From Planotetraspora kaengkrachanensis (GTDB lineage: Bacteria > Actinomycetota > Actinomycetes > Streptosporangiales > Streptosporangiaceae), in assembly GCF_016862895.1 (NCBI RefSeq), contig NZ_BONV01000001.1, positions 62,001 through 126,000 of the forward strand: 64,000 nt of DNA, written 5' to 3'. Shown in pieces: positions 1 to 64,000 of this stretch. The first letter of the stretch is position 1; the number at the start of each line of letters is the position of its first letter. The notes under the pieces were generated by a model. That model was not told where the DNA came from and made no database searches. It saw only the letters and a list, made by a program, of their open reading frames with translations. The position numbers were made by a program, and so were the translations under genes.

Positions 1-12
1 AGTCTTCCACGT

Positions 13-1797
<1,785 letters not shown>

Positions 1798-1854
1798 CTA
1801 CGTGCGCGAACCCACCATGGCCAAGGGCCGGACCAGCGGGTACCTTGTCCCGTT

Positions 1855-2574
1855 ATGTCGATCGTGAAGCGTGTCGTGGGCCGGATCGCCCACCGGGGGT
1901 GGGCCTACCTGCGCGAGGCCGCCGCGCTCAGCCCCGGCTCCACGGGCGGTTACCGGTTCCGCCACCTCGGCGATGGGGCGTGCGTCTCCTTCCCGCTCGG
2001 CGCGATCTTCGGCGAGGCGTGGATCGAGATCGGCGACCACACGCTGATCGGGGAACGGGTCTCGATCTCGGCGGGGATGGGTCCCGGCGTGGACCTCGGG
2101 CCCGACTCGATCGTGCGGATCGGCCGCGCCTGCTCCATCGGCAGGGGCAGCCACATCGTCGGGCATCAGTCGATCGACATCGGCGACGACGTGTTCACCG
2201 GCCCGTACGTGTACATCACCGACCAGAACCACGTCTACGACGACCCGGAGACGCCCATCGGGCGGCAGTGGCCGCGCAACAATCCCGTCTCGATCGGTGC
2301 GGGCTCGTGGCTGGGCACCGGGGCGATCATCCTCCCGGGCACGCGCATCGGCCGGCAGTCGGTCGTCGCGGCCGGGGCGGTCGTCCGCGGCGAGTTCCCC
2401 GACCACTCGGTCATCGCGGGCGTCCCCGCCAAGATCGTCCGGCGGCACTCCCCCGAGCGGGGATGGCACAGCCCCCTCCTGCCGGTCCCCCCGGCCGAGC
2501 CGGTCGCCCTCCCCGATCCCCGTACGGCTCCCGAGCTGCCAGGCGTGCCCGCCACCGGCACCGGCCCCGCCTGA
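1855..2574 (+). CDS. Hexapeptide-repeat (left-handed beta-helix) acyltransferase
   Basis: The 239-residue protein has the repeating hexapeptide pattern of the LbH acyltransferase superfamily (IGDHTLIGERVSI, IGRACSIGRGSHI, IGAGSWLGTGAIILPG). It ends in the typical GVPAKIVR motif, as in sugar O-acetyltransferases and WbbJ-like enzymes. The Asn-His of TDQNHVYDD is in the position of the catalytic histidine region of this superfamily. A proline-rich tail of about 35 residues follows. I chose the ATG at 1855, which begins MSIVKRVVG; upstream in-frame codons read as non-conserved sequence. The acceptor cannot be told from sequence: cell-wall sugar, polysaccharide or antibiotic targets are all possible. 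It is divergent from pyrG. Confidence 0.85.
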   Translation: MSIVKRVVGRIAHRGWAYLREAAALSPGSTGGYRFRHLGDGACVSFPLGAIFGEAWIEIGDHTLIGERVSISAGMGPGVDLGPDSIVRIGRACSIGRGSHIVGHQSIDIGDDVFTGPYVYITDQNHVYDDPETPIGRQWPRNNPVSIGAGSWLGTGAIILPGTRIGRQSVVAAGAVVRGEFPDHSVIAGVPAKIVRRHSPERGWHSPLLPVPPAEPVALPDPRTAPELPGVPATGTGPA

Positions 2575-2778
2575 CCCGCTCACCCGGAGCCGCGACCCCG
2601 CCGACTCGGGCGCTCCGGCGGATCAGGAGGCGGTCGGTTCATCGAAAACGAACCGGCATGATCGGACATGTCGGGGCTTCCCTTTTTCTGGGGATTGGAG
2701 CCTCTGATCGGGGACACAGGGCCAGAATCGTCCGTTGATGTCTGCGCGAGATCGTCTCGCACAGCGAGGAGGTGCTGA

Positions 2779-3396
2779 TTGTTCGCGGCGCTGACCGGGC
2801 TCGGCCTGTCGACCGCGGCGGGGCTCAACGCCTACATCCCGCTGATGGTCGTCGGCCTGCTCGCCAACTTCACCGACGCCGTACGGCTGCCGCAGGGCTA
2901 CGAATGGCTGTCCAACGGCTGGGTGCTGACGATCATCGGGGTGCTGCTGGTCGCCGAGTTCGTGCTCGACAAGGTGCCCGTGGTCGACCACGTGAACGAC
3001 ATCGTGCAGACGGCCGTACGGCCCGCCTCGGGCGGCGTGGTGTTCAGCGCCACCGCGGCCGCGGCCGAGCTCGACAACTCCACCTGGATGGCCGAGCATC
3101 CGGCGGTCGGCTGGATCCTCGGGATCGTGGTCGCCCTGGCCGTTCACCTCGTCAAATCGAGCGCCAGGCCGGTCGTCAACGCGACCACGGCCGGCTTCGG
3201 CGCCCCCGTCGTCAGCACGGTGGAGGACGCGAGTTCGCTGGGCATGAGCCTCATCGCGATCTTCCTGCCGCTGCTGGTCGTCGTGGCCGTGGCGCTGCTC
3301 GCGCTGGGCGGGTGGCTGCTCCTGCGCCGGGTGCGGCGCTATCGGGAGTCCCGCAGAGCTCGCACCGTGCCGCCCCCGGGAGGTGTCACCGGCTGA
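2779..3396 (+). CDS. DUF4126 family membrane protein
   Basis: The 205-residue product starts MFAALTGLGLSTAAGLNAYIP, the hallmark of the DUF4126 family, and has about four to five hydrophobic segments ending in a basic cytoplasmic tail (RRVRRYRESRRAR). The function of the family is not known. I chose the TTG at 2779 because GAGGAGG at 2766-2772 is a strong ribosome binding site six bases upstream and the conserved N-terminus begins there. A short inverted repeat (GCGAG 2746-2750, CTCGC 2756-2760) lies just before the ribosome binding site. The 3' end overlaps the convergent zinc-ribbon gene by 11 bases. Confidence 0.85.
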   Translation: MFAALTGLGLSTAAGLNAYIPLMVVGLLANFTDAVRLPQGYEWLSNGWVLTIIGVLLVAEFVLDKVPVVDHVNDIVQTAVRPASGGVVFSATAAAAELDNSTWMAEHPAVGWILGIVVALAVHLVKSSARPVVNATTAGFGAPVVSTVEDASSLGMSLIAIFLPLLVVVAVALLALGGWLLLRRVRRYRESRRARTVPPPGGVTG

Positions 3397-4141
3397 ACTC
3401 CGCCGACATGACGTCGACGAGCGCCGCGGCCTCCTCCCTGGTGACCGCGCCCCTCAGGAGAGCGGCGGTCCGCTGCGCCTGCCGCGTCGTGGGAAGCGCC
3501 CCGGCCAGCAGGAACGGCAGGAACAGGCTCCTGCCGAGCAATTCGGGAGCCGAGACGCCGTGCGGGCGGCGCACCACGGAGACGTTCACCCGGATCGCGT
3601 GCTCGTTCCCCGGAGGGACGCCCGGCCGGTCGGTCTCGATCGCCGCGTAACGGAAGCCGTTGGCCAGGTCGCACCCCGGGCAGCCCGCCAGGCCCCTGCC
3701 CAGCCGGTCGCCGCAGTCACCGCAGGTCAGCCTGTCGAGCGCGGCGTCGAACACCCGCCAGTCATGCCGGTCGGGCTCCTCGGCGACCATCTGGGCGACC
3801 GCTCGCTCGTCCCCGGCGGCCCCCGCGCCTTCCGCGCCGGGCGCCCGGCCTCCCGTGCCCCGGGTCTCGGGCTCCCCCGCTCCGGCGCCCCGAGCGCCCG
3901 CCGTCGGGGTCGGCGGCGGGGTCGGCGGCGGGGTCGGCGTCGCGGTCGGGGTCGGGGTCGGCGTCGCGGTCGGCAGCGGCGGTGTCGGTGTGCCGAGCAT
4001 CGGCGTGAGGAACTCCCGCCAGGCGTCCTCGACGATGTCGTCGACGAGCGCGGCACAGCGCCGGCAGCCGGGTGCTCCGCCGTACTCCCAGCCGCCGCAG
4101 GCCGTGCACCGCCGCAGCGGCTCGCCCACCGCCGGTCTCAC
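3386..4141 (-). CDS. Two-zinc-ribbon protein with Pro-Thr-rich linker, function unknown
   Basis: The 251-residue protein is not one I recognise. It has an N-terminal CxxC...CxxC pair (Cys12, Cys15, Cys26, Cys29) and a second pair in LTCGDCGDRL...GCPGCD around residues 150-170, so two zinc-ribbon modules are likely. Between them is a low-complexity Pro/Thr stretch (TPTPTPTATPTPPPTPPP), encoded by tandem GGTCGG-like hexamers at about 3900-3980. No signal peptide or membrane segment is visible, so it is probably cytoplasmic. The C-terminal 80 residues are an unassigned domain. GTG start at 4141. It lies 3 bases after the ArsR-type regulator gene on the same strand and is probably co-transcribed with it. 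Confidence 0.75.
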   Translation of the reverse strand: MRPAVGEPLRRCTACGGWEYGGAPGCRRCAALVDDIVEDAWREFLTPMLGTPTPPLPTATPTPTPTATPTPPPTPPPTPTAGARGAGAGEPETRGTGGRAPGAEGAGAAGDERAVAQMVAEEPDRHDWRVFDAALDRLTCGDCGDRLGRGLAGCPGCDLANGFRYAAIETDRPGVPPGNEHAIRVNVSVVRRPHGVSAPELLGRSLFLPFLLAGALPTTRQAQRTAALLRGAVTREEAAALVDVMSAEFSR

Positions 4142-4144
4142 GCG

Positions 4145-4624
4145 TCACCCCCGGTCGCCCGCGGTGCGTCGTGCGGTGCCGCTTCCGGTCCTCCCGGTGC
4201 CGCCCGGGGCGGTCGCCGCAACGGGCGCCTCCTCCTGCACAGGCCCGCGTGAGGCGCCGGCGGCCAGGATCGGCGCCACGTCGGGCGCCGGGACTGCCGC
4301 CGGGTCGGGTCCGGCGCCGAGGACGGCGGTCAGCAATCCGGGGAAACGCCCGTCCAGGTCGTCACTGCGCAGGCTGACGTAACGCCGGCGGCCGTGGGGG
4401 ACGTTGCGGACCACCCCGGCCTCGCGCAACGTCTTGAGGTGATGGGAGAGCGTGGACTTGGGAATCTCCGCGCCGACCGGCTGGCAGGCCGCCACCTCGA
4501 TCGGCCCCTCGACGAGGGACCGCACGATCGCCAGCCGTGACGGATCGCTCAGGGCGAAAAGCACGTCGGTCAGGGTCAGGTCCGCCGCGTCCGGATGCGC
4601 GAGCTCCCGTGAGCTTCCACTCAT
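4145..4624 (-). CDS. ArsR-type winged-helix transcriptional regulator
   Basis: The 159-residue protein carries an ArsR-like winged helix: ALSDPSRLAIVRSLVEG, then the recognition helix PKSTLSHHLKTLREAGVV and a wing HGRRRYVSL. The C-terminal 55 residues are Ala/Pro/Gly-rich and probably disordered. It lacks the ELCVCDL cysteine motif of metal-sensing ArsR proteins and has a single Cys (AACQP), so the signal is probably not arsenic. I chose the ATG at 4624. There is no ribosome binding site, and a TATTCT -10 box ends six bases before the ATG, so the message is probably leaderless. It is divergent from the MFS gene at 4707, the likely target, through the operators at 4626 and 4673. Confidence 0.88.
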   Translation of the reverse strand: MSGSSRELAHPDAADLTLTDVLFALSDPSRLAIVRSLVEGPIEVAACQPVGAEIPKSTLSHHLKTLREAGVVRNVPHGRRRYVSLRSDDLDGRFPGLLTAVLGAGPDPAAVPAPDVAPILAAGASRGPVQEEAPVAATAPGGTGRTGSGTARRTAGDRG

Positions 4625-4625
4625 G

Positions 4626-4643
4626 GTTCGAGAATAGTTGAAC
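4626..4643. promoter_or_regulatory. Operator 1 in the arsR-MFS divergent promoter
   Basis: The 18-bp inverted repeat GTTCGAGAATAGTTGAAC shares 14 of 18 bases with operator 2. On the minus strand it contains the arsR -10 box (TATTCT, complement of 4631-4636). On the plus strand it contains TTGAAC (4638-4643), which fits the -35 box of the MFS promoter. One bound repressor could therefore shut both genes. Confidence 0.75.
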
Positions 4644-4666
4644 CGTCGCCCGCCGGAGCGTAGTCT
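4638..4666 (+). promoter_or_regulatory. Predicted promoter of the MFS gene
   Basis: TTGAAC (4638-4643) and TAGTCT (4661-4666) are separated by 17 bases, giving a start of transcription near 4673, exactly at the left edge of operator 2. Confidence 0.6.
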
Positions 4667-4672
4667 CCAACA

Positions 4673-4690
4673 GTTCGAAAATTTTGGAAC
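4673..4690. promoter_or_regulatory. Operator 2 in the arsR-MFS divergent promoter
   Basis: GTTCGAAAATTTTGGAAC is an 18-bp inverted repeat with one mismatched pair. It starts 47 bases after operator 1 and lies at the predicted MFS transcription start, immediately before the ribosome binding site AAGGAG (4694-4699). Confidence 0.75.
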
Positions 4691-4706
4691 TTTAAGGAGC
4701 ACGCGC

Positions 4707-6014
4707 ATGATTGGCGCTCCACCGTCAACCGGCCGCGCCGGGTGGCGGATTCCCCGGCGGGCCGGATTCTGGCTGGTCGGCGGAACCCTGCTGGCCTTCA
4801 TGGCGGCCTCGAGCACGCCCTCCCCTCTCTACGTCGTCTACCAGCAGCGATGGCACTTCTCCGCCGCCGTACTCACCGCCGTGTTCGCCGTTTACGTCCT
4901 GGCCCTGCTGATCGCGTTGCTGACCGTCGGAGGGATCTCCGACCATGTCGGCCGGCGGCCCGTCCTGGCCACCGCTCTCCTGGCCGAGGCGGCCGCCATG
5001 GTCGTGTTCATGGCCGCGGACGGCGTCGGGCTGCTGTTGCTTGCGCGGATCCTGCAGGGCCTCGCGACGGGGGCCGCGGCCGGTGCCATCAGCGCCGCGG
5101 TGGTGGACCTCCAGCCGGGGCCGCGCCAGGGCGCGCTGACGAACAGCGTGGCGCCCACCGTGGGCCTGGCCGTGGGAGCGCTGGGGGCCGGACTGCTGCT
5201 GCAGTACGCTCCCGCCCCGACCACCTTGCCGTTCGCCCTGCTCGCTGTGGTCTTCGTGATCCTGGCGGCCGCTGTGGCGTTCCTGCCGGAGACGGTCTCG
5301 CGGCGCCCCGGAGCCCTGTCGTCGCTACGCCCGCGCGCGTCCGTACCGCCCCAGGCCCGGCGGGCGTTTCTCACCGCCGTCCCCTGCCTCGTGGCGACGT
5401 GGGCGATGGGCGGCCTCTACCTGTCCCTCGGCGGATCGGTGACGGCGAGCGTTCTGCACGTCTCCAATCACCTGGTGGGCGGCCTCGTGGTCACCACCCT
5501 GACAGGGGCCGGCGCCGTCGCCTCAGTGGTGGTCCGCGACATGGATCCGCGGCGCGTGATGACCGCCGGATCGGCCTCGCTGGCGATCGGCACGGCGCTG
5601 ACCATGACCGCGATCGCCCTGGAGTCGGCGCCGCTGTTCTTCGTCGGCACCGCGGTCGCGGGCAGCGGCTTCGGCGCCGCCTTCCTCGGCGCGTTCCGCT
5701 CGCTCGCGCAACTCGCCGAACCCGCGGAGCGGGCGGAACTGTTCGCCTCCATCTATGTGGTGAGCTACCTGGCGTTCAGCGTGCCCGCCGTCCTGGCCGG
5801 ACTGGCCGTCCCCTCCGCCGGCCTACACGACACGGCAACCGCCTACGGCGCCCTGGTCCTGGTTCTGGCGCTGCTCGCCGTGGTCGCCGGAGCGGTCGCG
5901 CGGCGTCCCCGCCAGGACGCCGCCGACGGCCCGGCGAAGGCCCAGCACGCCCCGGCGGAGACTGGGCGCACGCCTGAGGCCGTCCGGGACCCGGAGGCGG
6001 TCCGCACGCCCTGA
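4707..6014 (+). CDS. MFS efflux transporter
   Basis: The 435-residue integral membrane protein has about 12 hydrophobic segments. The MFS motif A loop appears as GGISDHVGRRPVL after the second segment, followed by LLARILQGLATGAAAGAI, typical of drug:proton antiporters. A hydrophilic tail of about 40 residues ends it. The ATG at 4707 has AAGGAG seven bases upstream. Control by the divergent ArsR-type regulator is likely, because two matching operators cover its promoter. The substrate is unknown; the layout of a repressor with its own exporter suggests induction by the exported compound. Confidence 0.9.
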   Translation: MIGAPPSTGRAGWRIPRRAGFWLVGGTLLAFMAASSTPSPLYVVYQQRWHFSAAVLTAVFAVYVLALLIALLTVGGISDHVGRRPVLATALLAEAAAMVVFMAADGVGLLLLARILQGLATGAAAGAISAAVVDLQPGPRQGALTNSVAPTVGLAVGALGAGLLLQYAPAPTTLPFALLAVVFVILAAAVAFLPETVSRRPGALSSLRPRASVPPQARRAFLTAVPCLVATWAMGGLYLSLGGSVTASVLHVSNHLVGGLVVTTLTGAGAVASVVVRDMDPRRVMTAGSASLAIGTALTMTAIALESAPLFFVGTAVAGSGFGAAFLGAFRSLAQLAEPAERAELFASIYVVSYLAFSVPAVLAGLAVPSAGLHDTATAYGALVLVLALLAVVAGAVARRPRQDAADGPAKAQHAPAETGRTPEAVRDPEAVRTP

Positions 6015-6071
6015 CCTGCTCACGGACCCTGCTCACGACCCGCCGGGCGGCCCCGAGCCGTCGGTGGGGCT

Positions 6072-6098
6072 GTCTCCTCCGGTCTCGCCGGAGGAGAC
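6072..6098. terminator. Bidirectional hairpin between MFS gene and uvrB
   Basis: Perfect 11-bp arms GTCTCCTCCGG (6072-6082) and CCGGAGGAGAC (6088-6098) enclose a 5-base loop. It sits between two convergent genes. There is no T run, so it would be an L-shaped terminator as is common in actinobacteria. Confidence 0.65.
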
Positions 6099-6177
6099 GG
6101 CCGGGCAGGCGGAACGGGACGGGCGATGCCCGCCTGGGACGGCCCGTCACGCGGGGCGCGTCAGGCGGGGCGCGGGG

Positions 6178-8289
<2,112 letters not shown>

Positions 8290-8426
8290 CGGCCGATCTC
8301 CACTCCTCGCTTGCCGTGGGGCGAATCCTTCAACGGCGGCGACTCCGCTCGCCGCGCCGGGCCCACACCTTCATAACCTACGCGCGGGCACCGACATTTC
8401 CCGGCGCGGATCCCGGCAGGGCCCGC

Positions 8427-9620
8427 TCAGGCCATGAGCAGCAACGCGATCACCGCGGCGGCGACGCCGACGACCGCGAGGCCCACGCCGGTGAGGATGA
8501 ACTTGGCGACGGGGACGCGCACCTCCCAGCGGCGGCACCACTCGAACCACAACAGTGTCGCCAAGGATCCCCACGGCGTCGCCACCGCTCCCACGTTGAC
8601 GCCGATCAGCAGCGACAACAACGGCACGTGGTTGGCCTCCGGGATGACCTGCTCCCCCGCGACGTAGGCGGGGAGGTTGTTCACCACGTTGGACAACCCC
8701 GCGCCGGCGGCGGCCGCGCGGAAGTCGCCGTCACCCGCGCCGTCCGGCCCGATGATCACGCTCATCACGGATTCGAGGCCGAACCTGCCGAGCGTGGGCA
8801 CGACGAGGAACAACCCGGTTACGAACACGAGCAGCCGCCAGGGAACGAGGCTCCAGCCGAGCCTTTTTCTGTCCCGCCGGGCGAAGGCGACGACGACGGC
8901 GACCGCGGCGACCGGCGCGGCCGCCTCGATCGGCGCTCCGGCCAGGATCGCGCCGACGAACACTACACATGCCGCGGCGGCGACGGAGAACAGCGTGCGG
9001 TCGGCGATCACCGGAGCCGGGGGCGGAACGTAGCGGTCGGCCCCGCGTTCCCCTCGCCGCCAGTAGAAGATCCACAGGAACGCCATCGTGACCGACACGG
9101 CCGCCAGGGCCGGCGCCCACATGCGGGCGGCGAACTCCCGCGTGCTGAGCGCCACCCGGCTCATCGCGAGGAGGTTGGTGAGGTTGGAGACCGGCAACAG
9201 CAGGCTCGCGGTGTTGGAGAGCCAGACTGTCGTCATCGCGAGCGGCATCGGCGCGATCTCGGCTCGTGGCGCGAGTGCCAGCATGACCGGGGTGAGCAGC
9301 ACGGCCGTAGTGTCAAGATTGAGAAATATCGTCACCAAAGATGCGAAAGCCGTACAAAGGATGAAAAGAGCGGCATAGTTGCCGCGGCCGACGATGGCGA
9401 GCCGGGTGGCGACGACGTCGAAGACCTGGGCCTCCTTCGTCAGCTCCGCGAGCACGACGACCGCGCACAGGAAGAGCAGCAGCGGCGCGATCCTGTCGAC
9501 GCTCTCCCTGGCCGCCGCGGCCGGAAGCAGGCCTGTGACCACGAACGACACACCCAGCGCGAGCAGCCCCACGCTGATCCAGTCGAGTACGCCCAGCCGC
9601 CGTGACCTCACCGGCGCCAT
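8427..9620 (-). CDS. ArsB/NhaD-type (ion transporter superfamily) permease
   Basis: The 397-residue membrane protein has 10-12 hydrophobic segments and the pattern of the ArsB/NhaD/SLC13 ion transporter superfamily: TIFLNLDTTAVLLTPV in the first half and the repeat-like GLSNVVNNLPAYVAG in the second half. These are the two re-entrant hairpins with NxDxT and NNLP motifs. It could move arsenite, sodium or a dicarboxylate. There is no arsR or arsC next to it, so arsenic export is not supported by context. The gene starts with ATG at 9620, 47 bases after the end of coaE on the same strand. Confidence 0.85.
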   Translation of the reverse strand: MAPVRSRRLGVLDWISVGLLALGVSFVVTGLLPAAAARESVDRIAPLLLFLCAVVVLAELTKEAQVFDVVATRLAIVGRGNYAALFILCTAFASLVTIFLNLDTTAVLLTPVMLALAPRAEIAPMPLAMTTVWLSNTASLLLPVSNLTNLLAMSRVALSTREFAARMWAPALAAVSVTMAFLWIFYWRRGERGADRYVPPPAPVIADRTLFSVAAAACVVFVGAILAGAPIEAAAPVAAVAVVVAFARRDRKRLGWSLVPWRLLVFVTGLFLVVPTLGRFGLESVMSVIIGPDGAGDGDFRAAAAGAGLSNVVNNLPAYVAGEQVIPEANHVPLLSLLIGVNVGAVATPWGSLATLLWFEWCRRWEVRVPVAKFILTGVGLAVVGVAAAVIALLLMA

Positions 9621-9667
9621 CTTCCCCAGGGGCGGGCGATGACACTGTGGCCCGCGTCACCCGACCG

Positions 9668-10258
9668 CTATCTGGCCCGCAGACCGGCCCACACCTCGGC
9701 GACGCGGCCGTCGAGGTCGTCCAGAGTGCCCTCGTTGCCGATCACGATGTCCGCGATCTTCAGACGGTCTTCGCGTGCGGCCTGAGCGGCGAGCCGCGCC
9801 CGCGCCTCGGATTCGTTCATGTCACGGAACTTGCGCAGCCGCTCGAGACGGATCTCGTCGGAGGCGTCCACGACGATCACCACGTCGTAGAGTCCCGCGA
9901 GATTGTTCTCGGCCAGCAACGGGACGTCGTAGACCACGATCGCGTCGGCGGGCGCCGTCTGCTGGAGCTCCTGCATCCGGGCTCCCACCTTGGGGTGGAC
10001 GATCCCGTTGAGGATCTTCAACTTCGCCGCGTCCCCGAAGACGATCGAACCGAGCCTCTCCCGGTCGAGCGTGCCGTCCGGGCGCAGGATGTCCTCGCCG
10101 AAGGCCTCGACGATCTCGGTGAGGCCGGGGGTTCCCGGCTCGACCACCTCACGTGCGATCTTGTCGGCGTCGATGACCACCGCGCCCACGGCCGCGAGCC
10201 TCTTGGAGACCTCGCTCTTGCCCGAACCTATGCCGCCCGTCAGGCCAACCTTCAGCAC
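9668..10258 (-). CDS. coaE: Dephospho-CoA kinase
   Basis: CoaE phosphorylates dephospho-CoA at the 3'-OH of ribose, the last step of coenzyme A synthesis. The 196-residue protein begins [19 protein letters not shown], with the P-loop at residues 8-15, and has [16 protein letters not shown] and the conserved [13 protein letters not shown]. It is short for an actinobacterial CoaE, some of which carry a C-terminal GrpB-like domain; that domain is absent here. It lies downstream of rpsA and the GNAT gene, the usual rpsA-coaE-uvrB vicinity in actinobacteria. Confidence 0.97.
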
Positions 10259-10282
10259 GCCCGAAGCCTACCGACAGGGATC

Positions 10283-10738
10283 TCAGACGTCGCGCCGGAG
10301 GTGCACCAGCGTCAGGTGGTCCTGGACGCGTTCCCTGTGCGTCTCGCGGTAGCCGAGACGGCGATACAGCTGCAGGTTCCCGCCCGACAGATGACCGGTG
10401 AACAGGTCGAAGGCGGTGGCCTCCGGCACGGCGTCGTGAAGCGCGGACAGCAGGCCGCCCCCGATTCCCTCACCCTGGCGGTCGGGGACGACGACGAGGC
10501 GCCCCACGAGGCAGGTGGTGCCGTTGAGCCGGGCCCGGACGGACCCGACGATCCGCCCGCTCGCCGTCGCCTTCAGCACGACCCCGGTCCCGATGAACTC
10601 GCGGACCTGCTCGGCGGACTCGACCAGAGGCCCGATGAACGGGTCTCCGTACAGCTGGGCCTCGGTCACGTAGGCGGCCCGCTGGACGGTGAGGATCTCC
10701 CCCGCGTCTTCGGGGAGGGCGCGCGTGATGTCCACCAC
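10283..10738 (-). CDS. GNAT family N-acetyltransferase
   Basis: The roughly 151-residue protein has the GNAT acetyl-CoA site: VGRLVVVPDRQGEGIGGGLLSAL (motif A with QGEGIG) and LYRRLGYRE near the C-terminus. The substrate is unknown. I chose the GTG at 10738 (or the adjacent GTG at 10735), giving VVDITRALPEDAGEILTV. An AGGG lies about eight bases upstream, and the frame further upstream reads into a tandem repeat. It is 24 bases from coaE and probably forms a unit with it. Confidence 0.82.
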   Translation of the reverse strand: MVDITRALPEDAGEILTVQRAAYVTEAQLYGDPFIGPLVESAEQVREFIGTGVVLKATASGRIVGSVRARLNGTTCLVGRLVVVPDRQGEGIGGGLLSALHDAVPEATAFDLFTGHLSGGNLQLYRRLGYRETHRERVQDHLTLVHLRRDV

Positions 10739-10812
10739 GCCGCACACCCTATCGGCGTGGCGGGGACCCGGCCGCGCCGTCGCCCCGCCGGCGACCAGGA
10801 CGCCCGGGCAGC

Positions 10813-10858
10813 GCCGGGCATGAGGGCCGGGCATGAGGGCCGGGCATGAGGGCCGGGC
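10813..10858. repeat. 13-bp tandem repeat, 3.5 copies
   Basis: GCCGGGCATGAGG is repeated at 10813, 10826 and 10839, with a partial fourth copy to 10858. It lies between the GNAT start and the rpsA terminator. No function is evident; it is a likely site of copy-number variation. Confidence 0.85.
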
Positions 10859-10917
10859 TGGCCGGCGTCAGGCGTGAGCGCCGGGCAGAAGCCCGTGAAA
10901 TGAGGCCGGACACGAGG

Positions 10918-10941
10918 AAGGCCCCGCCGAAGCGGGGCCTT
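10918..10941 (-). terminator. rpsA terminator with UUCG loop
   Basis: The 10-bp arms AAGGCCCCGC (10918-10927) and GCGGGGCCTT (10932-10941) read on the minus strand as a perfect stem closed by C-UUCG-G, 29 bases after the rpsA stop codon. A short T-rich stretch follows. Confidence 0.85.
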
Positions 10942-10969
10942 GCCTGCGTTCACTTCACTTCAGGTGCGG

Positions 10970-12439
10970 TCAGCTCTGGCCGCCGGCCAGCTTCTCGCGA
11001 AGGGCGGCGAGCGCCTCGTCGGACGCGAGCGCGCCACCAGTGGACGGAGCCTGGGTGGCGGTCTCACCGGTGTAGGACGACGGAGCGGCCTCGCTGGCCT
11101 CCGCCTCCTCGGCGCGAGCCTTCTCGACCTGCGTCTTGTGCGCCTCGAAGCGGGCCTGAGCCTCGGCGTACTGCCGCTCCCACTCCTCGCGCTGCTTGTC
11201 GAAGCCCTCGAGCCACTCGCCGGTCTCGGCGTCGAAGCCCTCGGGGTAGATGTAGTTGCCCTGGTCGTCGTAGGTCGCCGCCATGCCGTACAGCGTGGGG
11301 TCGAACTCGACGTCGGCGCCGATCGCGCCCTCGTTCGCCTGCTTCAGCGACAGGGAGATGCGGCGGCGGTCCAGGTCGATGTCGATGATCTTGACGAAGA
11401 TCTCGTCGCCGACCTGCACGACCTGCTCGGGGATCTCCACGTGACGCTCGGCCAGCTCGGAGATGTGCACCAGACCCTCGATGCCCTCCTCGACCCGGAC
11501 TAACGCGCCGAACGGCACCAGCTTGGTGACCCGGCCGGGAACGACCTGGCCGATCTGGTGGGTGCGGGCGAACTGCTGCCAGGGGTCCTCCTGCGTCGCC
11601 TTGAGCGACAGCGAGACCCGCTCGCGCTCCATGTCGACGTCGAGGACCTCGACCGTGACCTCCTGGCCGACTTCGACGACCTCGGAGGGGTGGTCGATGT
11701 GCTTCCAGGACAGCTCGGAGACGTGGACCAGACCGTCGACTCCGCCGAGGTCCACGAAGGCGCCGAAGTTGACGATCGAGGACACGACGCCCTTGCGGAC
11801 CTGACCCTTCTGCAGGGTGTTGAGGAACGTCTGGCGCACCTCGGACTGGGTCTGCTCGAGCCAGGCGCGGCGGGACAGGACCACGTTGTTGCGGTTCTTG
11901 TCCAGCTCGATGATCTTCGCCTCGAGCTCACGGCCGACGTACGGCTGCAGGTCGCGGACGCGGCGCATCTCGACCAGGGAGGCCGGCAGGAAGCCGCGGA
12001 GGCCGATGTCGAGGATGAGACCACCCTTGACGACCTCGATGACCGTGCCGGTGACGATGCCGTCCTCGTCCTTGATCTTCTCGATCGTGCCCCAGGCCCG
12101 CTCGTACTGAGCGCGCTTCTTGGACAGGATCAGACGGCCTTCCTTGTCCTCCTTCTGGAGGACCAGGGCCTCGACGTGCTCCCCGACTTCGACGACCTCA
12201 GCGGGGTCGACGTCGTGCTTGATGGAGAGCTCTCGAGAGGGGATGACACCCTCGGTCTTGTAGCCGATGTCGAGCAAGACCTCGTCTCGATCGACCTTGA
12301 CGACGGTGCCTTCAACGATGTCTCCGTCGTTGAAGTACTTGATGGTCTCGTCGATCGCGGCGAGGAAGGCCTCCTCGGAACCGATGTCGTTGACCGCTAC
12401 CTGCGGGGTGTTCGAGGTGGCCTCAGTGCTGCTCGTCAT
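10970..12439 (-). CDS. rpsA: 30S ribosomal protein S1
   Basis: S1 binds mRNA on the 30S subunit and helps initiation on messages with weak ribosome binding sites. The 489-residue product has four S1 (OB-fold) domains: about residues 35-105 (GDIVEGTVVKVDRDEVLLDIG), 120-190, 205-275 (GQVRKGVVSSIVNFGAFVDLG) and 290-360 (GQVVPGRVTKLVPFGALVRV). An acidic/Ala-rich tail follows. Four domains rather than six is usual in actinobacteria. The ATG at 12439 begins MTSSTEATSNTPQVAVND. It is followed by its own UUCG hairpin terminator. Confidence 0.97.
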   Translation of the reverse strand: MTSSTEATSNTPQVAVNDIGSEEAFLAAIDETIKYFNDGDIVEGTVVKVDRDEVLLDIGYKTEGVIPSRELSIKHDVDPAEVVEVGEHVEALVLQKEDKEGRLILSKKRAQYERAWGTIEKIKDEDGIVTGTVIEVVKGGLILDIGLRGFLPASLVEMRRVRDLQPYVGRELEAKIIELDKNRNNVVLSRRAWLEQTQSEVRQTFLNTLQKGQVRKGVVSSIVNFGAFVDLGGVDGLVHVSELSWKHIDHPSEVVEVGQEVTVEVLDVDMERERVSLSLKATQEDPWQQFARTHQIGQVVPGRVTKLVPFGALVRVEEGIEGLVHISELAERHVEIPEQVVQVGDEIFVKIIDIDLDRRRISLSLKQANEGAIGADVEFDPTLYGMAATYDDQGNYIYPEGFDAETGEWLEGFDKQREEWERQYAEAQARFEAHKTQVEKARAEEAEASEAAPSSYTGETATQAPSTGGALASDEALAALREKLAGGQS

Positions 12440-12638
12440 GTGTGGAGTTGCTCCGAACCGGACAGATGTCGTTGTGACGGAAGCGCGGCGGGCCTGTTTT
12501 CGGTCATCGGAGGCACCTGGCGAAGCATCGGATGATCGAGCGCGAGCCGCTCCGTACGAGACGCGCGCGAGCCCACAACGCAGCGATCAGCATATGAGAC
12601 GTGGCGGGCTGGGTCAATCCGATACAAGCCTGAACACG

Positions 12639-13712
12639 CTAGTACGCGATGACGCTTTTAGCCCTGCTTGGAGTGATTTTACCTCGGAGTTTCTTCGGGA
12701 CCGAGATGTGGGCCGGATCACCGTCCGACGTGTACCGCTCCCCGGGCCGCTTGTTCAGCCAGTCGAGCCAGTACTGGGTGCAGTAGACAGGGCAGCCGGT
12801 CTTCTTCTCGTTCGACTGGACCCTCGGAATCGCGGTGCGATCGAACCCTTTCGCGTAGGGCGAAACCGACGGCCGGGCAGACGCTAGGAAAACTCCATCA
12901 AAATGATATTTTGTCCCGTCCCAGGCCCCCTCGCGGGCCGCGGTCCGCTTCTTCGGAGCCGAGCCGTACGGCAGGGCGAACGTCGTCGACGACGGGACGC
13001 CGATCCCCTTGAGCAGCCGCTCCTGCTTGACGATCTGCTCCGACACCTTCTTGGTCTTCAGCCGGTGCAGGTCGGGGTGGGTGTAGGTGTGGTTGGCGAC
13101 CTCGAACCCGTGCCCGACGAGCCAGCCGACCGCCCGCTTCTCCTCGGCCTTGTCCCTGATCCCGAACGGGTTCCTGTTGACCCAGAAGGTGGCGACGGGC
13201 CGGAACCCGGGATGCTTCTTGGCGACCTCGTAGATGATCTCGACCGCCGTATTCTTCTTGGGATTCCCGTGGGCGTCGAGGGCGAAGTGACTGGGGCTCC
13301 CGTCGTCGAACGTGAGCACGACGGGATGCATCCCGGCCGGGACGTTGAACTTGCCGGAAACGAACTCGGCGGCCGTGATCGGCGCGTACTTCTCCCTGAC
13401 CAGCCGCTCCAGCTCGGCCCGCAGCTGCTTGGGGGTCCGGTCGATGGACGCCCGCCGCTTGGTCATCAGCCGGTGGTACATGATCACCGGGATCAGGCCC
13501 GCCTCGTTGGCCTTCACCTTCCGGGCGGACTCGACGGCCGACGGCTGTGCGGCCGCACGGCTCGCGGACGGCGCCGGGACGGGAGTGATCCTGGTCCTTC
13601 CCTCCGGCGCGCCCTGGTCGGACGAGGGCAGGAGCGCCACGACGACCAGTCCGACGGCGACCACGGCCGCGTTGGCGAGGGCACCTGCCCGGGCAAGACT
13701 CCGCACAGTCAT
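12639..13712 (-). CDS. Membrane-anchored polysaccharide deacetylase (NodB domain)
   Basis: The 357-residue protein has one N-terminal hydrophobic segment (ALANAAVVAVGLVVVALLP), so it is anchored or secreted. An Ala/Pro linker and a NodB-type carbohydrate esterase 4 domain follow. Motif 1 is VVLTFDDGSPSH (metal and catalytic Asp pair). Motif 2 is VANHTYTHPDL (metal-binding His residues). The family removes acetyl groups from peptidoglycan, chitin or other N-acetylated sugars. PVIMYHRLM near the start is common in secreted deacetylases. Codons near the 3' end (12640-12900) are slightly less GC-rich than the rest. It is divergent from the DUF2127 gene, with a 51-base shared promoter region. Confidence 0.88.
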   Translation of the reverse strand: MTVRSLARAGALANAAVVAVGLVVVALLPSSDQGAPEGRTRITPVPAPSASRAAAQPSAVESARKVKANEAGLIPVIMYHRLMTKRRASIDRTPKQLRAELERLVREKYAPITAAEFVSGKFNVPAGMHPVVLTFDDGSPSHFALDAHGNPKKNTAVEIIYEVAKKHPGFRPVATFWVNRNPFGIRDKAEEKRAVGWLVGHGFEVANHTYTHPDLHRLKTKKVSEQIVKQERLLKGIGVPSSTTFALPYGSAPKKRTAAREGAWDGTKYHFDGVFLASARPSVSPYAKGFDRTAIPRVQSNEKKTGCPVYCTQYWLDWLNKRPGERYTSDGDPAHISVPKKLRGKITPSRAKSVIAY

Positions 13713-13763
13713 TTGACCTTAGTGCCGCCCTCCGCCCGAGATTGCCTGTGTTGCAATTTTTGT

Positions 13764-14816
13764 GTGGATTGGAGCCTGCGAGCGTGCGGCCGGCACGGTC
13801 ACGTCACGTACGCGCCCGATGACCCGGCGCTGCGCGGCCGCCTCCGCGCTGACACCGCCATGGGCGAGGCCTGGCGGTGCCTCCGGTGCGGCGACTTCGT
13901 CGTCGGCGAGGTCCACGGCTCCGGGCCTGCCGGAGCCGCGCCGATCGTACTGCGCGGCAGGGCCCTGCGTGACGCGACGATCCTCCGGCTGATCGCCGTG
14001 TTCCGGTGGGTGAAAGGCGTGCTCGTCCTCGCCGCGGCGTACGGGGTGTGGCGGTTCCGGGCCGACCACGACGCCGTCAACCGGGCCTTCAAGGAGAATC
14101 TGCCGCTGCTCCAGCCACTCGCCGACCGACTGGGGTGGCATCTCGACCAGTCCGGCGTGGTCCACACGGTCAGGACCGTCCTGGCGGCCACGACGACGAC
14201 GCTGACCTGGATCATGCTCGCCCTGATCGCTCTCGGCACGTTGTGGATGATCGAGGGTCTCGGCCTGTGGCTGCTGAAGCGCTGGGGCGAGTACTTCTCC
14301 GTGATCGCGACGTCGTCGTTCATCCCCGTGGAGGTTCACGAACTGGTCGAGAAGATCACTCCGACCCGGGTGATCATTCTGTTGATCAACATCGCCGTCG
14401 TCCTCTACATCGCGTTGAGCAAGCGATTGTTCGGACTGCGCGGTGGACGGGCCGCGCACGAGGAGGAGCGGCGTGAGGCGAGCATCCTCGAGGTCGAGGC
14501 CGCAACCGTCGCGCGGGACACCGGCGGCGGCTCCCCCGGCACGCGGCCCGCCGCGCGCCGGACGGACGACGGCCCGCCGAACGGGGACGGCCGGGCACAC
14601 GCCCGGCCGCGGAACCCGGCCGGCGACCCGCAGTCGAACAGCTCCGGCGAGAAGCGCGCGAACAGGTCCGGCGAGCGGCGCTCGGACGACTCCGGCGAGC
14701 GGCGTGCGGACCGGTCAGGCGACCGGCACTCGAACGGGGACGGCGGCCCGCACTCGAACGGCGGCCCGCCTGCCCGCGGCCCGGGACGTCCGCCGCCCGA
14801 GCGGCCGGCTCAGTGA
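13764..14816 (+). CDS. DUF2127 family membrane protein with N-terminal zinc-ribbon-like motif
   Basis: The 350-residue protein matches the DUF2127 pattern: membrane segments FRWVKGVLVLAAAYGVW, TWIMLALIALGTLWMIEGLG and RVIILLINIAVVLYIALS. The N-terminus has Cys8, His11/His13, Cys39 and Cys42 (WRCLRCGDF), which could hold a zinc ion. The last 100 residues are low complexity, with a repeated SGERR(S/A)D-type unit. I chose the GTG at 13764 (MDWSLRACGRHGH) because the open frame further upstream is antisense to the deacetylase gene. There is no ribosome binding site, so it may be leaderless. The 3' end overlaps the convergent polA by 7 bases. Function unknown. Confidence 0.78.
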   Translation: MDWSLRACGRHGHVTYAPDDPALRGRLRADTAMGEAWRCLRCGDFVVGEVHGSGPAGAAPIVLRGRALRDATILRLIAVFRWVKGVLVLAAAYGVWRFRADHDAVNRAFKENLPLLQPLADRLGWHLDQSGVVHTVRTVLAATTTTLTWIMLALIALGTLWMIEGLGLWLLKRWGEYFSVIATSSFIPVEVHELVEKITPTRVIILLINIAVVLYIALSKRLFGLRGGRAAHEEERREASILEVEAATVARDTGGGSPGTRPAARRTDDGPPNGDGRAHARPRNPAGDPQSNSSGEKRANRSGERRSDDSGERRADRSGDRHSNGDGGPHSNGGPPARGPGRPPPERPAQ

Positions 14817-17491
14817 CCGGCGTCCTCCCAGGTCGAGCCGACGCCGACGGAGACGCTGAGCGGCACCCGGAGGGAGTAGGCGGCGGACATCTGCTCCCGC
14901 ACCATGGCGGTGAGCTCGTCGAGCTCTCCCGGAGCCACCTCGAACACCAGCTCGTCGTGGACCTGCAGGAGCATCCGCGAGCGCATGCCCGCGATCGCCC
15001 GCTGCACGTTGAGCATCGCGACCTTGATGATGTCGGCGGCTGAACCCTGGATGGGCGCGTTGAGCGCCATCCGCTCGGCCATCTCCCGGCGCTGCCTGTT
15101 GTCGCTGGTCAGGTCGGGCAGGTAGCGGCGGCGGCCGAGGATCGTCTCGGTGTACCCGTCCGTGCGCGCCTGGGCGACGATCGCCTCGAGATAGTCGCGG
15201 ACGCCGCCGAACTCCTCGAAGTACTCGTCCTTGAGCGCCCGCGCCTCGGAGACGGGGATGTTGAGCTGCCCCGACAACCCGAAGTCGGACAGACCGTACG
15301 CCAGGCCGTAGTTCATCGCCTTGATCCGCGCCCGCAGCTCGCCGTCCACCTGCTCGGGCGGGATGTCGAAGACCCGGGCGGCGGTCGCCTGGTGGAAGTC
15401 GTGCCCCGACTCGAAGGCGGCGATCAGTGAGGCGTCCTCCGACAGGTGCGCCATGATCCGCAGCTCGATCTGGCTGTAGTCGGCCGTCAGCAGCGTCTCG
15501 TAGCCCTCCCCCACGACGAAGCCCTTGCGGATGCGCCGCCCCTCGGCCGTGCGGATGGGGATGTTCTGCAGGTTGGGCTTCTCGCTGGACAGGCGTCCCG
15601 TCGCGGCGACGATCTGGTTGAACGTGGTGTGGATCCGGCCGTCGTCGGAGATCTCCTTGATCAGGCCCTCGACGGTGGTCCGGAGCTTGGTCTGGTCGCG
15701 GTGCCTCAGCAGGATCGTCGGCAGCTCGTGCTCGGTCTGCGCGGCGAGCCAGGCCAGCGCGTCGGCGTCGGTCGTGTAGCCGGTCTTGATCCGCTTGGTC
15801 TTGGGCAGGCCGAGCCGTACGAAGAGGATCTCCTGGAGCTGCTTGGGCGAGCCGAGGTTGAACTGCTCCCCCACCGCGTCGTGGGCGGCCTCGACGGCCT
15901 GCTTCACCGCGGCGCCGAACTCGGCCTCCAGCGCGGCGAAGTACTGCCGGTCGGCGGCGATGCCGGCCCGCTCCACCTCGGCGAGGACGCGGACGAGCGG
16001 CAGCTCGACCTCGGTGACCAGGCGCGTGCCGCCCCGCTTGGACAGGTGGTCCTCCAGCGACTCGGCCAGGTCGCGGACGGCCCTGGCGCGCAGCGCCAGA
16101 TCCTTGGCCGCCCCCGCGTCGGCGTCGTCGAACAGGGAGCCCTGGCCGTCGGGCGCGGACTCGGCCCGCAACTCCCGGTGCAGGTAGCGCAGGACGAGGT
16201 CGTCGAGCGGGAACGAGCGCTGCCCCGGCATCGCGAGGTAGGCGGCGAGGGCGGTGTCGCAGGTGAGCCCCCGCAGGTCGAACCCGAGCTCCCACAGGGC
16301 GAGCAGCGGGCCCTTCGCGTCGTGCACGGCCTTCGGCTTCGACTCGTCGGCCAGCCAGGCGCCGAGCGCCGCCTCGTCCTCGGGGGTCAGCCTCGTGGGG
16401 TCGACGTAGGCCGCGCTCGTCTCGGCGGCGATCGCGACACCGTTCAGGCGCCCGGTGCCGCTGCCGTACACACCGTCGAAGGCGAGGCCGGCCCTGCCCT
16501 CGGCGAGCGCGCCGAGCCATCCGGCGACCTGGCCGGGGTCGAGCACCGTGACCTCGAGCTCGAAGCCCTCCTCCACCTCGGGCTCGGACGAGCCGAGGGT
16601 CTTGAAGAGCCGCTCGCGCAGCTCCCCGCGGATCTGCAGCGAGTCGAGCAGCTTGTTGATCTCCTCGCGGTCCCACTGGCCCATGCGGAGGTCGCCCGCC
16701 TCGACGCCGATCTCCACGTCGCGCCTGAGCTCGGTCAGCATCCGGTTGTGTATGACCTGGCCGAGGTGCTCGCGGAGCTTGTCGCCGACCTTGCCCTTGA
16801 CCTCGTCGGCCCGCCTGACCAGCTCGTCCAGCGAGCCGTACTCCGAGATCCACTTGGTGGCGGTCTTCTCGCCCACGCTGGGGATGCTCGGCAGGTTGTC
16901 GCTCGGGTCGCCGCGCAGCGCGGCGAAGTCGGGATACTGCGCCGGCGTCAGGCCGTACTTCTCCATGACGGCGTCGGGCGTGAACCGGGTCATGTCGCTG
17001 ATGCCGCGGCGCGTCATCAGCACCGTGACGTCGCCGTTGACGAGCTGGAGCGCGTCACGGTCGCCCGTGACGATCAGGACCTCCATCCCCTGGCCGGCCG
17101 CCTGCGTGGCGAGGGTGGCGATCAGGTCGTCGGCCTCGAACCCGGCCTGCCACAGCCGGGGGATCCGCAGCGTGTCGAGGAGCTCGAAGATCAGCTGAAC
17201 CTGGCCGCGGAAGTCCTCCGGGGTCTCGCTCCTGTTCGCCTTGTAGCCCTCGAACGCCTCGTGCCGGAAGGTGGGCTCACTGCGGTCGAAGCAGACGACG
17301 AGGTGACTCGGCTGCTCGTCGCGGAGGATGTTGGCCAGCATCGAGGTGAAGCCGTAGACCGCCTCCGTGTGCTGCCCGTCGGTCGTCATCAAATTGGCGT
17401 CCTTGAGGGCGTAGAACGCACGGTACGCAAGAGAATGGCCGTCCAGCAGCAGCAGGCGGGGACGGCTGGGGGTCGCTTCACTCTTCGGCAC
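14810..17491 (-). CDS. polA: DNA polymerase I
   Basis: PolA fills gaps and removes RNA primers during replication and repair. The 893-residue protein has an N-terminal 5'-3' exonuclease (LLLDGHSLAYRAFYAL; FEADDLIATLA; GDPSDNLPSIPSVGEKTA), a central region where the 3'-5' exonuclease fold lies, and the polymerase domain. The polymerase domain shows TGRLSSEKPNLQNIP, TADYSQIELRIMAHLS (motif A), KAMNYGLAYG (motif B) and LQVHDELVFEV (motif C). Related actinobacterial PolA proteins have a degenerate proofreading domain, and I see no clear DxE exonuclease motif in the middle part here. It is divergent from the thioesterase gene. Confidence 0.98.
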   Translation of the reverse strand: MPKSEATPSRPRLLLLDGHSLAYRAFYALKDANLMTTDGQHTEAVYGFTSMLANILRDEQPSHLVVCFDRSEPTFRHEAFEGYKANRSETPEDFRGQVQLIFELLDTLRIPRLWQAGFEADDLIATLATQAAGQGMEVLIVTGDRDALQLVNGDVTVLMTRRGISDMTRFTPDAVMEKYGLTPAQYPDFAALRGDPSDNLPSIPSVGEKTATKWISEYGSLDELVRRADEVKGKVGDKLREHLGQVIHNRMLTELRRDVEIGVEAGDLRMGQWDREEINKLLDSLQIRGELRERLFKTLGSSEPEVEEGFELEVTVLDPGQVAGWLGALAEGRAGLAFDGVYGSGTGRLNGVAIAAETSAAYVDPTRLTPEDEAALGAWLADESKPKAVHDAKGPLLALWELGFDLRGLTCDTALAAYLAMPGQRSFPLDDLVLRYLHRELRAESAPDGQGSLFDDADAGAAKDLALRARAVRDLAESLEDHLSKRGGTRLVTEVELPLVRVLAEVERAGIAADRQYFAALEAEFGAAVKQAVEAAHDAVGEQFNLGSPKQLQEILFVRLGLPKTKRIKTGYTTDADALAWLAAQTEHELPTILLRHRDQTKLRTTVEGLIKEISDDGRIHTTFNQIVAATGRLSSEKPNLQNIPIRTAEGRRIRKGFVVGEGYETLLTADYSQIELRIMAHLSEDASLIAAFESGHDFHQATAARVFDIPPEQVDGELRARIKAMNYGLAYGLSDFGLSGQLNIPVSEARALKDEYFEEFGGVRDYLEAIVAQARTDGYTETILGRRRYLPDLTSDNRQRREMAERMALNAPIQGSAADIIKVAMLNVQRAIAGMRSRMLLQVHDELVFEVAPGELDELTAMVREQMSAAYSLRVPLSVSVGVGSTWEDAGH

Positions 17492-17553
17492 ACCCGCAGC
17501 CTAGTCTCCGTCTACGACACGAATCCCGGGCTCTTCCCACAGGAGGGATCCCT

Positions 17554-17970
17554 TTGACCTTGACCAACCCCGACGAGTTCATCGCGGCCGTGAATGAGGC
17601 CGGCAAAAGCCACCTGCCGGCTCGGATGGGCATCGAGATCCTGGAGGCGAGCCCGGAGCGGGTCGTCGGCCGCATGCCCGTCGAGGGCAACACCCAGCCG
17701 TACGGCCTGCTGCACGGCGGGGCCTCGGTCGTGCTCGCCGAGACGCTGGGGTCCACAGGCGCCGCCCTGCACGCCGGGGAGGGCAGGATCGCGGTCGGCA
17801 TCGAGATCAACGCCACGCATCACCGCTCCGCCACCTCCGGCCACGTGACCGGCGTCGCCACCCGGACGCACGGCGGGCGCACCCTCGCGACGTACGAGAT
17901 CGAGATCACCGACGATGAGGGCCGGCGGATCTGCACCTCACGCCTCACCTGCATGCTGCGCGACGCCTGA
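17554..17970 (+). CDS. Hotdog-fold thioesterase, PaaI type
   Basis: The 138-residue protein has the PaaI/COG2050 hotdog pattern: QPYGLLHGGASVVLAETLGS with the active-site HGG, then INATHHRSATSGHVTGVA. It likely hydrolyses an acyl- or aryl-CoA ester in the cytoplasm; the substrate cannot be told. The TTG at 17554 is chosen because AGGAGGG (17541-17547) lies six bases upstream. It is next to polA, an arrangement I recall from other actinobacteria, where it is annotated only as a thioesterase. Confidence 0.88.
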   Translation: MTLTNPDEFIAAVNEAGKSHLPARMGIEILEASPERVVGRMPVEGNTQPYGLLHGGASVVLAETLGSTGAALHAGEGRIAVGIEINATHHRSATSGHVTGVATRTHGGRTLATYEIEITDDEGRRICTSRLTCMLRDA

Positions 17971-18047
17971 GCGCCGGACGGGGCCGGCGACACGCCGAGT
18001 GCACACTGACATATCGCCGCAAAACGGATGAGCTTACGACTCTCTTT

Positions 18048-18075
18048 GCACGCGGCCCTCTCCGGTCGCTACCGT
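18048..18075 (+). promoter_or_regulatory. Predicted promoter upstream of the livH leader
   Basis: TTGCAC (18048-18053) and TACCGT (18070-18075) are 16 bases apart, predicting a transcript start near 18082, just before the nested hairpin. Confidence 0.5.
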
Positions 18076-18085
18076 TGTGGCCCCA

Positions 18086-18170
18086 GAGCCCGTGGAAGAC
18101 CGAGTAGACAACGTGCAGAGCCGGGGAAGCTCTGCACGGTCCCAAAGGTCAGCCACGGGCTCACTGTTAT
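18086..18170 (+). ncRNA. Nested-hairpin leader RNA or small RNA candidate
   Basis: Two perfect stems are nested. The outer arms are GAGCCCGTGG (18086-18095) and CCACGGGCTC (18153-18162). The inner arms are GTGCAGAGC (18113-18121) and GCTCTGCAC (18129-18137) around a 7-base loop. A third short pairing, GACC (18098-18101) with GGTC (18147-18150), lies between them. A U-rich stretch (ACTGTTATTT) follows, so the outer stem could act as a terminator or attenuator. I do not recognise it as a known riboswitch class. Confidence 0.5.
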
Positions 18171-18252
18171 TTACGCAGCTGCCCAATAGCGGATCTCTCC
18201 GGCAAATCGGTTCTGACCTGGGAAGCCATTCTCACGCGAGTGACACACCATG

Positions 18253-18268
18253 GTCACCGATTGGTGAC
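18253..18268. promoter_or_regulatory. Palindromic operator candidate before livH
   Basis: GTCACC (18253-18258) and GGTGAC (18263-18268) flank GATT, and a further GTGAC half-site lies at 18240-18244. Repeated GTSAC half-sites at helical spacing suggest a dimeric regulator, but no candidate regulator is adjacent. Confidence 0.4.
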
Positions 18269-18393
18269 GAACAACCCCGAAACGGGCGACTCGGGCTTAT
18301 GCTCCGCCACAACGTCGCCGACCCGAGGCGATTGTCGTGTGTCGGAATGGAGGGGCGACCCACCCCGCCATGACCCAATTAGAGGGAGCACCA

Positions 18394-19677
18394 TTGCGCA
18401 GAGCCGTGATCGCGTTCACGGCCTTCCTGGGCGGACTCGTTCTTCTCCTCGCCTCCCCCGCATGGGCGGAAGGGGAGGCTCTGAAGGGCACACTCCAAAA
18501 CCAAGGCCAGCCGGTGAACGGCGTCAAGATCAGCGTGGTGGCCGAGGACGGAAACCCCGTCGCCGCGGTCACCACCGGTGCCGACGGCACTTGGGAGGTC
18601 CCCGTCCCGAAGGCCGGCAAGTTCAAGGTCACCCTCGACCAGACGACTCTTCCCTCGGGGGTCGCCCTCAAGTTCAAGGACAAGGGCACACTCGACGTCC
18701 AGGTGTACGAGGGCAACCAGCGCAACGTGCTGTTCGCCCTGGTGCCCGCCGGGCAGCAAGGCAGTGGGAACACCTCCGGCGAGTCGGCCTCCTCCTTCTG
18801 GGACCGGGTCGCCCAACTGACCTTCGAGGGCTTCAACCTCGGCCTCATCATCGCGCTCGCGGCGATGGGCCTGTCCCTCGTCTTCGGCACCACCGGCCTG
18901 ACGAACTTCGCCCATGGTGAGCTGCTCACCCTGGGGGCCATGGCGGCCTATCTGTTCAACGCCGTCATGGGCGTCCCGCTCATCCTGGCCGCGGTGATCG
19001 CGGTCGTCATCGGCGGCGGCCTCGGCTATCTGCAGGACCGCTTCTTCTGGGGACAGTTGCGCAAGCGCGGCAGCAGCCTCGTCGCGATGATGATCATCTC
19101 GATCGGCCTCGCACTGTTCCTGCGCTACGTCTTCCTGTTCCTCTTCGGCGGTGAGAGCAGGCCCTTCGCCGACTACAACGCCCAGCCGGGCGTCCAGGTC
19201 GGCCCGATCTCCGCGGCCCCCAAGAACTTCATCGCGATGGCCATCGAACTCGCCGTCCTGGTGATCGTCGGCCTGGCCCTGCTGAAGACCCGCACCGGCA
19301 AGGCGGCCCGCGCGGTCGCCGACAACCCGGCGCTCGCCGCGTCCTCCGGCATCAACGTCGAGCGCGTCATCCGGATCATCTGGACCGTCGGCGGCGCCAT
19401 CGCCGCGCTCGCGGGCATCATGCTTGGCCTCGCCCAGAACATCAACTACCAGATGGGCTTCCAGATCCTGCTGCTCGTCTTCGCGGGCGTCACCCTCGGC
19501 GGCCTCGGCACCGCGTTCGGCGCACTGGTCGGCTCGCTCGTCGTCGGCCTGTTCATCCAGCTGTCCACCCTCGTGGTGCCGACCGAACTGAAGACCGTCG
19601 GCGCGCTGCTGGTGCTCATCCTCGTCATGCTCTTCCGGCCGCAGGGCATCCTCGGCCGCCGCGAGCGCATCGGCTGA
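18394..19677 (+). CDS. livH: Branched-chain amino acid ABC permease LivH with extracytoplasmic N-terminal domain
   Basis: The 427-residue protein is one of two membrane subunits of a LivFGHMK-type importer. The TTG at 18394 is chosen because GAGGGAG lies 6 bases upstream and the frame then gives a clean signal peptide (MRRAVIAFTAFLGGLVLLLA, cleavage after Ala25). Residues about 27-120 form a beta-rich, carboxypeptidase-regulatory-like domain (VNGVKISVVAEDGNPVAAVT, TGADGTWEVPVPKAGKFKV) that would lie outside the cell. The LivH permease proper starts near residue 140 (FNLGLIIALAAMGLSLVFG) with about eight membrane segments. The fusion is longer than the roughly 290-residue LivH of proteobacteria. 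livM follows after 13 bases. Confidence 0.92.
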   Translation: MRRAVIAFTAFLGGLVLLLASPAWAEGEALKGTLQNQGQPVNGVKISVVAEDGNPVAAVTTGADGTWEVPVPKAGKFKVTLDQTTLPSGVALKFKDKGTLDVQVYEGNQRNVLFALVPAGQQGSGNTSGESASSFWDRVAQLTFEGFNLGLIIALAAMGLSLVFGTTGLTNFAHGELLTLGAMAAYLFNAVMGVPLILAAVIAVVIGGGLGYLQDRFFWGQLRKRGSSLVAMMIISIGLALFLRYVFLFLFGGESRPFADYNAQPGVQVGPISAAPKNFIAMAIELAVLVIVGLALLKTRTGKAARAVADNPALAASSGINVERVIRIIWTVGGAIAALAGIMLGLAQNINYQMGFQILLLVFAGVTLGGLGTAFGALVGSLVVGLFIQLSTLVVPTELKTVGALLVLILVMLFRPQGILGRRERIG

Positions 19678-19690
19678 TCGGAGACCACAC

Positions 19691-20680
19691 GTGGACTGGA
19701 ACACCATCTTCATCACCACGGTCGAGGCCTCGATCGGCTGGCAGACCGTCGCCTACGCGCTCGCCGCGATCGGCATCAACATCCAGTTCGGCTACGCCGG
19801 ACTGCTCAACTTCGGCCAGGCGGCCTTCCTCGGCGTCGCCGCGTACGGCCTGGCGGTCACCGTCTCGACCTTCCATCTGTCGTTCTGGCTCGGCATCGCG
19901 ATCGGCCTGGTCGCCACGGTCATCCTGGCCTTCCTCCTGGGCATCCCCACCCTCCGGTTGCGCGCCGACTACCTCGCCATCGTGACCATCGCGGCGGCGG
20001 AGATCGTCCGGCTCGTCTTCCGGTCGGTCGCGTTCAAGGACGTCTTCGGCGGCTCAGACGGGCGGCAGAACTTCTCCGGCGACTTCTTCGCGATCAATCC
20101 CTATTCTCCAGGCACATACGGCATCGGCCCGATCAGCTTCGACGAGCGGACCACCTGGGTCCTGACGGTCGGTTGGATCCTGATCGCGCTCTCCTGCGCC
20201 CTGGTCTACCTGCTGATGAAGAGCCCGTGGGGCCGCGTCATGAAGGCCATCAGGGAGGACGAGGACGCCGTGCGCAGCCTCGGCAAGAACGTCTTCTCCT
20301 ACAAGATGCAGGCGCTCGTCCTCGGCGGCGTCATCGGCTGCCTCGGTGGCTTCATCTTCGCCCTCAGCCAGGCGTCGGTTCAGCCGGACCTGTTCGGCAC
20401 CGAGTTCACGTTCTACGCGTACACGATCGTGATCCTCGGCGGCGCGGCCCGCGTCTTCAGCCCCGTCGTCGGCGCCGCGATCTTCTGGGTGCTGCTGGTC
20501 TTCATCGGAAACACCCTGGACGAGGCGGCCAGGGCCGGAGCCTTCGGCTCATGGGTCACTGTGAGCCAGGTCGGCTCCGTGCGCTTCATGCTGGTCGGCC
20601 TCGGCCTGATGCTCCTGCTCATCTTCCGGCCCCAGGGCATCTTCGGCGACAAGAGGGAGATCGCGCTCGATGCACGCTGA
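19691..20680 (+). CDS. livM: Branched-chain amino acid ABC permease LivM
   Basis: The 329-residue second membrane subunit has 8-9 hydrophobic segments. It carries the LivM motifs IQFGYAGLLNFGQAAFLGVAAYG and PTLRLRADYLAIVTIAAAEI, and the cytoplasmic coupling loop GRVMKAIREDEDAVRSLGKN, which contacts the ATPase. GTG start at 19691, 13 bases after livH. Its last 11 bases overlap livG, so translation is probably coupled. Confidence 0.95.
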   Translation: MDWNTIFITTVEASIGWQTVAYALAAIGINIQFGYAGLLNFGQAAFLGVAAYGLAVTVSTFHLSFWLGIAIGLVATVILAFLLGIPTLRLRADYLAIVTIAAAEIVRLVFRSVAFKDVFGGSDGRQNFSGDFFAINPYSPGTYGIGPISFDERTTWVLTVGWILIALSCALVYLLMKSPWGRVMKAIREDEDAVRSLGKNVFSYKMQALVLGGVIGCLGGFIFALSQASVQPDLFGTEFTFYAYTIVILGGAARVFSPVVGAAIFWVLLVFIGNTLDEAARAGAFGSWVTVSQVGSVRFMLVGLGLMLLLIFRPQGIFGDKREIALDAR

Positions 20681-21602
20681 CACCACCGTGACCAGCAAGA
20701 AGGCCGCGGCGGTCGCGGCCTTCGCGGGACTCGACTCCGAGCCGGGCGTGGCCAAGCCCGACCCCATCCTGGTCATCGAGAAGGTCGTGCGCAGGTTCGG
20801 CGGCCTGACCGCGGTCGACGTCGACCACGTCGAGGTCCAGCGCGGCTCGATCACCGCGCTCATCGGGCCCAACGGAGCGGGGAAGACCACGTTCTTCAAC
20901 CAGCTCACCGGGTTCGACACCGCGGACGAGGGCTCCTGGTCCTTCAACGGCAAGCAACTGAAGGGCGTCCCCGCCCACCGGGTGGCGCGCAGCGGCATGG
21001 TGCGCACCTTCCAGCTCACCAAGGCGCTGTCCAAGCTGACCGTCATGGAGAACATGCGGCTGGGGGCGCAGAACCAGCGCGGCGAGAACTTCTTCCGCGC
21101 CCTGATCCCCGGCAGCTGGCGCGGCCAGGAAGACGAGATCACCGAGCGCGCCGAGGAGCTCCTCGAGCGGTTCAAGCTCGCGGCCAAGCGGGACGACTTC
21201 GCCGGCTCCCTGTCGGGCGGCCAGCGCAAGCTCCTCGAGATGGCCCGGGCGCTCATGGTCGGTCCCGAACTCGTCATGCTCGACGAGCCCATGGCGGGCG
21301 TGAACCCGGCGCTGACCCAGTCCCTCCTCGGCCACGTCAAGGACCTGCGCGAGCAGGGCATGACCGTGCTCTTCGTCGAGCACGACATGGACATGGTGCG
21401 CGACATCAGCGACTGGGTCATCGTCATGGCGCAGGGCACGGTCATCGCCGAGGGCCCGCCGGACACGATCATGTCGGATAACCGGGTCATCGACGCCTAC
21501 CTCGGCGCCCACCACGACGCGCCGATGTCGGTCGAGGAGGCCGAGGAGCAGCTGCAGGAGGCCGAGGCCGAGCTCGAGGCCGAGATCGAGGAGAAGGCAT
21601 GA
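20670..21602 (+). CDS. livG: Branched-chain amino acid ABC ATPase LivG
   Basis: The 310-residue ATPase has Walker A GPNGAGKTT, the LivG-type signature SGGQRKLLEMARALM, Walker B LVMLDEPMAGVNP and the H-loop FVEHDMD. It differs from standard LivG by about 30 extra residues at the N-terminus and an acidic, probably coiled-coil tail (EEAEEQLQEAEAELEAEIEE). It hydrolyses ATP with LivF to drive import. It overlaps livM by 11 bases and livF by 4 (ATGA). Confidence 0.95.
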   Translation: MHADTTVTSKKAAAVAAFAGLDSEPGVAKPDPILVIEKVVRRFGGLTAVDVDHVEVQRGSITALIGPNGAGKTTFFNQLTGFDTADEGSWSFNGKQLKGVPAHRVARSGMVRTFQLTKALSKLTVMENMRLGAQNQRGENFFRALIPGSWRGQEDEITERAEELLERFKLAAKRDDFAGSLSGGQRKLLEMARALMVGPELVMLDEPMAGVNPALTQSLLGHVKDLREQGMTVLFVEHDMDMVRDISDWVIVMAQGTVIAEGPPDTIMSDNRVIDAYLGAHHDAPMSVEEAEEQLQEAEAELEAEIEEKA

Positions 21603-22486
21603 GCGAGCCAGAGCCGAACGCGGAGCGCGCGGAAGCCGGCGACGAGGCGGTGGCCGTACCGGCCCAGAGCGCCGCGGCGCAGGACGCCCCGGAGCCGGAG
21701 GAGGCGGCGGAGACCGCCGGTTCCTCGGCCGTCACCGACCGCTCCGACCACCTCGCCGGGGCGCAGGACGCCGTCCTGCGCGCCGACGAGCTGTACGCGG
21801 GCTACATCCCCGGCGTCAACATCCTCAACGGCGCCGACCTGTACGTGAAGAAGGGCGAGCTCATCGGCATCATCGGCCCCAACGGAGCCGGGAAGTCGAC
21901 ACTGCTCAAGTCCCTGTTCGGGCTGGTGAACGTCCGCACGGGCACGGTCACGCTGAACGGCGAGGACATCACCAACCTCAAGGCCCACTCGCTGGTTTCC
22001 CGGGGCGTCGGATACGTCCCGCAGACCAACAACGTGTTCCCCAGCCTCACCATCGAGGAGAACCTGGAGATGGGCGCCTTCCAGGTGCCCGGCAAGTTCA
22101 AGGAACGCTTCGAGTTCGTCTGCGAGATCTTCCCGGCCCTCAGGGAGCGGCGTAAGCAGCGGGCGGGGTCTCTGTCCGGCGGCGAGCGCCAGATGGTCGC
22201 CATGGGCCGGGCGCTCATGACCGAGCCGTCGGTGCTGCTGCTCGACGAGCCGTCGGCCGGCCTGTCGCCCAAGCTGCAGGACCTGGTCTTCATCCAGGCC
22301 CAGCAGATCAACAAGGCCGGTGTGACGATCATCATGGTGGAGCAGAACGCGCGCCGCTGTCTGCAGATCTGCCACCGGGGTTACGTCCTGGACCAGGGAC
22401 GCAACGCCTACATGGCCACCGGTCGCGAACTGATCAACGACCCCAAGGTCATCCAGCTCTACCTCGGCACGCTGGCCCGCGCCTAG
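21599..22486 (+). CDS. livF: Branched-chain amino acid ABC ATPase LivF
   Basis: The 295-residue ATPase has Walker A GPNGAGKST, signature LSGGERQMVAMGRALM, Walker B VLLLDEPSAGLSP and the VEQN switch region, all typical of LivF. It has an unusual acidic Ala/Glu-rich N-terminal extension of about 60 residues before the ATPase fold (LRADELYAGY). The start ATG overlaps the livG stop (ATGA). A strong hairpin terminator follows at 22502, closing the livHMGF operon. Confidence 0.95.
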   Translation: MSEPEPNAERAEAGDEAVAVPAQSAAAQDAPEPEEAAETAGSSAVTDRSDHLAGAQDAVLRADELYAGYIPGVNILNGADLYVKKGELIGIIGPNGAGKSTLLKSLFGLVNVRTGTVTLNGEDITNLKAHSLVSRGVGYVPQTNNVFPSLTIEENLEMGAFQVPGKFKERFEFVCEIFPALRERRKQRAGSLSGGERQMVAMGRALMTEPSVLLLDEPSAGLSPKLQDLVFIQAQQINKAGVTIIMVEQNARRCLQICHRGYVLDQGRNAYMATGRELINDPKVIQLYLGTLARA

Positions 22487-22501
22487 CATCGCCGTCACGA
22501 G

Positions 22502-22531
22502 GGGCCCCGGGCGGTTCGCCGCCCGGGGCCC
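22502..22531 (+). terminator. Terminator of the livHMGF operon
   Basis: Perfect 13-bp arms GGGCCCCGGGCGG (22502-22514) and CCGCCCGGGGCCC (22519-22531) enclose a TTCG loop, 15 bases after the livF stop. Confidence 0.88.
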
Positions 22532-22614
22532 TTCGCGCTCTCCGGGTACGGCACGGCCTCCGGCCACCGCCTTGTGACCTTTTGCCCGCGTGGCCGTGAA
22601 ACACGGCGAGCACA

Positions 22615-23091
22615 ATGGGCGGCATGACCCGATTCACATTGGGGTCGGCGCTGGCGGTCACGGCGCTCACGATCGCCCTGACCGCCTGCCAGAGCACCCC
22701 CCACGACGGTCAGGCGGCGAGATCCGCACCCCCTGCGGGCGGGGCCTCAACGGACGAGGCCGTCTACGTGACCGGCGCCCGGCCAGGCGACGACGCCTGC
22801 GCCCGGGTGGTCTCCGCCATCGGCTACCTCGAACTGTCCCTGCTTCCCGCGGGCCAGGAGGACGCCCAGCGTTACGACGGCGACGTGCGCGGCCGATTCG
22901 GCTACGTCCGCGGCACCCTCGCGATGTACGGCCCGCATCTCCCCGCTTCCCTGGCCGGGCCCGCCGCGACCATCGAGGAGGTCGGCACGCCGCTGTCCAC
23001 GGCTGACACCGACCCCGCCAGGCGGCCCGCGCTGCTTCGCGAATACCGCGACGCCTCCCAGGTCATCACCTCGACCTGCCCGAAGCCCTGA
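22615..23091 (+). CDS. Small lipoprotein, function unknown
   Basis: The 158-residue protein has a lipoprotein signal peptide: a basic start, a hydrophobic stretch (FTLGSALAVTALTIAL) and the lipobox LTAC, with Cys about 26 residues from the ATG. It should be lipidated by Lgt and exposed outside the membrane. The mature part has two more cysteines (DDACARVVSAIGYLE and the C-terminal STCPKP) that may pair. I do not recognise a domain. Two ATG codons (22615, 22624) are possible starts. It is flanked by the livF terminator and a convergent livK, so it is probably transcribed alone. Confidence 0.75.
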   Translation: MGGMTRFTLGSALAVTALTIALTACQSTPHDGQAARSAPPAGGASTDEAVYVTGARPGDDACARVVSAIGYLELSLLPAGQEDAQRYDGDVRGRFGYVRGTLAMYGPHLPASLAGPAATIEEVGTPLSTADTDPARRPALLREYRDASQVITSTCPKP

Positions 23092-23197
23092 CCCGCCTGC
23101 CGTACGAACCGGGGCGGGACGGGCTCCGAGCGGAGCCGGGGCTCTGTGAGGCGCGGAGGCAGCCGTGAGAGGCGGAAGGGACCGCGGACACGCGAAA

Positions 23198-23223
23198 GGG
23201 CCCGGTCCTCGCGGACCGGGCCC
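23198..23223. terminator. Terminator of livK, possibly bidirectional
   Basis: Perfect 11-bp arms GGGCCCGGTCC (23198-23208) and GGACCGGGCCC (23213-23223) enclose a 4-base loop. On the minus strand the stem is followed by TTTCGCG, 33 bases after the livK stop. Confidence 0.85.
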
Positions 23224-23255
23224 CTCAGCGGCCTACAGCGGTGCGGTCGCCGGCG

Positions 23256-24545
23256 TCAGCCGTCGATCTTGCCGGTGTTGAAGGCGATGTTCTTGTTGGT
23301 GTTGTCGGCACCGTACTGGTAGATGCCGATGGTGGCCTCGGCCGGGTCACCCGCGGTGTTGAACTCGATCGGGCCGGAGACACCGTCGTAGTCGATGTCC
23401 TTGCCCGCCGCGAGCAGGTCGGCGCAGGACTTGAAGTCCTTGCACTTCTCGCCACCGGAGGAGACCTCGGTCAGCTTCGCCGCGATGTCCGCACCCGCGT
23501 CGCTCTTGGCCGCGGCCGCCGCGAGAGCGGTCAGGATCGTGGCGTCGTAGGACTCGGGACCGTAGTTGAAGTCCTTCAGGCTCGGGTCGGCCGTCATGAG
23601 CTTCGCCTTGAAGTCGTCGGAGACCTCGGCGCCGGGCTGGGTGCCCTTCGCGCCGTCCAGCGTGCCCTTGGGGAAGCCGTCCTTGCCCGTGCCGTAGTTG
23701 GACAGGTTGCCGTCGACGAAGTACCACTTCACCTTGTCGGCGGTCAGGCCCTGCTTGACGAGCTCAGGAACGATCTTCTTCGTCTCGTCGAAGCCGATCA
23801 GCGCGATGGCCTTGGGGTTGGCTTCCTTGATCTTCGCGACGTCAGCGGAGTAGTCGGCCGCCTTGGGGTCGTAGATGACCTTGGAGACGACCTGGCCGCC
23901 ACCGCCCTCGACGGCCTTCTGGACGTTGTCCGCAAGGCCGGTGCCGTACGCGTCCTGGAGGGCGAGGATGCCCACGCTGTCGCTGCCGTCGGCGAGGATG
24001 AGGTCACCGAGCACGCGGCCCTGGAGCACGTCCGGCGGAGCCGTACGGAAGTACAGGCCCTTGTCGTTGTACGTCGTGAACTGGTCAGAGGTGTTGGCGG
24101 GCGAGATCTGCACCACACCGGCACCGGTGATCTTGTCGATGACCGACAGCGAAACCGAGGACGACGCCGCACCGACCACGACATCGGCGTTCTGCTGGAG
24201 CAGCTTGTCAACCGACTGCGAAGCGATGTTGGTCGACGTGTCACCCGAGTCGGTGTCGATCTCGACGGCCGGCTTGCCGAGGACGCCGCCGGCGGCGTTG
24301 ATCTCCTGAACCGCCAGCTTGACACCCGCGAACTCCGGCGGACCGAGGAAGGCGAGCGAACCGGTCTGCGGCAGCAGCGTGCCGACGGTGAGAACGCCGT
24401 CTCCCTTGGCAGCGGCAGGCGCTGAGGAGGCGGGCGCCGAAGAGGTCGGCGCGGCGGTCTCCTCGCCACCGCCACAGGCCGTCAGGGCAAGGCTGGCGGC
24501 CGCGGCGACGGCCAGCACACGCCCAAGGGGGGCAATGCGGATCAT
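23256..24545 (-). CDS. livK: Branched-chain amino acid ABC substrate-binding lipoprotein LivK
   Basis: The 429-residue protein has a lipoprotein signal peptide with lipobox LTACGGG, then an Ala/Ser-rich linker and a type 1 periplasmic-binding fold (Peripla_BP_6). That fold shows VGTLLPQTGSLAFLGPPEFAGV, AVQEINAAGG and the mid-domain ISPANTSDQFT. It should deliver leucine, isoleucine, valine or a related ligand to LivHM. It is on the opposite strand from livHMGF and downstream of the ANTAR regulator gene, with a 268-base leader that contains alternative hairpins. Confidence 0.94.
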   Translation of the reverse strand: MIRIAPLGRVLAVAAAASLALTACGGGEETAAPTSSAPASSAPAAAKGDGVLTVGTLLPQTGSLAFLGPPEFAGVKLAVQEINAAGGVLGKPAVEIDTDSGDTSTNIASQSVDKLLQQNADVVVGAASSSVSLSVIDKITGAGVVQISPANTSDQFTTYNDKGLYFRTAPPDVLQGRVLGDLILADGSDSVGILALQDAYGTGLADNVQKAVEGGGGQVVSKVIYDPKAADYSADVAKIKEANPKAIALIGFDETKKIVPELVKQGLTADKVKWYFVDGNLSNYGTGKDGFPKGTLDGAKGTQPGAEVSDDFKAKLMTADPSLKDFNYGPESYDATILTALAAAAAKSDAGADIAAKLTEVSSGGEKCKDFKSCADLLAAGKDIDYDGVSGPIEFNTAGDPAEATIGIYQYGADNTNKNIAFNTGKIDG

Positions 24546-24670
24546 GAAGCATCTCCTTCATCCAGGCCGGGAAACGGCAGCAACGCCCCGTCCCGATCGA
24601 ATGGTGGAAACGTACATACCGCAAGGGGCCCCCGACCAGGCATGCGTCAGAACTGTCCACACTTGGTTGC

Positions 24671-24699
24671 GGAGTCGTAATAACTCCTCAACTTAGGAG
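24671..24699 (-). promoter_or_regulatory. Alternative hairpins upstream of livK
   Basis: On the minus strand CTCCT and AGGAG (24695-24699 with 24684-24688) form a stem with a six-base loop. GGAGT and ACTCC (24683-24687 with 24671-24675) form a second stem. They share bases 24684-24687 and cannot form together, which is the layout of a switch. Whether livK is transcribed through this point is not shown. Confidence 0.35.
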
Positions 24700-24813
24700 G
24701 GGAACCTTTCTGACCAGGAGCCTGGTGCGCACTCTCTCCGCACATTTCGTCACATGCGTCTCAACAGGCACTGGAATCCCATTGAGCACCCGAATTAACT
24801 CGTGAGAAACGCG

Positions 24814-25410
24814 TTACGCGGGCGAATCGGACTCGCCTGCGCCGTCGTCGACCACCGCCTGGGCCACCTGGCGCATGCTCAGCCGGCGGTCCATGGACGC
24901 CTTCTGAATCCACCGGAACGCCTGCGGCTCGGTCCATCCGTGCCGGGTCATGAGCAGGCCCTTCGCCCGCTCGACCAATTTCCTGGTCTCCAATCGCTCG
25001 GAAAGCGTGGAGACCTCCTTCTCCAGCGCCGAGATCTCCTCGTGGCGGCTGACCGCCATCTCGATGGCCGGAACCAGGTCGCCCTTGGTGAACGGCTTGA
25101 CGAGATAGGCCATGGCCCCCGCGTCCCTCGCCCGCTCGACGAGGTCGCGCTGCGAGAACGCGGTGAGGATGAGGCAGGGCGCGATCCGCTCGGAGACGAT
25201 CCGCTCGGCGGCGGAGATCCCGTCGAGCACGGGCATCTTCACGTCGAGGATCACGAGGTCGGGCCGCAACTCCACGGCCAGCTTCACCGCGCTCTCCCCG
25301 TCGCCCGCCTCTCCGACGACGGCGTAGCCGTCCTCTTCGAGCATCTCCTTGAGGTCGAGACGGATCAGTGCCTCGTCTTCCGCGATCACCACTCGCCGCT
25401 GCGTACTCAC
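24814..25410 (-). CDS. pdtaR: ANTAR-domain response regulator (PdtaR-like)
   Basis: The 198-residue protein has a receiver domain (VVIAEDEALIRLDLKEML with the acidic pocket; phosphoacceptor Asp in LVILDVKMP; conserved Lys in YLVKPFTK). A coiled-coil linker follows, then a C-terminal ANTAR RNA-binding domain (LVERAKGLLMTRHGWTEPQAFRWIQKASM). ANTAR proteins bind paired hairpins in mRNA leaders and stop termination. It corresponds to mycobacterial PdtaR and the conserved streptomycete homologue. The GTG at 25410 is chosen. TAACCT lies about seven bases upstream and there is no ribosome binding site, so it may be leaderless. No partner kinase is in the window. Confidence 0.93.
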   Translation of the reverse strand: MSTQRRVVIAEDEALIRLDLKEMLEEDGYAVVGEAGDGESAVKLAVELRPDLVILDVKMPVLDGISAAERIVSERIAPCLILTAFSQRDLVERARDAGAMAYLVKPFTKGDLVPAIEMAVSRHEEISALEKEVSTLSERLETRKLVERAKGLLMTRHGWTEPQAFRWIQKASMDRRLSMRQVAQAVVDDGAGESDSPA

Positions 25411-25530
25411 GCACAAGAGGTTACCGATGTCCGCTACATTAGGACCACGCCAGGGGCCACGCGGCCGATCATCTCTCCGCTAAGCTCTATGACGACGGGT
25501 CCGGACAAGTCAGCACATGTCCGGATTGAA

Positions 25531-25605
25531 GCCCCGGTACCCCAATTGGCATGAGGGAGCGGATTCAAAACCCGTACAGTGTGGGTTCGAGTCCCACCCG
25601 GGGCA
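25531..25605 (+). tRNA. tRNA with anticodon CAA (Leu-type anticodon), short variable loop
   Basis: The 75-base cloverleaf has a perfect 7-bp acceptor stem (GCCCCGG 25531-25537 with CCGGGGC 25598-25604) and discriminator A25605. It has a 3-bp D stem with GG in the D loop and a perfect T arm (GTGGG/CCCAC around TTCGAGT). The anticodon loop is TTCAAAA, with CAA at 25566-25568, which would read the Leu codon UUG. The variable loop is only 5 bases (25576-25580), whereas bacterial tRNA-Leu normally has a long variable arm. The closing anticodon-stem pair is A25563 against C25571, a mismatch. CCA is not encoded. Confidence 0.8.
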
Positions 25606-25713
25606 CTTTCATTCACCGGCCGCGAGCAGCCGAACCGCGCACCGGCCGCGCACTCTCCGTCCGGCGGTCATCCCCTGCACGTTCAGGCGTACGGTCACCG
25701 TCCATCCACGTGA

Positions 25714-26883
25714 TCAGGTGTCCGGCAGCAGCCGTACGGCGTCGAGGGCGAGGGACAACTCCACCGCGTCACGGGGGCGCGACGGCGAACGGCCGGTCAT
25801 CTGCTCGATCCTGCGCACCCGGTTGAAGACCGTGTTCCGGTGGCAGTACAGCTCGCTCGCCACCCGGACCGCCGAGCCCTCGCACCGCAGCCAGGCCTCG
25901 AGGGTCGCGAGCAGCACCGCCCGCTCAGGTGAGGACAACACCGGCCCGAGCACGCCGCTCGCCAGCTGCCTGGCCAGCTCGGGCTGGCACACCACCAGCG
26001 CGGCGGGCAGCCGCCGGTCGAGCCTGGCGATCTCCGGCCGGGTGCCCGAGCAGGTCCGCATGGCGAGCTCGGCCATCCGCCGGGCGTTGCCGAGCTCCGC
26101 GAGTCCCTCGACGACGGGACTGATGCCGGCGATCCCGCACACGATGGGCCTGATGGCCTCGACGAGGTCGTCCAGCGACCTGTCCCCCATGAACACCACG
26201 GCCATCTCGTAGTCGGTGCGCATGCGCCACAGGAAGAGCAGACCGCCGATGATCTCGGGACGGTGGGACCGTTCGGGCAGCCGCGTTGTGACGACCGCAT
26301 AGCGGCCGAACTCCGGGAGCTCCAGGGCGGCCGCCGCGACCTGCCCGACGGCCGTGTCCGCCCGGCCTTCCAGCAGGGCGTCCAGCATCGCGTGCACCCG
26401 TTCGTTCCCACGCCCGAGCAGCTCGTTCTCCCGCCGGCGGTAGGCGTCGGCGGCGGCCACGGCCTGCCGGTCGATGGCGTGCCACACGTGGGTGGCGCAG
26501 CGCAGCAGCGCGGGCAGCTTCTCGGGGTACTGGTCGCCCACGATGTCGATGAAGCCGTTCCAGGTGACCTGGGCGGCCAGCCGGTAGCTGCGCATGAGCG
26601 AGTCGAGCGGCAACCCGTGCTCCGCCCTCCTGCGGCCCACCGTCTGCGCGTACGCGACGTCGCGTCGTTCGTGCCTCGGCTGGAGGATCGCGGTGATGCC
26701 GACGCGCAGCCCCTCGTACGTGCTCTTCCAGTGGTCCTCGACGGGCACGTTGATCCGGTAGGCCTCGTCGTTCTCCCTGCCGCGCTTCACCAGCTCGTCG
26801 GTGAGCTCGGGGATGCGTTCAAGCAGGCAGGCGGCGGAGGTCCTCAGCAGTTCCCGGATCTCGGATTCCGTCCTGGACCTCAT
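25714..26883 (-). CDS. PucR/CdaR-type transcriptional regulator
   Basis: The 389-residue protein has an N-terminal helical sensor-like region ([19 protein letters not shown]), a central GGDEF-like remnant and a C-terminal PucR helix-turn-helix ([19 protein letters not shown], then [18 protein letters not shown]). This HTH_30 type is found in activators of purine, GABA, sugar-diacid and aromatic catabolism. The ATG at 26883 begins [13 protein letters not shown]. It is divergent from the second liv operon at 27071 and is its likely regulator. A 16-bp palindrome lies between them at 26948. Confidence 0.85.
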
Positions 26884-26947
26884 GGTTCCGAATGTGCCAG
26901 GACTTCGGGTCCGGAACAAGATTCGGTTCCCGATTCGTGACCGTGGA

Positions 26948-26963
26948 TTGTGCTGTCGCACAA
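26948..26963. promoter_or_regulatory. Palindrome between pucR-type gene and second liv operon
   Basis: TTGTGC (26948-26953) and GCACAA (26958-26963) flank TGTC: a perfect two-fold site in the 187-base divergent promoter region. It is a candidate operator of the PucR-type regulator. Confidence 0.5.
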
Positions 26964-27070
26964 GTGCCGTGTCAAAGGCATGGGCTGAGGACCCGACTTG
27001 CCGGGCAGATCTGGACGCGGCTCGACGCGATGGGTTGTCTGTGCCTTCATCGGAGTCACAGGAGGGGTTG

Positions 27071-27901
27071 ATGGCTGGTGAGGCAGGCCTGGAGATCACG
27101 GATCTGGCGGTGCACTACGGCCCCGTACGCGCGCTGAGAGGAGTTCGCGTCACAGTACCCCGCGGCGCGGTGGTGGCGGTGCTCGGCGCGAACGGCGCGG
27201 GCAAGTCCACGCTCCTTCGCGCCGTGTCGGGCACGCTCAGGTTCCACCGGGGCGGGGTGACCTCCGGCACGGTGTCCTTCGGCGGCTCGCGGCTGAACGG
27301 GTCGCCGGCGGCCGCGGTCGCACGCGGCGTCGTCCAGGTGCCGGAGGGCCGCCGGGTCTTCGCCCGGATGACGGTGGCCGAGAATCTGCGGGCCGGTGCG
27401 CTGGGCGTCCGCGATCGCGGGAAGGTCGCCGAGGCGCGCGACCGGGTCCACGCGCTGTTCCCGATCCTCGCCGAACGGCCGCACCAGAGAGCGGGCCTGC
27501 TGTCCGGCGGCGAGCAGCAGATGTTGTCGATCGGGCGGGCACTGATGGCGAACCCGTCGATGTTGCTGCTGGACGAGCCCACTCTCGGGCTGGCTCCGAT
27601 GATGGCGGCCAGGATCGCGGCGACGATCAGGGAGATCAACGAACAGGGAACGTCCGTGCTGCTGGTGGAGCAGAACGCGGCGATGGCGCTGGGGCTGGCG
27701 TCACACGCGTACGTGCTGGAGGTGGGCGAGGTCGCCCTGTCCGGGCCGGCGGCGGAGCTGGCCGCCAGCGACGAGGTGCGCCGCCGGTATCTGGGTGTCG
27801 GCACGCCCGAGACAGACCGACCGGTTGGTATCGATGCGGAGGACGCCCCACCGGAGCTCACGCCCCGCCCGGTCCGGACGTTGCCGAGGTGGACGGCATG
27901 A
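27071..27901 (+). CDS. LivF-type ABC ATPase, second system
   Basis: The 276-residue ATPase has Walker [10 protein letters not shown], signature [16 protein letters not shown], Walker [13 protein letters not shown] and [14 protein letters not shown], all LivF-like. A tail of about 40 residues follows the ATPase fold. The ATG at 27071 has GGAGGGG at 27061-27067. It is first in a five-gene operon (F-G-H-M-K) whose genes overlap by 4, 4, 8 and 40 bases. The ligand is not necessarily an amino acid; PucR control would fit an amide, amine or aromatic compound. Confidence 0.92.
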
Positions 27902-28677
27902 TCCCGGAGCTGGTTGTCAGCGACGTCACCGTCAGGTTCGCCGGGCTCGTCGCGCTCGACTCCGTGAGTTTCACGGTCAGGCCGGGCAGCACGCACGCGC
28001 TCATCGGGCCGAACGGCGCCGGCAAGTCGACGTGCTTCAACGTGCTGTCCGGCGTGTACCGGGCGACGTCGGGAAGCGTGCGGTTCGGCGACGCCGAGCT
28101 GACGGCGTCCCGGCCGCACCAGGTGGCGGCGCTCGGCGTTGCGCGCACGTTCCAGAACATCGCGTTGTTGCCGCGGCTCACCGTGCGGGACAACCTCATG
28201 CTCGGCCGTCACCGGCTGACCAGGAGCGGCTTCGTCTCGGCCGGGCTGCGGCTGCCGTCGGCGGGGCGCGAGGCCGCGCGGCACGGCGCGCGGGTGGAGG
28301 AGATCGCCGCGTTCGTCGGCATCGCAGAGGTGCTGCCCACCCCGGTTGGGCTCCTGCCGTACGGCACGCAGAAACGCGTCGAGCTCGCCCGGGCGCTGTG
28401 CATGGAGCCGCGGTTGCTGCTCCTCGACGAACCGGTCGCCGGCATGAACAGCGAGGAGCGCCGGGAGATGGCCGACCTGATCGTCTCCGTACGGGAGAGC
28501 CTCGGCATCTCGATCCTGCTCGTCGAACACGACATGGGGATGGTCATGCGGATCGCGGACTCGGTGACCGTCCTCGACTTCGGCAGGCGCATCGCGGACG
28601 GCGTGCCCGACGAGATCCAACGCGATCCCGAGGTGATCCGCGCCTACCTCGGCGACATCGAGGAGAGCGCCTCATGA
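27898..28677 (+). CDS. LivG-type ABC ATPase, second system
   Basis: The 259-residue ATPase has Walker A GPNGAGKST and LVEHDMGMVMRIAD. Its signature motif is divergent: where LSGGQ is expected it reads LPYGTQKRVELARAL, as in many LivG proteins of the HAAT family. Walker B is LLLLDEPVAGMN. The ATG at 27898 overlaps the preceding stop as ATGA and has GAGGTGG six bases upstream; a GTG at 27889 is the alternative. Confidence 0.92.
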   Translation: MIPELVVSDVTVRFAGLVALDSVSFTVRPGSTHALIGPNGAGKSTCFNVLSGVYRATSGSVRFGDAELTASRPHQVAALGVARTFQNIALLPRLTVRDNLMLGRHRLTRSGFVSAGLRLPSAGREAARHGARVEEIAAFVGIAEVLPTPVGLLPYGTQKRVELARALCMEPRLLLLDEPVAGMNSEERREMADLIVSVRESLGISILLVEHDMGMVMRIADSVTVLDFGRRIADGVPDEIQRDPEVIRAYLGDIEESAS

Positions 28678-29564
28678 CCACCTTCCTGGAACTCCTCGCC
28701 AACGGGATCTCCGTCGGAGCCGTGTACGCGCTCATCGCGCTCGGGTTCGTCGTCATCTTCAAGGCGACCGAGGTGGTGAACTTCACGCACGCCTCGCTGC
28801 TGCTCGCCGGTGGCTTCCTCGTCGCGAAGCTGCATCCCGCGCTCGGCTTCTGGCTCGCGCTGGCGGCCGGGGTCGCGGGCGCCGCGCTGGTCGGCGCGCT
28901 GATCGAGTTCCTGATCATCAGGCGGGCGCGGGTCGGTTCGCACGGCGTCCTGGCGATCGTGACGATCGGCGTGGACATCCTGCTGACGACCGAGCTCACC
29001 CGGCAGATCGGAACCGACGTACTCGCGCTGGGGGATCCATGGCGGGACCAGGTCCTGCACCTGGGCCCCATCACGATCGCCGAGACGCGCGTGGTCGCCC
29101 TGGGGGTCGCCGCCGCCCTCATCACGGCGTTCCTCCTGGCGTTCAAGTTCACGGGGTGGGGCGTGGCCATGCGGGCCACCGCGGAGGACGCGGAGACCGC
29201 CGCCCTGATGGGCGTACGGCTCGGCCGGGTCTCACTCAGCGCCTGGGCCGTGGCGGGCGCCCTCGCCGCGATCGCCGCGCTGTTCCTGTGCGTCTTCCCC
29301 ACTCCGGGCCTGGACCGCAGCACGACGGCAGCCGCGATGAAGGCGTTCCCCGCAGCGATCCTCGGCGGGCTGGACTCGACGACCGGCGCGCTGGCCGGCG
29401 GCCTGATCGTGGGCGTCACCGAGGCGCTGATGAGCGGATACCAGAGTCAGCTGGCCTTCCTCGGGCGGGGCATCGGCGACGCGGCCCCGTTCCTGGTGAT
29501 GATCGCGATCCTGCTGTTCCGGCCCGCCGGGATCTTCGGCACGAAGGAGCTGGCCCGTGTCTAG
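28674..29564 (+). CDS. LivH-type ABC permease, second system
   Basis: The 296-residue permease begins MTTFLELLANGISVGAVYAL, the usual compact LivH start, without the extracytoplasmic domain seen in the first system. It has about eight membrane segments and the LivH loop GVAMRATAEDAETAALMGV. The ATG overlaps the preceding stop (ATGA). It ends RPAGIFGTKELARV, overlapping the livM-type gene by 8 bases. Confidence 0.92.
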   Translation: MTTFLELLANGISVGAVYALIALGFVVIFKATEVVNFTHASLLLAGGFLVAKLHPALGFWLALAAGVAGAALVGALIEFLIIRRARVGSHGVLAIVTIGVDILLTTELTRQIGTDVLALGDPWRDQVLHLGPITIAETRVVALGVAAALITAFLLAFKFTGWGVAMRATAEDAETAALMGVRLGRVSLSAWAVAGALAAIAALFLCVFPTPGLDRSTTAAAMKAFPAAILGGLDSTTGALAGGLIVGVTEALMSGYQSQLAFLGRGIGDAAPFLVMIAILLFRPAGIFGTKELARV

Positions 29565-30645
29565 GAGATCGAGGTGGATCACCCTCGGCGCCGTCTGGGG
29601 GGCGGTCGTGGTCGCGGCGGTCGTCGCGCCGTTCTACCTGGAGGGCTTCTGGCTCCAGACGGGCCTGTTCGCGATGTCCGCCGCGGTCGGTGCGATCGGC
29701 ATCAACCTGCTGACCGGCGCGACCGGGCAGCTGTCGCTCGGCCACGCGTTCTTCCTCGCTGTCGGCGCGTACGCCTACGTGTACCTGTCGACGGACGTGG
29801 GGCTGCCGACGCCCCTGGCGGCCGTCGTCGCGGTGCTCCTCGCGGGCGCGGCGGGCGGGGCGTTCAGCCCGATCGCCGGGCGGCTGAAGGGCGCCTACCT
29901 GGGCATCGCCACCCTCGCACTGATCTTCGGCGGCCAGCATGTGCTCTTCAACGCCGAGCCGCTGACAGGCGGCTACAACGGCCGGCCGGTGCCGCCGATG
30001 GAGCTGTTCGGCTTCGTGTTCGCCGACACCCCCGACCTCGTCCTGCTCAACGTGCCCTTCGGGGCGCTGGAGCGTCTGTGGTTCCTCGGCCTGCTGGTGC
30101 TCGCCGCAGCGGCGGCGTTCGCCCGTGGCGTGCTGCGCGGCCGTCCCGGCCTGGCCATGAACACCATCAGGGACCACGAGATCGCGGCGGGGGTGATGGG
30201 CGTCCCGGTCGCGCGTTACCGCGCGGGCGTGTTCGTCCTGTCGTCCATGTACGGCGGGCTGGCCGGCGTGCTCGTCGCCCTGGTCTTCCAGCGGGCGGTG
30301 CCGGACTACTTCGGCTTCCTGCTGTCGCTCGACTATCTCGCCATGATCGTGATCGGGGGTCTCGGTTCGGTCGCGGGAGCCGTGATCGGCGCGGTGTTCG
30401 TCTCCCTGCTCCCCCAGCTGCTGACGCGCTACAGCGACTCTCTGCCGCTGGTGGCCGAGCCCGGTTCCGGCGGGGTCTCCCCCGCGGAGGCCGCGCGCAT
30501 CCTCTACGGCGCCGCCGTCGTGACGGTGGTGCTGTTCCTGCCCGGCGGTCTGCTCGGGCTCGCCACGCGGCTCCGCCGCGTCATCCCTCGAATCAAGGAG
30601 CTCAGATGGCCGAATTCGGCAACCGCGCCCGCATCGCGACGCTAG
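29557..30645 (+). CDS. LivM-type ABC permease, second system
   Basis: The 362-residue permease has INLLTGATGQLSLGHAFFLAVGAYAY, GRLKGAYLGIATLALIF and the coupling loop MNTIRDHEIAAGVMGVPVARY, all LivM features. GTG start at 29557 within the end of the preceding gene. Its last 40 bases overlap the binding-protein gene, a longer overlap than usual. The C-terminus contains a hydrophilic loop (SLPLVAEPGSGGVSPAE) before the last membrane segment. Confidence 0.92.
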   Translation: MSRRSRWITLGAVWGAVVVAAVVAPFYLEGFWLQTGLFAMSAAVGAIGINLLTGATGQLSLGHAFFLAVGAYAYVYLSTDVGLPTPLAAVVAVLLAGAAGGAFSPIAGRLKGAYLGIATLALIFGGQHVLFNAEPLTGGYNGRPVPPMELFGFVFADTPDLVLLNVPFGALERLWFLGLLVLAAAAAFARGVLRGRPGLAMNTIRDHEIAAGVMGVPVARYRAGVFVLSSMYGGLAGVLVALVFQRAVPDYFGFLLSLDYLAMIVIGGLGSVAGAVIGAVFVSLLPQLLTRYSDSLPLVAEPGSGGVSPAEAARILYGAAVVTVVLFLPGGLLGLATRLRRVIPRIKELRWPNSATAPASRR

Positions 30646-31868
30646 CCCTCCTAGCCCTGGCTGCGGCCTCCTGCGCCAGCGACAAGGCGGTGGGCGGCGC
30701 GCCCGTCACCGGCGGCGACGGCGTGAAGACCGGCCCGGGCGTGACCGCCACCACCATCACCGTCGGCGTGGTCACGGACCTCACCGGGCCGTACGCCTCG
30801 CTGGGAAAGAGCCTCACCCAGGCGCAGCAGCTCTACTTCGAGCAGGCCAACGCCGCGGGCGGGGCCTGCGGCCGCAAGTACGAGGTGGTCGTCCGCGACC
30901 ACGGTTACGACACGCAGAAGGCGGTCGCCGCCTACACGGAGATCGGGCCGAAGTCGGCGGCGATCCCGCAGTTCATCGGCTCGCCGATGGTCACGGCGCT
31001 CAAGCAGCGCATCGACACGGACAAGCTCCTGACCATCCCGATGGCCTGGGCGACGTCCCTGCTGGGCAGCCGGGCGATCCAGGTGACCGGCACGACGTAC
31101 GACATCGACATGATCAACGGGGTGGACTTCCTGACGACGGAGAAGGGCATCAAGTCCGGCGACAAGATCGGGCACCTGTACTTCGAGGGCGACTACGGCG
31201 AGAGCGCGCTCAACGGCTCGAAGTACGCCGCGGACAAGCTCGGCCTGGAGGTCGTGGAGCAGAAGATCAAGGCCACCGACCAGGACATGAGCGCCCAGGT
31301 GGCGGCGTTCAAGGCGGCGGGGGTCAAGGCGGTGCTCGTGTCCGTCGGACCGCGGCAGGCCGCCTCGCTCGTCGGCGTCGCGCTCGCGGGCGGCATGGAC
31401 GTGCCGTTCGTCGGGAGCAACTCCGCCTACGCGCCGCAGCTGCTCGACACCCCGGCGGCCCCGGCCCTGCTCAAGGACTTCTACGTCATGACGGCCGGAG
31501 CCCCGGTCAGCGCGCCCATGCCCGCCATGCAGAAGCTGGTCGCCGACTATCAGGCGAAGTACCCCGGGCAGGTCCTGGACAACGCGGTCCCCACCGGGTG
31601 GAGCGCCGCGATGATCGTGGACGAGGCGATCAAGAAGGCCTGCACCGCAAAGGACCTCAGCCACGAGGGCATCCTCACCGCACACCGCTCGCAGGCGACC
31701 TTCGAGGGCGGCTTCGGCACCCCGATGGACTTCACGTTCTTCGACAAGCCGTCGTCCCGGGCGTCCTACATCCTCAAGCCCGACAAGGAGGCGATCGGCG
31801 GCTCGGTCGTCTTCAAGGAGGCCGCGGTCTCCGACCTCGCCAAGGACTACCCGGTCCCGGTCGGCTGA
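30606..31868 (+). CDS. ABC substrate-binding lipoprotein, second liv-type system
   Basis: The 420-residue protein has a lipoprotein signal (hydrophobic LALLALAAAS, lipobox ASCAS) and a type 1 periplasmic-binding fold (TITVGVVTDLTGPYASLGKS; AVAAYTEIGPKSAAIPQFIG). It contains a Cys pair (GGACGRKYEV and IKKACTAKDL) that may form a disulfide. The ATG at 30606 lies inside the end of the livM-type gene. It is the last gene of the operon, followed by a hairpin terminator. The ligand is unknown and the protein is clearly different from LivK at 23256. Confidence 0.9.
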   Translation: MAEFGNRARIATLALLALAAASCASDKAVGGAPVTGGDGVKTGPGVTATTITVGVVTDLTGPYASLGKSLTQAQQLYFEQANAAGGACGRKYEVVVRDHGYDTQKAVAAYTEIGPKSAAIPQFIGSPMVTALKQRIDTDKLLTIPMAWATSLLGSRAIQVTGTTYDIDMINGVDFLTTEKGIKSGDKIGHLYFEGDYGESALNGSKYAADKLGLEVVEQKIKATDQDMSAQVAAFKAAGVKAVLVSVGPRQAASLVGVALAGGMDVPFVGSNSAYAPQLLDTPAAPALLKDFYVMTAGAPVSAPMPAMQKLVADYQAKYPGQVLDNAVPTGWSAAMIVDEAIKKACTAKDLSHEGILTAHRSQATFEGGFGTPMDFTFFDKPSSRASYILKPDKEAIGGSVVFKEAAVSDLAKDYPVPVG

Positions 31869-31891
31869 TCGCGGGAACCGGCGAACCCGTC

Positions 31892-31932
31892 GCCTGTACG
31901 GCTCGCGCTCGGGGGCGCGGGCCATACAGGCG
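31892..31932. terminator. Terminator between second liv operon and ABC exporter genes
   Basis: Arms CGCCTGTA (31892-31899) and TACAGGCG (31925-31932) continue inward, past one mismatch, into an 8-bp GC stem with a bulged T and a six-base loop. It lies between convergent genes and could serve both. Confidence 0.75.
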
Positions 31933-31936
31933 GGCG

Positions 31937-31971
31937 GGTCAGGCCGGTCAGGCCGGTCAGGCCGGTCAGGC
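31937..31971. repeat. 9-bp tandem repeat at the end of the ABC exporter gene
   Basis: GGTCAGGCC is repeated almost four times and runs into the stop codon of the exporter gene at 31966. It is a simple sequence repeat; no function is evident. Confidence 0.8.
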
Positions 31972-33780
31972 GAGGCTGTCGACCCAGGCCTGATGCAGCC
32001 GGGCGAAGCGGCCGGATCTCTCGATGAGCCGCTCCGGCGGGCCGTCCTCGACGACGCGCCCGCCCTCGATGACGAGCACCCGGTCGGCGATCTCCACCGT
32101 GGACAGGCGGTGGGCGATGATCAGCGCGGTCCTGTCGGCGAGGATGGTCCGCAGCGCGCGCTGGACCATCCGCTCGCTCGGCACGTCGAGGCTCGAGGTC
32201 GCCTCGTCGAGGATCAGCACGGCGGGGTCGGCGAGGAACGCCCGCGCGAACGCGACGAGCTGGCGCTGCCCGGCCGATATCCGGCCGCCCCGCTTGCCGA
32301 CCTGGGTGTGGTAACCGTCGGGGAGGGCCGCGATGAACTCGTGGGCGCCGATCGCCTCGGCGGCCTCGACGATCGCCTCCATGGGCGCGCCGGGACGGCC
32401 GAACCCGATGTTGTCCGCGATCGTGCCGGTGAACAGGAAGTTCTCCTGGGTCACCATGACCACGAACCTGCGCAGGGTGAGCTCTTCCAGGTCGCGCAGG
32501 TCCACGCCGTCGAGCATGACCCGGCCGGACACGGGGTCGTAGAAGCGCGAGATGAGCTTGGCCAGCGTCGTCTTGCCCGCGCCCGTCGTCCCCACGACCG
32601 CGACGGTCTGGCCGGCGGGGATCTCCAGGTCCATCCTGGGCAGGACCCGCGGGCCCTCGCCGTAGGCGAACTCGACCGCGTCGAACCGCAGCGCACCGCT
32701 CGCCCGGGCCAGCTCACGCGGCCGCCGCGGCTCCGCCACGTCCGGCTCCTCCTCGAGCACCCCGGACAGCTTCTCGAGGGCGGCCCCGGCCGACTGGAGC
32801 GCGTTGTAGAACTGGCTGATCTCCTGCATCGGCTCGTAGAACTGCCGGAGGTAGAGCAGGAACGCCGCCAGCACCCCCACCGTGACCGTGCCGTGCAACG
32901 CGAGCCATCCGCCGTACAGCAGGACGAGGGCGACGGTGACGTTGCCGATGAGCTTGATGCCGGGCATGAAGATCGCCACGAGGCGCGACCCGCGCGTGTT
33001 CGCCTTGCGGTAGTCGGCGTTCAGCCTCTCGAAGATCTCCTGGTTGCGCGGCTCCCTGCGGAAGGCCTGTACGGCGCGGACCCCCGTCATCGACTCCACG
33101 AAGTGCACGATGACCAGTGCGACGGTCTCGCGGGTACGGCGGTAGGCGGCGCTGGACTCCCGGCGGAACCAGCGGGTGAACAGCAGCAGCACGGGCAGCG
33201 GCAGCAGCGCGACGAGGCCGAGGTGGACGTCGAGCACGAGCAGCATGGCCGCCGTGCCGAACAACGTGAGCACCGCCGTGACCAGGCCGTCGAAGCCGGA
33301 GTCCAGCAGTTCGGCGATGGCCTCGACGTCGGAGGTGAGCCGTGAGATCACCCGGCCGGACGTGTACCCCTCGTGGAACGACAACGACAGCTTCTGGAAG
33401 TGCGTGAAGACCCGGCGGCGCAGTTCGAGCAGGATGTCCTGCCCGATCCGCCCGGCGAGCTGCAGGAACGCCTGGCGGGTGACGGCCTGGACCAGCGCGG
33501 CCCCCACGATCGCCGCCACGATCGTCAGCAACGTGCCCGAGCCGCGCCCGTCGGCCATCGGCGGGATCCCGCTGTCGATCCCGGTCTTCACCAGGTACGG
33601 CAGGGCGAGCCCGGCGCCGTTGGACACGACGATGACGGCGGTCAGCAGTGCGATGGCCCGCTTGTGCGGGCGCAGCAGGTCGCCGAGCAGCCTCCGGGAG
33701 CGCGTCCGCAGCAGGAGGGAGACGGTCTCGGGGATGTGGTCCTTGTCCTCCGCGGCGACCCCGCGCCAGGCGTCGCTCAC
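31966..33780 (-). CDS. ABC exporter half-transporter, canonical ATPase site
   Basis: The 604-residue protein has an N-terminal type IV ABC exporter membrane domain with six segments and a C-terminal ATPase: Walker A GTTGAGKTT near residue 397, signature ISAGQRQLVAFARA (SAGQ rather than SGGQ), Walker B VLILDEATSSLD near 522 with the catalytic Glu, and HRLST. The GTG start at 33780 overlaps the stop of the upstream partner gene (GTGA). The two proteins should form a heterodimeric exporter of the TM287/288, LmrCD or BmrCD type. The substrate may be a drug, lipid or peptide. Confidence 0.92.
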   Translation of the reverse strand: MSDAWRGVAAEDKDHIPETVSLLLRTRSRRLLGDLLRPHKRAIALLTAVIVVSNGAGLALPYLVKTGIDSGIPPMADGRGSGTLLTIVAAIVGAALVQAVTRQAFLQLAGRIGQDILLELRRRVFTHFQKLSLSFHEGYTSGRVISRLTSDVEAIAELLDSGFDGLVTAVLTLFGTAAMLLVLDVHLGLVALLPLPVLLLFTRWFRRESSAAYRRTRETVALVIVHFVESMTGVRAVQAFRREPRNQEIFERLNADYRKANTRGSRLVAIFMPGIKLIGNVTVALVLLYGGWLALHGTVTVGVLAAFLLYLRQFYEPMQEISQFYNALQSAGAALEKLSGVLEEEPDVAEPRRPRELARASGALRFDAVEFAYGEGPRVLPRMDLEIPAGQTVAVVGTTGAGKTTLAKLISRFYDPVSGRVMLDGVDLRDLEELTLRRFVVMVTQENFLFTGTIADNIGFGRPGAPMEAIVEAAEAIGAHEFIAALPDGYHTQVGKRGGRISAGQRQLVAFARAFLADPAVLILDEATSSLDVPSERMVQRALRTILADRTALIIAHRLSTVEIADRVLVIEGGRVVEDGPPERLIERSGRFARLHQAWVDSLA

Positions 33781-35567
33781 CGCAGTGCCCGATCGGGGTC
33801 GAGGTCGGCGTCCTGGGCGAGCAGGGCCCGGTACTCGGGCACCGTGGCGAGCAGGTCCTGGTGCCGGCCGACGTGCTGGACGGTGCCGTCCCTGATCAGG
33901 GCCACCCGGTCGGCCAGCAGCACCGTCGAGGCCCGGTGGGCGACGACCAGTCCGGTCGCGTCGGCGAGCACCCGGCGCAGCGCCTCCTCCACCAGCGCCT
34001 CGGTCTCGACGTCGAGCGCGGACAGCGTGTCGTCCAGGACGAGGATCCGCGGCTTTCCCAGGACCGCGCGCGCGAGCGCGAGGCGCTGCCGCTGACCGCC
34101 GGACAGCGACATCCCCTGTTCGCCGATCCGGGTGTCCAGCCCCCACGGCAGGTCGTACGCGAAGGTGGCCTGGGCGATCTCCAGCGCCTCCCTGATCTCG
34201 TCCTCGCCGGCGTCGCCGTGCCCCAGCGTGACGTTCTCCCGCACGCTCATCGAGAACAGCGTCGCCTCCTCGAACGCGGTCGCGACCACCGACCGCAGCG
34301 AGGGCAGGGTCAGGTCGCGGACGTCGTGCCCGTCGACGGTGACGCGGCCGGCCGTCACGTCGATCAGCCGCGGGACGAGCGCGGTGAGGGTGGTCTTCCC
34401 CGAGCCCGTAGCGCCGACGACGGCGATGGTCTCCCCCGGCCGCACGTCCAGCCAGACATCGCGCAGCACCGGACGCGCGGCGCCGGGATGGCGGAACTCC
34501 ACGCCCTCGAACCGGAGGTGCCCGCGCGGGCGCTCGACGACCTCCGCGCCGCCGACGATCTCCGGGACGGTGTCGAGCACCTCGGTGACGCGGTCGGCCG
34601 AGGTCATGGCCTCCTGCCCCATCGCGAGGATGTAGCCGAGGGAGGCGACCGGCCAGACGAGCTGCAGCACGAGCGTCGTGAACGCGACCAGGGTGCCGAG
34701 CGTGAGCGCGTCGCGCGCGACGGCGAGCGCGCCGATCAGCACGACGACGGCCAGGGTGACGTTCGGGACCACCTCGAGGAAGGTGAAGAACCTCGAGGCC
34801 AGCCGTACCTTGGCGAGGGAGGTCCGGTGGATCCCGCGGGCGGTCTCGTCGAACCCCTCGTAGAGGTGCCTGCTGCGGCCGAACGCCTTGATCGTCCGGA
34901 TGCCGACGGCCGCCTCCTCAACGAGGGTGGCCAGGTCGCCCTGCAGGTCCTGGACCCGTCGGGAGATGCCGATGTACCGCTTCTCGAACCGGAGCGACAG
35001 CACGACGATCGGCACGGCCGAGACCGCGACCAGCAGCCCGAGCGGCCAGTACATGTTGAGCAGGACGACGGTGACGGCGATGAGCTGGAGCACGTTCATG
35101 ACGAGGAAGAGCGCGCCGAACCCGAGGAACCTGCGGATCGTCGACAGGTCGGTCGTCGCCCTCGACAACAACTGGCCCGACTGCCAGTCGCCGTGGAAGC
35201 TCATCGGCAGGCTCTGCAACCGGCGGTAGAGGTCATCGCGGATCGCCGTCTCCAGGCCGAGGACCGGGCCGGCCTGCGACCATCGCCGGATGAAGATGAG
35301 GACCGCCTCCGCGATCCCGAGCACGAGGGCGAGCATGCCGAGCGGCAGGAGGCCCCCGAGGTCGCCGTGTGCGACGGGGCCGTCGATGATCTGTTTGCCC
35401 ACGAGCGGGACGGCGGTGCCCGCGGCGATGCCGAGGAAGGCGGCCACCCACGACACGATCAGCACCCGGTTGTACGGCCGCAGGTAGGACTTCAGCCGCC
35501 ACAGCGAGCGCCACGAGAGTCGTCTGGCGCCCGGGGCCACACCTGGATCGTCGTCGTCTGAAAGCAT
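33777..35567 (-). CDS. ABC exporter half-transporter, degenerate ATPase site
   Basis: The partner exporter subunit, 596 residues, has six membrane segments followed by an ATPase: Walker A GATGSGKTT near residue 386, signature [14 protein letters not shown] and Walker B ILVLDDTLSALD near 509. Asp replaces the catalytic Glu that follows Walker B, the mark of the non-hydrolysing site in asymmetric heterodimers. The start is uncertain. I give the ATG at 35567 (MLSDDDDPGVAPG); a GTG at 35582 lies directly against the GAGGA ribosome binding site and would be too close to use it. Confidence 0.9.
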   Translation of the reverse strand: MLSDDDDPGVAPGARRLSWRSLWRLKSYLRPYNRVLIVSWVAAFLGIAAGTAVPLVGKQIIDGPVAHGDLGGLLPLGMLALVLGIAEAVLIFIRRWSQAGPVLGLETAIRDDLYRRLQSLPMSFHGDWQSGQLLSRATTDLSTIRRFLGFGALFLVMNVLQLIAVTVVLLNMYWPLGLLVAVSAVPIVVLSLRFEKRYIGISRRVQDLQGDLATLVEEAAVGIRTIKAFGRSRHLYEGFDETARGIHRTSLAKVRLASRFFTFLEVVPNVTLAVVVLIGALAVARDALTLGTLVAFTTLVLQLVWPVASLGYILAMGQEAMTSADRVTEVLDTVPEIVGGAEVVERPRGHLRFEGVEFRHPGAARPVLRDVWLDVRPGETIAVVGATGSGKTTLTALVPRLIDVTAGRVTVDGHDVRDLTLPSLRSVVATAFEEATLFSMSVRENVTLGHGDAGEDEIREALEIAQATFAYDLPWGLDTRIGEQGMSLSGGQRQRLALARAVLGKPRILVLDDTLSALDVETEALVEEALRRVLADATGLVVAHRASTVLLADRVALIRDGTVQHVGRHQDLLATVPEYRALLAQDADLDPDRALR

Positions 35568-35767
35568 CGTCGGGCGCAGCACTCCTCACCGGCGCATGGG
35601 AACGGGATCGGGCGACCAAGCACCTGCCATGGTTCAACAGGCGAATGCCGCGATCAACCGGTTTTCCCGGGCCACCGGGGATCACACGCGCGACGGCCAC
35701 CTGGCGTCACCTGTGTCGAGGTCGGCCTGGAGCCGTACGCGGGCGGCGGGCCTGGGGCCGTACGCGA

Positions 35768-35795
35768 AACGGCCACCGCCGAAGCGGTGGCCGTT
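35768..35795 (-). terminator. pyk terminator with UUCG loop
   Basis: Perfect 12-bp arms AACGGCCACCGC (35768-35779) and GCGGTGGCCGTT (35784-35795) read on the minus strand as a stem closed by C-UUCG-G, 16 bases after the pyk stop. Confidence 0.88.
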
Positions 35796-35810
35796 CACGG
35801 GCGCGGGAGG

Positions 35811-37241
35811 TCAGCGGCTGTGGGAGACCGCGGAGCCGATCGTGTGCACCCGCAGCGCGTTGGTCGACCCGGGGTTCCCGGGCGGGGAACCGGCGACGAT
35901 GACGATCTTGTCGCCCTTCTCGCAGTGGCCGAGGGACAGCAGCGACGCCTCGACCTGGCGGACCATGTCGTCGGTGTGGTGCACGAACGGGACCTCGAAG
36001 GTCTCCACGCCCCACGTCAGCGCGAGCTGGCCGCGGACCTGCGGGTTGGAGGTGAACGCCAGCAGCGGGATCGGCGAGCGGTAGCGCGCCAGGCGGCGGG
36101 CGGTCTCGCCGGACATCGTGAAGGCCACGAGCGCCTTGGCTCCCACGATCGCGCCGACCTCGGCCGCGGCGCGCGCGATGGCGCCGCCGGTGGTCTCGGG
36201 CAGGCGGTCGAGGTGGTGGGTGGCGTGCAGCGTGGTGCCCTCGGCCGCGGTGGCGATGCGGGCCATGGTGGCGACCGACTCGATCGGGTAGGTGCCGACC
36301 GAGGTCTCGCCGGAGAGCATGACCGCGTCGGCGCCGTCCATCACGGCGTAGGCGACGTCGGAGGCCTCCGCGCGGGTCGGGCGCGGAGCGTTCATCATCG
36401 AGTCGAGCATCTGGGTCGCCACGATGACCGGGTGCGCCTTCTCGCGGCACAGCTCGATGAGGCGGCGCTGGACGATCGGCACCTGCTCCAGCGGAAGCTC
36501 GACGCCGAGGTCGCCGCGGGCGACCATGATGCCGTCGAACGCGTCGACGATCTCCTCGAGCGCCTCTACCGCCTGCGGCTTCTCGATCTTGGCGAGAAGC
36601 GGCAGGTGCACGCTCTCCTCGTCCATGATGTCGCGGACCACCTGGGCGTCCTCAGCCGTCCGCACGAACGACAGGGCGATCATGTCGAAGCCCGTGCGGA
36701 GCGCCCAGCGCAGGTCCGCCTCGTCCTTCGTGGTGAGCGTGGGCGCGCTGACGGCGACGCCCGGGAGGTTGAGCCCCTTGTTGTCGGAGATCATCCCGCC
36801 GATGACGACGCGCGTGACGACGCGCGGGCCCTCCACCGCGGTCACCTCGAGGTTGAGGCGGCCGTCGTCCACGAGGATCGTGTCACCCGGCTTCACGTCG
36901 CCGGGGAGTCCCTCGTAGGTGGTGGAGACGATGTCGCGGTCCCCCGGGACGTCCTCGGTGGTGACGGTGAACACGTCGCCGAAGCCGAGCCGTACGGGAC
37001 CGGAGGCGAACCGGCCGACGCGGATCTTGGGACCCTGCAGGTCGGCGAGTACGCCTACGGCCTGACCCAGCTCCTCGGCGGCGGCCCTGACCCGGTCCAA
37101 CACCTCCTTGTGCAGCTCATGGCTGCCGTGCGAGAGGTTGAAACGGGCCACGTTCATACCTGCCGCGATGAGCTCGCGCAAACGCTCCGGAGAGGAGGTG
37201 GCGGGCCCAAGCGTGCAGACGATCTTTGCTCGACGACTCAC
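35811..37241 (-). CDS. pyk: Pyruvate kinase
   Basis: Pyruvate kinase turns phosphoenolpyruvate and ADP into pyruvate and ATP at the end of glycolysis. The 476-residue product starts VSRRAKIVCTLGPATSSPE and has NFSHG-type NLSHGSHE, LLAKIEKPQAVE with the active-site Lys, GIMVARGDLGVELP and the K+-site region. The C-terminal domain binds allosteric effectors in the family. I chose the GTG at 37241, which gives the standard family start; the frame stays open 20 codons further up but without conserved sequence. It is convergent with nothing and ends in a UUCG terminator. Confidence 0.97.
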   Translation of the reverse strand: MSRRAKIVCTLGPATSSPERLRELIAAGMNVARFNLSHGSHELHKEVLDRVRAAAEELGQAVGVLADLQGPKIRVGRFASGPVRLGFGDVFTVTTEDVPGDRDIVSTTYEGLPGDVKPGDTILVDDGRLNLEVTAVEGPRVVTRVVIGGMISDNKGLNLPGVAVSAPTLTTKDEADLRWALRTGFDMIALSFVRTAEDAQVVRDIMDEESVHLPLLAKIEKPQAVEALEEIVDAFDGIMVARGDLGVELPLEQVPIVQRRLIELCREKAHPVIVATQMLDSMMNAPRPTRAEASDVAYAVMDGADAVMLSGETSVGTYPIESVATMARIATAAEGTTLHATHHLDRLPETTGGAIARAAAEVGAIVGAKALVAFTMSGETARRLARYRSPIPLLAFTSNPQVRGQLALTWGVETFEVPFVHHTDDMVRQVEASLLSLGHCEKGDKIVIVAGSPPGNPGSTNALRVHTIGSAVSHSR

Positions 37242-37313
37242 GTATCCCACCCTAATTGGTACAGACCACTTGCTAGTGACGACCCACGTACCTGTCGCCA
37301 AATGTTCAGAGAC

Positions 37314-37342
37314 TTCACGTGATCACCCGCGTGCCCTAACGT
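37314..37342 (+). promoter_or_regulatory. Predicted near-leaderless promoter of the 37351 lipoprotein gene
   Basis: TTCACG (37314-37319) and TAACGT (37337-37342) are 17 bases apart. The ATG is at 37351, so the predicted 5' leader is only 0-2 bases. The spacer contains GTGATCAC, a palindrome also found in the repeat array downstream of this gene. Confidence 0.6.
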
Positions 37343-37350
37343 GACCATCC

Positions 37351-38208
37351 ATGGGACGTATCCGGACAACGGGTGCCGTCGCGGCGCTCCTCATGGCGAC
37401 CGCATGCGCAGCTCAGAGTACCGAATCGGCCGCGCCTCCGGCCGGAGTTTCCGTGTCGCTGAACCAGTGGCGCAGCGACGAGACCGCGCACGTGCTCGAG
37501 GTGTCCGTGCGCAACGACACCACGACGCCTGTGCGGTTCCAGGACGTGCAGCTCGTCACCGCGTCGTTCGCGAAGCTCCCGCCCGAGCGGGTGGACACGA
37601 CGCTCGCCCGCACACCCCGCACCGACATCCGGATCCCGTACGGCGAGGCCCGCTGTGATCCGGCCCGGATCCCCGCGGTCAGGCCGGCCACCGTGGTCGC
37701 CCACCTCCAGGTGGGGAACGGGCCGCTGCAGAAGGTCATCTTCTCCGTGCCGCATCCGGACGCGACGCTGACCGGGCTGTTGAACGCCGAGTGCGGCGCC
37801 TTCATCCTCCGCGAGTCCGCCGACGTGACGTTCGGCGACACCTGGACGCGCAAGGGCAAGGTGCTGAGCGGGGTGCTCACGGTCACACGCAAGCACGGCG
37901 ACGAGCCGGTCGCCATCGACGACCTCGGCGGCACCACCCACTTCAACATCAGGCCGGTGTCGGGCGAACGCCACCCGGTCGTGGTGCTGGAACCGGGGAC
38001 GCGGAGCCTCGAGATCCCGGTGGAGGTCACCCCCGCGCGCTGCGATCCGCACGCGTTCGCCGAGGCCAAGAAGGCCTACCTGTTCCCCGTATGGGGCACC
38101 GTGGGCTCCGGGGAGACCTACTGGCTGATCTCCACCCCGTCGACCCAGACGCAGGCCACCATGTTGTCCTACGCCCAAGAAACCTGCGGCCTCCCGAACC
38201 CCGCGTGA
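37351..38208 (+). CDS. Secreted lipoprotein, function unknown
   Basis: The 285-residue protein has a short lipoprotein signal (MGRIRTTGAVAALLMATACA; the lipobox is MATAC). The mature part looks like two beta-rich Ig-like halves, each with a Cys pair candidate (EARCDPARIPAV and NAECGAF; TPARCDPHAF and AQETCGLP). The repeated A(R)CDP motif in both halves suggests an internal duplication. I recognise no enzyme motif. The stop codon TGA is the first three bases after G of the first repeat of the 38205 array, so the array begins inside the gene end. Confidence 0.8.
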   Translation: MGRIRTTGAVAALLMATACAAQSTESAAPPAGVSVSLNQWRSDETAHVLEVSVRNDTTTPVRFQDVQLVTASFAKLPPERVDTTLARTPRTDIRIPYGEARCDPARIPAVRPATVVAHLQVGNGPLQKVIFSVPHPDATLTGLLNAECGAFILRESADVTFGDTWTRKGKVLSGVLTVTRKHGDEPVAIDDLGGTTHFNIRPVSGERHPVVVLEPGTRSLEIPVEVTPARCDPHAFAEAKKAYLFPVWGTVGSGETYWLISTPSTQTQATMLSYAQETCGLPNPA

Positions 38209-38692
38209 TCATGCACAGGTTCGTCGGCGGCCCCGCCGACGTGCCCAAACCCATGTGGTGATCATGCACAGGTTCGAGGAGACACGTGCCCACCTGCGCA
38301 AACCCCGGGGGTGATCATGCACGCGTTCGCAAAAAGGGTCACCGACCTGCGAATTCAAGTTTCGCGATCATGCACAGGTTCGGGGAGTTACTCGTTGAGC
38401 AGGTGCGATCCGGTTCGTGATCATGCACAGGTGCACCCAGTGGGGTGCACAGGCGCACCCCACTGCATGATCACGAACAACAAAGACCGAGGTCGGCGGC
38501 CCGATCTCCGAAAGTGTGCATGATCACCCCCGGGGTTCGACCAGGCCGCACGGCGAGATCCCGAACCCGTGCATGATCACCACATGGGTTTGGGCACGTC
38601 GGCGGCCCCTGCGCCGAGCCTGTGCATGATCACCACATGGGCTGTTGCGCATGTGCATGATCACCACATGGGTTGCGCATGTGCGTGATCAT
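38205..38692. repeat. Phased inverted repeat array (core GTGATCATGCAC)
   Basis: Five forward cores start at 38205, 38258, 38311, 38364 and 38417, exactly 53 bases apart. Six reverse cores start at 38463, 38516, 38569, 38622, 38653 and 38681; the first four are again 53 apart. In the forward half the core extends to GTGATCATGCACAGGTTCG. Spacers in the two halves are related: 38233-38269 is a perfect 37-bp inverted copy of 38569-38605, and 38301-38322 of 38516-38537. The centre (38414-38477) folds with 13-bp outer arms and an 11-bp inner stem (CAGTGGGGTGC at 38439-38449 with GCACCCCACTG at 38455-38465). The array fills the whole 489 bases between two convergent genes. Confidence 0.92.
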
Positions 38693-38697
38693 CCCGA

Positions 38698-40335
38698 TTA
38701 CGGGGTGACGGTGGCGGCTCGGGCGGCGTTGGCGATGCCGTGGCCGAAGAAGCCGTTCTTCTCCCCGGTCCCCTCACACGTCTGGGTGGCCGTGCCGTAC
38801 TTGTAGGCCCGCGGCGTCGGGCAGGACGTCGGGGTCGCCGACGCATACAGGAGCTTCTCCACCTGGCCGGGGTCCATGGACAGCCCGCCCTTGCCGGGCA
38901 CGCCGAACCGGCTGATGATGATCGCCGCGATGCCCGTCACGTGCGGGGCGGCCATCGAGGTCCCCTCGAGGTACTGGTAGTAGGAGCACGAGCCCCCCTG
39001 GCAGTCGCGCACGACGGAGGCGTCGGCCGGGTTGCCCGCGGCGTCGATCTGGTGCCCGGCCCGCAGCACGGCCTCGGGGGCCGCGGCGAGGATCTCCCTG
39101 CGCTCCCCGATCACGGAGGTCCCGCTGTCGAAGACGTCGCCGCCGGGCGCCGCGATGTCGGTCTGCTCGATCCCGTAGTCGGAGTAGGCCGCCTTCTGGC
39201 CGCTCGGGCCCACCGACGAGACCGCGATGACGCCGGGAAGCTCGGTCGGCACGTTGAGGCAGGTGTTGTCGACCGTGCGCTCCTTCTCCGCGCCGAGCGG
39301 ATAGTCGGGGCTCGCCGTGTCCTTGACCGGCTTGCCGAGGTCGGAGCCGCTGTTGCCGATCGCGGTGATCATGGTGACGCCGCGCTGGTGCGCGTAGGCG
39401 GCGGCCCTGCGCATGCCGACGAGGATGCCGCGCTGGGCAAGCTGGTCGGCCCGCGAGTCCTGGGGGTTGGCCGTGCAGTTGAACGTCCACGGGTCGACGT
39501 AGAAGCTCATGTTGACCACGTCGACGCCCACGTCCGCCGCGTACGCCAGGGCGTCCATGGTCGGCTTGAGGAAGAAGTATCCGGAGTCGGTGCCGGCGCG
39601 CAGGTTGACCAGGGACACGTCCGGCGCGACCCCGGCGATGCCGATGCCGTTGATCGGGGAGCCGATGGTGCTGGCCACGTGTGTGCCGTGCCCGTCGTCG
39701 TCGGCGTCGGCGGGGTCCTTGCAGCCCGCCACCTCGCAGGTGCCGTCGAACTTCTTGCCGTTGACGTCGTACGGCTGGTCGGTGACGAAGTTGCGGCTGA
39801 GCTGCCGGTTGAAGTTGGGCGCGATGTCGGGGTGCTTGCCGTCGATCCCGGTGTCGATGACGCCCACCAGCACCTGATGGCTGCCCCGGGCCTTGGCGTA
39901 CGACCCGGTGGGCGTGGCGCCGATCATCCTCATGTCCCACTGGCGGTCGGAGAGCGGTTCGCCGGCGACGGCCTTCGCTCCGCCGGACATCCTCGGCAGG
40001 CGGGCGGGCAGGGGCGCGTCGGCGACGGAGCCGATGGGGAGGTCGGGTGTGACCCCGACGACGGACGAGATCGCTCCCAGCGGTTCGGGAGCGTCCGCGC
40101 GCACGACGAGGTAGCCGAGCCTGTCGTCGCGCGATTCGATCACGCCTCCCGCGGCGGTGACGGCGCGTGCGGCCGCGTCTCGGGCACCGTCGGCGTAGAA
40201 GACCAGGTAGTCGCCGCCCGTGGCGGACGGGGCCGACGTGACCTCCGGCATCGAGACACCGGCGGTGGCCGCGCTCGCGACACCTACCAACGCGATCGAA
40301 AACAGTGCCCTCGCGACACGCCCCCGTGATTTCAA
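38698..40335 (-). CDS. Secreted subtilisin-like serine protease (S8 family)
   Basis: The 545-residue protein has a signal peptide (VARALFSIALVGVASAATAG), a propeptide-like region to about residue 110 and a subtilase domain with the triad Asp161 (VIDTGIDGKHPD), His216 (DGHGTHVAST) and Ser460 (GTSMAAPHVTG). Four or more cysteines (EVAGCKDP, FNCTANPQ, NTCLNV, DCQGGSCSYY) suggest disulfides in the secreted enzyme. I chose the TTG at 40335 because GAGGAGG stands just upstream and the signal peptide begins there; an ATG at 40362 is the alternative. The stop lies 6 bases from the repeat array. Substrate unknown. Confidence 0.9.
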   Translation of the reverse strand: MKSRGRVARALFSIALVGVASAATAGVSMPEVTSAPSATGGDYLVFYADGARDAAARAVTAAGGVIESRDDRLGYLVVRADAPEPLGAISSVVGVTPDLPIGSVADAPLPARLPRMSGGAKAVAGEPLSDRQWDMRMIGATPTGSYAKARGSHQVLVGVIDTGIDGKHPDIAPNFNRQLSRNFVTDQPYDVNGKKFDGTCEVAGCKDPADADDDGHGTHVASTIGSPINGIGIAGVAPDVSLVNLRAGTDSGYFFLKPTMDALAYAADVGVDVVNMSFYVDPWTFNCTANPQDSRADQLAQRGILVGMRRAAAYAHQRGVTMITAIGNSGSDLGKPVKDTASPDYPLGAEKERTVDNTCLNVPTELPGVIAVSSVGPSGQKAAYSDYGIEQTDIAAPGGDVFDSGTSVIGERREILAAAPEAVLRAGHQIDAAGNPADASVVRDCQGGSCSYYQYLEGTSMAAPHVTGIAAIIISRFGVPGKGGLSMDPGQVEKLLYASATPTSCPTPRAYKYGTATQTCEGTGEKNGFFGHGIANAARAATVTP

Positions 40336-40509
40336 CGATCCTCCTCGATCCGGGTACGGCATCCCTCAGCCGGCGGCGGCATCACGCCCTTCAGCGCGCG
40401 ATTCAACCACCATGCAGGGATACTTCCCGTTTTGAACGGCCGTCGCCCCCGCCACCGTCACCTGGCACAGGCTCCGGGACCCTACCCCTCCCCGTCGCAA
40501 GGTCCAGCC

Positions 40510-40520
40510 GTGATCATGCA
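40510..40520 (+). repeat. Isolated copy of the array core
   Basis: GTGATCATGCA matches the first 11 bases of the core of the 38205 array. It lies in the 286-base gap between the subtilase and gltD, showing that the element is not confined to the array. Confidence 0.6.
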
Positions 40521-40576
40521 AAGACTCACCCTGACCGCCGGAATCACGGCGGAACCGGCCGTCACCGGGAGGGTCG

Positions 40577-40610
40577 CCCGTACGTGATCGCCCCCACGAT
40601 CACGCACGGG
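40577..40610 (-). terminator. gltD terminator hairpin
   Basis: Arms CCCGT-plus-CGTGATCG (40577-40590) and CGATCACG-plus-ACGGG (40597-40610) pair over 13 bp with one A-C mismatch and a six-base loop, 11 bases after the gltD stop. Confidence 0.7.
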
Positions 40611-40621
40611 CCGCCCCGGTG

Positions 40622-42106
<1,485 letters not shown>

Positions 42107-42118
42107 CTGGTGTGCCCC

Positions 42119-46642
<4,524 letters not shown>

Positions 46643-46786
46643 TAGTCACTCCCGTCGTCATCGTCTGCTCGAAACAGAGGGACGACGTTGGCCCTGCTGC
46701 GGTTATGGTACGTAGAGATTACCGCACCCTGCCGGAATAGTCCCCGTGGGTCCTCTTCGCGAATCTTCATTGGTCAACGCGATGGA

Positions 46787-46792
46787 TACAGT
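46787..46792 (+). promoter_or_regulatory. -10 box of a probable leaderless promoter
   Basis: TACAGT ends six bases before the ATG at 46799. No ribosome binding site is present, so transcription probably starts at the A of the ATG. Confidence 0.5.
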
Positions 46793-46798
46793 TGCCGC

Positions 46799-48367
46799 AT
46801 GGCGGCTCATGAGGCGATCGATCAGTTACTGACCTCAACAGGCGTGGACAGTCTCCGCCTGCGCAGAGCCCTCACCCTTCTCAGCGGCGGAGACTGGTGG
46901 ACCCTGGCCGATCTCGTCCGGCAGACCGCCACATCGCGGCGTTCCATCGAGTCGCTGCTGCGTGAGCTCCCCGTTGAGCGCAGCGGCGACCGGTTCCGGC
47001 TGCCGCCGGATCTGGCCTCACGTTACAACGGCGCCTTCGGCTCCGATATTTCGGATCTGTCCGATCCGGTCGCCGGCCTGGCCGGCGCCCACGCCGAGAC
47101 CCTCGACCGGCTGGCGGAACTGATCGCCAAGGCCCCCCGGGGGCGGCACGCCCTCGACCATGTCGCCGCCACCGCCGACACGGTCCTGCGCCGGGCCCTG
47201 CTGCTCGGGGCCAGGTTCTGGCTGCCGGGGGCCAGGCTCCTCTGCGTGGGCGACCACGACCTGACCTCCCTCGCCGTACGGATGGTCCATCCGGACGTGG
47301 AGGTGACGGTCGTCGACATCGACGAGCGGATCCTCGGCTACATCGACGCCCAGGGGCTCGGCGTCCGGACCCGCTGGGCGGACCTGCGCCTGGGCCTGGC
47401 CCCGTCCGCGCGCGGGCAGGCCGACCTGGCGATCACCGATCCGCCGTACACGCCCGACGGGATCGGCCTGTTCGTGGCCCGCGCGGCCGAGGGGCTGCGG
47501 GACCGCGACCACGGTCGCATCCTGCTCGCCTACGGCGCGTCCGAGCGCACCCCCATGCTCGCCCTGAAGGTGCAGAACACCCTGTCCGACCTCAATCTTC
47601 TCAACGAGGCGATATTTCCTGACTTCAATAGATACGACGGTGCGGAGGCCATCGGCAGCGCCGCCGATCTCTACATCCTGCGGCCGACGACCAAGACGTG
47701 GCCCGCCGTCGCGGCCCGCGTCGACAGGCTGGCGACCGCGATCTACACCCAGGGCCCCCAGTCCGTCGAGGCCGCGTCTCCGGAGGGAGCGCCGGTCGCC
47801 GAGGACGCCGTGACGGAGTTCGCCCCCGCGCTGCTGGCCGGCGACTGGCCGCGCGGCCTGCTCCCGAAGGTGCCGCGGACGAGGTTGTCCACCCTGCTCG
47901 CCAAGCCGTACGCCGCCGCGCCCGAGCGCGTCGCCGTGGCCGTGCCTGCCGGGCTGGAGGCGGCCCTCCCCCGGCTGCTGCTCGCGACCCGGGCCGGGCA
48001 CGTGCGGGTCCTGCTCGCGGACCGGCCGGACGACCTGCCCGCGCTGGCCGAGGCGGTCCGGCCCGTGTACGACGTCACGAGCCGGGCCACCGGCGCCGGA
48101 ATCGTCATCGACGCCGTACGGCTGCCGCCTCCGGACGGCGCCGTGGCGCGGATCGTCCGGCGGATCCTCGACAGCGCCCATGGCAAGGTCGCCAACACCT
48201 GGCGTGAGGCGCTGACCGAGACGGCCGGGCTGACCAAGAAGGAGGCCAGGGCCGCGATCGAGGAGGCCGCACCGTGGGCGGGCGACCTCTCGGCTCTGGA
48301 ACTACCCCTTCACCGCCTCGGCGGGCTCGCCGCCGCGGTGTCGAGGACGCTGCCCGAGGCCCGCTGA
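46799..48367 (+). CDS. BpsA-like (bis-aminopropyl spermidine synthase family) protein
   Basis: The 522-residue protein resembles BpsA, the archaeal enzyme that adds aminopropyl groups to spermidine to make branched polyamines. It has an N-terminal winged-helix-like part (WTLADLVRQTATSRRSIESLL), then a Rossmann fold with VGDHDLTS (Asp152) and a binding motif DPPYTPDG (Asp214), the pattern of this family. The archaeal enzyme is about 350 residues. The C-terminal 180 residues here are extra (AALPRLLLATRAGHVRVLLADR) and I do not recognise them. It could act on a different acceptor, or be a methyltransferase. Its 3' end is part of a 59-bp duplication. Confidence 0.72.
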   Translation: MAAHEAIDQLLTSTGVDSLRLRRALTLLSGGDWWTLADLVRQTATSRRSIESLLRELPVERSGDRFRLPPDLASRYNGAFGSDISDLSDPVAGLAGAHAETLDRLAELIAKAPRGRHALDHVAATADTVLRRALLLGARFWLPGARLLCVGDHDLTSLAVRMVHPDVEVTVVDIDERILGYIDAQGLGVRTRWADLRLGLAPSARGQADLAITDPPYTPDGIGLFVARAAEGLRDRDHGRILLAYGASERTPMLALKVQNTLSDLNLLNEAIFPDFNRYDGAEAIGSAADLYILRPTTKTWPAVAARVDRLATAIYTQGPQSVEAASPEGAPVAEDAVTEFAPALLAGDWPRGLLPKVPRTRLSTLLAKPYAAAPERVAVAVPAGLEAALPRLLLATRAGHVRVLLADRPDDLPALAEAVRPVYDVTSRATGAGIVIDAVRLPPPDGAVARIVRRILDSAHGKVANTWREALTETAGLTKKEARAAIEEAAPWAGDLSALELPLHRLGGLAAAVSRTLPEAR

Positions 48368-48491
48368 CCCACACCGGGTTCCGGTAAACCCCGCCGCAGG
48401 CCCGCCGACCCGGGCCGGTGCCGGGAACGCCCGCCCGAGGCCCGCTGACCCACACCGGGTTCCGGGAAACCCCGCCTCAGGCCCGCCGACC
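48352..48491. repeat. 59-bp direct duplication at the end of the BpsA-like gene
   Basis: Bases 48352-48410 and 48433-48491 are the same except at two positions, 81 bases apart. The first copy contains the last codons and stop of the BpsA-like gene. The second ends 2 bases before the stop of the convergent gene at 48494. Confidence 0.88.
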
Positions 48492-48493
48492 GC

Positions 48494-49420
48494 TCAGGCG
48501 GCGGGCGGAGGGGGTTCCGTGGCTCCCGGATCTCCGGGCACGGGCTCGCTGGGCGGCGGTTCCGACGGTTGGGCCGTGTCGTCCGCCTCGTCCCCTCCGG
48601 CGGGCGCGGCGGGCAGCCCGGCGACCGCGACCACGCGGCGGTAGAGCGCCTTCTCCGACTCCCGGACCGCCAGCCCGAGGTTGACGAAGTCGTCCTTGGC
48701 TCCGGGCTCCGCGCCGTCGGCACGGCCGATCCAGGCGAGGCCGACGAAGTGCCCCATCGCCTGGCCGCTGGCCTCGGTGTACCCCTGGAACCCGGCCTTG
48801 TCCGACTCCAGCGGGACCACCCATCCGTCGTGGTGGAGGGTCTTCAGGCCGTCGACGAGCTCGTTGGCCGCCTCCACGTCGGCGAGGTTGAACATCGTGT
48901 ACTGCGCGACGTACGAGCCGTCGGCGGTCGCGTAGAGCCCGCGGACGGCCTGCTCGCAGCCCGCGTCGGCCAGTTCTCCCGCCAGGCCGCCCCACACGGT
49001 GTCACCGCAGTTGCCGTCGAGGCGGCTGCCGATCCTCTTCAGGGTGATCCGGCCCGACGTGAGGGTCTTGGCGCCGAAGACCTCCTTGGCCGTGAGCGGC
49101 GCCGCGTCGGCCTTCCGGTCAGCGATCGGCTCGAACTGCTTGGGGGACGGCCATGCCTGATAGAGGTCGGGCCGGGCCTTCCCGAACGGATCAGAACCCT
49201 GCTCGTCCGGCGCGGCCGCGCCTCCCGTGATCGAGTTGGCCAGCAGGACCAGCCCCAGCGCCGTCGCGAGGCCGGCGGCGATCGACCCGGTCCAGACCAG
49301 GACCCGTCGCTGACCGTCGGTCATCCCCGACTCGGCCGGCGGCGGCGAGTCGGCCAATCGGTCCCGTTCTCGCTCACGGGACCGTGCCGGCCGGCGCTTT
49401 CTCGTCGTGGGCCTGGTCAT
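48494..49420 (-). CDS. Single-pass membrane protein, function unknown
   Basis: The 308-residue protein has a basic N-terminal cytoplasmic part (TTRKRRPARSRERERDRL), one membrane segment (VLVWTGSIAAGLATALGLVL) and an external domain of about 200 residues with two cysteines (DGNCGDTVWG, ADAGCEQAV). A Pro/Glu/Ser-rich tail follows. The external part (GLYATADGSYVAQYTMFNLA) resembles uncharacterised actinobacterial secreted proteins; I cannot name a domain. The ATG at 49420 overlaps the stop of the VIT gene (ATGA), so lgt, VIT and this gene form one operon. Confidence 0.8.
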   Translation of the reverse strand: MTRPTTRKRRPARSRERERDRLADSPPPAESGMTDGQRRVLVWTGSIAAGLATALGLVLLANSITGGAAAPDEQGSDPFGKARPDLYQAWPSPKQFEPIADRKADAAPLTAKEVFGAKTLTSGRITLKRIGSRLDGNCGDTVWGGLAGELADAGCEQAVRGLYATADGSYVAQYTMFNLADVEAANELVDGLKTLHHDGWVVPLESDKAGFQGYTEASGQAMGHFVGLAWIGRADGAEPGAKDDFVNLGLAVRESEKALYRRVVAVAGLPAAPAGGDEADDTAQPSEPPPSEPVPGDPGATEPPPPAA

Positions 49421-50136
49421 GAACCGCCTGCTCCGATGAGCGTGCCCAGCCCCCATGTCAGGCTCGCCGCGAGGCCGCCGACGATCAGCTGGCGCAGGCC
49501 GCTGAACCACCACGTGCGCGCGGTCACCCTGGAGACCAGCGCGCCCGCGGCGAACAGCGCGACCATCGAGGCGACAGCGGGAACCCACAGGACGGTCAGC
49601 CCCAGGAGGTACGGCACGAGCGGGATGACCGCCCCCACGCCGAACGACACGAATGACGAGACCGCCGCCAGGACCGGCGAGGGCAGGTCCCCCGGGTCGA
49701 CGCCGATCTCCGCCCGCGCGTGGACCACGAGCGCCTGCTCCGGATTGCGGGAGATCTGCCTGGCGACCTCTCTCGCGGTGTCCGGGTCCACGCCACGCTG
49801 CACGTACAGCTGCGCCAGCTCGTCCTCCTCAGACTGAGGATGCCGCTCCAGCTCCCGGCGCTCGATGTCGATCTCCGCCTGGGCCAGTTCCCGCTGGCTC
49901 GCGACCGACACGTACTCGCCGCCGGCCATGGAGAACGCGCCGGCCGCGAGGCCGGCGATGCCCGCCAAGGAGATGATCTTCGTGTCGGCGGTACCTCCCG
50001 CGACACCGGCGATCAGGGCGAAGTTGGACACCAATCCGTCCATCGCGCCGAACACGGCCGGCCTGAGCCATCCACCGGTGACGTCCCGGTGCTCGTGATG
50101 GATCTCGGCCCGCGCCCCGGAGCCGCCTTCGGTCAT
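49417..50136 (-). CDS. VIT1/CCC1 family membrane transporter
   Basis: The 239-residue protein has five hydrophobic segments and the CCC1/VIT1 signature GAMDGLVSNFALIAGVAGG and GAFSMAGGEYVSVASQRE. A cytoplasmic acidic/helical region (ERRELERHPQSEEDELAQL) lies between segments 2 and 3, where the family binds metal. Characterised members move Fe(II) or Mn(II). The physiological direction and metal here are unknown. The ATG at 50136 overlaps the lgt stop (ATGA). Confidence 0.9.
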   Translation of the reverse strand: MTEGGSGARAEIHHEHRDVTGGWLRPAVFGAMDGLVSNFALIAGVAGGTADTKIISLAGIAGLAAGAFSMAGGEYVSVASQRELAQAEIDIERRELERHPQSEEDELAQLYVQRGVDPDTAREVARQISRNPEQALVVHARAEIGVDPGDLPSPVLAAVSSFVSFGVGAVIPLVPYLLGLTVLWVPAVASMVALFAAGALVSRVTARTWWFSGLRQLIVGGLAASLTWGLGTLIGAGGS

Positions 50137-51410
50137 CTCTGGCCGGCCTCCCGGTCGGGTACGGCCTGCGCCTCGCCTGCCCGCTCCTCGTCCTGGCCGT
50201 CCTGACCGTCACCGTCCTGGCCGTCACCGTCCTGGCCGTCCAGGCCGTCCAGGCCGTCCTCGACCGCCGGGGTGGAGCCGGGAACCGTCGCGGGGGGCAC
50301 GGTGTCGGACTCGTCCGCCTGATCCCGCTGGTGCGCCGGGTCGACCCCGTCCGCCTCGGCCGCAGCGGCGGCATCGGCGTCGGCGTCGATGTCGGTGTCG
50401 GCCACGTCCGCCGTCCCGGCCACGGGTGCGCTCGTGAAGGCGGCGACCTTCGCCTGCTCCGCCTCTAACTCGGACCCGTCTCCCCGCTCCGCGGCGGAGC
50501 CGTCCTCACCGGCGGCGCCGGAGGCGTCCGGGCTCCCGTCGGCCGCAGTCCCGTCGGCCGCGGGCCCGTCGCCGTCCGCGAGCTCACCGGGAGCGACGAC
50601 GGTCTCCTCGCCGGTCCTGTTCCGTGCGAACCAGAAGTACGCCACGGCCAGGAGGAAGATGACGACCGACGTCCACTGGTTGAGCCTGAGCCCGAGGATG
50701 TGGTGCGCGGGGTCGACGCGCAGCCCCTCGATCCAGAACCGGCCCAGCGTGTAACCCGCGACGTAGAGCGCCAGCAGCCTGCCGTGACGCAGGGTGAAGC
50801 GCCTGGACAGCAGGATCAGCACGCCGGCGAGGGCGAGGTCCCACAACGACTCGTAGAGGAACGTCGGGTGGTAGGTCTCCACGCCGGGGATCGCGCCCGG
50901 CCGGCCCGGGTCGATCTCCAGGCCCCACGGCAGGGTGGTCGGGCTGCCGAACAGCTCCTGGTTGAAGTAGTTGCCCCACCGGCCGATGGCCTGGGCGACC
51001 GCGACCGCGGGGGCCAGCGTGTCGGCCACGGCGGTGAAGGAGATCCCGCGTCTCCGGCAGCCGATGTAGACGCCGAGGGCGCCGAGGGCGATCGCGCCCC
51101 AGATGCCGAGGCCGCCCTTCCAGATGAAGAGCGTGTCGATCGGCCGGTTGGGCGCGTCGGACCCGAAGTACAGCTGCCAGTCGGTGATGACGTGATACAG
51201 GCGCCCGCCGACCAGGCCGAACGGCACGGCCCACACGGCGAGGTCGGTGATGGTCCCAGCCGCGCCGCCGCGGGCGCGCCAGCGGCGCTCGCCGATCCAG
51301 ACGGCGACGATGACGCCGAGCACGATGCACAGCGCGTAGGCCCGGATCGGGATCGGGCCGAGATCCCAGACACCCTGTGACGGACTGGGAATCGAGGCGA
51401 GGGGTGGCAT
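50133..51410 (-). CDS. lgt: Prolipoprotein diacylglyceryl transferase
   Basis: Lgt transfers a diacylglyceryl group from phosphatidylglycerol to the lipobox Cys of prolipoproteins in the membrane. The 425-residue protein has seven membrane segments, the Lgt signature IGRWGNYFNQELFG and HPTFLYESLWDL, and GRFWIEGLRVD. It is unusual in a 150-residue acidic tail rich in Ala, Asp and Glu, ending with repeats of GQDGDGQDGDGQDGQDE. The ATG at 51410 begins MPPLASIPSPS. It sits in the conserved trpA-lgt neighbourhood. Likely substrates in this window are the lipoproteins at 22615, 23256, 30606, 37351 and 62787. Confidence 0.96.
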   Translation of the reverse strand: MPPLASIPSPSQGVWDLGPIPIRAYALCIVLGVIVAVWIGERRWRARGGAAGTITDLAVWAVPFGLVGGRLYHVITDWQLYFGSDAPNRPIDTLFIWKGGLGIWGAIALGALGVYIGCRRRGISFTAVADTLAPAVAVAQAIGRWGNYFNQELFGSPTTLPWGLEIDPGRPGAIPGVETYHPTFLYESLWDLALAGVLILLSRRFTLRHGRLLALYVAGYTLGRFWIEGLRVDPAHHILGLRLNQWTSVVIFLLAVAYFWFARNRTGEETVVAPGELADGDGPAADGTAADGSPDASGAAGEDGSAAERGDGSELEAEQAKVAAFTSAPVAGTADVADTDIDADADAAAAAEADGVDPAHQRDQADESDTVPPATVPGSTPAVEDGLDGLDGQDGDGQDGDGQDGQDEERAGEAQAVPDREAGQR

Positions 51411-51475
51411 GTCAGGTGACGTTACCGTAAGTCCGCCCGCCCTCGGTGCACACCCGGGAGTACAGGTACCGAAGC

Positions 51476-52222
51476 TCACCTGGCCGCATCGAGAACGGCC
51501 TCCCGCAGAGCGCTCGGCACGAACGCGGTGGTGCCCAGGCTCTGGCCGTTCAGCATGACGGTCGGCGTGCCCGCGAGCTTCCGCGTGGCGATGACCTGGG
51601 TCGAGTACTGCTGATGCGCGGCGACGTTCTTCTGGCCGCGCACGCAGGTCTCGAAGTCCGGGGCCGTGACGCCGGCGTCACGGCCCCACCGGATCAGGTC
51701 GTCGACGGCGTAGCCGGCCGAGGTCTCGGTCGGCTGCTCCTGGTACAGCCGGTCGTGGAACGCGAGCCATTGGGCGCCGTCGGTCACGCAGCGGGCCGCC
51801 GAGGACGCCCGCAGCGAGTTCGACATCGTGGGCTCCTGCTTGAAGATCGTGAGCAGGTGGTAGACGACCTTGGCCTTGCCTTCCGCGGCCAGGTTCTTCA
51901 GCGTCGACCCGCTGGTCAGCTCGAGCTGCTTGCAGGCCGGGCACTGGTAGTCCTCGTAGACGTCGACCACGGGCGAGGTGACGCCCGGCTTCGCCATGAC
52001 GATCGTGCCGTCGGGCTGCATCGCGATCGGCGCGAGCGGGCCCGTGATCTGCTCCGACGCGCTCTGCCGCACCGACCACCACGTGACCGCGCCGGCGATC
52101 AGGACGATCACGCCGACCGTGGTCAGCATGGTCGTCCGCTTGCGCTGCTCCTGCCGGCGGATCGCCTCACGCTGCGCCGCGGCGCGCGCCCTGGCCGAGG
52201 CCTCCCTTGCCCTCTTGCTCAC
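51476..52222 (-). CDS. DsbA-like membrane-anchored thioredoxin-fold protein
   Basis: The 248-residue protein has a basic N-terminus (REASARARAAAQREAIRRQE), one membrane segment (TTVGVIVLIAGAVTWWSV) and an external thioredoxin-fold domain with the active site YEDYQCPACKQLE (CPAC) and the cis-Pro GTPTVMLNG. Three further cysteines are present. It should oxidise or isomerise disulfides outside the membrane. The GTG at 52222 is chosen, with GGGGGG upstream. It follows the MauE-like gene by 73 bases, and that membrane protein may be its redox partner. Confidence 0.9.
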   Translation of the reverse strand: MSKRAREASARARAAAQREAIRRQEQRKRTTMLTTVGVIVLIAGAVTWWSVRQSASEQITGPLAPIAMQPDGTIVMAKPGVTSPVVDVYEDYQCPACKQLELTSGSTLKNLAAEGKAKVVYHLLTIFKQEPTMSNSLRASSAARCVTDGAQWLAFHDRLYQEQPTETSAGYAVDDLIRWGRDAGVTAPDFETCVRGQKNVAAHQQYSTQVIATRKLAGTPTVMLNGQSLGTTAFVPSALREAVLDAAR

Positions 52223-52295
52223 GCAAGCCCCCCGTGGCTGCTCCGCCGGCATCCCGCACCGGCCTCGAAGAGGTCGCGGCGGGCCCGCGACCTCG

Positions 52296-52868
52296 TTAAT
52301 CCGTGTCGCTGCCGTCCTCGTCGTCCTCGTCGCCCGCCGTGTCCGGGTCACGTGACCCGGACAGACCGAGCGCCGAGTCCATCGCGAACCGGCCGGGGGG
52401 CCTGTAGATGATCCATGCGGCGCAGAGAAGATATCCGGCGTCGCGCAGAAGCTCCCAGATGTATCCGGGGTCCTGATCCGCGCCCACCGTGCCGCCGCCG
52501 CCGAAGCAGCCGCAGTCTATCCGCAGGCCACGCGCCCAGGCCGAAGAAATGCCGACGATGAAGGCCACCATCAGCACACCGCCCACGACGGCCGACGGCC
52601 GGGTGAGCAGGCCCAGGACGAGCAGGATGCCGACGATGATCTCCACGATCGGCAGGCCGTGCCCGACCACCGTGGCCATGGTGTCCGGCAGCAGCTGATA
52701 CGCCTTTACCGCCTGCACCGAAACGGCGGGCGCGCCGATCTTGATCGCGCCTGCCACGAAGAGCGAGACTCCGAGCACGAGCCTCGCGACGGTGGTCACC
52801 CAGGACAGCGCCTTGACTACGGACTGTAACGGATGCGACACCGGCCTGCCGGATGCCAACTGAACCAT
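52296..52868 (-). CDS. MauE/DoxX-family membrane protein
   Basis: The 190-residue protein has four membrane segments and the motif RIDCGCFGGGG between segments 3 and 4. This CGC pattern is typical of MauE-like proteins that relay electrons to or from exported thiol-disulfide proteins. The tail is acidic (GDEDDEDGSDTD). The ATG at 52868 has GAGGAG seven bases upstream. It is paired with the DsbA-like gene downstream. Confidence 0.85.
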   Translation of the reverse strand: MVQLASGRPVSHPLQSVVKALSWVTTVARLVLGVSLFVAGAIKIGAPAVSVQAVKAYQLLPDTMATVVGHGLPIVEIIVGILLVLGLLTRPSAVVGGVLMVAFIVGISSAWARGLRIDCGCFGGGGTVGADQDPGYIWELLRDAGYLLCAAWIIYRPPGRFAMDSALGLSGSRDPDTAGDEDDEDGSDTD

Positions 52869-53003
52869 CGTCTCCTCGTCCCGCTCGGCAACCCCGGGTG
52901 AACAATATCGGGACCAGCACAGCATGTAACGGATAAGAGCGCGGTAAGCAGGGGTTTTACCCGCCTTACTCGGGGAGGGGCCGGACATGACCCCTTATGT
53001 CGC

Positions 53004-53798
53004 TCAGCGCCGGACGCCCCGCGCCAGTTCGTCGGCGAGCTCGCGGACCGCGGCGAGCCCCGTCTTCTCGTCCGGCGCGTCGAGAAGACGCCGGATGAAG
53101 GCCGAGCCGACGATGACGCCGTCCGCGTAGGCCGCCACCTCGGCCGCCTGCCGCCCGTTGCCGACGCCGAGACCGACGCAGACCGGGAGCGAGGTGTGGG
53201 ACCTGGTCCGCTTCACCACCCCCTCGGCGGCCGCGCCCACGGACTCCCGCGCACCGGTCACGCCCATCAGCGAGGCCGCGTAGACGAATCCCGTGCAGCA
53301 GGAGACGACCCTGCTGATCCGCGCGTCCGGCGAGCTGGGCGCGACCAGGAAGACGGTGTCGATCCCCGCCTCCTTGCTCGCCGCGAGCCACGGCTCGGAC
53401 TCCTCGGGGGTGAGGTCGGGCGTGATGGTCCCCGTGCCGCCCGCCGAGGCCAGCTCGCGCGCGAAGCGCTCGGCCCCGTAGCGGTCGACGGGGTTCCAGT
53501 ACGTCATGACGAGCGTGGCGGCGCCGGACTTGGCCACCCCTTCGACGGTGCGCATCACGTCGCCGATGCGGGTGCCGTTCGTCAGGGACCGGTGGACCGC
53601 GTCCTGGATGGTGGGCCCGTCCATGAGCGGGTCGGAGTACGGCAGCCCGATCTCGATCACGTCACAGCCGGCCTCGACCATGGCGGTCGCGGCGGCCACT
53701 GCCCCGTCCTTGCTGGGGAAGCCGGCGGGCAGGTATCCGACGAGTGCGGACCTGTTCTCGGCGCGGGCCTTCTCGAAGACCGTCTGGAGTGTCGTCAT
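53004..53798 (-). CDS. trpA: Tryptophan synthase alpha subunit
   Basis: TrpA cleaves indole-3-glycerol phosphate to indole and glyceraldehyde 3-phosphate and passes indole to TrpB. The 264-residue protein has the family motifs CDVIEIGLPYSDPLMDGP (catalytic Glu and Asp), LVMTYWNP, and the phosphate-binding VGLGVGNGRQ and GVIVGSAFIR. It is 19 bases after trpB and is the last trp gene of the cluster. Confidence 0.98.
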   Translation of the reverse strand: MTTLQTVFEKARAENRSALVGYLPAGFPSKDGAVAAATAMVEAGCDVIEIGLPYSDPLMDGPTIQDAVHRSLTNGTRIGDVMRTVEGVAKSGAATLVMTYWNPVDRYGAERFARELASAGGTGTITPDLTPEESEPWLAASKEAGIDTVFLVAPSSPDARISRVVSCCTGFVYAASLMGVTGARESVGAAAEGVVKRTRSHTSLPVCVGLGVGNGRQAAEVAAYADGVIVGSAFIRRLLDAPDEKTGLAAVRELADELARGVRR

Positions 53799-53817
53799 CG
53801 GTTGCCTTTTGCGAATG

Positions 53818-55092
53818 TCAGAGGTTGAAGTACTTCATCGCGGTGCCCATGTCCTTGTCGCCCCGGCCGGACAGGTTCACCAGGATGACGGCGTCCGGCC
53901 CGAGCTCGCGGCCGAGCTTGAGCGCTCCCGCCAGAGCGTGCGAGGACTCGATCGCCGGGATGATGCCCTCGGTGCGGGCGAGGAGGGAGAAGGCCTCCAT
54001 CGCCTCGGCGTCGGTGACGCCGTGGTAGACCGCGCGGCCGGAGTCCTTGAGCCAGGCGTGCTCGGGACCGACGCCCGGGTAGTCGAGGCCCGCGGAGATC
54101 GAGTGCGACTCGATCGTCTGGCCCTCCTCGTCCTGCAGGACGTAGGTGCGGGAGCCGTGCAGCACGCCGATGGTCCCCTGGGTCAGGGTCAGCGCGTGCT
54201 CGCCGGGCTCCGCGCCGCGCCCGCCGGCCTCGTAGCCGTGCAGTTGGACGCCCTCGTCGTCGAGGAAGGCGTGGAAGATGCCGATCGCGTTCGACCCGCC
54301 GCCCACGGCGGCCGCGACCGCGTCGGGCAGCCTGCCGATGAGCTCCAGGACCTGGCGGCGGGCCTCGACCCCGATGATGCGGGCGAAGTCACGGACGATC
54401 TCGGGGAACGGGTGCGGCCCCGCGACCGTGCCGAACAGGTAGTGGGTGTGGTCGACGTTGGTGACCCAGTCGCGGAAGGCCTCGTTGATGGCGTCCTTGA
54501 GGGTCTGGCTGCCGTTGGTGACCGGGACCACGGTCGCGCCGAGCAGCTTCATCCGCGCCACGTTCAGCGCCTGGCGCTCGCAGTCGACGGCGCCCATGTA
54601 GATGACGCACTCGAGCCCCAGGAGCGCCGCGGCGGTGGCCGTGGCGACGCCGTGCTGGCCCGCGCCCGTCTCCGCGATCACGCGGGTCTTGCCGAGCCGC
54701 TTGGTGAGCAGCGCCTGGCCCAGCACATTGTTGATCTTGTGGGCGCCGGTGTGCGTGAGGTCCTCGCGCTTGAGCAGGATCCGCGCGCCGCCGGCCCGCT
54801 CCGCGAAGCGCGGCACCTCGGTGAGCGTCGTCGGCCTGCCCGCGTAGGTGCGCAGCAGGTGGTCGAACTCCCGGATGAAGCCGAGGTCGGTCTTGGCCTT
54901 CTCGTACTCCGCGGCCACCTCGTCGAGCGCGGGGATCAGCGCCTCGGGCACGTAGCGCCCGCCGAAGACGCCGAACTTGCCGCGGAGGTCGGGGTCGTCG
55001 CCCCGGACGCCGCCGCCGGCCAGGTCGGCGGGGGTGATCAGGACCCCTTCCGCCCCCGTCAGGTGCTCTCCTCGATGAACGCTGTCCGTCAC
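53818..55092 (-). CDS. trpB: Tryptophan synthase beta subunit
   Basis: TrpB condenses indole with serine to tryptophan using pyridoxal phosphate. The 424-residue protein has [16 protein letters not shown] with the PLP Lys and [12 protein letters not shown]. The phosphate-binding glycine loop is VGGGSNAIG. It has about 25 more residues at the N-terminus than the family core. GTG start at 55092, two bases after the trpC stop, so translation is probably coupled. No trpM lies between trpC and trpB. Confidence 0.98.
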
Positions 55093-55094
55093 GA

Positions 55095-55913
55095 CTACCT
55101 CTCGGATCCCGTGTCCAGTCGCGAGGCCGGATGCGCTCCGGCCGTCACCAGGTCATTGACGGCGGACCGGGGGTCCCGCCCCGTCACGAGGCTCTCCCCG
55201 ACCAGCACCGCGTCAGCGCCCGCCCGGGCGTAGGCGAGCAGGTCGTGCGGGCCGCGTACACCCGACTCCGCGATCTTGATGATGCCGTCCGGCACCTTCG
55301 GCGCGAGCCGGGCGAAGACCTCGCGGTCGACCTCGAGCGTCTTGAGGTCCCGCGCGTTCACGCCGATGATCTTGGCTCCCGCCTCGACCGCCCGGTCGAG
55401 CTCTTCCTCCGTGTGCACCTCGACCAGCGGTGTCAGCCCGATCGACTCCGCGCGCTCGATGAGCGACACCAGGGCGTTCTGCTCGAGGGCGGCGACGATC
55501 AGCAGGGCGAGGTCCGCGCCGTAGGCCCGGGCCTCCCACAGCTGGTAGGAGGTGACGATGAAGTCCTTGCGCAGGATGGGGATGTCCACCGCCGCACGCA
55601 CGGCGGCGAGGTCGTCGAGGGTGCCGCCGAACCTGCGCCGTTCGGTCAGCACGCTGATGACGTGGGCTCCGCCCGCCTCGTAGTCGGCGGCGAGTGCGGC
55701 GGGGTCGGCGATGGCGGCCAGCGCGCCCTTCGACGGGCTCGATCGCTTGACCTCGGCGATCACCGAGACCCGGTCGCCTCCGAGCGCGGGGTATGCGTCC
55801 CGGGGCCCCGGCGCGCGCGACGCCCGCTTCTTGAGCTCCTCGATGGGCACGGCCCGCTGCCGCTCTTCGAGGTCTTCTCGCACGCCCAGGATGATGTCCT
55901 CGAGAACACTCAC
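55095..55913 (-). CDS. trpC: Indole-3-glycerol phosphate synthase
   Basis: TrpC closes the indole ring from carboxyphenylamino-deoxyribulose phosphate. The 272-residue protein has [58 protein letters not shown] and the phosphate-binding ESGVRGPHD. All are family motifs. The GTG at 55913 has GAGGGGG five bases upstream. A 19-codon open frame (55912-55971) ends across this start. Confidence 0.98.
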
Positions 55914-56057
55914 GCGTCCCCCTCGCCCTCGGCTCGGATCCCGCGCGAAATACCAGTCCGCTCGCTCACGCGTAAGGGTCCCTCCGGTCGGCTGCGCTCC
56001 CTGTCTTGCCCTGCGATGCTATCGGCCCGGCTCGCGCCGCTCCGCCACTGGGTCTCG

Positions 56058-56483
56058 TCAGGGTGCGAGAAACCGGCCGAAAGGTATGTTCCGTACCACC
56101 CCGAACGCCAGTACGACGACGAGGACCGCCCAGAGGGGTGCGGGACGTGCGACGATCATGCGTCCGGGCCGTCCCTGCCATGATCGTAACGCCCAGCGGC
56201 CCCACCAGTACGCGGCGAAGGGGACCGCGACCACCAGGAGCGGGTTCATGCCGAGTGCCCCGTGCAGGTCGCCGACGGCGAGGTCGTGCACGGCCCGCAA
56301 CGCGCCGCATCCCGGGCAGTACAGGCCAGTCAGGAAGTAGAGCGGGCATACCGGGTAGTGCCCCGGCTGGTTGGGGTCGACCACCGCGAGGCAGGTCACC
56401 GCCGCGGCCACGGCCGCGCCGGCGCCGAGCGGCGCGAGCATCAGTCCCGTACGGGACCTCTCGCGCCCCCCAGCGACATCCAT
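56058..56483 (-). CDS. DUF2752 membrane protein
   Basis: The 141-residue protein has three to four membrane segments and the DUF2752 signature CPLYFLTGLYCPGCGALRAVHDLAVGD, then NPLLVVAVP. The CPxxxLTGxxCPGCG cysteines are invariant in the family, whose function is unknown. The ATG at 56483 has AGGG eight bases upstream; a GTG at 56492 is the alternative. It lies between the RDD protein and trpC on the same strand. Confidence 0.88.
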   Translation of the reverse strand: MDVAGGRERSRTGLMLAPLGAGAAVAAAVTCLAVVDPNQPGHYPVCPLYFLTGLYCPGCGALRAVHDLAVGDLHGALGMNPLLVVAVPFAAYWWGRWALRSWQGRPGRMIVARPAPLWAVLVVVLAFGVVRNIPFGRFLAP

Positions 56484-56501
56484 GCCGGTCACCCTAACGC
56501 G

Positions 56502-57188
56502 TCACGCGCGGACGACGATGGAGCTCACGATCTTGTCGGCGAATGTTTGCTTCTTCTCGTCCCAGATCGGCCACAGGTAGCCAATGGGGATGCAGCCGGG
56601 CAGCGCGTCGACGATGTGGAGAAGCGCGCGGGCGAAGGCCATGCCGAAGCCGAGGAACTCGCCCGTCTCCTCCTTGATCGTCTTGATGCCGACGGCCCGC
56701 TTGCCGAGCGTCTGCCCGGTGGTGCCCTCCAGGTACCGCAGCCACAGCGTGATGGCCAACGCGACGAGGGCGCCGAGCCCGTAGAAGAGCAGTCCCGCGC
56801 CGCTGCCCCCCGTCGTCGTGACCGTGCCCGTCTCCGGGTCGACCTCGAACGAGCTCGCGAGCATGGATACGCCGATGAAGTACAGGATGCCGGAGGGGAT
56901 GCCGACGATCACGGAGTCGATGAACCAGGCGCCGAAGCGCAGGCCCCAGTGCGCGTACTGCGGCACGGCGTAGCCGCCGGGCGGACCGTACCCGTAGCCG
57001 CCTCCGGGCGGCGGCGGGGGGTACCCGCCACCGGGCGGGTAGTTGCCCCCAGGCGGGGGCGGAGGGTAGCCACCACCGGGCGGGTAGTTCCCGCCGGGCG
57101 GCGGCGGGGGGTAACCGCCACCGGGCGGATAGTTTCCACCGGGCGGGGGGTAGCCGCCCGGGTTGCCGGGGTCGTTTCCGTATGTCAT
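56502..57188 (-). CDS. RDD family membrane protein with Pro/Gly/Tyr repeats
   Basis: The 228-residue protein starts with about 75 residues of low-complexity Pro/Gly/Tyr sequence in which PPGGGYPPPPPGGNY is repeated three times (DNA repeat of 45 bases at about 57000-57140). An RDD domain follows with three membrane segments (GLRFGAWFIDSVIVGIPSG; TTGQTLGKRAVGIKTIKEETG). The RDD family is poorly characterised; some members affect Na+/H+ exchange. It is 18 bases from the DUF2752 gene. Confidence 0.88.
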   Translation of the reverse strand: MTYGNDPGNPGGYPPPGGNYPPGGGYPPPPPGGNYPPGGGYPPPPPGGNYPPGGGYPPPPPGGGYGYGPPGGYAVPQYAHWGLRFGAWFIDSVIVGIPSGILYFIGVSMLASSFEVDPETGTVTTTGGSGAGLLFYGLGALVALAITLWLRYLEGTTGQTLGKRAVGIKTIKEETGEFLGFGMAFARALLHIVDALPGCIPIGYLWPIWDEKKQTFADKIVSSIVVRA

Positions 57189-57245
57189 CACAGTTCCCGT
57201 TGTGTGTCGGAGGAAGAGGGGGGTCCAGCGGGAGTGACGGGGGTG

Positions 57246-57680
57246 TCAGTACCCGCCCACCGTCGTGGGGACGCTGATGGACATGGCCCCCAAGAAGGCG
57301 AACCAGAAGACGATCCAGATGACGACCGCCGCGTAGGAGACGACGAGGGCGGCGATCGCCATGCCGCGCCCCTCCTCGCCGGTTCGCCTGATCTGTCTCA
57401 TGGCGACATGACCGAAGACCGCGCCCAGTATGGAGGGGATCCCGCACATCACCAGGCCGACGACGGCGAGCACGAGCGCAGCCACCGCCATGCCGTTCGT
57501 CCCGCCGCCCGGAGGCCGGTGGCCGTACGGCCCGGCGGGCGGTGGGTGACCGGGACCGTTCGGGGGCGGGTAGTACCCGCCCGGAGGCCCGTACCCCCCT
57601 GTGGGTCCCCCGCCGGATCCGCCGCCGGGCGGCTGGGAACCGTGTCCCCCCGTGCCGCCAGGCAGGCTTCCGTAAGTCAT
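57246..57680 (-). CDS. DUF4190 membrane protein with Pro/Gly-rich N-terminus
   Basis: The 144-residue protein has a 60-residue Pro/Gly/Tyr-rich cytoplasmic region and a DUF4190 domain of two membrane segments (MAVAALVLAVVGLVMCGIPS, ILGAVFGHVAMRQIRRTGEEGRG, then MAIAALVVSYAAVVIWIVFW). It shares the disordered N-terminal style with the RDD gene 57 bases downstream, and the two may localise to the same membrane sites. Function unknown. Confidence 0.85.
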   Translation of the reverse strand: MTYGSLPGGTGGHGSQPPGGGSGGGPTGGYGPPGGYYPPPNGPGHPPPAGPYGHRPPGGGTNGMAVAALVLAVVGLVMCGIPSILGAVFGHVAMRQIRRTGEEGRGMAIAALVVSYAAVVIWIVFWFAFLGAMSISVPTTVGGY

Positions 57681-57883
57681 TCGGCGCTCCTGCCAGATCG
57701 TTCCTTGCGGGCGGCAGCCTAGCGGCGGGCAAAACCGGACGGCAGGGGTCGCTCAGTTCGTGGACAACTTGTGATCTGGGCCCCGAACGACCAGGTTCCG
57801 GCACGTTCATGAACAGACCACTCGAACCGGGCTCGGTCCGTCACCGGCCGCCGTCGTTGCCGGGGGTCAGAGTCCGCGCGGGT

Positions 57884-58618
57884 TCACGGCCGAGGCCGGG
57901 AGTCGTCGGCAGGGTAGGAGTCCGCGGACGGGTCGGCGGACGGGTCGGCGGTCGAGTCGGCGGTGGGGTCGGCGCCCTCGTCGAGGGCCTCCCACATCGC
58001 CCGCTCTTCTGAGACCCGCCGGGGACGCGCGCCCCGCCGTACCTCACCGGCCGGCCCGGTACGGCTGTCGCCGCCGGCCCGGTCGTACCGGCTCGACATG
58101 CCGGGCCACCTCGCGCCCCAGACGGCGGCCACCACTCCGGCGGCCAGCAACACGAGACCGCCGGCGACGGAGAGCACGGGCCACGCCCACACCGGGGACT
58201 CGGAGACGGGCGTGCCGGAGGACATCATCGCCGACGTCGCGTGCTCGCGCGCCGCCGCGGCGATCGCCTCCGATCGCGTCGCCGTCCAGCCGGTCACCGC
58301 GACCGCGGCGCCGCACAGACCGATCACCACGGCGATCGCCCGCCTCGCCAGGCCGCGGGTGGCGAACACCGCGACGGCGGCCGCCAGGGCCGCGAGGGTG
58401 GCAGGGACGAGCGAGGCGGCGATCTCGCTTCCCGTGACGGCCACCTCGGCCGGGCCGAGCGCGCCGGTCCGCGACTGCAGGGTCACCGTGGCCCACGTGC
58501 GCCCGGCGGCCAGCAGCACGAGCCCGCCGCCCACCGCGCACATGATCAGCCATGCCGTGAGCGAGCGCCGTGCCGTACGAGCCTGGCCGGGCGTGGGCGT
58601 CCCGTCCTGAACGGTCAT
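57884..58618 (-). CDS. Trp biosynthesis-associated membrane protein
   Basis: The 244-residue protein has four membrane segments ([76 protein letters not shown]) and a hydrophilic tail with a short Asp/Ser/Ala repeat. This fits the TIGR02234 family, found only beside trp genes in actinobacteria; its role is unknown. The ATG at 58618 overlaps the hisI stop (ATGA). In related genomes trpE usually sits between hisI and this gene; here it does not. Confidence 0.85.
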
Positions 58619-58965
58619 GCGTTTTCGCTTACCTCGAGCACGTCCGCATCGAAGCAGGTGCGGTCGCCGGTGTGGCAGGCGGCCCCCACCTGGTCCACCT
58701 TGAGCAGGATCGTGTCGCCGTCGCAGTCGAGCGCGGCGTGCCTGACCCACTGCACGTGACCCGAGGTGTCGCCCTTCACCCAGTACTCCCCTCGACTGCG
58801 GGACCAGTAGGTCGCCCGGCCCGTGGTGAGGGTGCGGTGCAGCGCCTCGTCGTCCATCCAGGCGAGCATCAGCACCTCGCCGGTGTCGTGCTGCTGCACG
58901 ATCGCGGGCACGAGCCCGTCAGCGGCGCGCTTCAGCCGTCCGGCGATCTTCGGATCGAGTGCCAT
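58615..58965 (-). CDS. hisI: Phosphoribosyl-AMP cyclohydrolase
   Basis: HisI opens the purine ring of phosphoribosyl-AMP, the third step of histidine synthesis. The 116-residue protein has [36 protein letters not shown], the metal-binding [17 protein letters not shown] and [10 protein letters not shown] cysteines. It is the single-domain form without HisE. It starts the hisI-trp membrane protein unit. Confidence 0.97.
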
Positions 58966-59323
58966 GTGCCCAATTCTGCCGCACCGGGCTCCCGGGGCCG
59001 TCAGCCGAGCGGGGCGGGCGTGCGGCGGCGTCGCAGCTCACCGGTCCCGTACGGCCTACGCGGTCGCCTCGGCGGGCCCGGCTTGAGGGTGCGCCGGGGC
59101 AGCGAGGACGGGTCCCTCCTTCGGCTCGATTCAGCCGATCGCCGATATCGGCAATCGTCTCGGCCATTACCGCCATAACGGCCGGAATCATTTCGTGACG
59201 ACCGGGCGGCAAATACTCCGGCGATTCGCCCGTTGATTGTCGCGTATTCGTTCGCGGTATTGTCCGCCCTCGCGCCCTCACGTATGTTCCGGCTTGACGT
59301 CACCGGAAATCCAGGGAGATACC
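58966..59323. other. Gene-free region between hisI and the ADC-fold gene
   Basis: These 358 bases are the divergent promoter region. They hold a perfect 12-bp palindrome GCCGATATCGGC (59141-59152), a predicted promoter (59260-59288) and CTTGACGTCACC with a TGACGTCA palindrome just before the ribosome binding site (GGGAG 59314-59318). I see no gene. Confidence 0.5.
59260..59288 (+). promoter_or_regulatory. Predicted promoter of the ADC-fold gene
   Basis: TTGTCC (59260-59265) and TATGTT (59283-59288) are 17 bases apart, predicting a start near 59295, about 29 bases before the TTG start codon. Confidence 0.45.
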
Positions 59324-59995
59324 TTGTCCGATCTCGCGGCTCCCCAACTCGTCGTCAACAGCCGGATGATCTATTTCGGCTGGGTGCCCGCCGATCCCGA
59401 GGCCGTGGCCGCACTCGTGCCGGACGGCCTCAAGCCGATGGCCAACGGACAGGTGTTCATGAACCAGTACGTCGTCGACCGGCCCGAGCAGACGTCGGGC
59501 TTCGGCGCGTACTCGCTGACCTACATCGGCCCCGACCTGGAGGACGCCTACGCTCCCGACGGCGTCACCCCAGGCCGCTGGTGGACGCACTACTTAAACT
59601 CCAGCCCCGTCGTGCGCGAGTACGCGGCCGAGCGGGGAGCGCCGGCCACGCCCGGCCGTACGACGATCAAGGTGAGCGGCAGAAGGCTGGTGGCCACGAC
59701 CGAGTCAGACGGGGTCCCGGTCATCCGCACGACGGCGCGGATCGGCCGCACCGGCGAGGCGGTCAACCGCGGCCAATTGCGGTACATCACGGAGGTCGGC
59801 GGGCAGAAGGTCAGCGGCGTCTATCCATTCGTGGCCGAACCCGTCGACCCCTTCGAAGTGGTCTCGGTGGAATTCCTGGAGCCGGACCATTCGGTATACG
59901 CCCTGAGGCCGGCCGATCCCCTGCAGATCGTCTGGGGTTTCTACTCCCCCAGATCGTCGTTCACGTATCCGGGCGGCGAATCGGTGATGACCTGA
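59324..59995 (+). CDS. Acetoacetate decarboxylase-fold protein
   Basis: The 223-residue protein fits the acetoacetate decarboxylase superfamily (VVNSRMIYFGWVPADPEAVA; VPDGLKPMANGQVFMNQYVV). In true decarboxylases a Lys-Lys follows a Glu-x-x-Gly-x-Pro motif. Here the corresponding stretch reads ERGAPATPGRTT, so the Schiff-base Lys seems to be missing and the reaction may be different. The TTG at 59324 has GGGAG six bases upstream. It is convergent with the Cache-domain gene. Confidence 0.78.
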   Translation: MSDLAAPQLVVNSRMIYFGWVPADPEAVAALVPDGLKPMANGQVFMNQYVVDRPEQTSGFGAYSLTYIGPDLEDAYAPDGVTPGRWWTHYLNSSPVVREYAAERGAPATPGRTTIKVSGRRLVATTESDGVPVIRTTARIGRTGEAVNRGQLRYITEVGGQKVSGVYPFVAEPVDPFEVVSVEFLEPDHSVYALRPADPLQIVWGFYSPRSSFTYPGGESVMT

Positions 59996-60021
59996 AATCA
60001 CGGTCCGGAAATGGGGCCTTT

Positions 60022-60744
60022 TCAGCTCAGGGTCGTGACCAGGGACAGCGGCAGGTCACGCACGGGCCGTACGGTGAAGCCCTCGGCGCCTCGGTAGACG
60101 GACCCGGCGACCCATCGCGCGGTGTTGGACGAGACCACGCGGCCACTCGCGTTGACGAGGAACGCCGGGGCGGGGATCTCGCGGAGCGCGGGGAGCACCG
60201 CGCCGTCGAACCGGCGGACGAACACGTCGGCGGCCGCGACGCCGACGAACGCGCCGTCGAGGACGACAGGCACCGAGAGCGTGAGGCTGTACTCGTCCGT
60301 GCACAGATAGTCGACGTACGGCCCGCAGACGGTGCGCTCGGCGCCGGAACGCGGGCCGGTGTACCAGTCCCAGTGCGTGTAGTCGTAGAAGGCGCTGCTC
60401 GACGGGTCGAGGTCGCGGAGCAGTTGAACCGGGGTTCCTGAGGGGTTCTCCTGCCACCACTCGAGGTACCAGTGGGCGTCGGCGAGCAGGCCGGGCGCGG
60501 CGATGAACCCGATGCCCGCGACGAGCGCCGCGACGCCGTTGCCGGTCAGCCGTGCCCACAACAACGGCCGGAGCGCGGCGAGGTCCGCGGTCGACGGCGG
60601 GCGGCCGCGGCGCCGCACACACCGGGCGGACGCGTCGCGCACCTCGCGGAGAGCGCCGAAGACGCCCTCGACGGCGTCGGCCACGCGGGTGAGCGCCGTC
60701 GCGACGGCCTGGCCATGGGGCCCGGCGCCCACATCTGTGATCAT
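60022..60744 (-). CDS. Soluble Cache-domain protein
   Basis: The 240-residue protein has a PDC/Cache-like ligand-binding pattern: DPSSSAFYDYTHWDWYTGP, VCGPYVDYLCTDEYSLTLSVPV, then AFVGVAAADVFVRRFD. The N-terminal 70 residues are helical. I see no signal peptide and no membrane-spanning segment other than a short hydrophobic run (GNGVAALVAGIGFIAAPG), so it is probably cytoplasmic. That is unusual for Cache domains, which normally sense outside the cell. It begins 3 bases after the FCD regulator stop and should be co-transcribed with it. Confidence 0.72.
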   Translation of the reverse strand: MITDVGAGPHGQAVATALTRVADAVEGVFGALREVRDASARCVRRRGRPPSTADLAALRPLLWARLTGNGVAALVAGIGFIAAPGLLADAHWYLEWWQENPSGTPVQLLRDLDPSSSAFYDYTHWDWYTGPRSGAERTVCGPYVDYLCTDEYSLTLSVPVVLDGAFVGVAAADVFVRRFDGAVLPALREIPAPAFLVNASGRVVSSNTARWVAGSVYRGAEGFTVRPVRDLPLSLVTTLS

Positions 60745-60747
60745 TTC

Positions 60748-61491
60748 TTACTCCTCGAGCCCCAGCCGAAGCTCGATGAGATGGTCGATCGCGTCGAGCA
60801 CGTGCCGCTCGGCGAGGGCTCTGGCCTGGTCGCCGTCGCCGCTCCCGATGGCGCGGGCGATGGCGTGGTGCTGGGCGGCCATCTCATCGTGCCCGCCGAG
60901 CGCCTCGTGAGAAAGCCAGAGCAGAGGTCCGATGTCGGCCTGTAACCGGATCTCCTCCTGAGTGAGTCGTGCGGACTGCGAGGCGGCCGCCACCTCGATG
61001 TGGAACCGGCCGTCCAGCCTCTGGAGTTGAGCGATCATGCCGGGCGGCATGCGCGCGGCGACGGCGGCCATCTCGTCGAGGGAACGCCACAGCGGCGCGA
61101 CATCGGAGGGCAGCGCTCGCCGGGCGGCCAGCCGCGCCGCCGCTCCCGCGATGGCCGTGTAGTGGTCCCCCAGATCGCGCAACTCGTCGACGGCGAACAG
61201 GCGCAGCCGCGTGGCCACGTCGATCTCGGCCGGAGCGCGGACGAAGCTGCCGCCGCCGCGGCCGCGCCGGGTCTCTACCATCCCCCGCTGGCGCAGGGCC
61301 ATGAGGGCCTCCCGGAGGGTGACCGTCGAGACGCCGAGGCTCGCGGCCAGCTCGGCCTCGCTGGGCAGCTGCTCCCCGTCGGCGAGCAGGCCCACGGCGA
61401 TCGCGTCGGCGAGGCGCCGTACGACGGCCTCGACCCTGGCGGTGTTGTCCACCGGCGAGAAGACGGCGAGCCGGGCGGCGTTCACCACCAT
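60748..61491 (-). CDS. GntR-family regulator, FCD type
   Basis: The roughly 247-residue protein has an N-terminal winged helix (LADGEQLPSEAELAASLGVS, TVTLREALMALRQRGMVETRR) and a C-terminal FCD effector domain with histidines that bind metal in the family (FHIEVAAASQS, HHAIARAIGSGD, AERHVLDAIDHL). The start is uncertain: ATG 61491 (MVVNAARLAVF) or GTG 61554 with a GGGGGAGG ribosome binding site. It is divergent from the PotA-like gene at 61652 and is its likely regulator. Confidence 0.85.
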   Translation of the reverse strand: MVVNAARLAVFSPVDNTARVEAVVRRLADAIAVGLLADGEQLPSEAELAASLGVSTVTLREALMALRQRGMVETRRGRGGGSFVRAPAEIDVATRLRLFAVDELRDLGDHYTAIAGAAARLAARRALPSDVAPLWRSLDEMAAVAARMPPGMIAQLQRLDGRFHIEVAAASQSARLTQEEIRLQADIGPLLWLSHEALGGHDEMAAQHHAIARAIGSGDGDQARALAERHVLDAIDHLIELRLGLEE

Positions 61492-61615
61492 GCCGTCCCC
61501 ACCGCCTTCGCCGTCCCCGCTGAGAATGAGCCGATCGAACCCCCGGTCGGCCACGCCTCCCCCTGGCCGGCGTTCCGCTGGGCCAGAAGTTAACACGGTG
61601 AATCCGGTCCGGGCC

Positions 61616-61644
61616 TTTACGGGAAACATTTAACCCCATATGTT
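61616..61644 (+). promoter_or_regulatory. Predicted leaderless promoter of the PotA-like gene
   Basis: TTTACG (61616-61621) and TATGTT (61639-61644) are 17 bases apart. The ATG at 61652 begins 7 bases after the -10 box, so transcription should start at or next to the start codon. Confidence 0.65.
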
Positions 61645-61651
61645 TTCGGCC

Positions 61652-62719
61652 ATGCCAGACCAAGCAGTCGGCCTCCGCGGCCTGCGCAAGAGCTTCGGAA
61701 GCGTCGAGGCGGTCGCCGGCGTGGATCTCGACGTCGCCGACGGGGAGTTCTTCGCGATGCTCGGGCCGTCCGGCTCGGGCAAGACGACCGTCCTGCGGAT
61801 GATCGCCGGGTTCGAGTCGCCGACGGCGGGGACGGTCGAACTGGCCGGTCGGGACGTCACCCGGCTCGCACCGTTCGAGCGCGACGTGAACACCGTGTTC
61901 CAGGACTACGCCCTCTTCCCGCACATGAGCGTGCTGGAAAACGTGGAGTACGGCCTGCGGGTGAAGAAGGTGCCCCGGGCGCCACGCCGCGAGCGCGCCC
62001 TGGAGGCCCTGCGCACGGTGCGCCTCGAAGGCTTCGAGAAGCGACGGCCCGCCCAGCTGTCCGGCGGCCAGCGACAGCGCGTCGCGCTCGCCCGCGCCCT
62101 CGTCAACCGTCCGCGCGTGCTCCTGCTCGACGAGCCCCTCGGGGCGCTCGACCTCAAGTTGCGCGAGGAGATGCAGATCGAGCTGAAGGCGATCCAGCGC
62201 GAGGTCGGCATCACCTTCCTGTTCGTCACCCACGACCAGGAGGAGGCGCTCACGATGAGCGACCGGGTCGCGGTGTTCAATCAGGGCAGGATCGAGCAGA
62301 TCGGCACCCCGGCGGAGATCTACGAGCGGCCCGCGAGCGCGTTCGTGGCCGGATTCGTCGGCACCTCGAACCTGATCTCCGGTGAGGCTGCCCGGGCCGT
62401 CCTCGGCAGGGAGGGGACCTACAGCGTCCGCCCGGAGAAGCTGCGGGTGGTCGCGGACGGCGGCGAGGGCGCCGGGCCGGACGAGCACAGCGCCGCGGGA
62501 ACGGTGTCCGAGGTGGTCTACGCCGGGCCCGCCACCCGCTTCGTCGTCGACCTCGACGCCGGCGGGCGTCTGATCGCCCTGCAGCAGAACCTGCAGGTCT
62601 CGTCCATGGACGTCATGGGCCTGCGGGGCAGCAGGGTCAGTCTCGTGTGGCACCGACGGCACGAGTTCGCGATCGCGGACGTGAACGAGGCCGTCCCACG
62701 GGAAGCGGCACACCCATGA
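61652..62719 (+). CDS. Spermidine/putrescine-type ABC ATPase (PotA-like)
   Basis: The 355-residue ATPase has Walker [10 protein letters not shown], signature [16 protein letters not shown], Walker [13 protein letters not shown], the [10 protein letters not shown] switch and the C-terminal TOBE domain ([11 protein letters not shown]). This fits the PotA/FbpC group that imports polyamines, GABA-like amines or iron. I chose ATG 61652 ([17 protein letters not shown]), with a promoter placed exactly for a leaderless message; ATG 61640 overlaps the -10 box. The binding protein follows 67 bases downstream. Confidence 0.92.
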
Positions 62720-62786
62720 CGCGGGCGCGCGGCATCCGACACCGCGCGCCGGCGTAACGAACGTCATCGAACAAGGAGAACCCCCC

Positions 62787-64000
62787 ATGAGATCCCCCCA
62801 CCGGCGCATCCGCCGGCACAGCCTCATCGCCACCGCCGCGCTGGCGCTCGCCGCCGTCGCCGGGTGCGGCGGCGGCTCGTCCACGACCGGCTCGGCCCCC
62901 GCCCCGGGAAGCACCGGCTTCACCCCGCCCAAGATCGAAGCGCTGAAGTCCCTCGGGCAGGGCGAGGGCCAGGTCAACCTGGTGGCCTGGGCCGGTTACG
63001 CCGAGGACGGCTCCAACGACCCGAAGGTCGACTGGGTGCATCCCTTCGAGGAGGCCACCGGCTGCAAGGTCAACACCAAGACCGCCGGCACCTCGGACGA
63101 GATGGTCAACCTGATGAAGACCGGCGAGTACGACGCCGTGTCCGCCTCGGGCGACGCCTCGCTGCGGCTGATCGCCTCGGGCACGGTCGCCCCCGTGAAC
63201 ACCGACCTCATCCCCAACTACAAGGACGTGTTCGAGGGCCTCAAGCTCAAGCCGTGGAACTCCGTCAACGGGGTGCCCTACGGCGTGCCGCACGGCCGCG
63301 GCGCCAACCTCCTGATGTGGCGGACCGACAAGGTCACGACGCCGCCGGACTCGTGGGGCGTCGTGTTCGACCCCGCCTCGCCGTACAAGGGGCACGTGAC
63401 GGCGTACGACTCGCCGATCTACATCGCCGACGCGGCGCTGTACCTCATGTCGGCCAAGCCCGAGCTCGGCATCAAGGATCCGTACGCGCTGGACGACAAG
63501 CAGCTCCAGGCGGCGGTCGACCTGCTCAAGCAGCAGAAGGCGAACATCGGCGAGTACTGGTCCGACTACACCAAGGCGGTCCAGAGCTTCAAGAGCGGCG
63601 ACACCGTGGTGGGGACGACCTGGCAGGTCATCGCCAACCTGACCCAGGCCGAGAAGGCCCCGGTCCAGGTGACGCTGCCCAAGGAGGGCTCGACCGGCTG
63701 GTCGGACACCTGGATGGTCGCGGCCAAGGCTCAGCACCCGACGTGTGCGTACAAGTGGATGGACTGGATCATCTCCCCCAAGGCCAACGCCCAGGTGGCG
63801 GAGTGGTTCGGCGAGGCCCCGTCCAACGCCAAGGCGTGTGGCGAGACGTCCGACAAGACGTTCTGCGACACCTACCACGCTGAGGACGAGAGCTACTTCT
63901 CCAAGGTCCACTACTGGACCACGCCGATCGCCCAGTGCCTGGACGGCCGTACGGACGTCAAGTGCACCGACTATTCGGAGTGGACCCGAGCCTGGACCGA
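62787..64000 (+). CDS. Extracellular solute-binding lipoprotein, PotD/PotF-like (3' end outside window)
   Basis: The frame is open from the ATG at 62787 to the window end, 404 codons without a stop, so the gene is cut by the window. AAGGAG (62773-62778) is the ribosome binding site. The product has a lipoprotein signal with lipobox AVAGC (hydrophobic stretch ATAALALAAVAG), then a PotD-type binding fold: VNLVAWAGYAEDGSNDPKVD, EEATGCKVNTKTAGTSDEM, YDAVSASGDASLRLIASG, VNGVPYGVPHGRGANLLMW. It has paired cysteines late in the chain. The ligand is probably a polyamine or related amine, by similarity to the PotABCD family. Permease genes should follow beyond the window. Confidence 0.9.
   Translation, partial: MRSPHRRIRRHSLIATAALALAAVAGCGGGSSTTGSAPAPGSTGFTPPKIEALKSLGQGEGQVNLVAWAGYAEDGSNDPKVDWVHPFEEATGCKVNTKTAGTSDEMVNLMKTGEYDAVSASGDASLRLIASGTVAPVNTDLIPNYKDVFEGLKLKPWNSVNGVPYGVPHGRGANLLMWRTDKVTTPPDSWGVVFDPASPYKGHVTAYDSPIYIADAALYLMSAKPELGIKDPYALDDKQLQAAVDLLKQQKANIGEYWSDYTKAVQSFKSGDTVVGTTWQVIANLTQAEKAPVQVTLPKEGSTGWSDTWMVAAKAQHPTCAYKWMDWIISPKANAQVAEWFGEAPSNAKACGETSDKTFCDTYHAEDESYFSKVHYWTTPIAQCLDGRTDVKCTDYSEWTRAWT

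Follow-up and report, generated by a model that had tools for sequence, protein, structure and literature searches.

The gap between two convergent genes of Planotetraspora kaengkrachanensis, a soil actinomycete of the NCBI family Streptosporangiaceae, is filled by a regular array of short repeats in two opposed halves, and the question arises what such an array is for. The window analysed here is a stretch of 64,000 nucleotides from this genome, in which the array occupies positions 38205-38692. The initial annotation had left three readings open: a multi-site protein-binding array, a very long hairpin RNA ending both convergent transcripts, or a mobile REP/BIME-like element. Exact spacing, diverged filler and conserved positions make the multi-site protein-binding array the best supported of these. 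The arrays are interpreted here as oriented two-part sites for a putative sequence-specific DNA-binding protein (or pair of proteins), most likely acting as a polar barrier between genes, and a probability of about one half is assigned to this interpretation.

All eleven cores named in the initial annotation were found at their positions (Table 1); compared with GTGATCATGCAC, eight are exact, two carry one mismatch and one carries two. The steps between cores are 53, 53, 53 and 53 bp in the forward half and 53, 53, 53, 31 and 28 bp in the reverse half, which bears out the exact 53-bp spacing claimed for the first four reverse cores. Both inverted copies between the halves (38233-38269 with 38569-38605, and 38301-38322 with 38516-38537) are exact, and the array does fill the space between the convergent genes. 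Core matches with at most two mismatches number 17 in the window, compared with a mean of 4.06 and a maximum of 9 in 100 shuffles. By eye, the N-terminus encoded by the 285-aa ORF on the left resembles a lipoprotein signal.

Table 1. Positions of the array parts, the central hairpin and the flanking genes in the window.
Feature	Position	Strand	Basis
Left flanking ORF, 285 aa, without NCBIfam family match	37351..38208	+	
Core 1, exact; TGA at 38206-38208 is the stop codon of ORF 37351-38208	38205..38216	+	
Second block (consensus YGACCTGC), forward unit 1	38237..38244	+	unit profile, +32 to +39
Core 2, exact	38258..38269	+	
Second block, forward unit 2	38290..38297	+	unit profile
Core 3, exact	38311..38322	+	
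Second block, forward unit 3	38343..38350	+	unit profile
Core 4, one mismatch	38364..38375	+	
Second block, forward unit 4, degenerate	38396..38403	+	unit profile
Core 5, exact, last of the forward half	38417..38428	+	
Hairpin at the array centre, 11-bp stem, 6-nt loop; not general among arrays	38438..38465	.	
Core, one mismatch, innermost of the reverse half	38463..38474	-	
Second block, reverse unit starting at 38527	38488..38495	-	unit profile
Core, exact	38516..38527	-	
Second block, reverse unit starting at 38580, degenerate	38541..38548	-	unit profile
Core, exact	38569..38580	-	
Second block, reverse unit starting at 38633	38594..38601	-	unit profile
Core, exact	38622..38633	-	
Core, exact, 31-bp short step	38653..38664	-	
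Core, two mismatches, outermost, 28-bp step; stop codon of right-hand gene 5 bp away	38681..38692	-	
Right flanking gene, serine protease; mycosin TIGR03921 match of 93.6 bits, below the cut-off of 278.75	38698..40362	-	

The repeat unit of 53 bp consists of GTGATCATGCA-n4-TTCG and a second block, YGACCTGC, set in diverged filler. In a profile of 385 non-redundant units from Planotetraspora and genome G058, columns 0-12 read GTGATCATGCACA, columns 15-18 TTCG and columns 32-39 YGACCTGC; columns 44, 45 and 47 show a weak A/C preference, column 52 is C, and the remainder is nearly free. The view that the spacers are not conserved along a half thus holds for the filler and fails at +32 to +39, where the second block is present. 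Spacers of units that belong to different arrays are only about 50% identical, so it is the length of the unit that is kept and not its letters. Conservation within the unit shows no significant 10.5-bp periodicity, the observed strength being reached by 0.39 of block permutations.

The array is not unique. In the 8.77-Mb genome (G000) GTGATCATGCAC occurs 652 times and its reversed word, used as a control, 0 times; this control is weak, since it contains CTAG, a rare word in many bacteria. On the 606-kb contig C1, where the cores form 17 clusters, GTGATCATGCAC is the most frequent of all 12-mers with 73 copies. A search for tandem cores at 53-bp steps, proposed in the initial annotation, found many arrays in the genome and in its relatives; in named genomes, two cores 53 bp apart occur at at least 80 loci, all of them in Planotetraspora among the matches listed. 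The distribution along the genome is uneven, with 86 relaxed cores on C1, of which 85 lie in the first 500 kb, and 4 on the 395-kb contig C2, the two contigs having 96 and 66 convergent gene pairs, respectively. The core-poor parts comprise C2 (L316-L334, L046, L047) and the part of C1 beyond about 470 kb (L032-L039), and they may be variable parts of the chromosome. Ten C2 proteins were sampled and nine scanned, with none above the NCBIfam cut-off; one of ten proteins from the C1 tail (RecO) was above it, both samples being drawn from the core-poor parts.

The initial annotation had proposed that the cores are phased on the helix, 53 bp being about five turns. In 786 kb of the same genome, nine tiles of which were chosen because they hold cores, there are 83 same-direction steps, of which 66 measure 53 bp and 12 others 52, 54, 105 or 106 bp. 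The named Planotetraspora loci, chosen by a pattern that requires a 53-bp step, give 225 of 274 among the matches listed; overlaps between loci were left in for these step counts and for the inward and outward counts given below. The 53-bp unit is common to genera with different core dialects: it accounts for 41 of 48 steps in G205 (dialect GTGATCATGCAGAAGTTCG, 15 loci), 13 of 17 in G058 (TTCC) and 20 of 26 in G212 (GTGATCTTGCAGAAACTCGCA), and the dialect GTGATCTTGTAGTTTGTCGCA of genus g30 is found at 53 bp in 5 of 15 species, in one of them weakly. In G086 (genus g34), with the tail TTCCC, 50 of 60 steps measure exactly 41 bp, or about four turns. Helical phasing therefore stands in part: spacing is mostly exactly 53 bp in four genera and mostly exactly 41 bp in a fifth, and it is lost in other families, where the core is retained at steps of about 22 to 53 bp, a finding that counts against the preferred reading. 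Constant spacing near whole turns with free filler, as expected of a phased array, is accordingly seen at 53 and 41 bp within the family and not outside it. Loss of spacing with cores remaining, which the initial annotation had named as fatal to the phasing idea, is observed in the other families, and this is half of the refuting evidence that it had asked for.

The distribution among relatives is very patchy. At least 10 relaxed pairs were found in 14 of 345 genomes of the order sample, and 1-4 pairs, mostly chance-like, in 21, the reversed control being 0 everywhere. From other families in the class sample, 5 of 353 genomes reached at least 10 pairs (G371, G373, G432, G491 and G579); these arrays have different tails after the core and looser steps, and their filler is C-rich in G491, G579 and G373. 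No core pairs were found in G388, a congener of G432. The dialect of G373 is GTGATCATGCA[AG]TCCCGCCACCC in tandem at steps of 23 to 52 bp, with filler that is very C-rich and G-poor (L282-L310, even numbers) and 151 relaxed pairs in 3.1 Mb. In G371, core arrays with a 22-bp unit lie head-to-tail at C2:138735-138812 and C9:47885-48071.

Whether the arrays are read as DNA or as RNA is the next point. The second block is reverse-complemented in G086: of its 55 units, 24 agree with GCAGGTCA in 7 or more of 8 letters and none agrees with TGACCTGC, whereas the 385 pooled units of Planotetraspora and G058 include 182 with a forward and 4 with a reversed match. A reversed block is still readable in duplex DNA and hardly in RNA, which argues for recognition of the duplex. 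If the array were instead transcribed in the 3' end of the message and bound by an RNA-binding protein or by Rho, with its leader resembling a Rho utilisation site, the reversal would be hard to explain, as would the locked length without covariation or clear structure and the one third or so of halves that are not co-oriented with the upstream gene. Some features do suit such an RNA element. About two thirds of the halves are co-oriented, the filler of G373 is very C-rich, and AGGTTCG and CGACCTG in the two blocks of the Planotetraspora consensus are partly complementary, without covariation, which is counted against the preferred reading. The 24 nt just before the first core are C-rich on the array strand as well (about 50% C and 20% G), in the 93 halves that follow the gene direction and in the 40 that do not. 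Since this C-rich leader is present whatever the gene direction, and 3' flanks that lack arrays show C and G in equal shares, it belongs to the array; it could be an RNA feature and is weighed against the preferred reading in that sense. Taken together, an RNA element appears quite unlikely.

The proposal of a very long hairpin RNA ending both transcripts was not sustained. Among the 30 strongest column pairs of the 385 units there was no clear Watson-Crick excess (at most 0.47 observed against 0.40 expected), with a small excess of 0.04-0.07 in three of them. Spacers and tails fold hardly better than shuffled sequences: the mean best stem is 4.18 against 4.13 for 500 spacers and 5.03 against 4.72 for 187 tails, and folding energies lie only slightly below those of shuffles. 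A stem of at least 7 bp occurs in 10.7% of the 187 tails (60 nt), so that most copies lack the stable hairpin typical of intrinsic terminators, and the hairpin of the window array is an exception. Hairpins of single units and a long mirror hairpin were both rejected, given the lack of covariation, of a mirror rule and of stem enrichment. It was also considered whether the arrays replace intrinsic terminators; the mean best stem is 7.00 in 11 array-bearing convergent gaps and 8.12 in 81 others, which is suggestive only. Hairpins are thus not clearly scarcer in the convergent gaps that bear arrays, and these figures give no positive indication of replacement. In Rfam, the region 36001-41000 of the window gave one match, outside the array, which scores 22.5 bits where the gathering score is 60.

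The inverted duplication of a tandem array, claimed for this locus, is supported here by the exact copies and is not the rule elsewhere. Only 22 of 405 opposite-half spacer pairs reach 70% identity, in 15 of 54 two-sided arrays (7 of 107 pairs at mirror positions), so the inverted duplication in the window is regarded as a local event. Adjacent spacers are near-copies (at least 70% identity) in 35 of 254 cases, compared with 0.8% between arrays; copying does occur, and the inverted copies of the window are counted among such events.

In one rival explanation the arrays are functionless repeats, selfish or neutral, that owe their exactness to tandem duplication and conversion; the adjacent near-copies, some inverted copying and the variation of copy number between species speak for it. 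The comparison with P. mira, which is genome G202, tells against it. The orthologous gap in P. mira has an array for 12 of 12 testable arrays, and 12 of 13 in the reverse direction; five C1 arrays are without an orthologous flank in the P. mira stretch compared. Copy number, about which the initial annotation had asked, differs at most places between the two genomes; whole 53-bp units account for most of the difference, and some of the short or central steps vary as well. In 30 matched units, 2 of 300 core positions (columns 0-9) differ and the filler differs by 29-34%; all 30 are 53 bp long, in a matching that needed at least 68% spacer identity in fixed register and is thus biased against indels and favours equal length. 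Cores were present in 5 of 5 orthologous gaps found in G203 and in both of the two found in G205. At one orthologous place, a clear case, the dialect differs between congeners, 6 of 7 cores of G205 having GCAG and 7 of 8 of another species GCAC, which suggests a trans-acting reader. A core kept despite about 30% filler divergence, diverged units that keep their length, the dialect shift, the conserved positions and the lack of a RAYT link or of plasmid or phage matches render functionless repeats very unlikely.

A mobile REP/BIME-like element, the third option of the initial annotation, did not hold up either. REP/BIME elements are described, in the part of the source available, as high-copy units found chiefly downstream of coding sequences, where the adjoining genes are unidirectional or convergent, and often set near one another in opposite orientations; REPs are palindromes of 20-40 bp, of which the GTAG type is linked to RAYT transposases (PMC3733652). 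The present arrays resemble them in that they are high in copy, intergenic and enriched downstream of genes, with opposed units close together; they differ in that the unit has no hairpin, has two separate blocks and is locked in length, and in that 12 of 18 carriers lack RAYT. The Y1 transposase (PF01797) is absent from G000, G202, G203, G204, G058, G070, G075, G086, G018, G432, G491 and G579, and has matches in six carriers (G205, G066, G072, G076, G211 and G212); it also has matches in 6 of 9 non-carriers of genus g30 and none in the non-carrier G388. A link between the arrays and RAYT was rejected on these absences, and array positions conserved between species speak against mobility. The window array had no BLAST match to plasmids and phages at an E value of 0.001, and viral contigs contained no core pairs at 53 bp; four short ones (L312-L315) each contain a single tandem core pair at another step, 36 bp.

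The dialects recall another class of repeat. Neisseriaceae DNA uptake sequences are likewise short, fixed, high-copy words with species dialects, according to the sections available of PMC3630211, and the core is a word of this kind, each lineage having one fixed form. A self-recognition signal for natural transformation would nevertheless not need the 53-bp phase or the inward pairing, by our reasoning, and the present arrays, unlike uptake sequences, lie in intergenic gaps: on C1 only three cores fall in called genes, each of them single and with one mismatch. An uptake signal is accordingly most improbable.

What the arrays may do is suggested by where they lie and how they point. Gene calls were made with a simple in-house caller that was altered between analyses, names of C1 flanking genes were given by eye, and duplicates, like halves close to the end of a locus, were removed ahead of the placement counts. 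Of 133 halves, 75 start at a stop codon or within 40 nt after it. In 22 of the 93 co-oriented halves the gene ends on the TGA of the core; the array starts 0-40 nt past the stop in 53 and later in 16, and 2 start elsewhere. The nearest gene on the 5' side of 159 halves (two or more cores) runs with the array in 105 cases and against it in 47, with none in 7; the median distance is 17 nt after the stop if co-oriented and 101 nt if opposed. The initial annotation had asked whether copies are concentrated between convergent genes: the 90 arrays classified by gap type, after 6 edge and 1 mixed arrays had been set aside, comprise 35 convergent, 46 tandem and 9 divergent, against 20, 83 and 58 of the 161 gaps of at least 150 bp on C1, a background that is C1 alone and includes array-bearing gaps. 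Opposite neighbours within 200 bp in Planotetraspora point inward in 51 cases and outward in 1, and no outward pairs were found in G086 (14 pairs), G212 (10), G373 (6) and G058 (4). Starts at gene edges, rarity in divergent gaps and inward polarity are the grounds on which a barrier between neighbouring genes is proposed.

Orientation follows the neighbouring gene only in part, which counts against the preferred reading, and the exceptions to the 3'-end rule look real. One-sided arrays in tandem gaps are co-oriented in 17 cases and not in 10; in four other genomes the corresponding ratios are 12 to 3, 8 to 6, 12 to 6 and 8 to 3; they leave out 3 sites that fall within called genes and 3 that lie at the ends of loci. 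An array at C1 353294-353411, between cobS-like and pepA-like genes, opposes both neighbours. Also to be set against the preferred reading are the one-sided arrays just mentioned, the arrays between divergent genes and the outward pairs in G205 (2 of 13), G432 (2 of 11) and G491 (3 of 12). In G017 and G018 (L230, L242, L247, L248), outward core pairs about 30 bp apart are in the order opposite to that of Planotetraspora, and they too are weighed on that side.

Another rival explanation is an architectural array. In that explanation phased sites load a nucleoid or domain-boundary protein with no direct role in transcript ends, for instance as a topological insulator, in condensin loading or in a replication-related polarity. 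Phase-locked, oriented sites with inward pairs and the uneven spread between C1 and C2 are in keeping with it, and it is considered rather unlikely because a purely architectural site has no need to start at gene ends or to be rare in divergent gaps.

The barrier reading may be put in mechanistic terms as follows. Part A of the site would be GTGATC[AT]TGCA-n4-TTC and part B TGACCTGC. The 53-bp lock would place the proteins of adjacent units on one face of the DNA, where they could form one assembly; fixed length with free letters, units near whole turns, a block that occurs in either orientation and dialects all argue for a protein assembly on duplex DNA. That step is well supported, and the barrier is inferred from placement and polarity. 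Arrays would begin at a gene edge, usually at the stop codon or no more than about 40 bp from it, and be directed into the gap, so that in a gap with arrays at both edges the two halves would face each other. Such a polar barrier would keep whatever leaves a gene out of its neighbour; the simplest candidate is RNA polymerase reading through in either direction, and supercoiling is perhaps another. A wider and more tentative version, which is considered less likely than not, sees polar protein-DNA gates at gene borders along the whole chromosome of some actinomycetes, a two-site machine sealing gene edges against read-through; a putative core reader would be kept across families, the dialects would change fast, and assembly would take place on phase-locked arrays. 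Insulators and the terminator-box arrays at eukaryotic ribosomal DNA offer a comparison. Genes between facing arrays gave no hint of a partner, ORFs of at least 150 aa in 7 of 9 intervals being of differing kinds as judged by eye.

To our knowledge, it is not well settled how actinomycetes separate neighbouring genes. Many natural sites in one genome, together with natural variants of spacing (53 bp, 41 bp, loose) and of the word, make binding, phasing and function directly testable, and the putative reader would, once identified, represent a DNA-binding system of large footprint whose species-specific dialects could make it useful as an orthogonal tool.

Several known systems share single features with the arrays. 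Iterons and multi-site operator or centromere arrays are phased direct repeats that bind proteins, normally at one or a few loci per replicon; the arrays, as putative binding sites, share the phasing and differ in lying at many gene edges, in 17 clusters on one 606-kb contig. The MIRU of mycobacteria are tandem repeats of 46-101 bp whose copy number varies at fixed loci, as given in the available part of PMC3914561. The arrays are likewise tandem repeats of an actinobacterium at fixed loci and in variable number, and differ, as far as that description goes, in that their units share little beyond the two blocks and are often paired inward. The TAACTGA direct repeats of Beggiatoaceae are also many, intergenic and patchily distributed over distant lineages; they are heptamers, mostly just upstream of start codons, and no long locked unit is described in the sections available (PMC4679880). 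The 12-mer gave matches in two papers, and extended words in one of these again; one of the two is on ARG boxes (PMC5839063), in passages that do not display the word itself, and the match was taken as chance, the core being rejected as an ArgR box. The open literature library, searched by core word, extended words and topic, yielded no account of this element, a result limited to that library. The arrays fit no family tested; by distribution alone they could be a REP-like family with a new anatomy, and they look like previously undescribed landing sites for a putative DNA-binding protein.

Two further kinds of core-bearing locus may be recorded. In G419 (L227, L239) a core lies at the ends of a long inverted repeat that is like the hairpin of a bidirectional terminator. 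Small tandem arrays of GTGATCGTGCA occur in other families, at G535:C21:64203-64283 and G623:C714:18602-18680, and are possibly an independent dialect.
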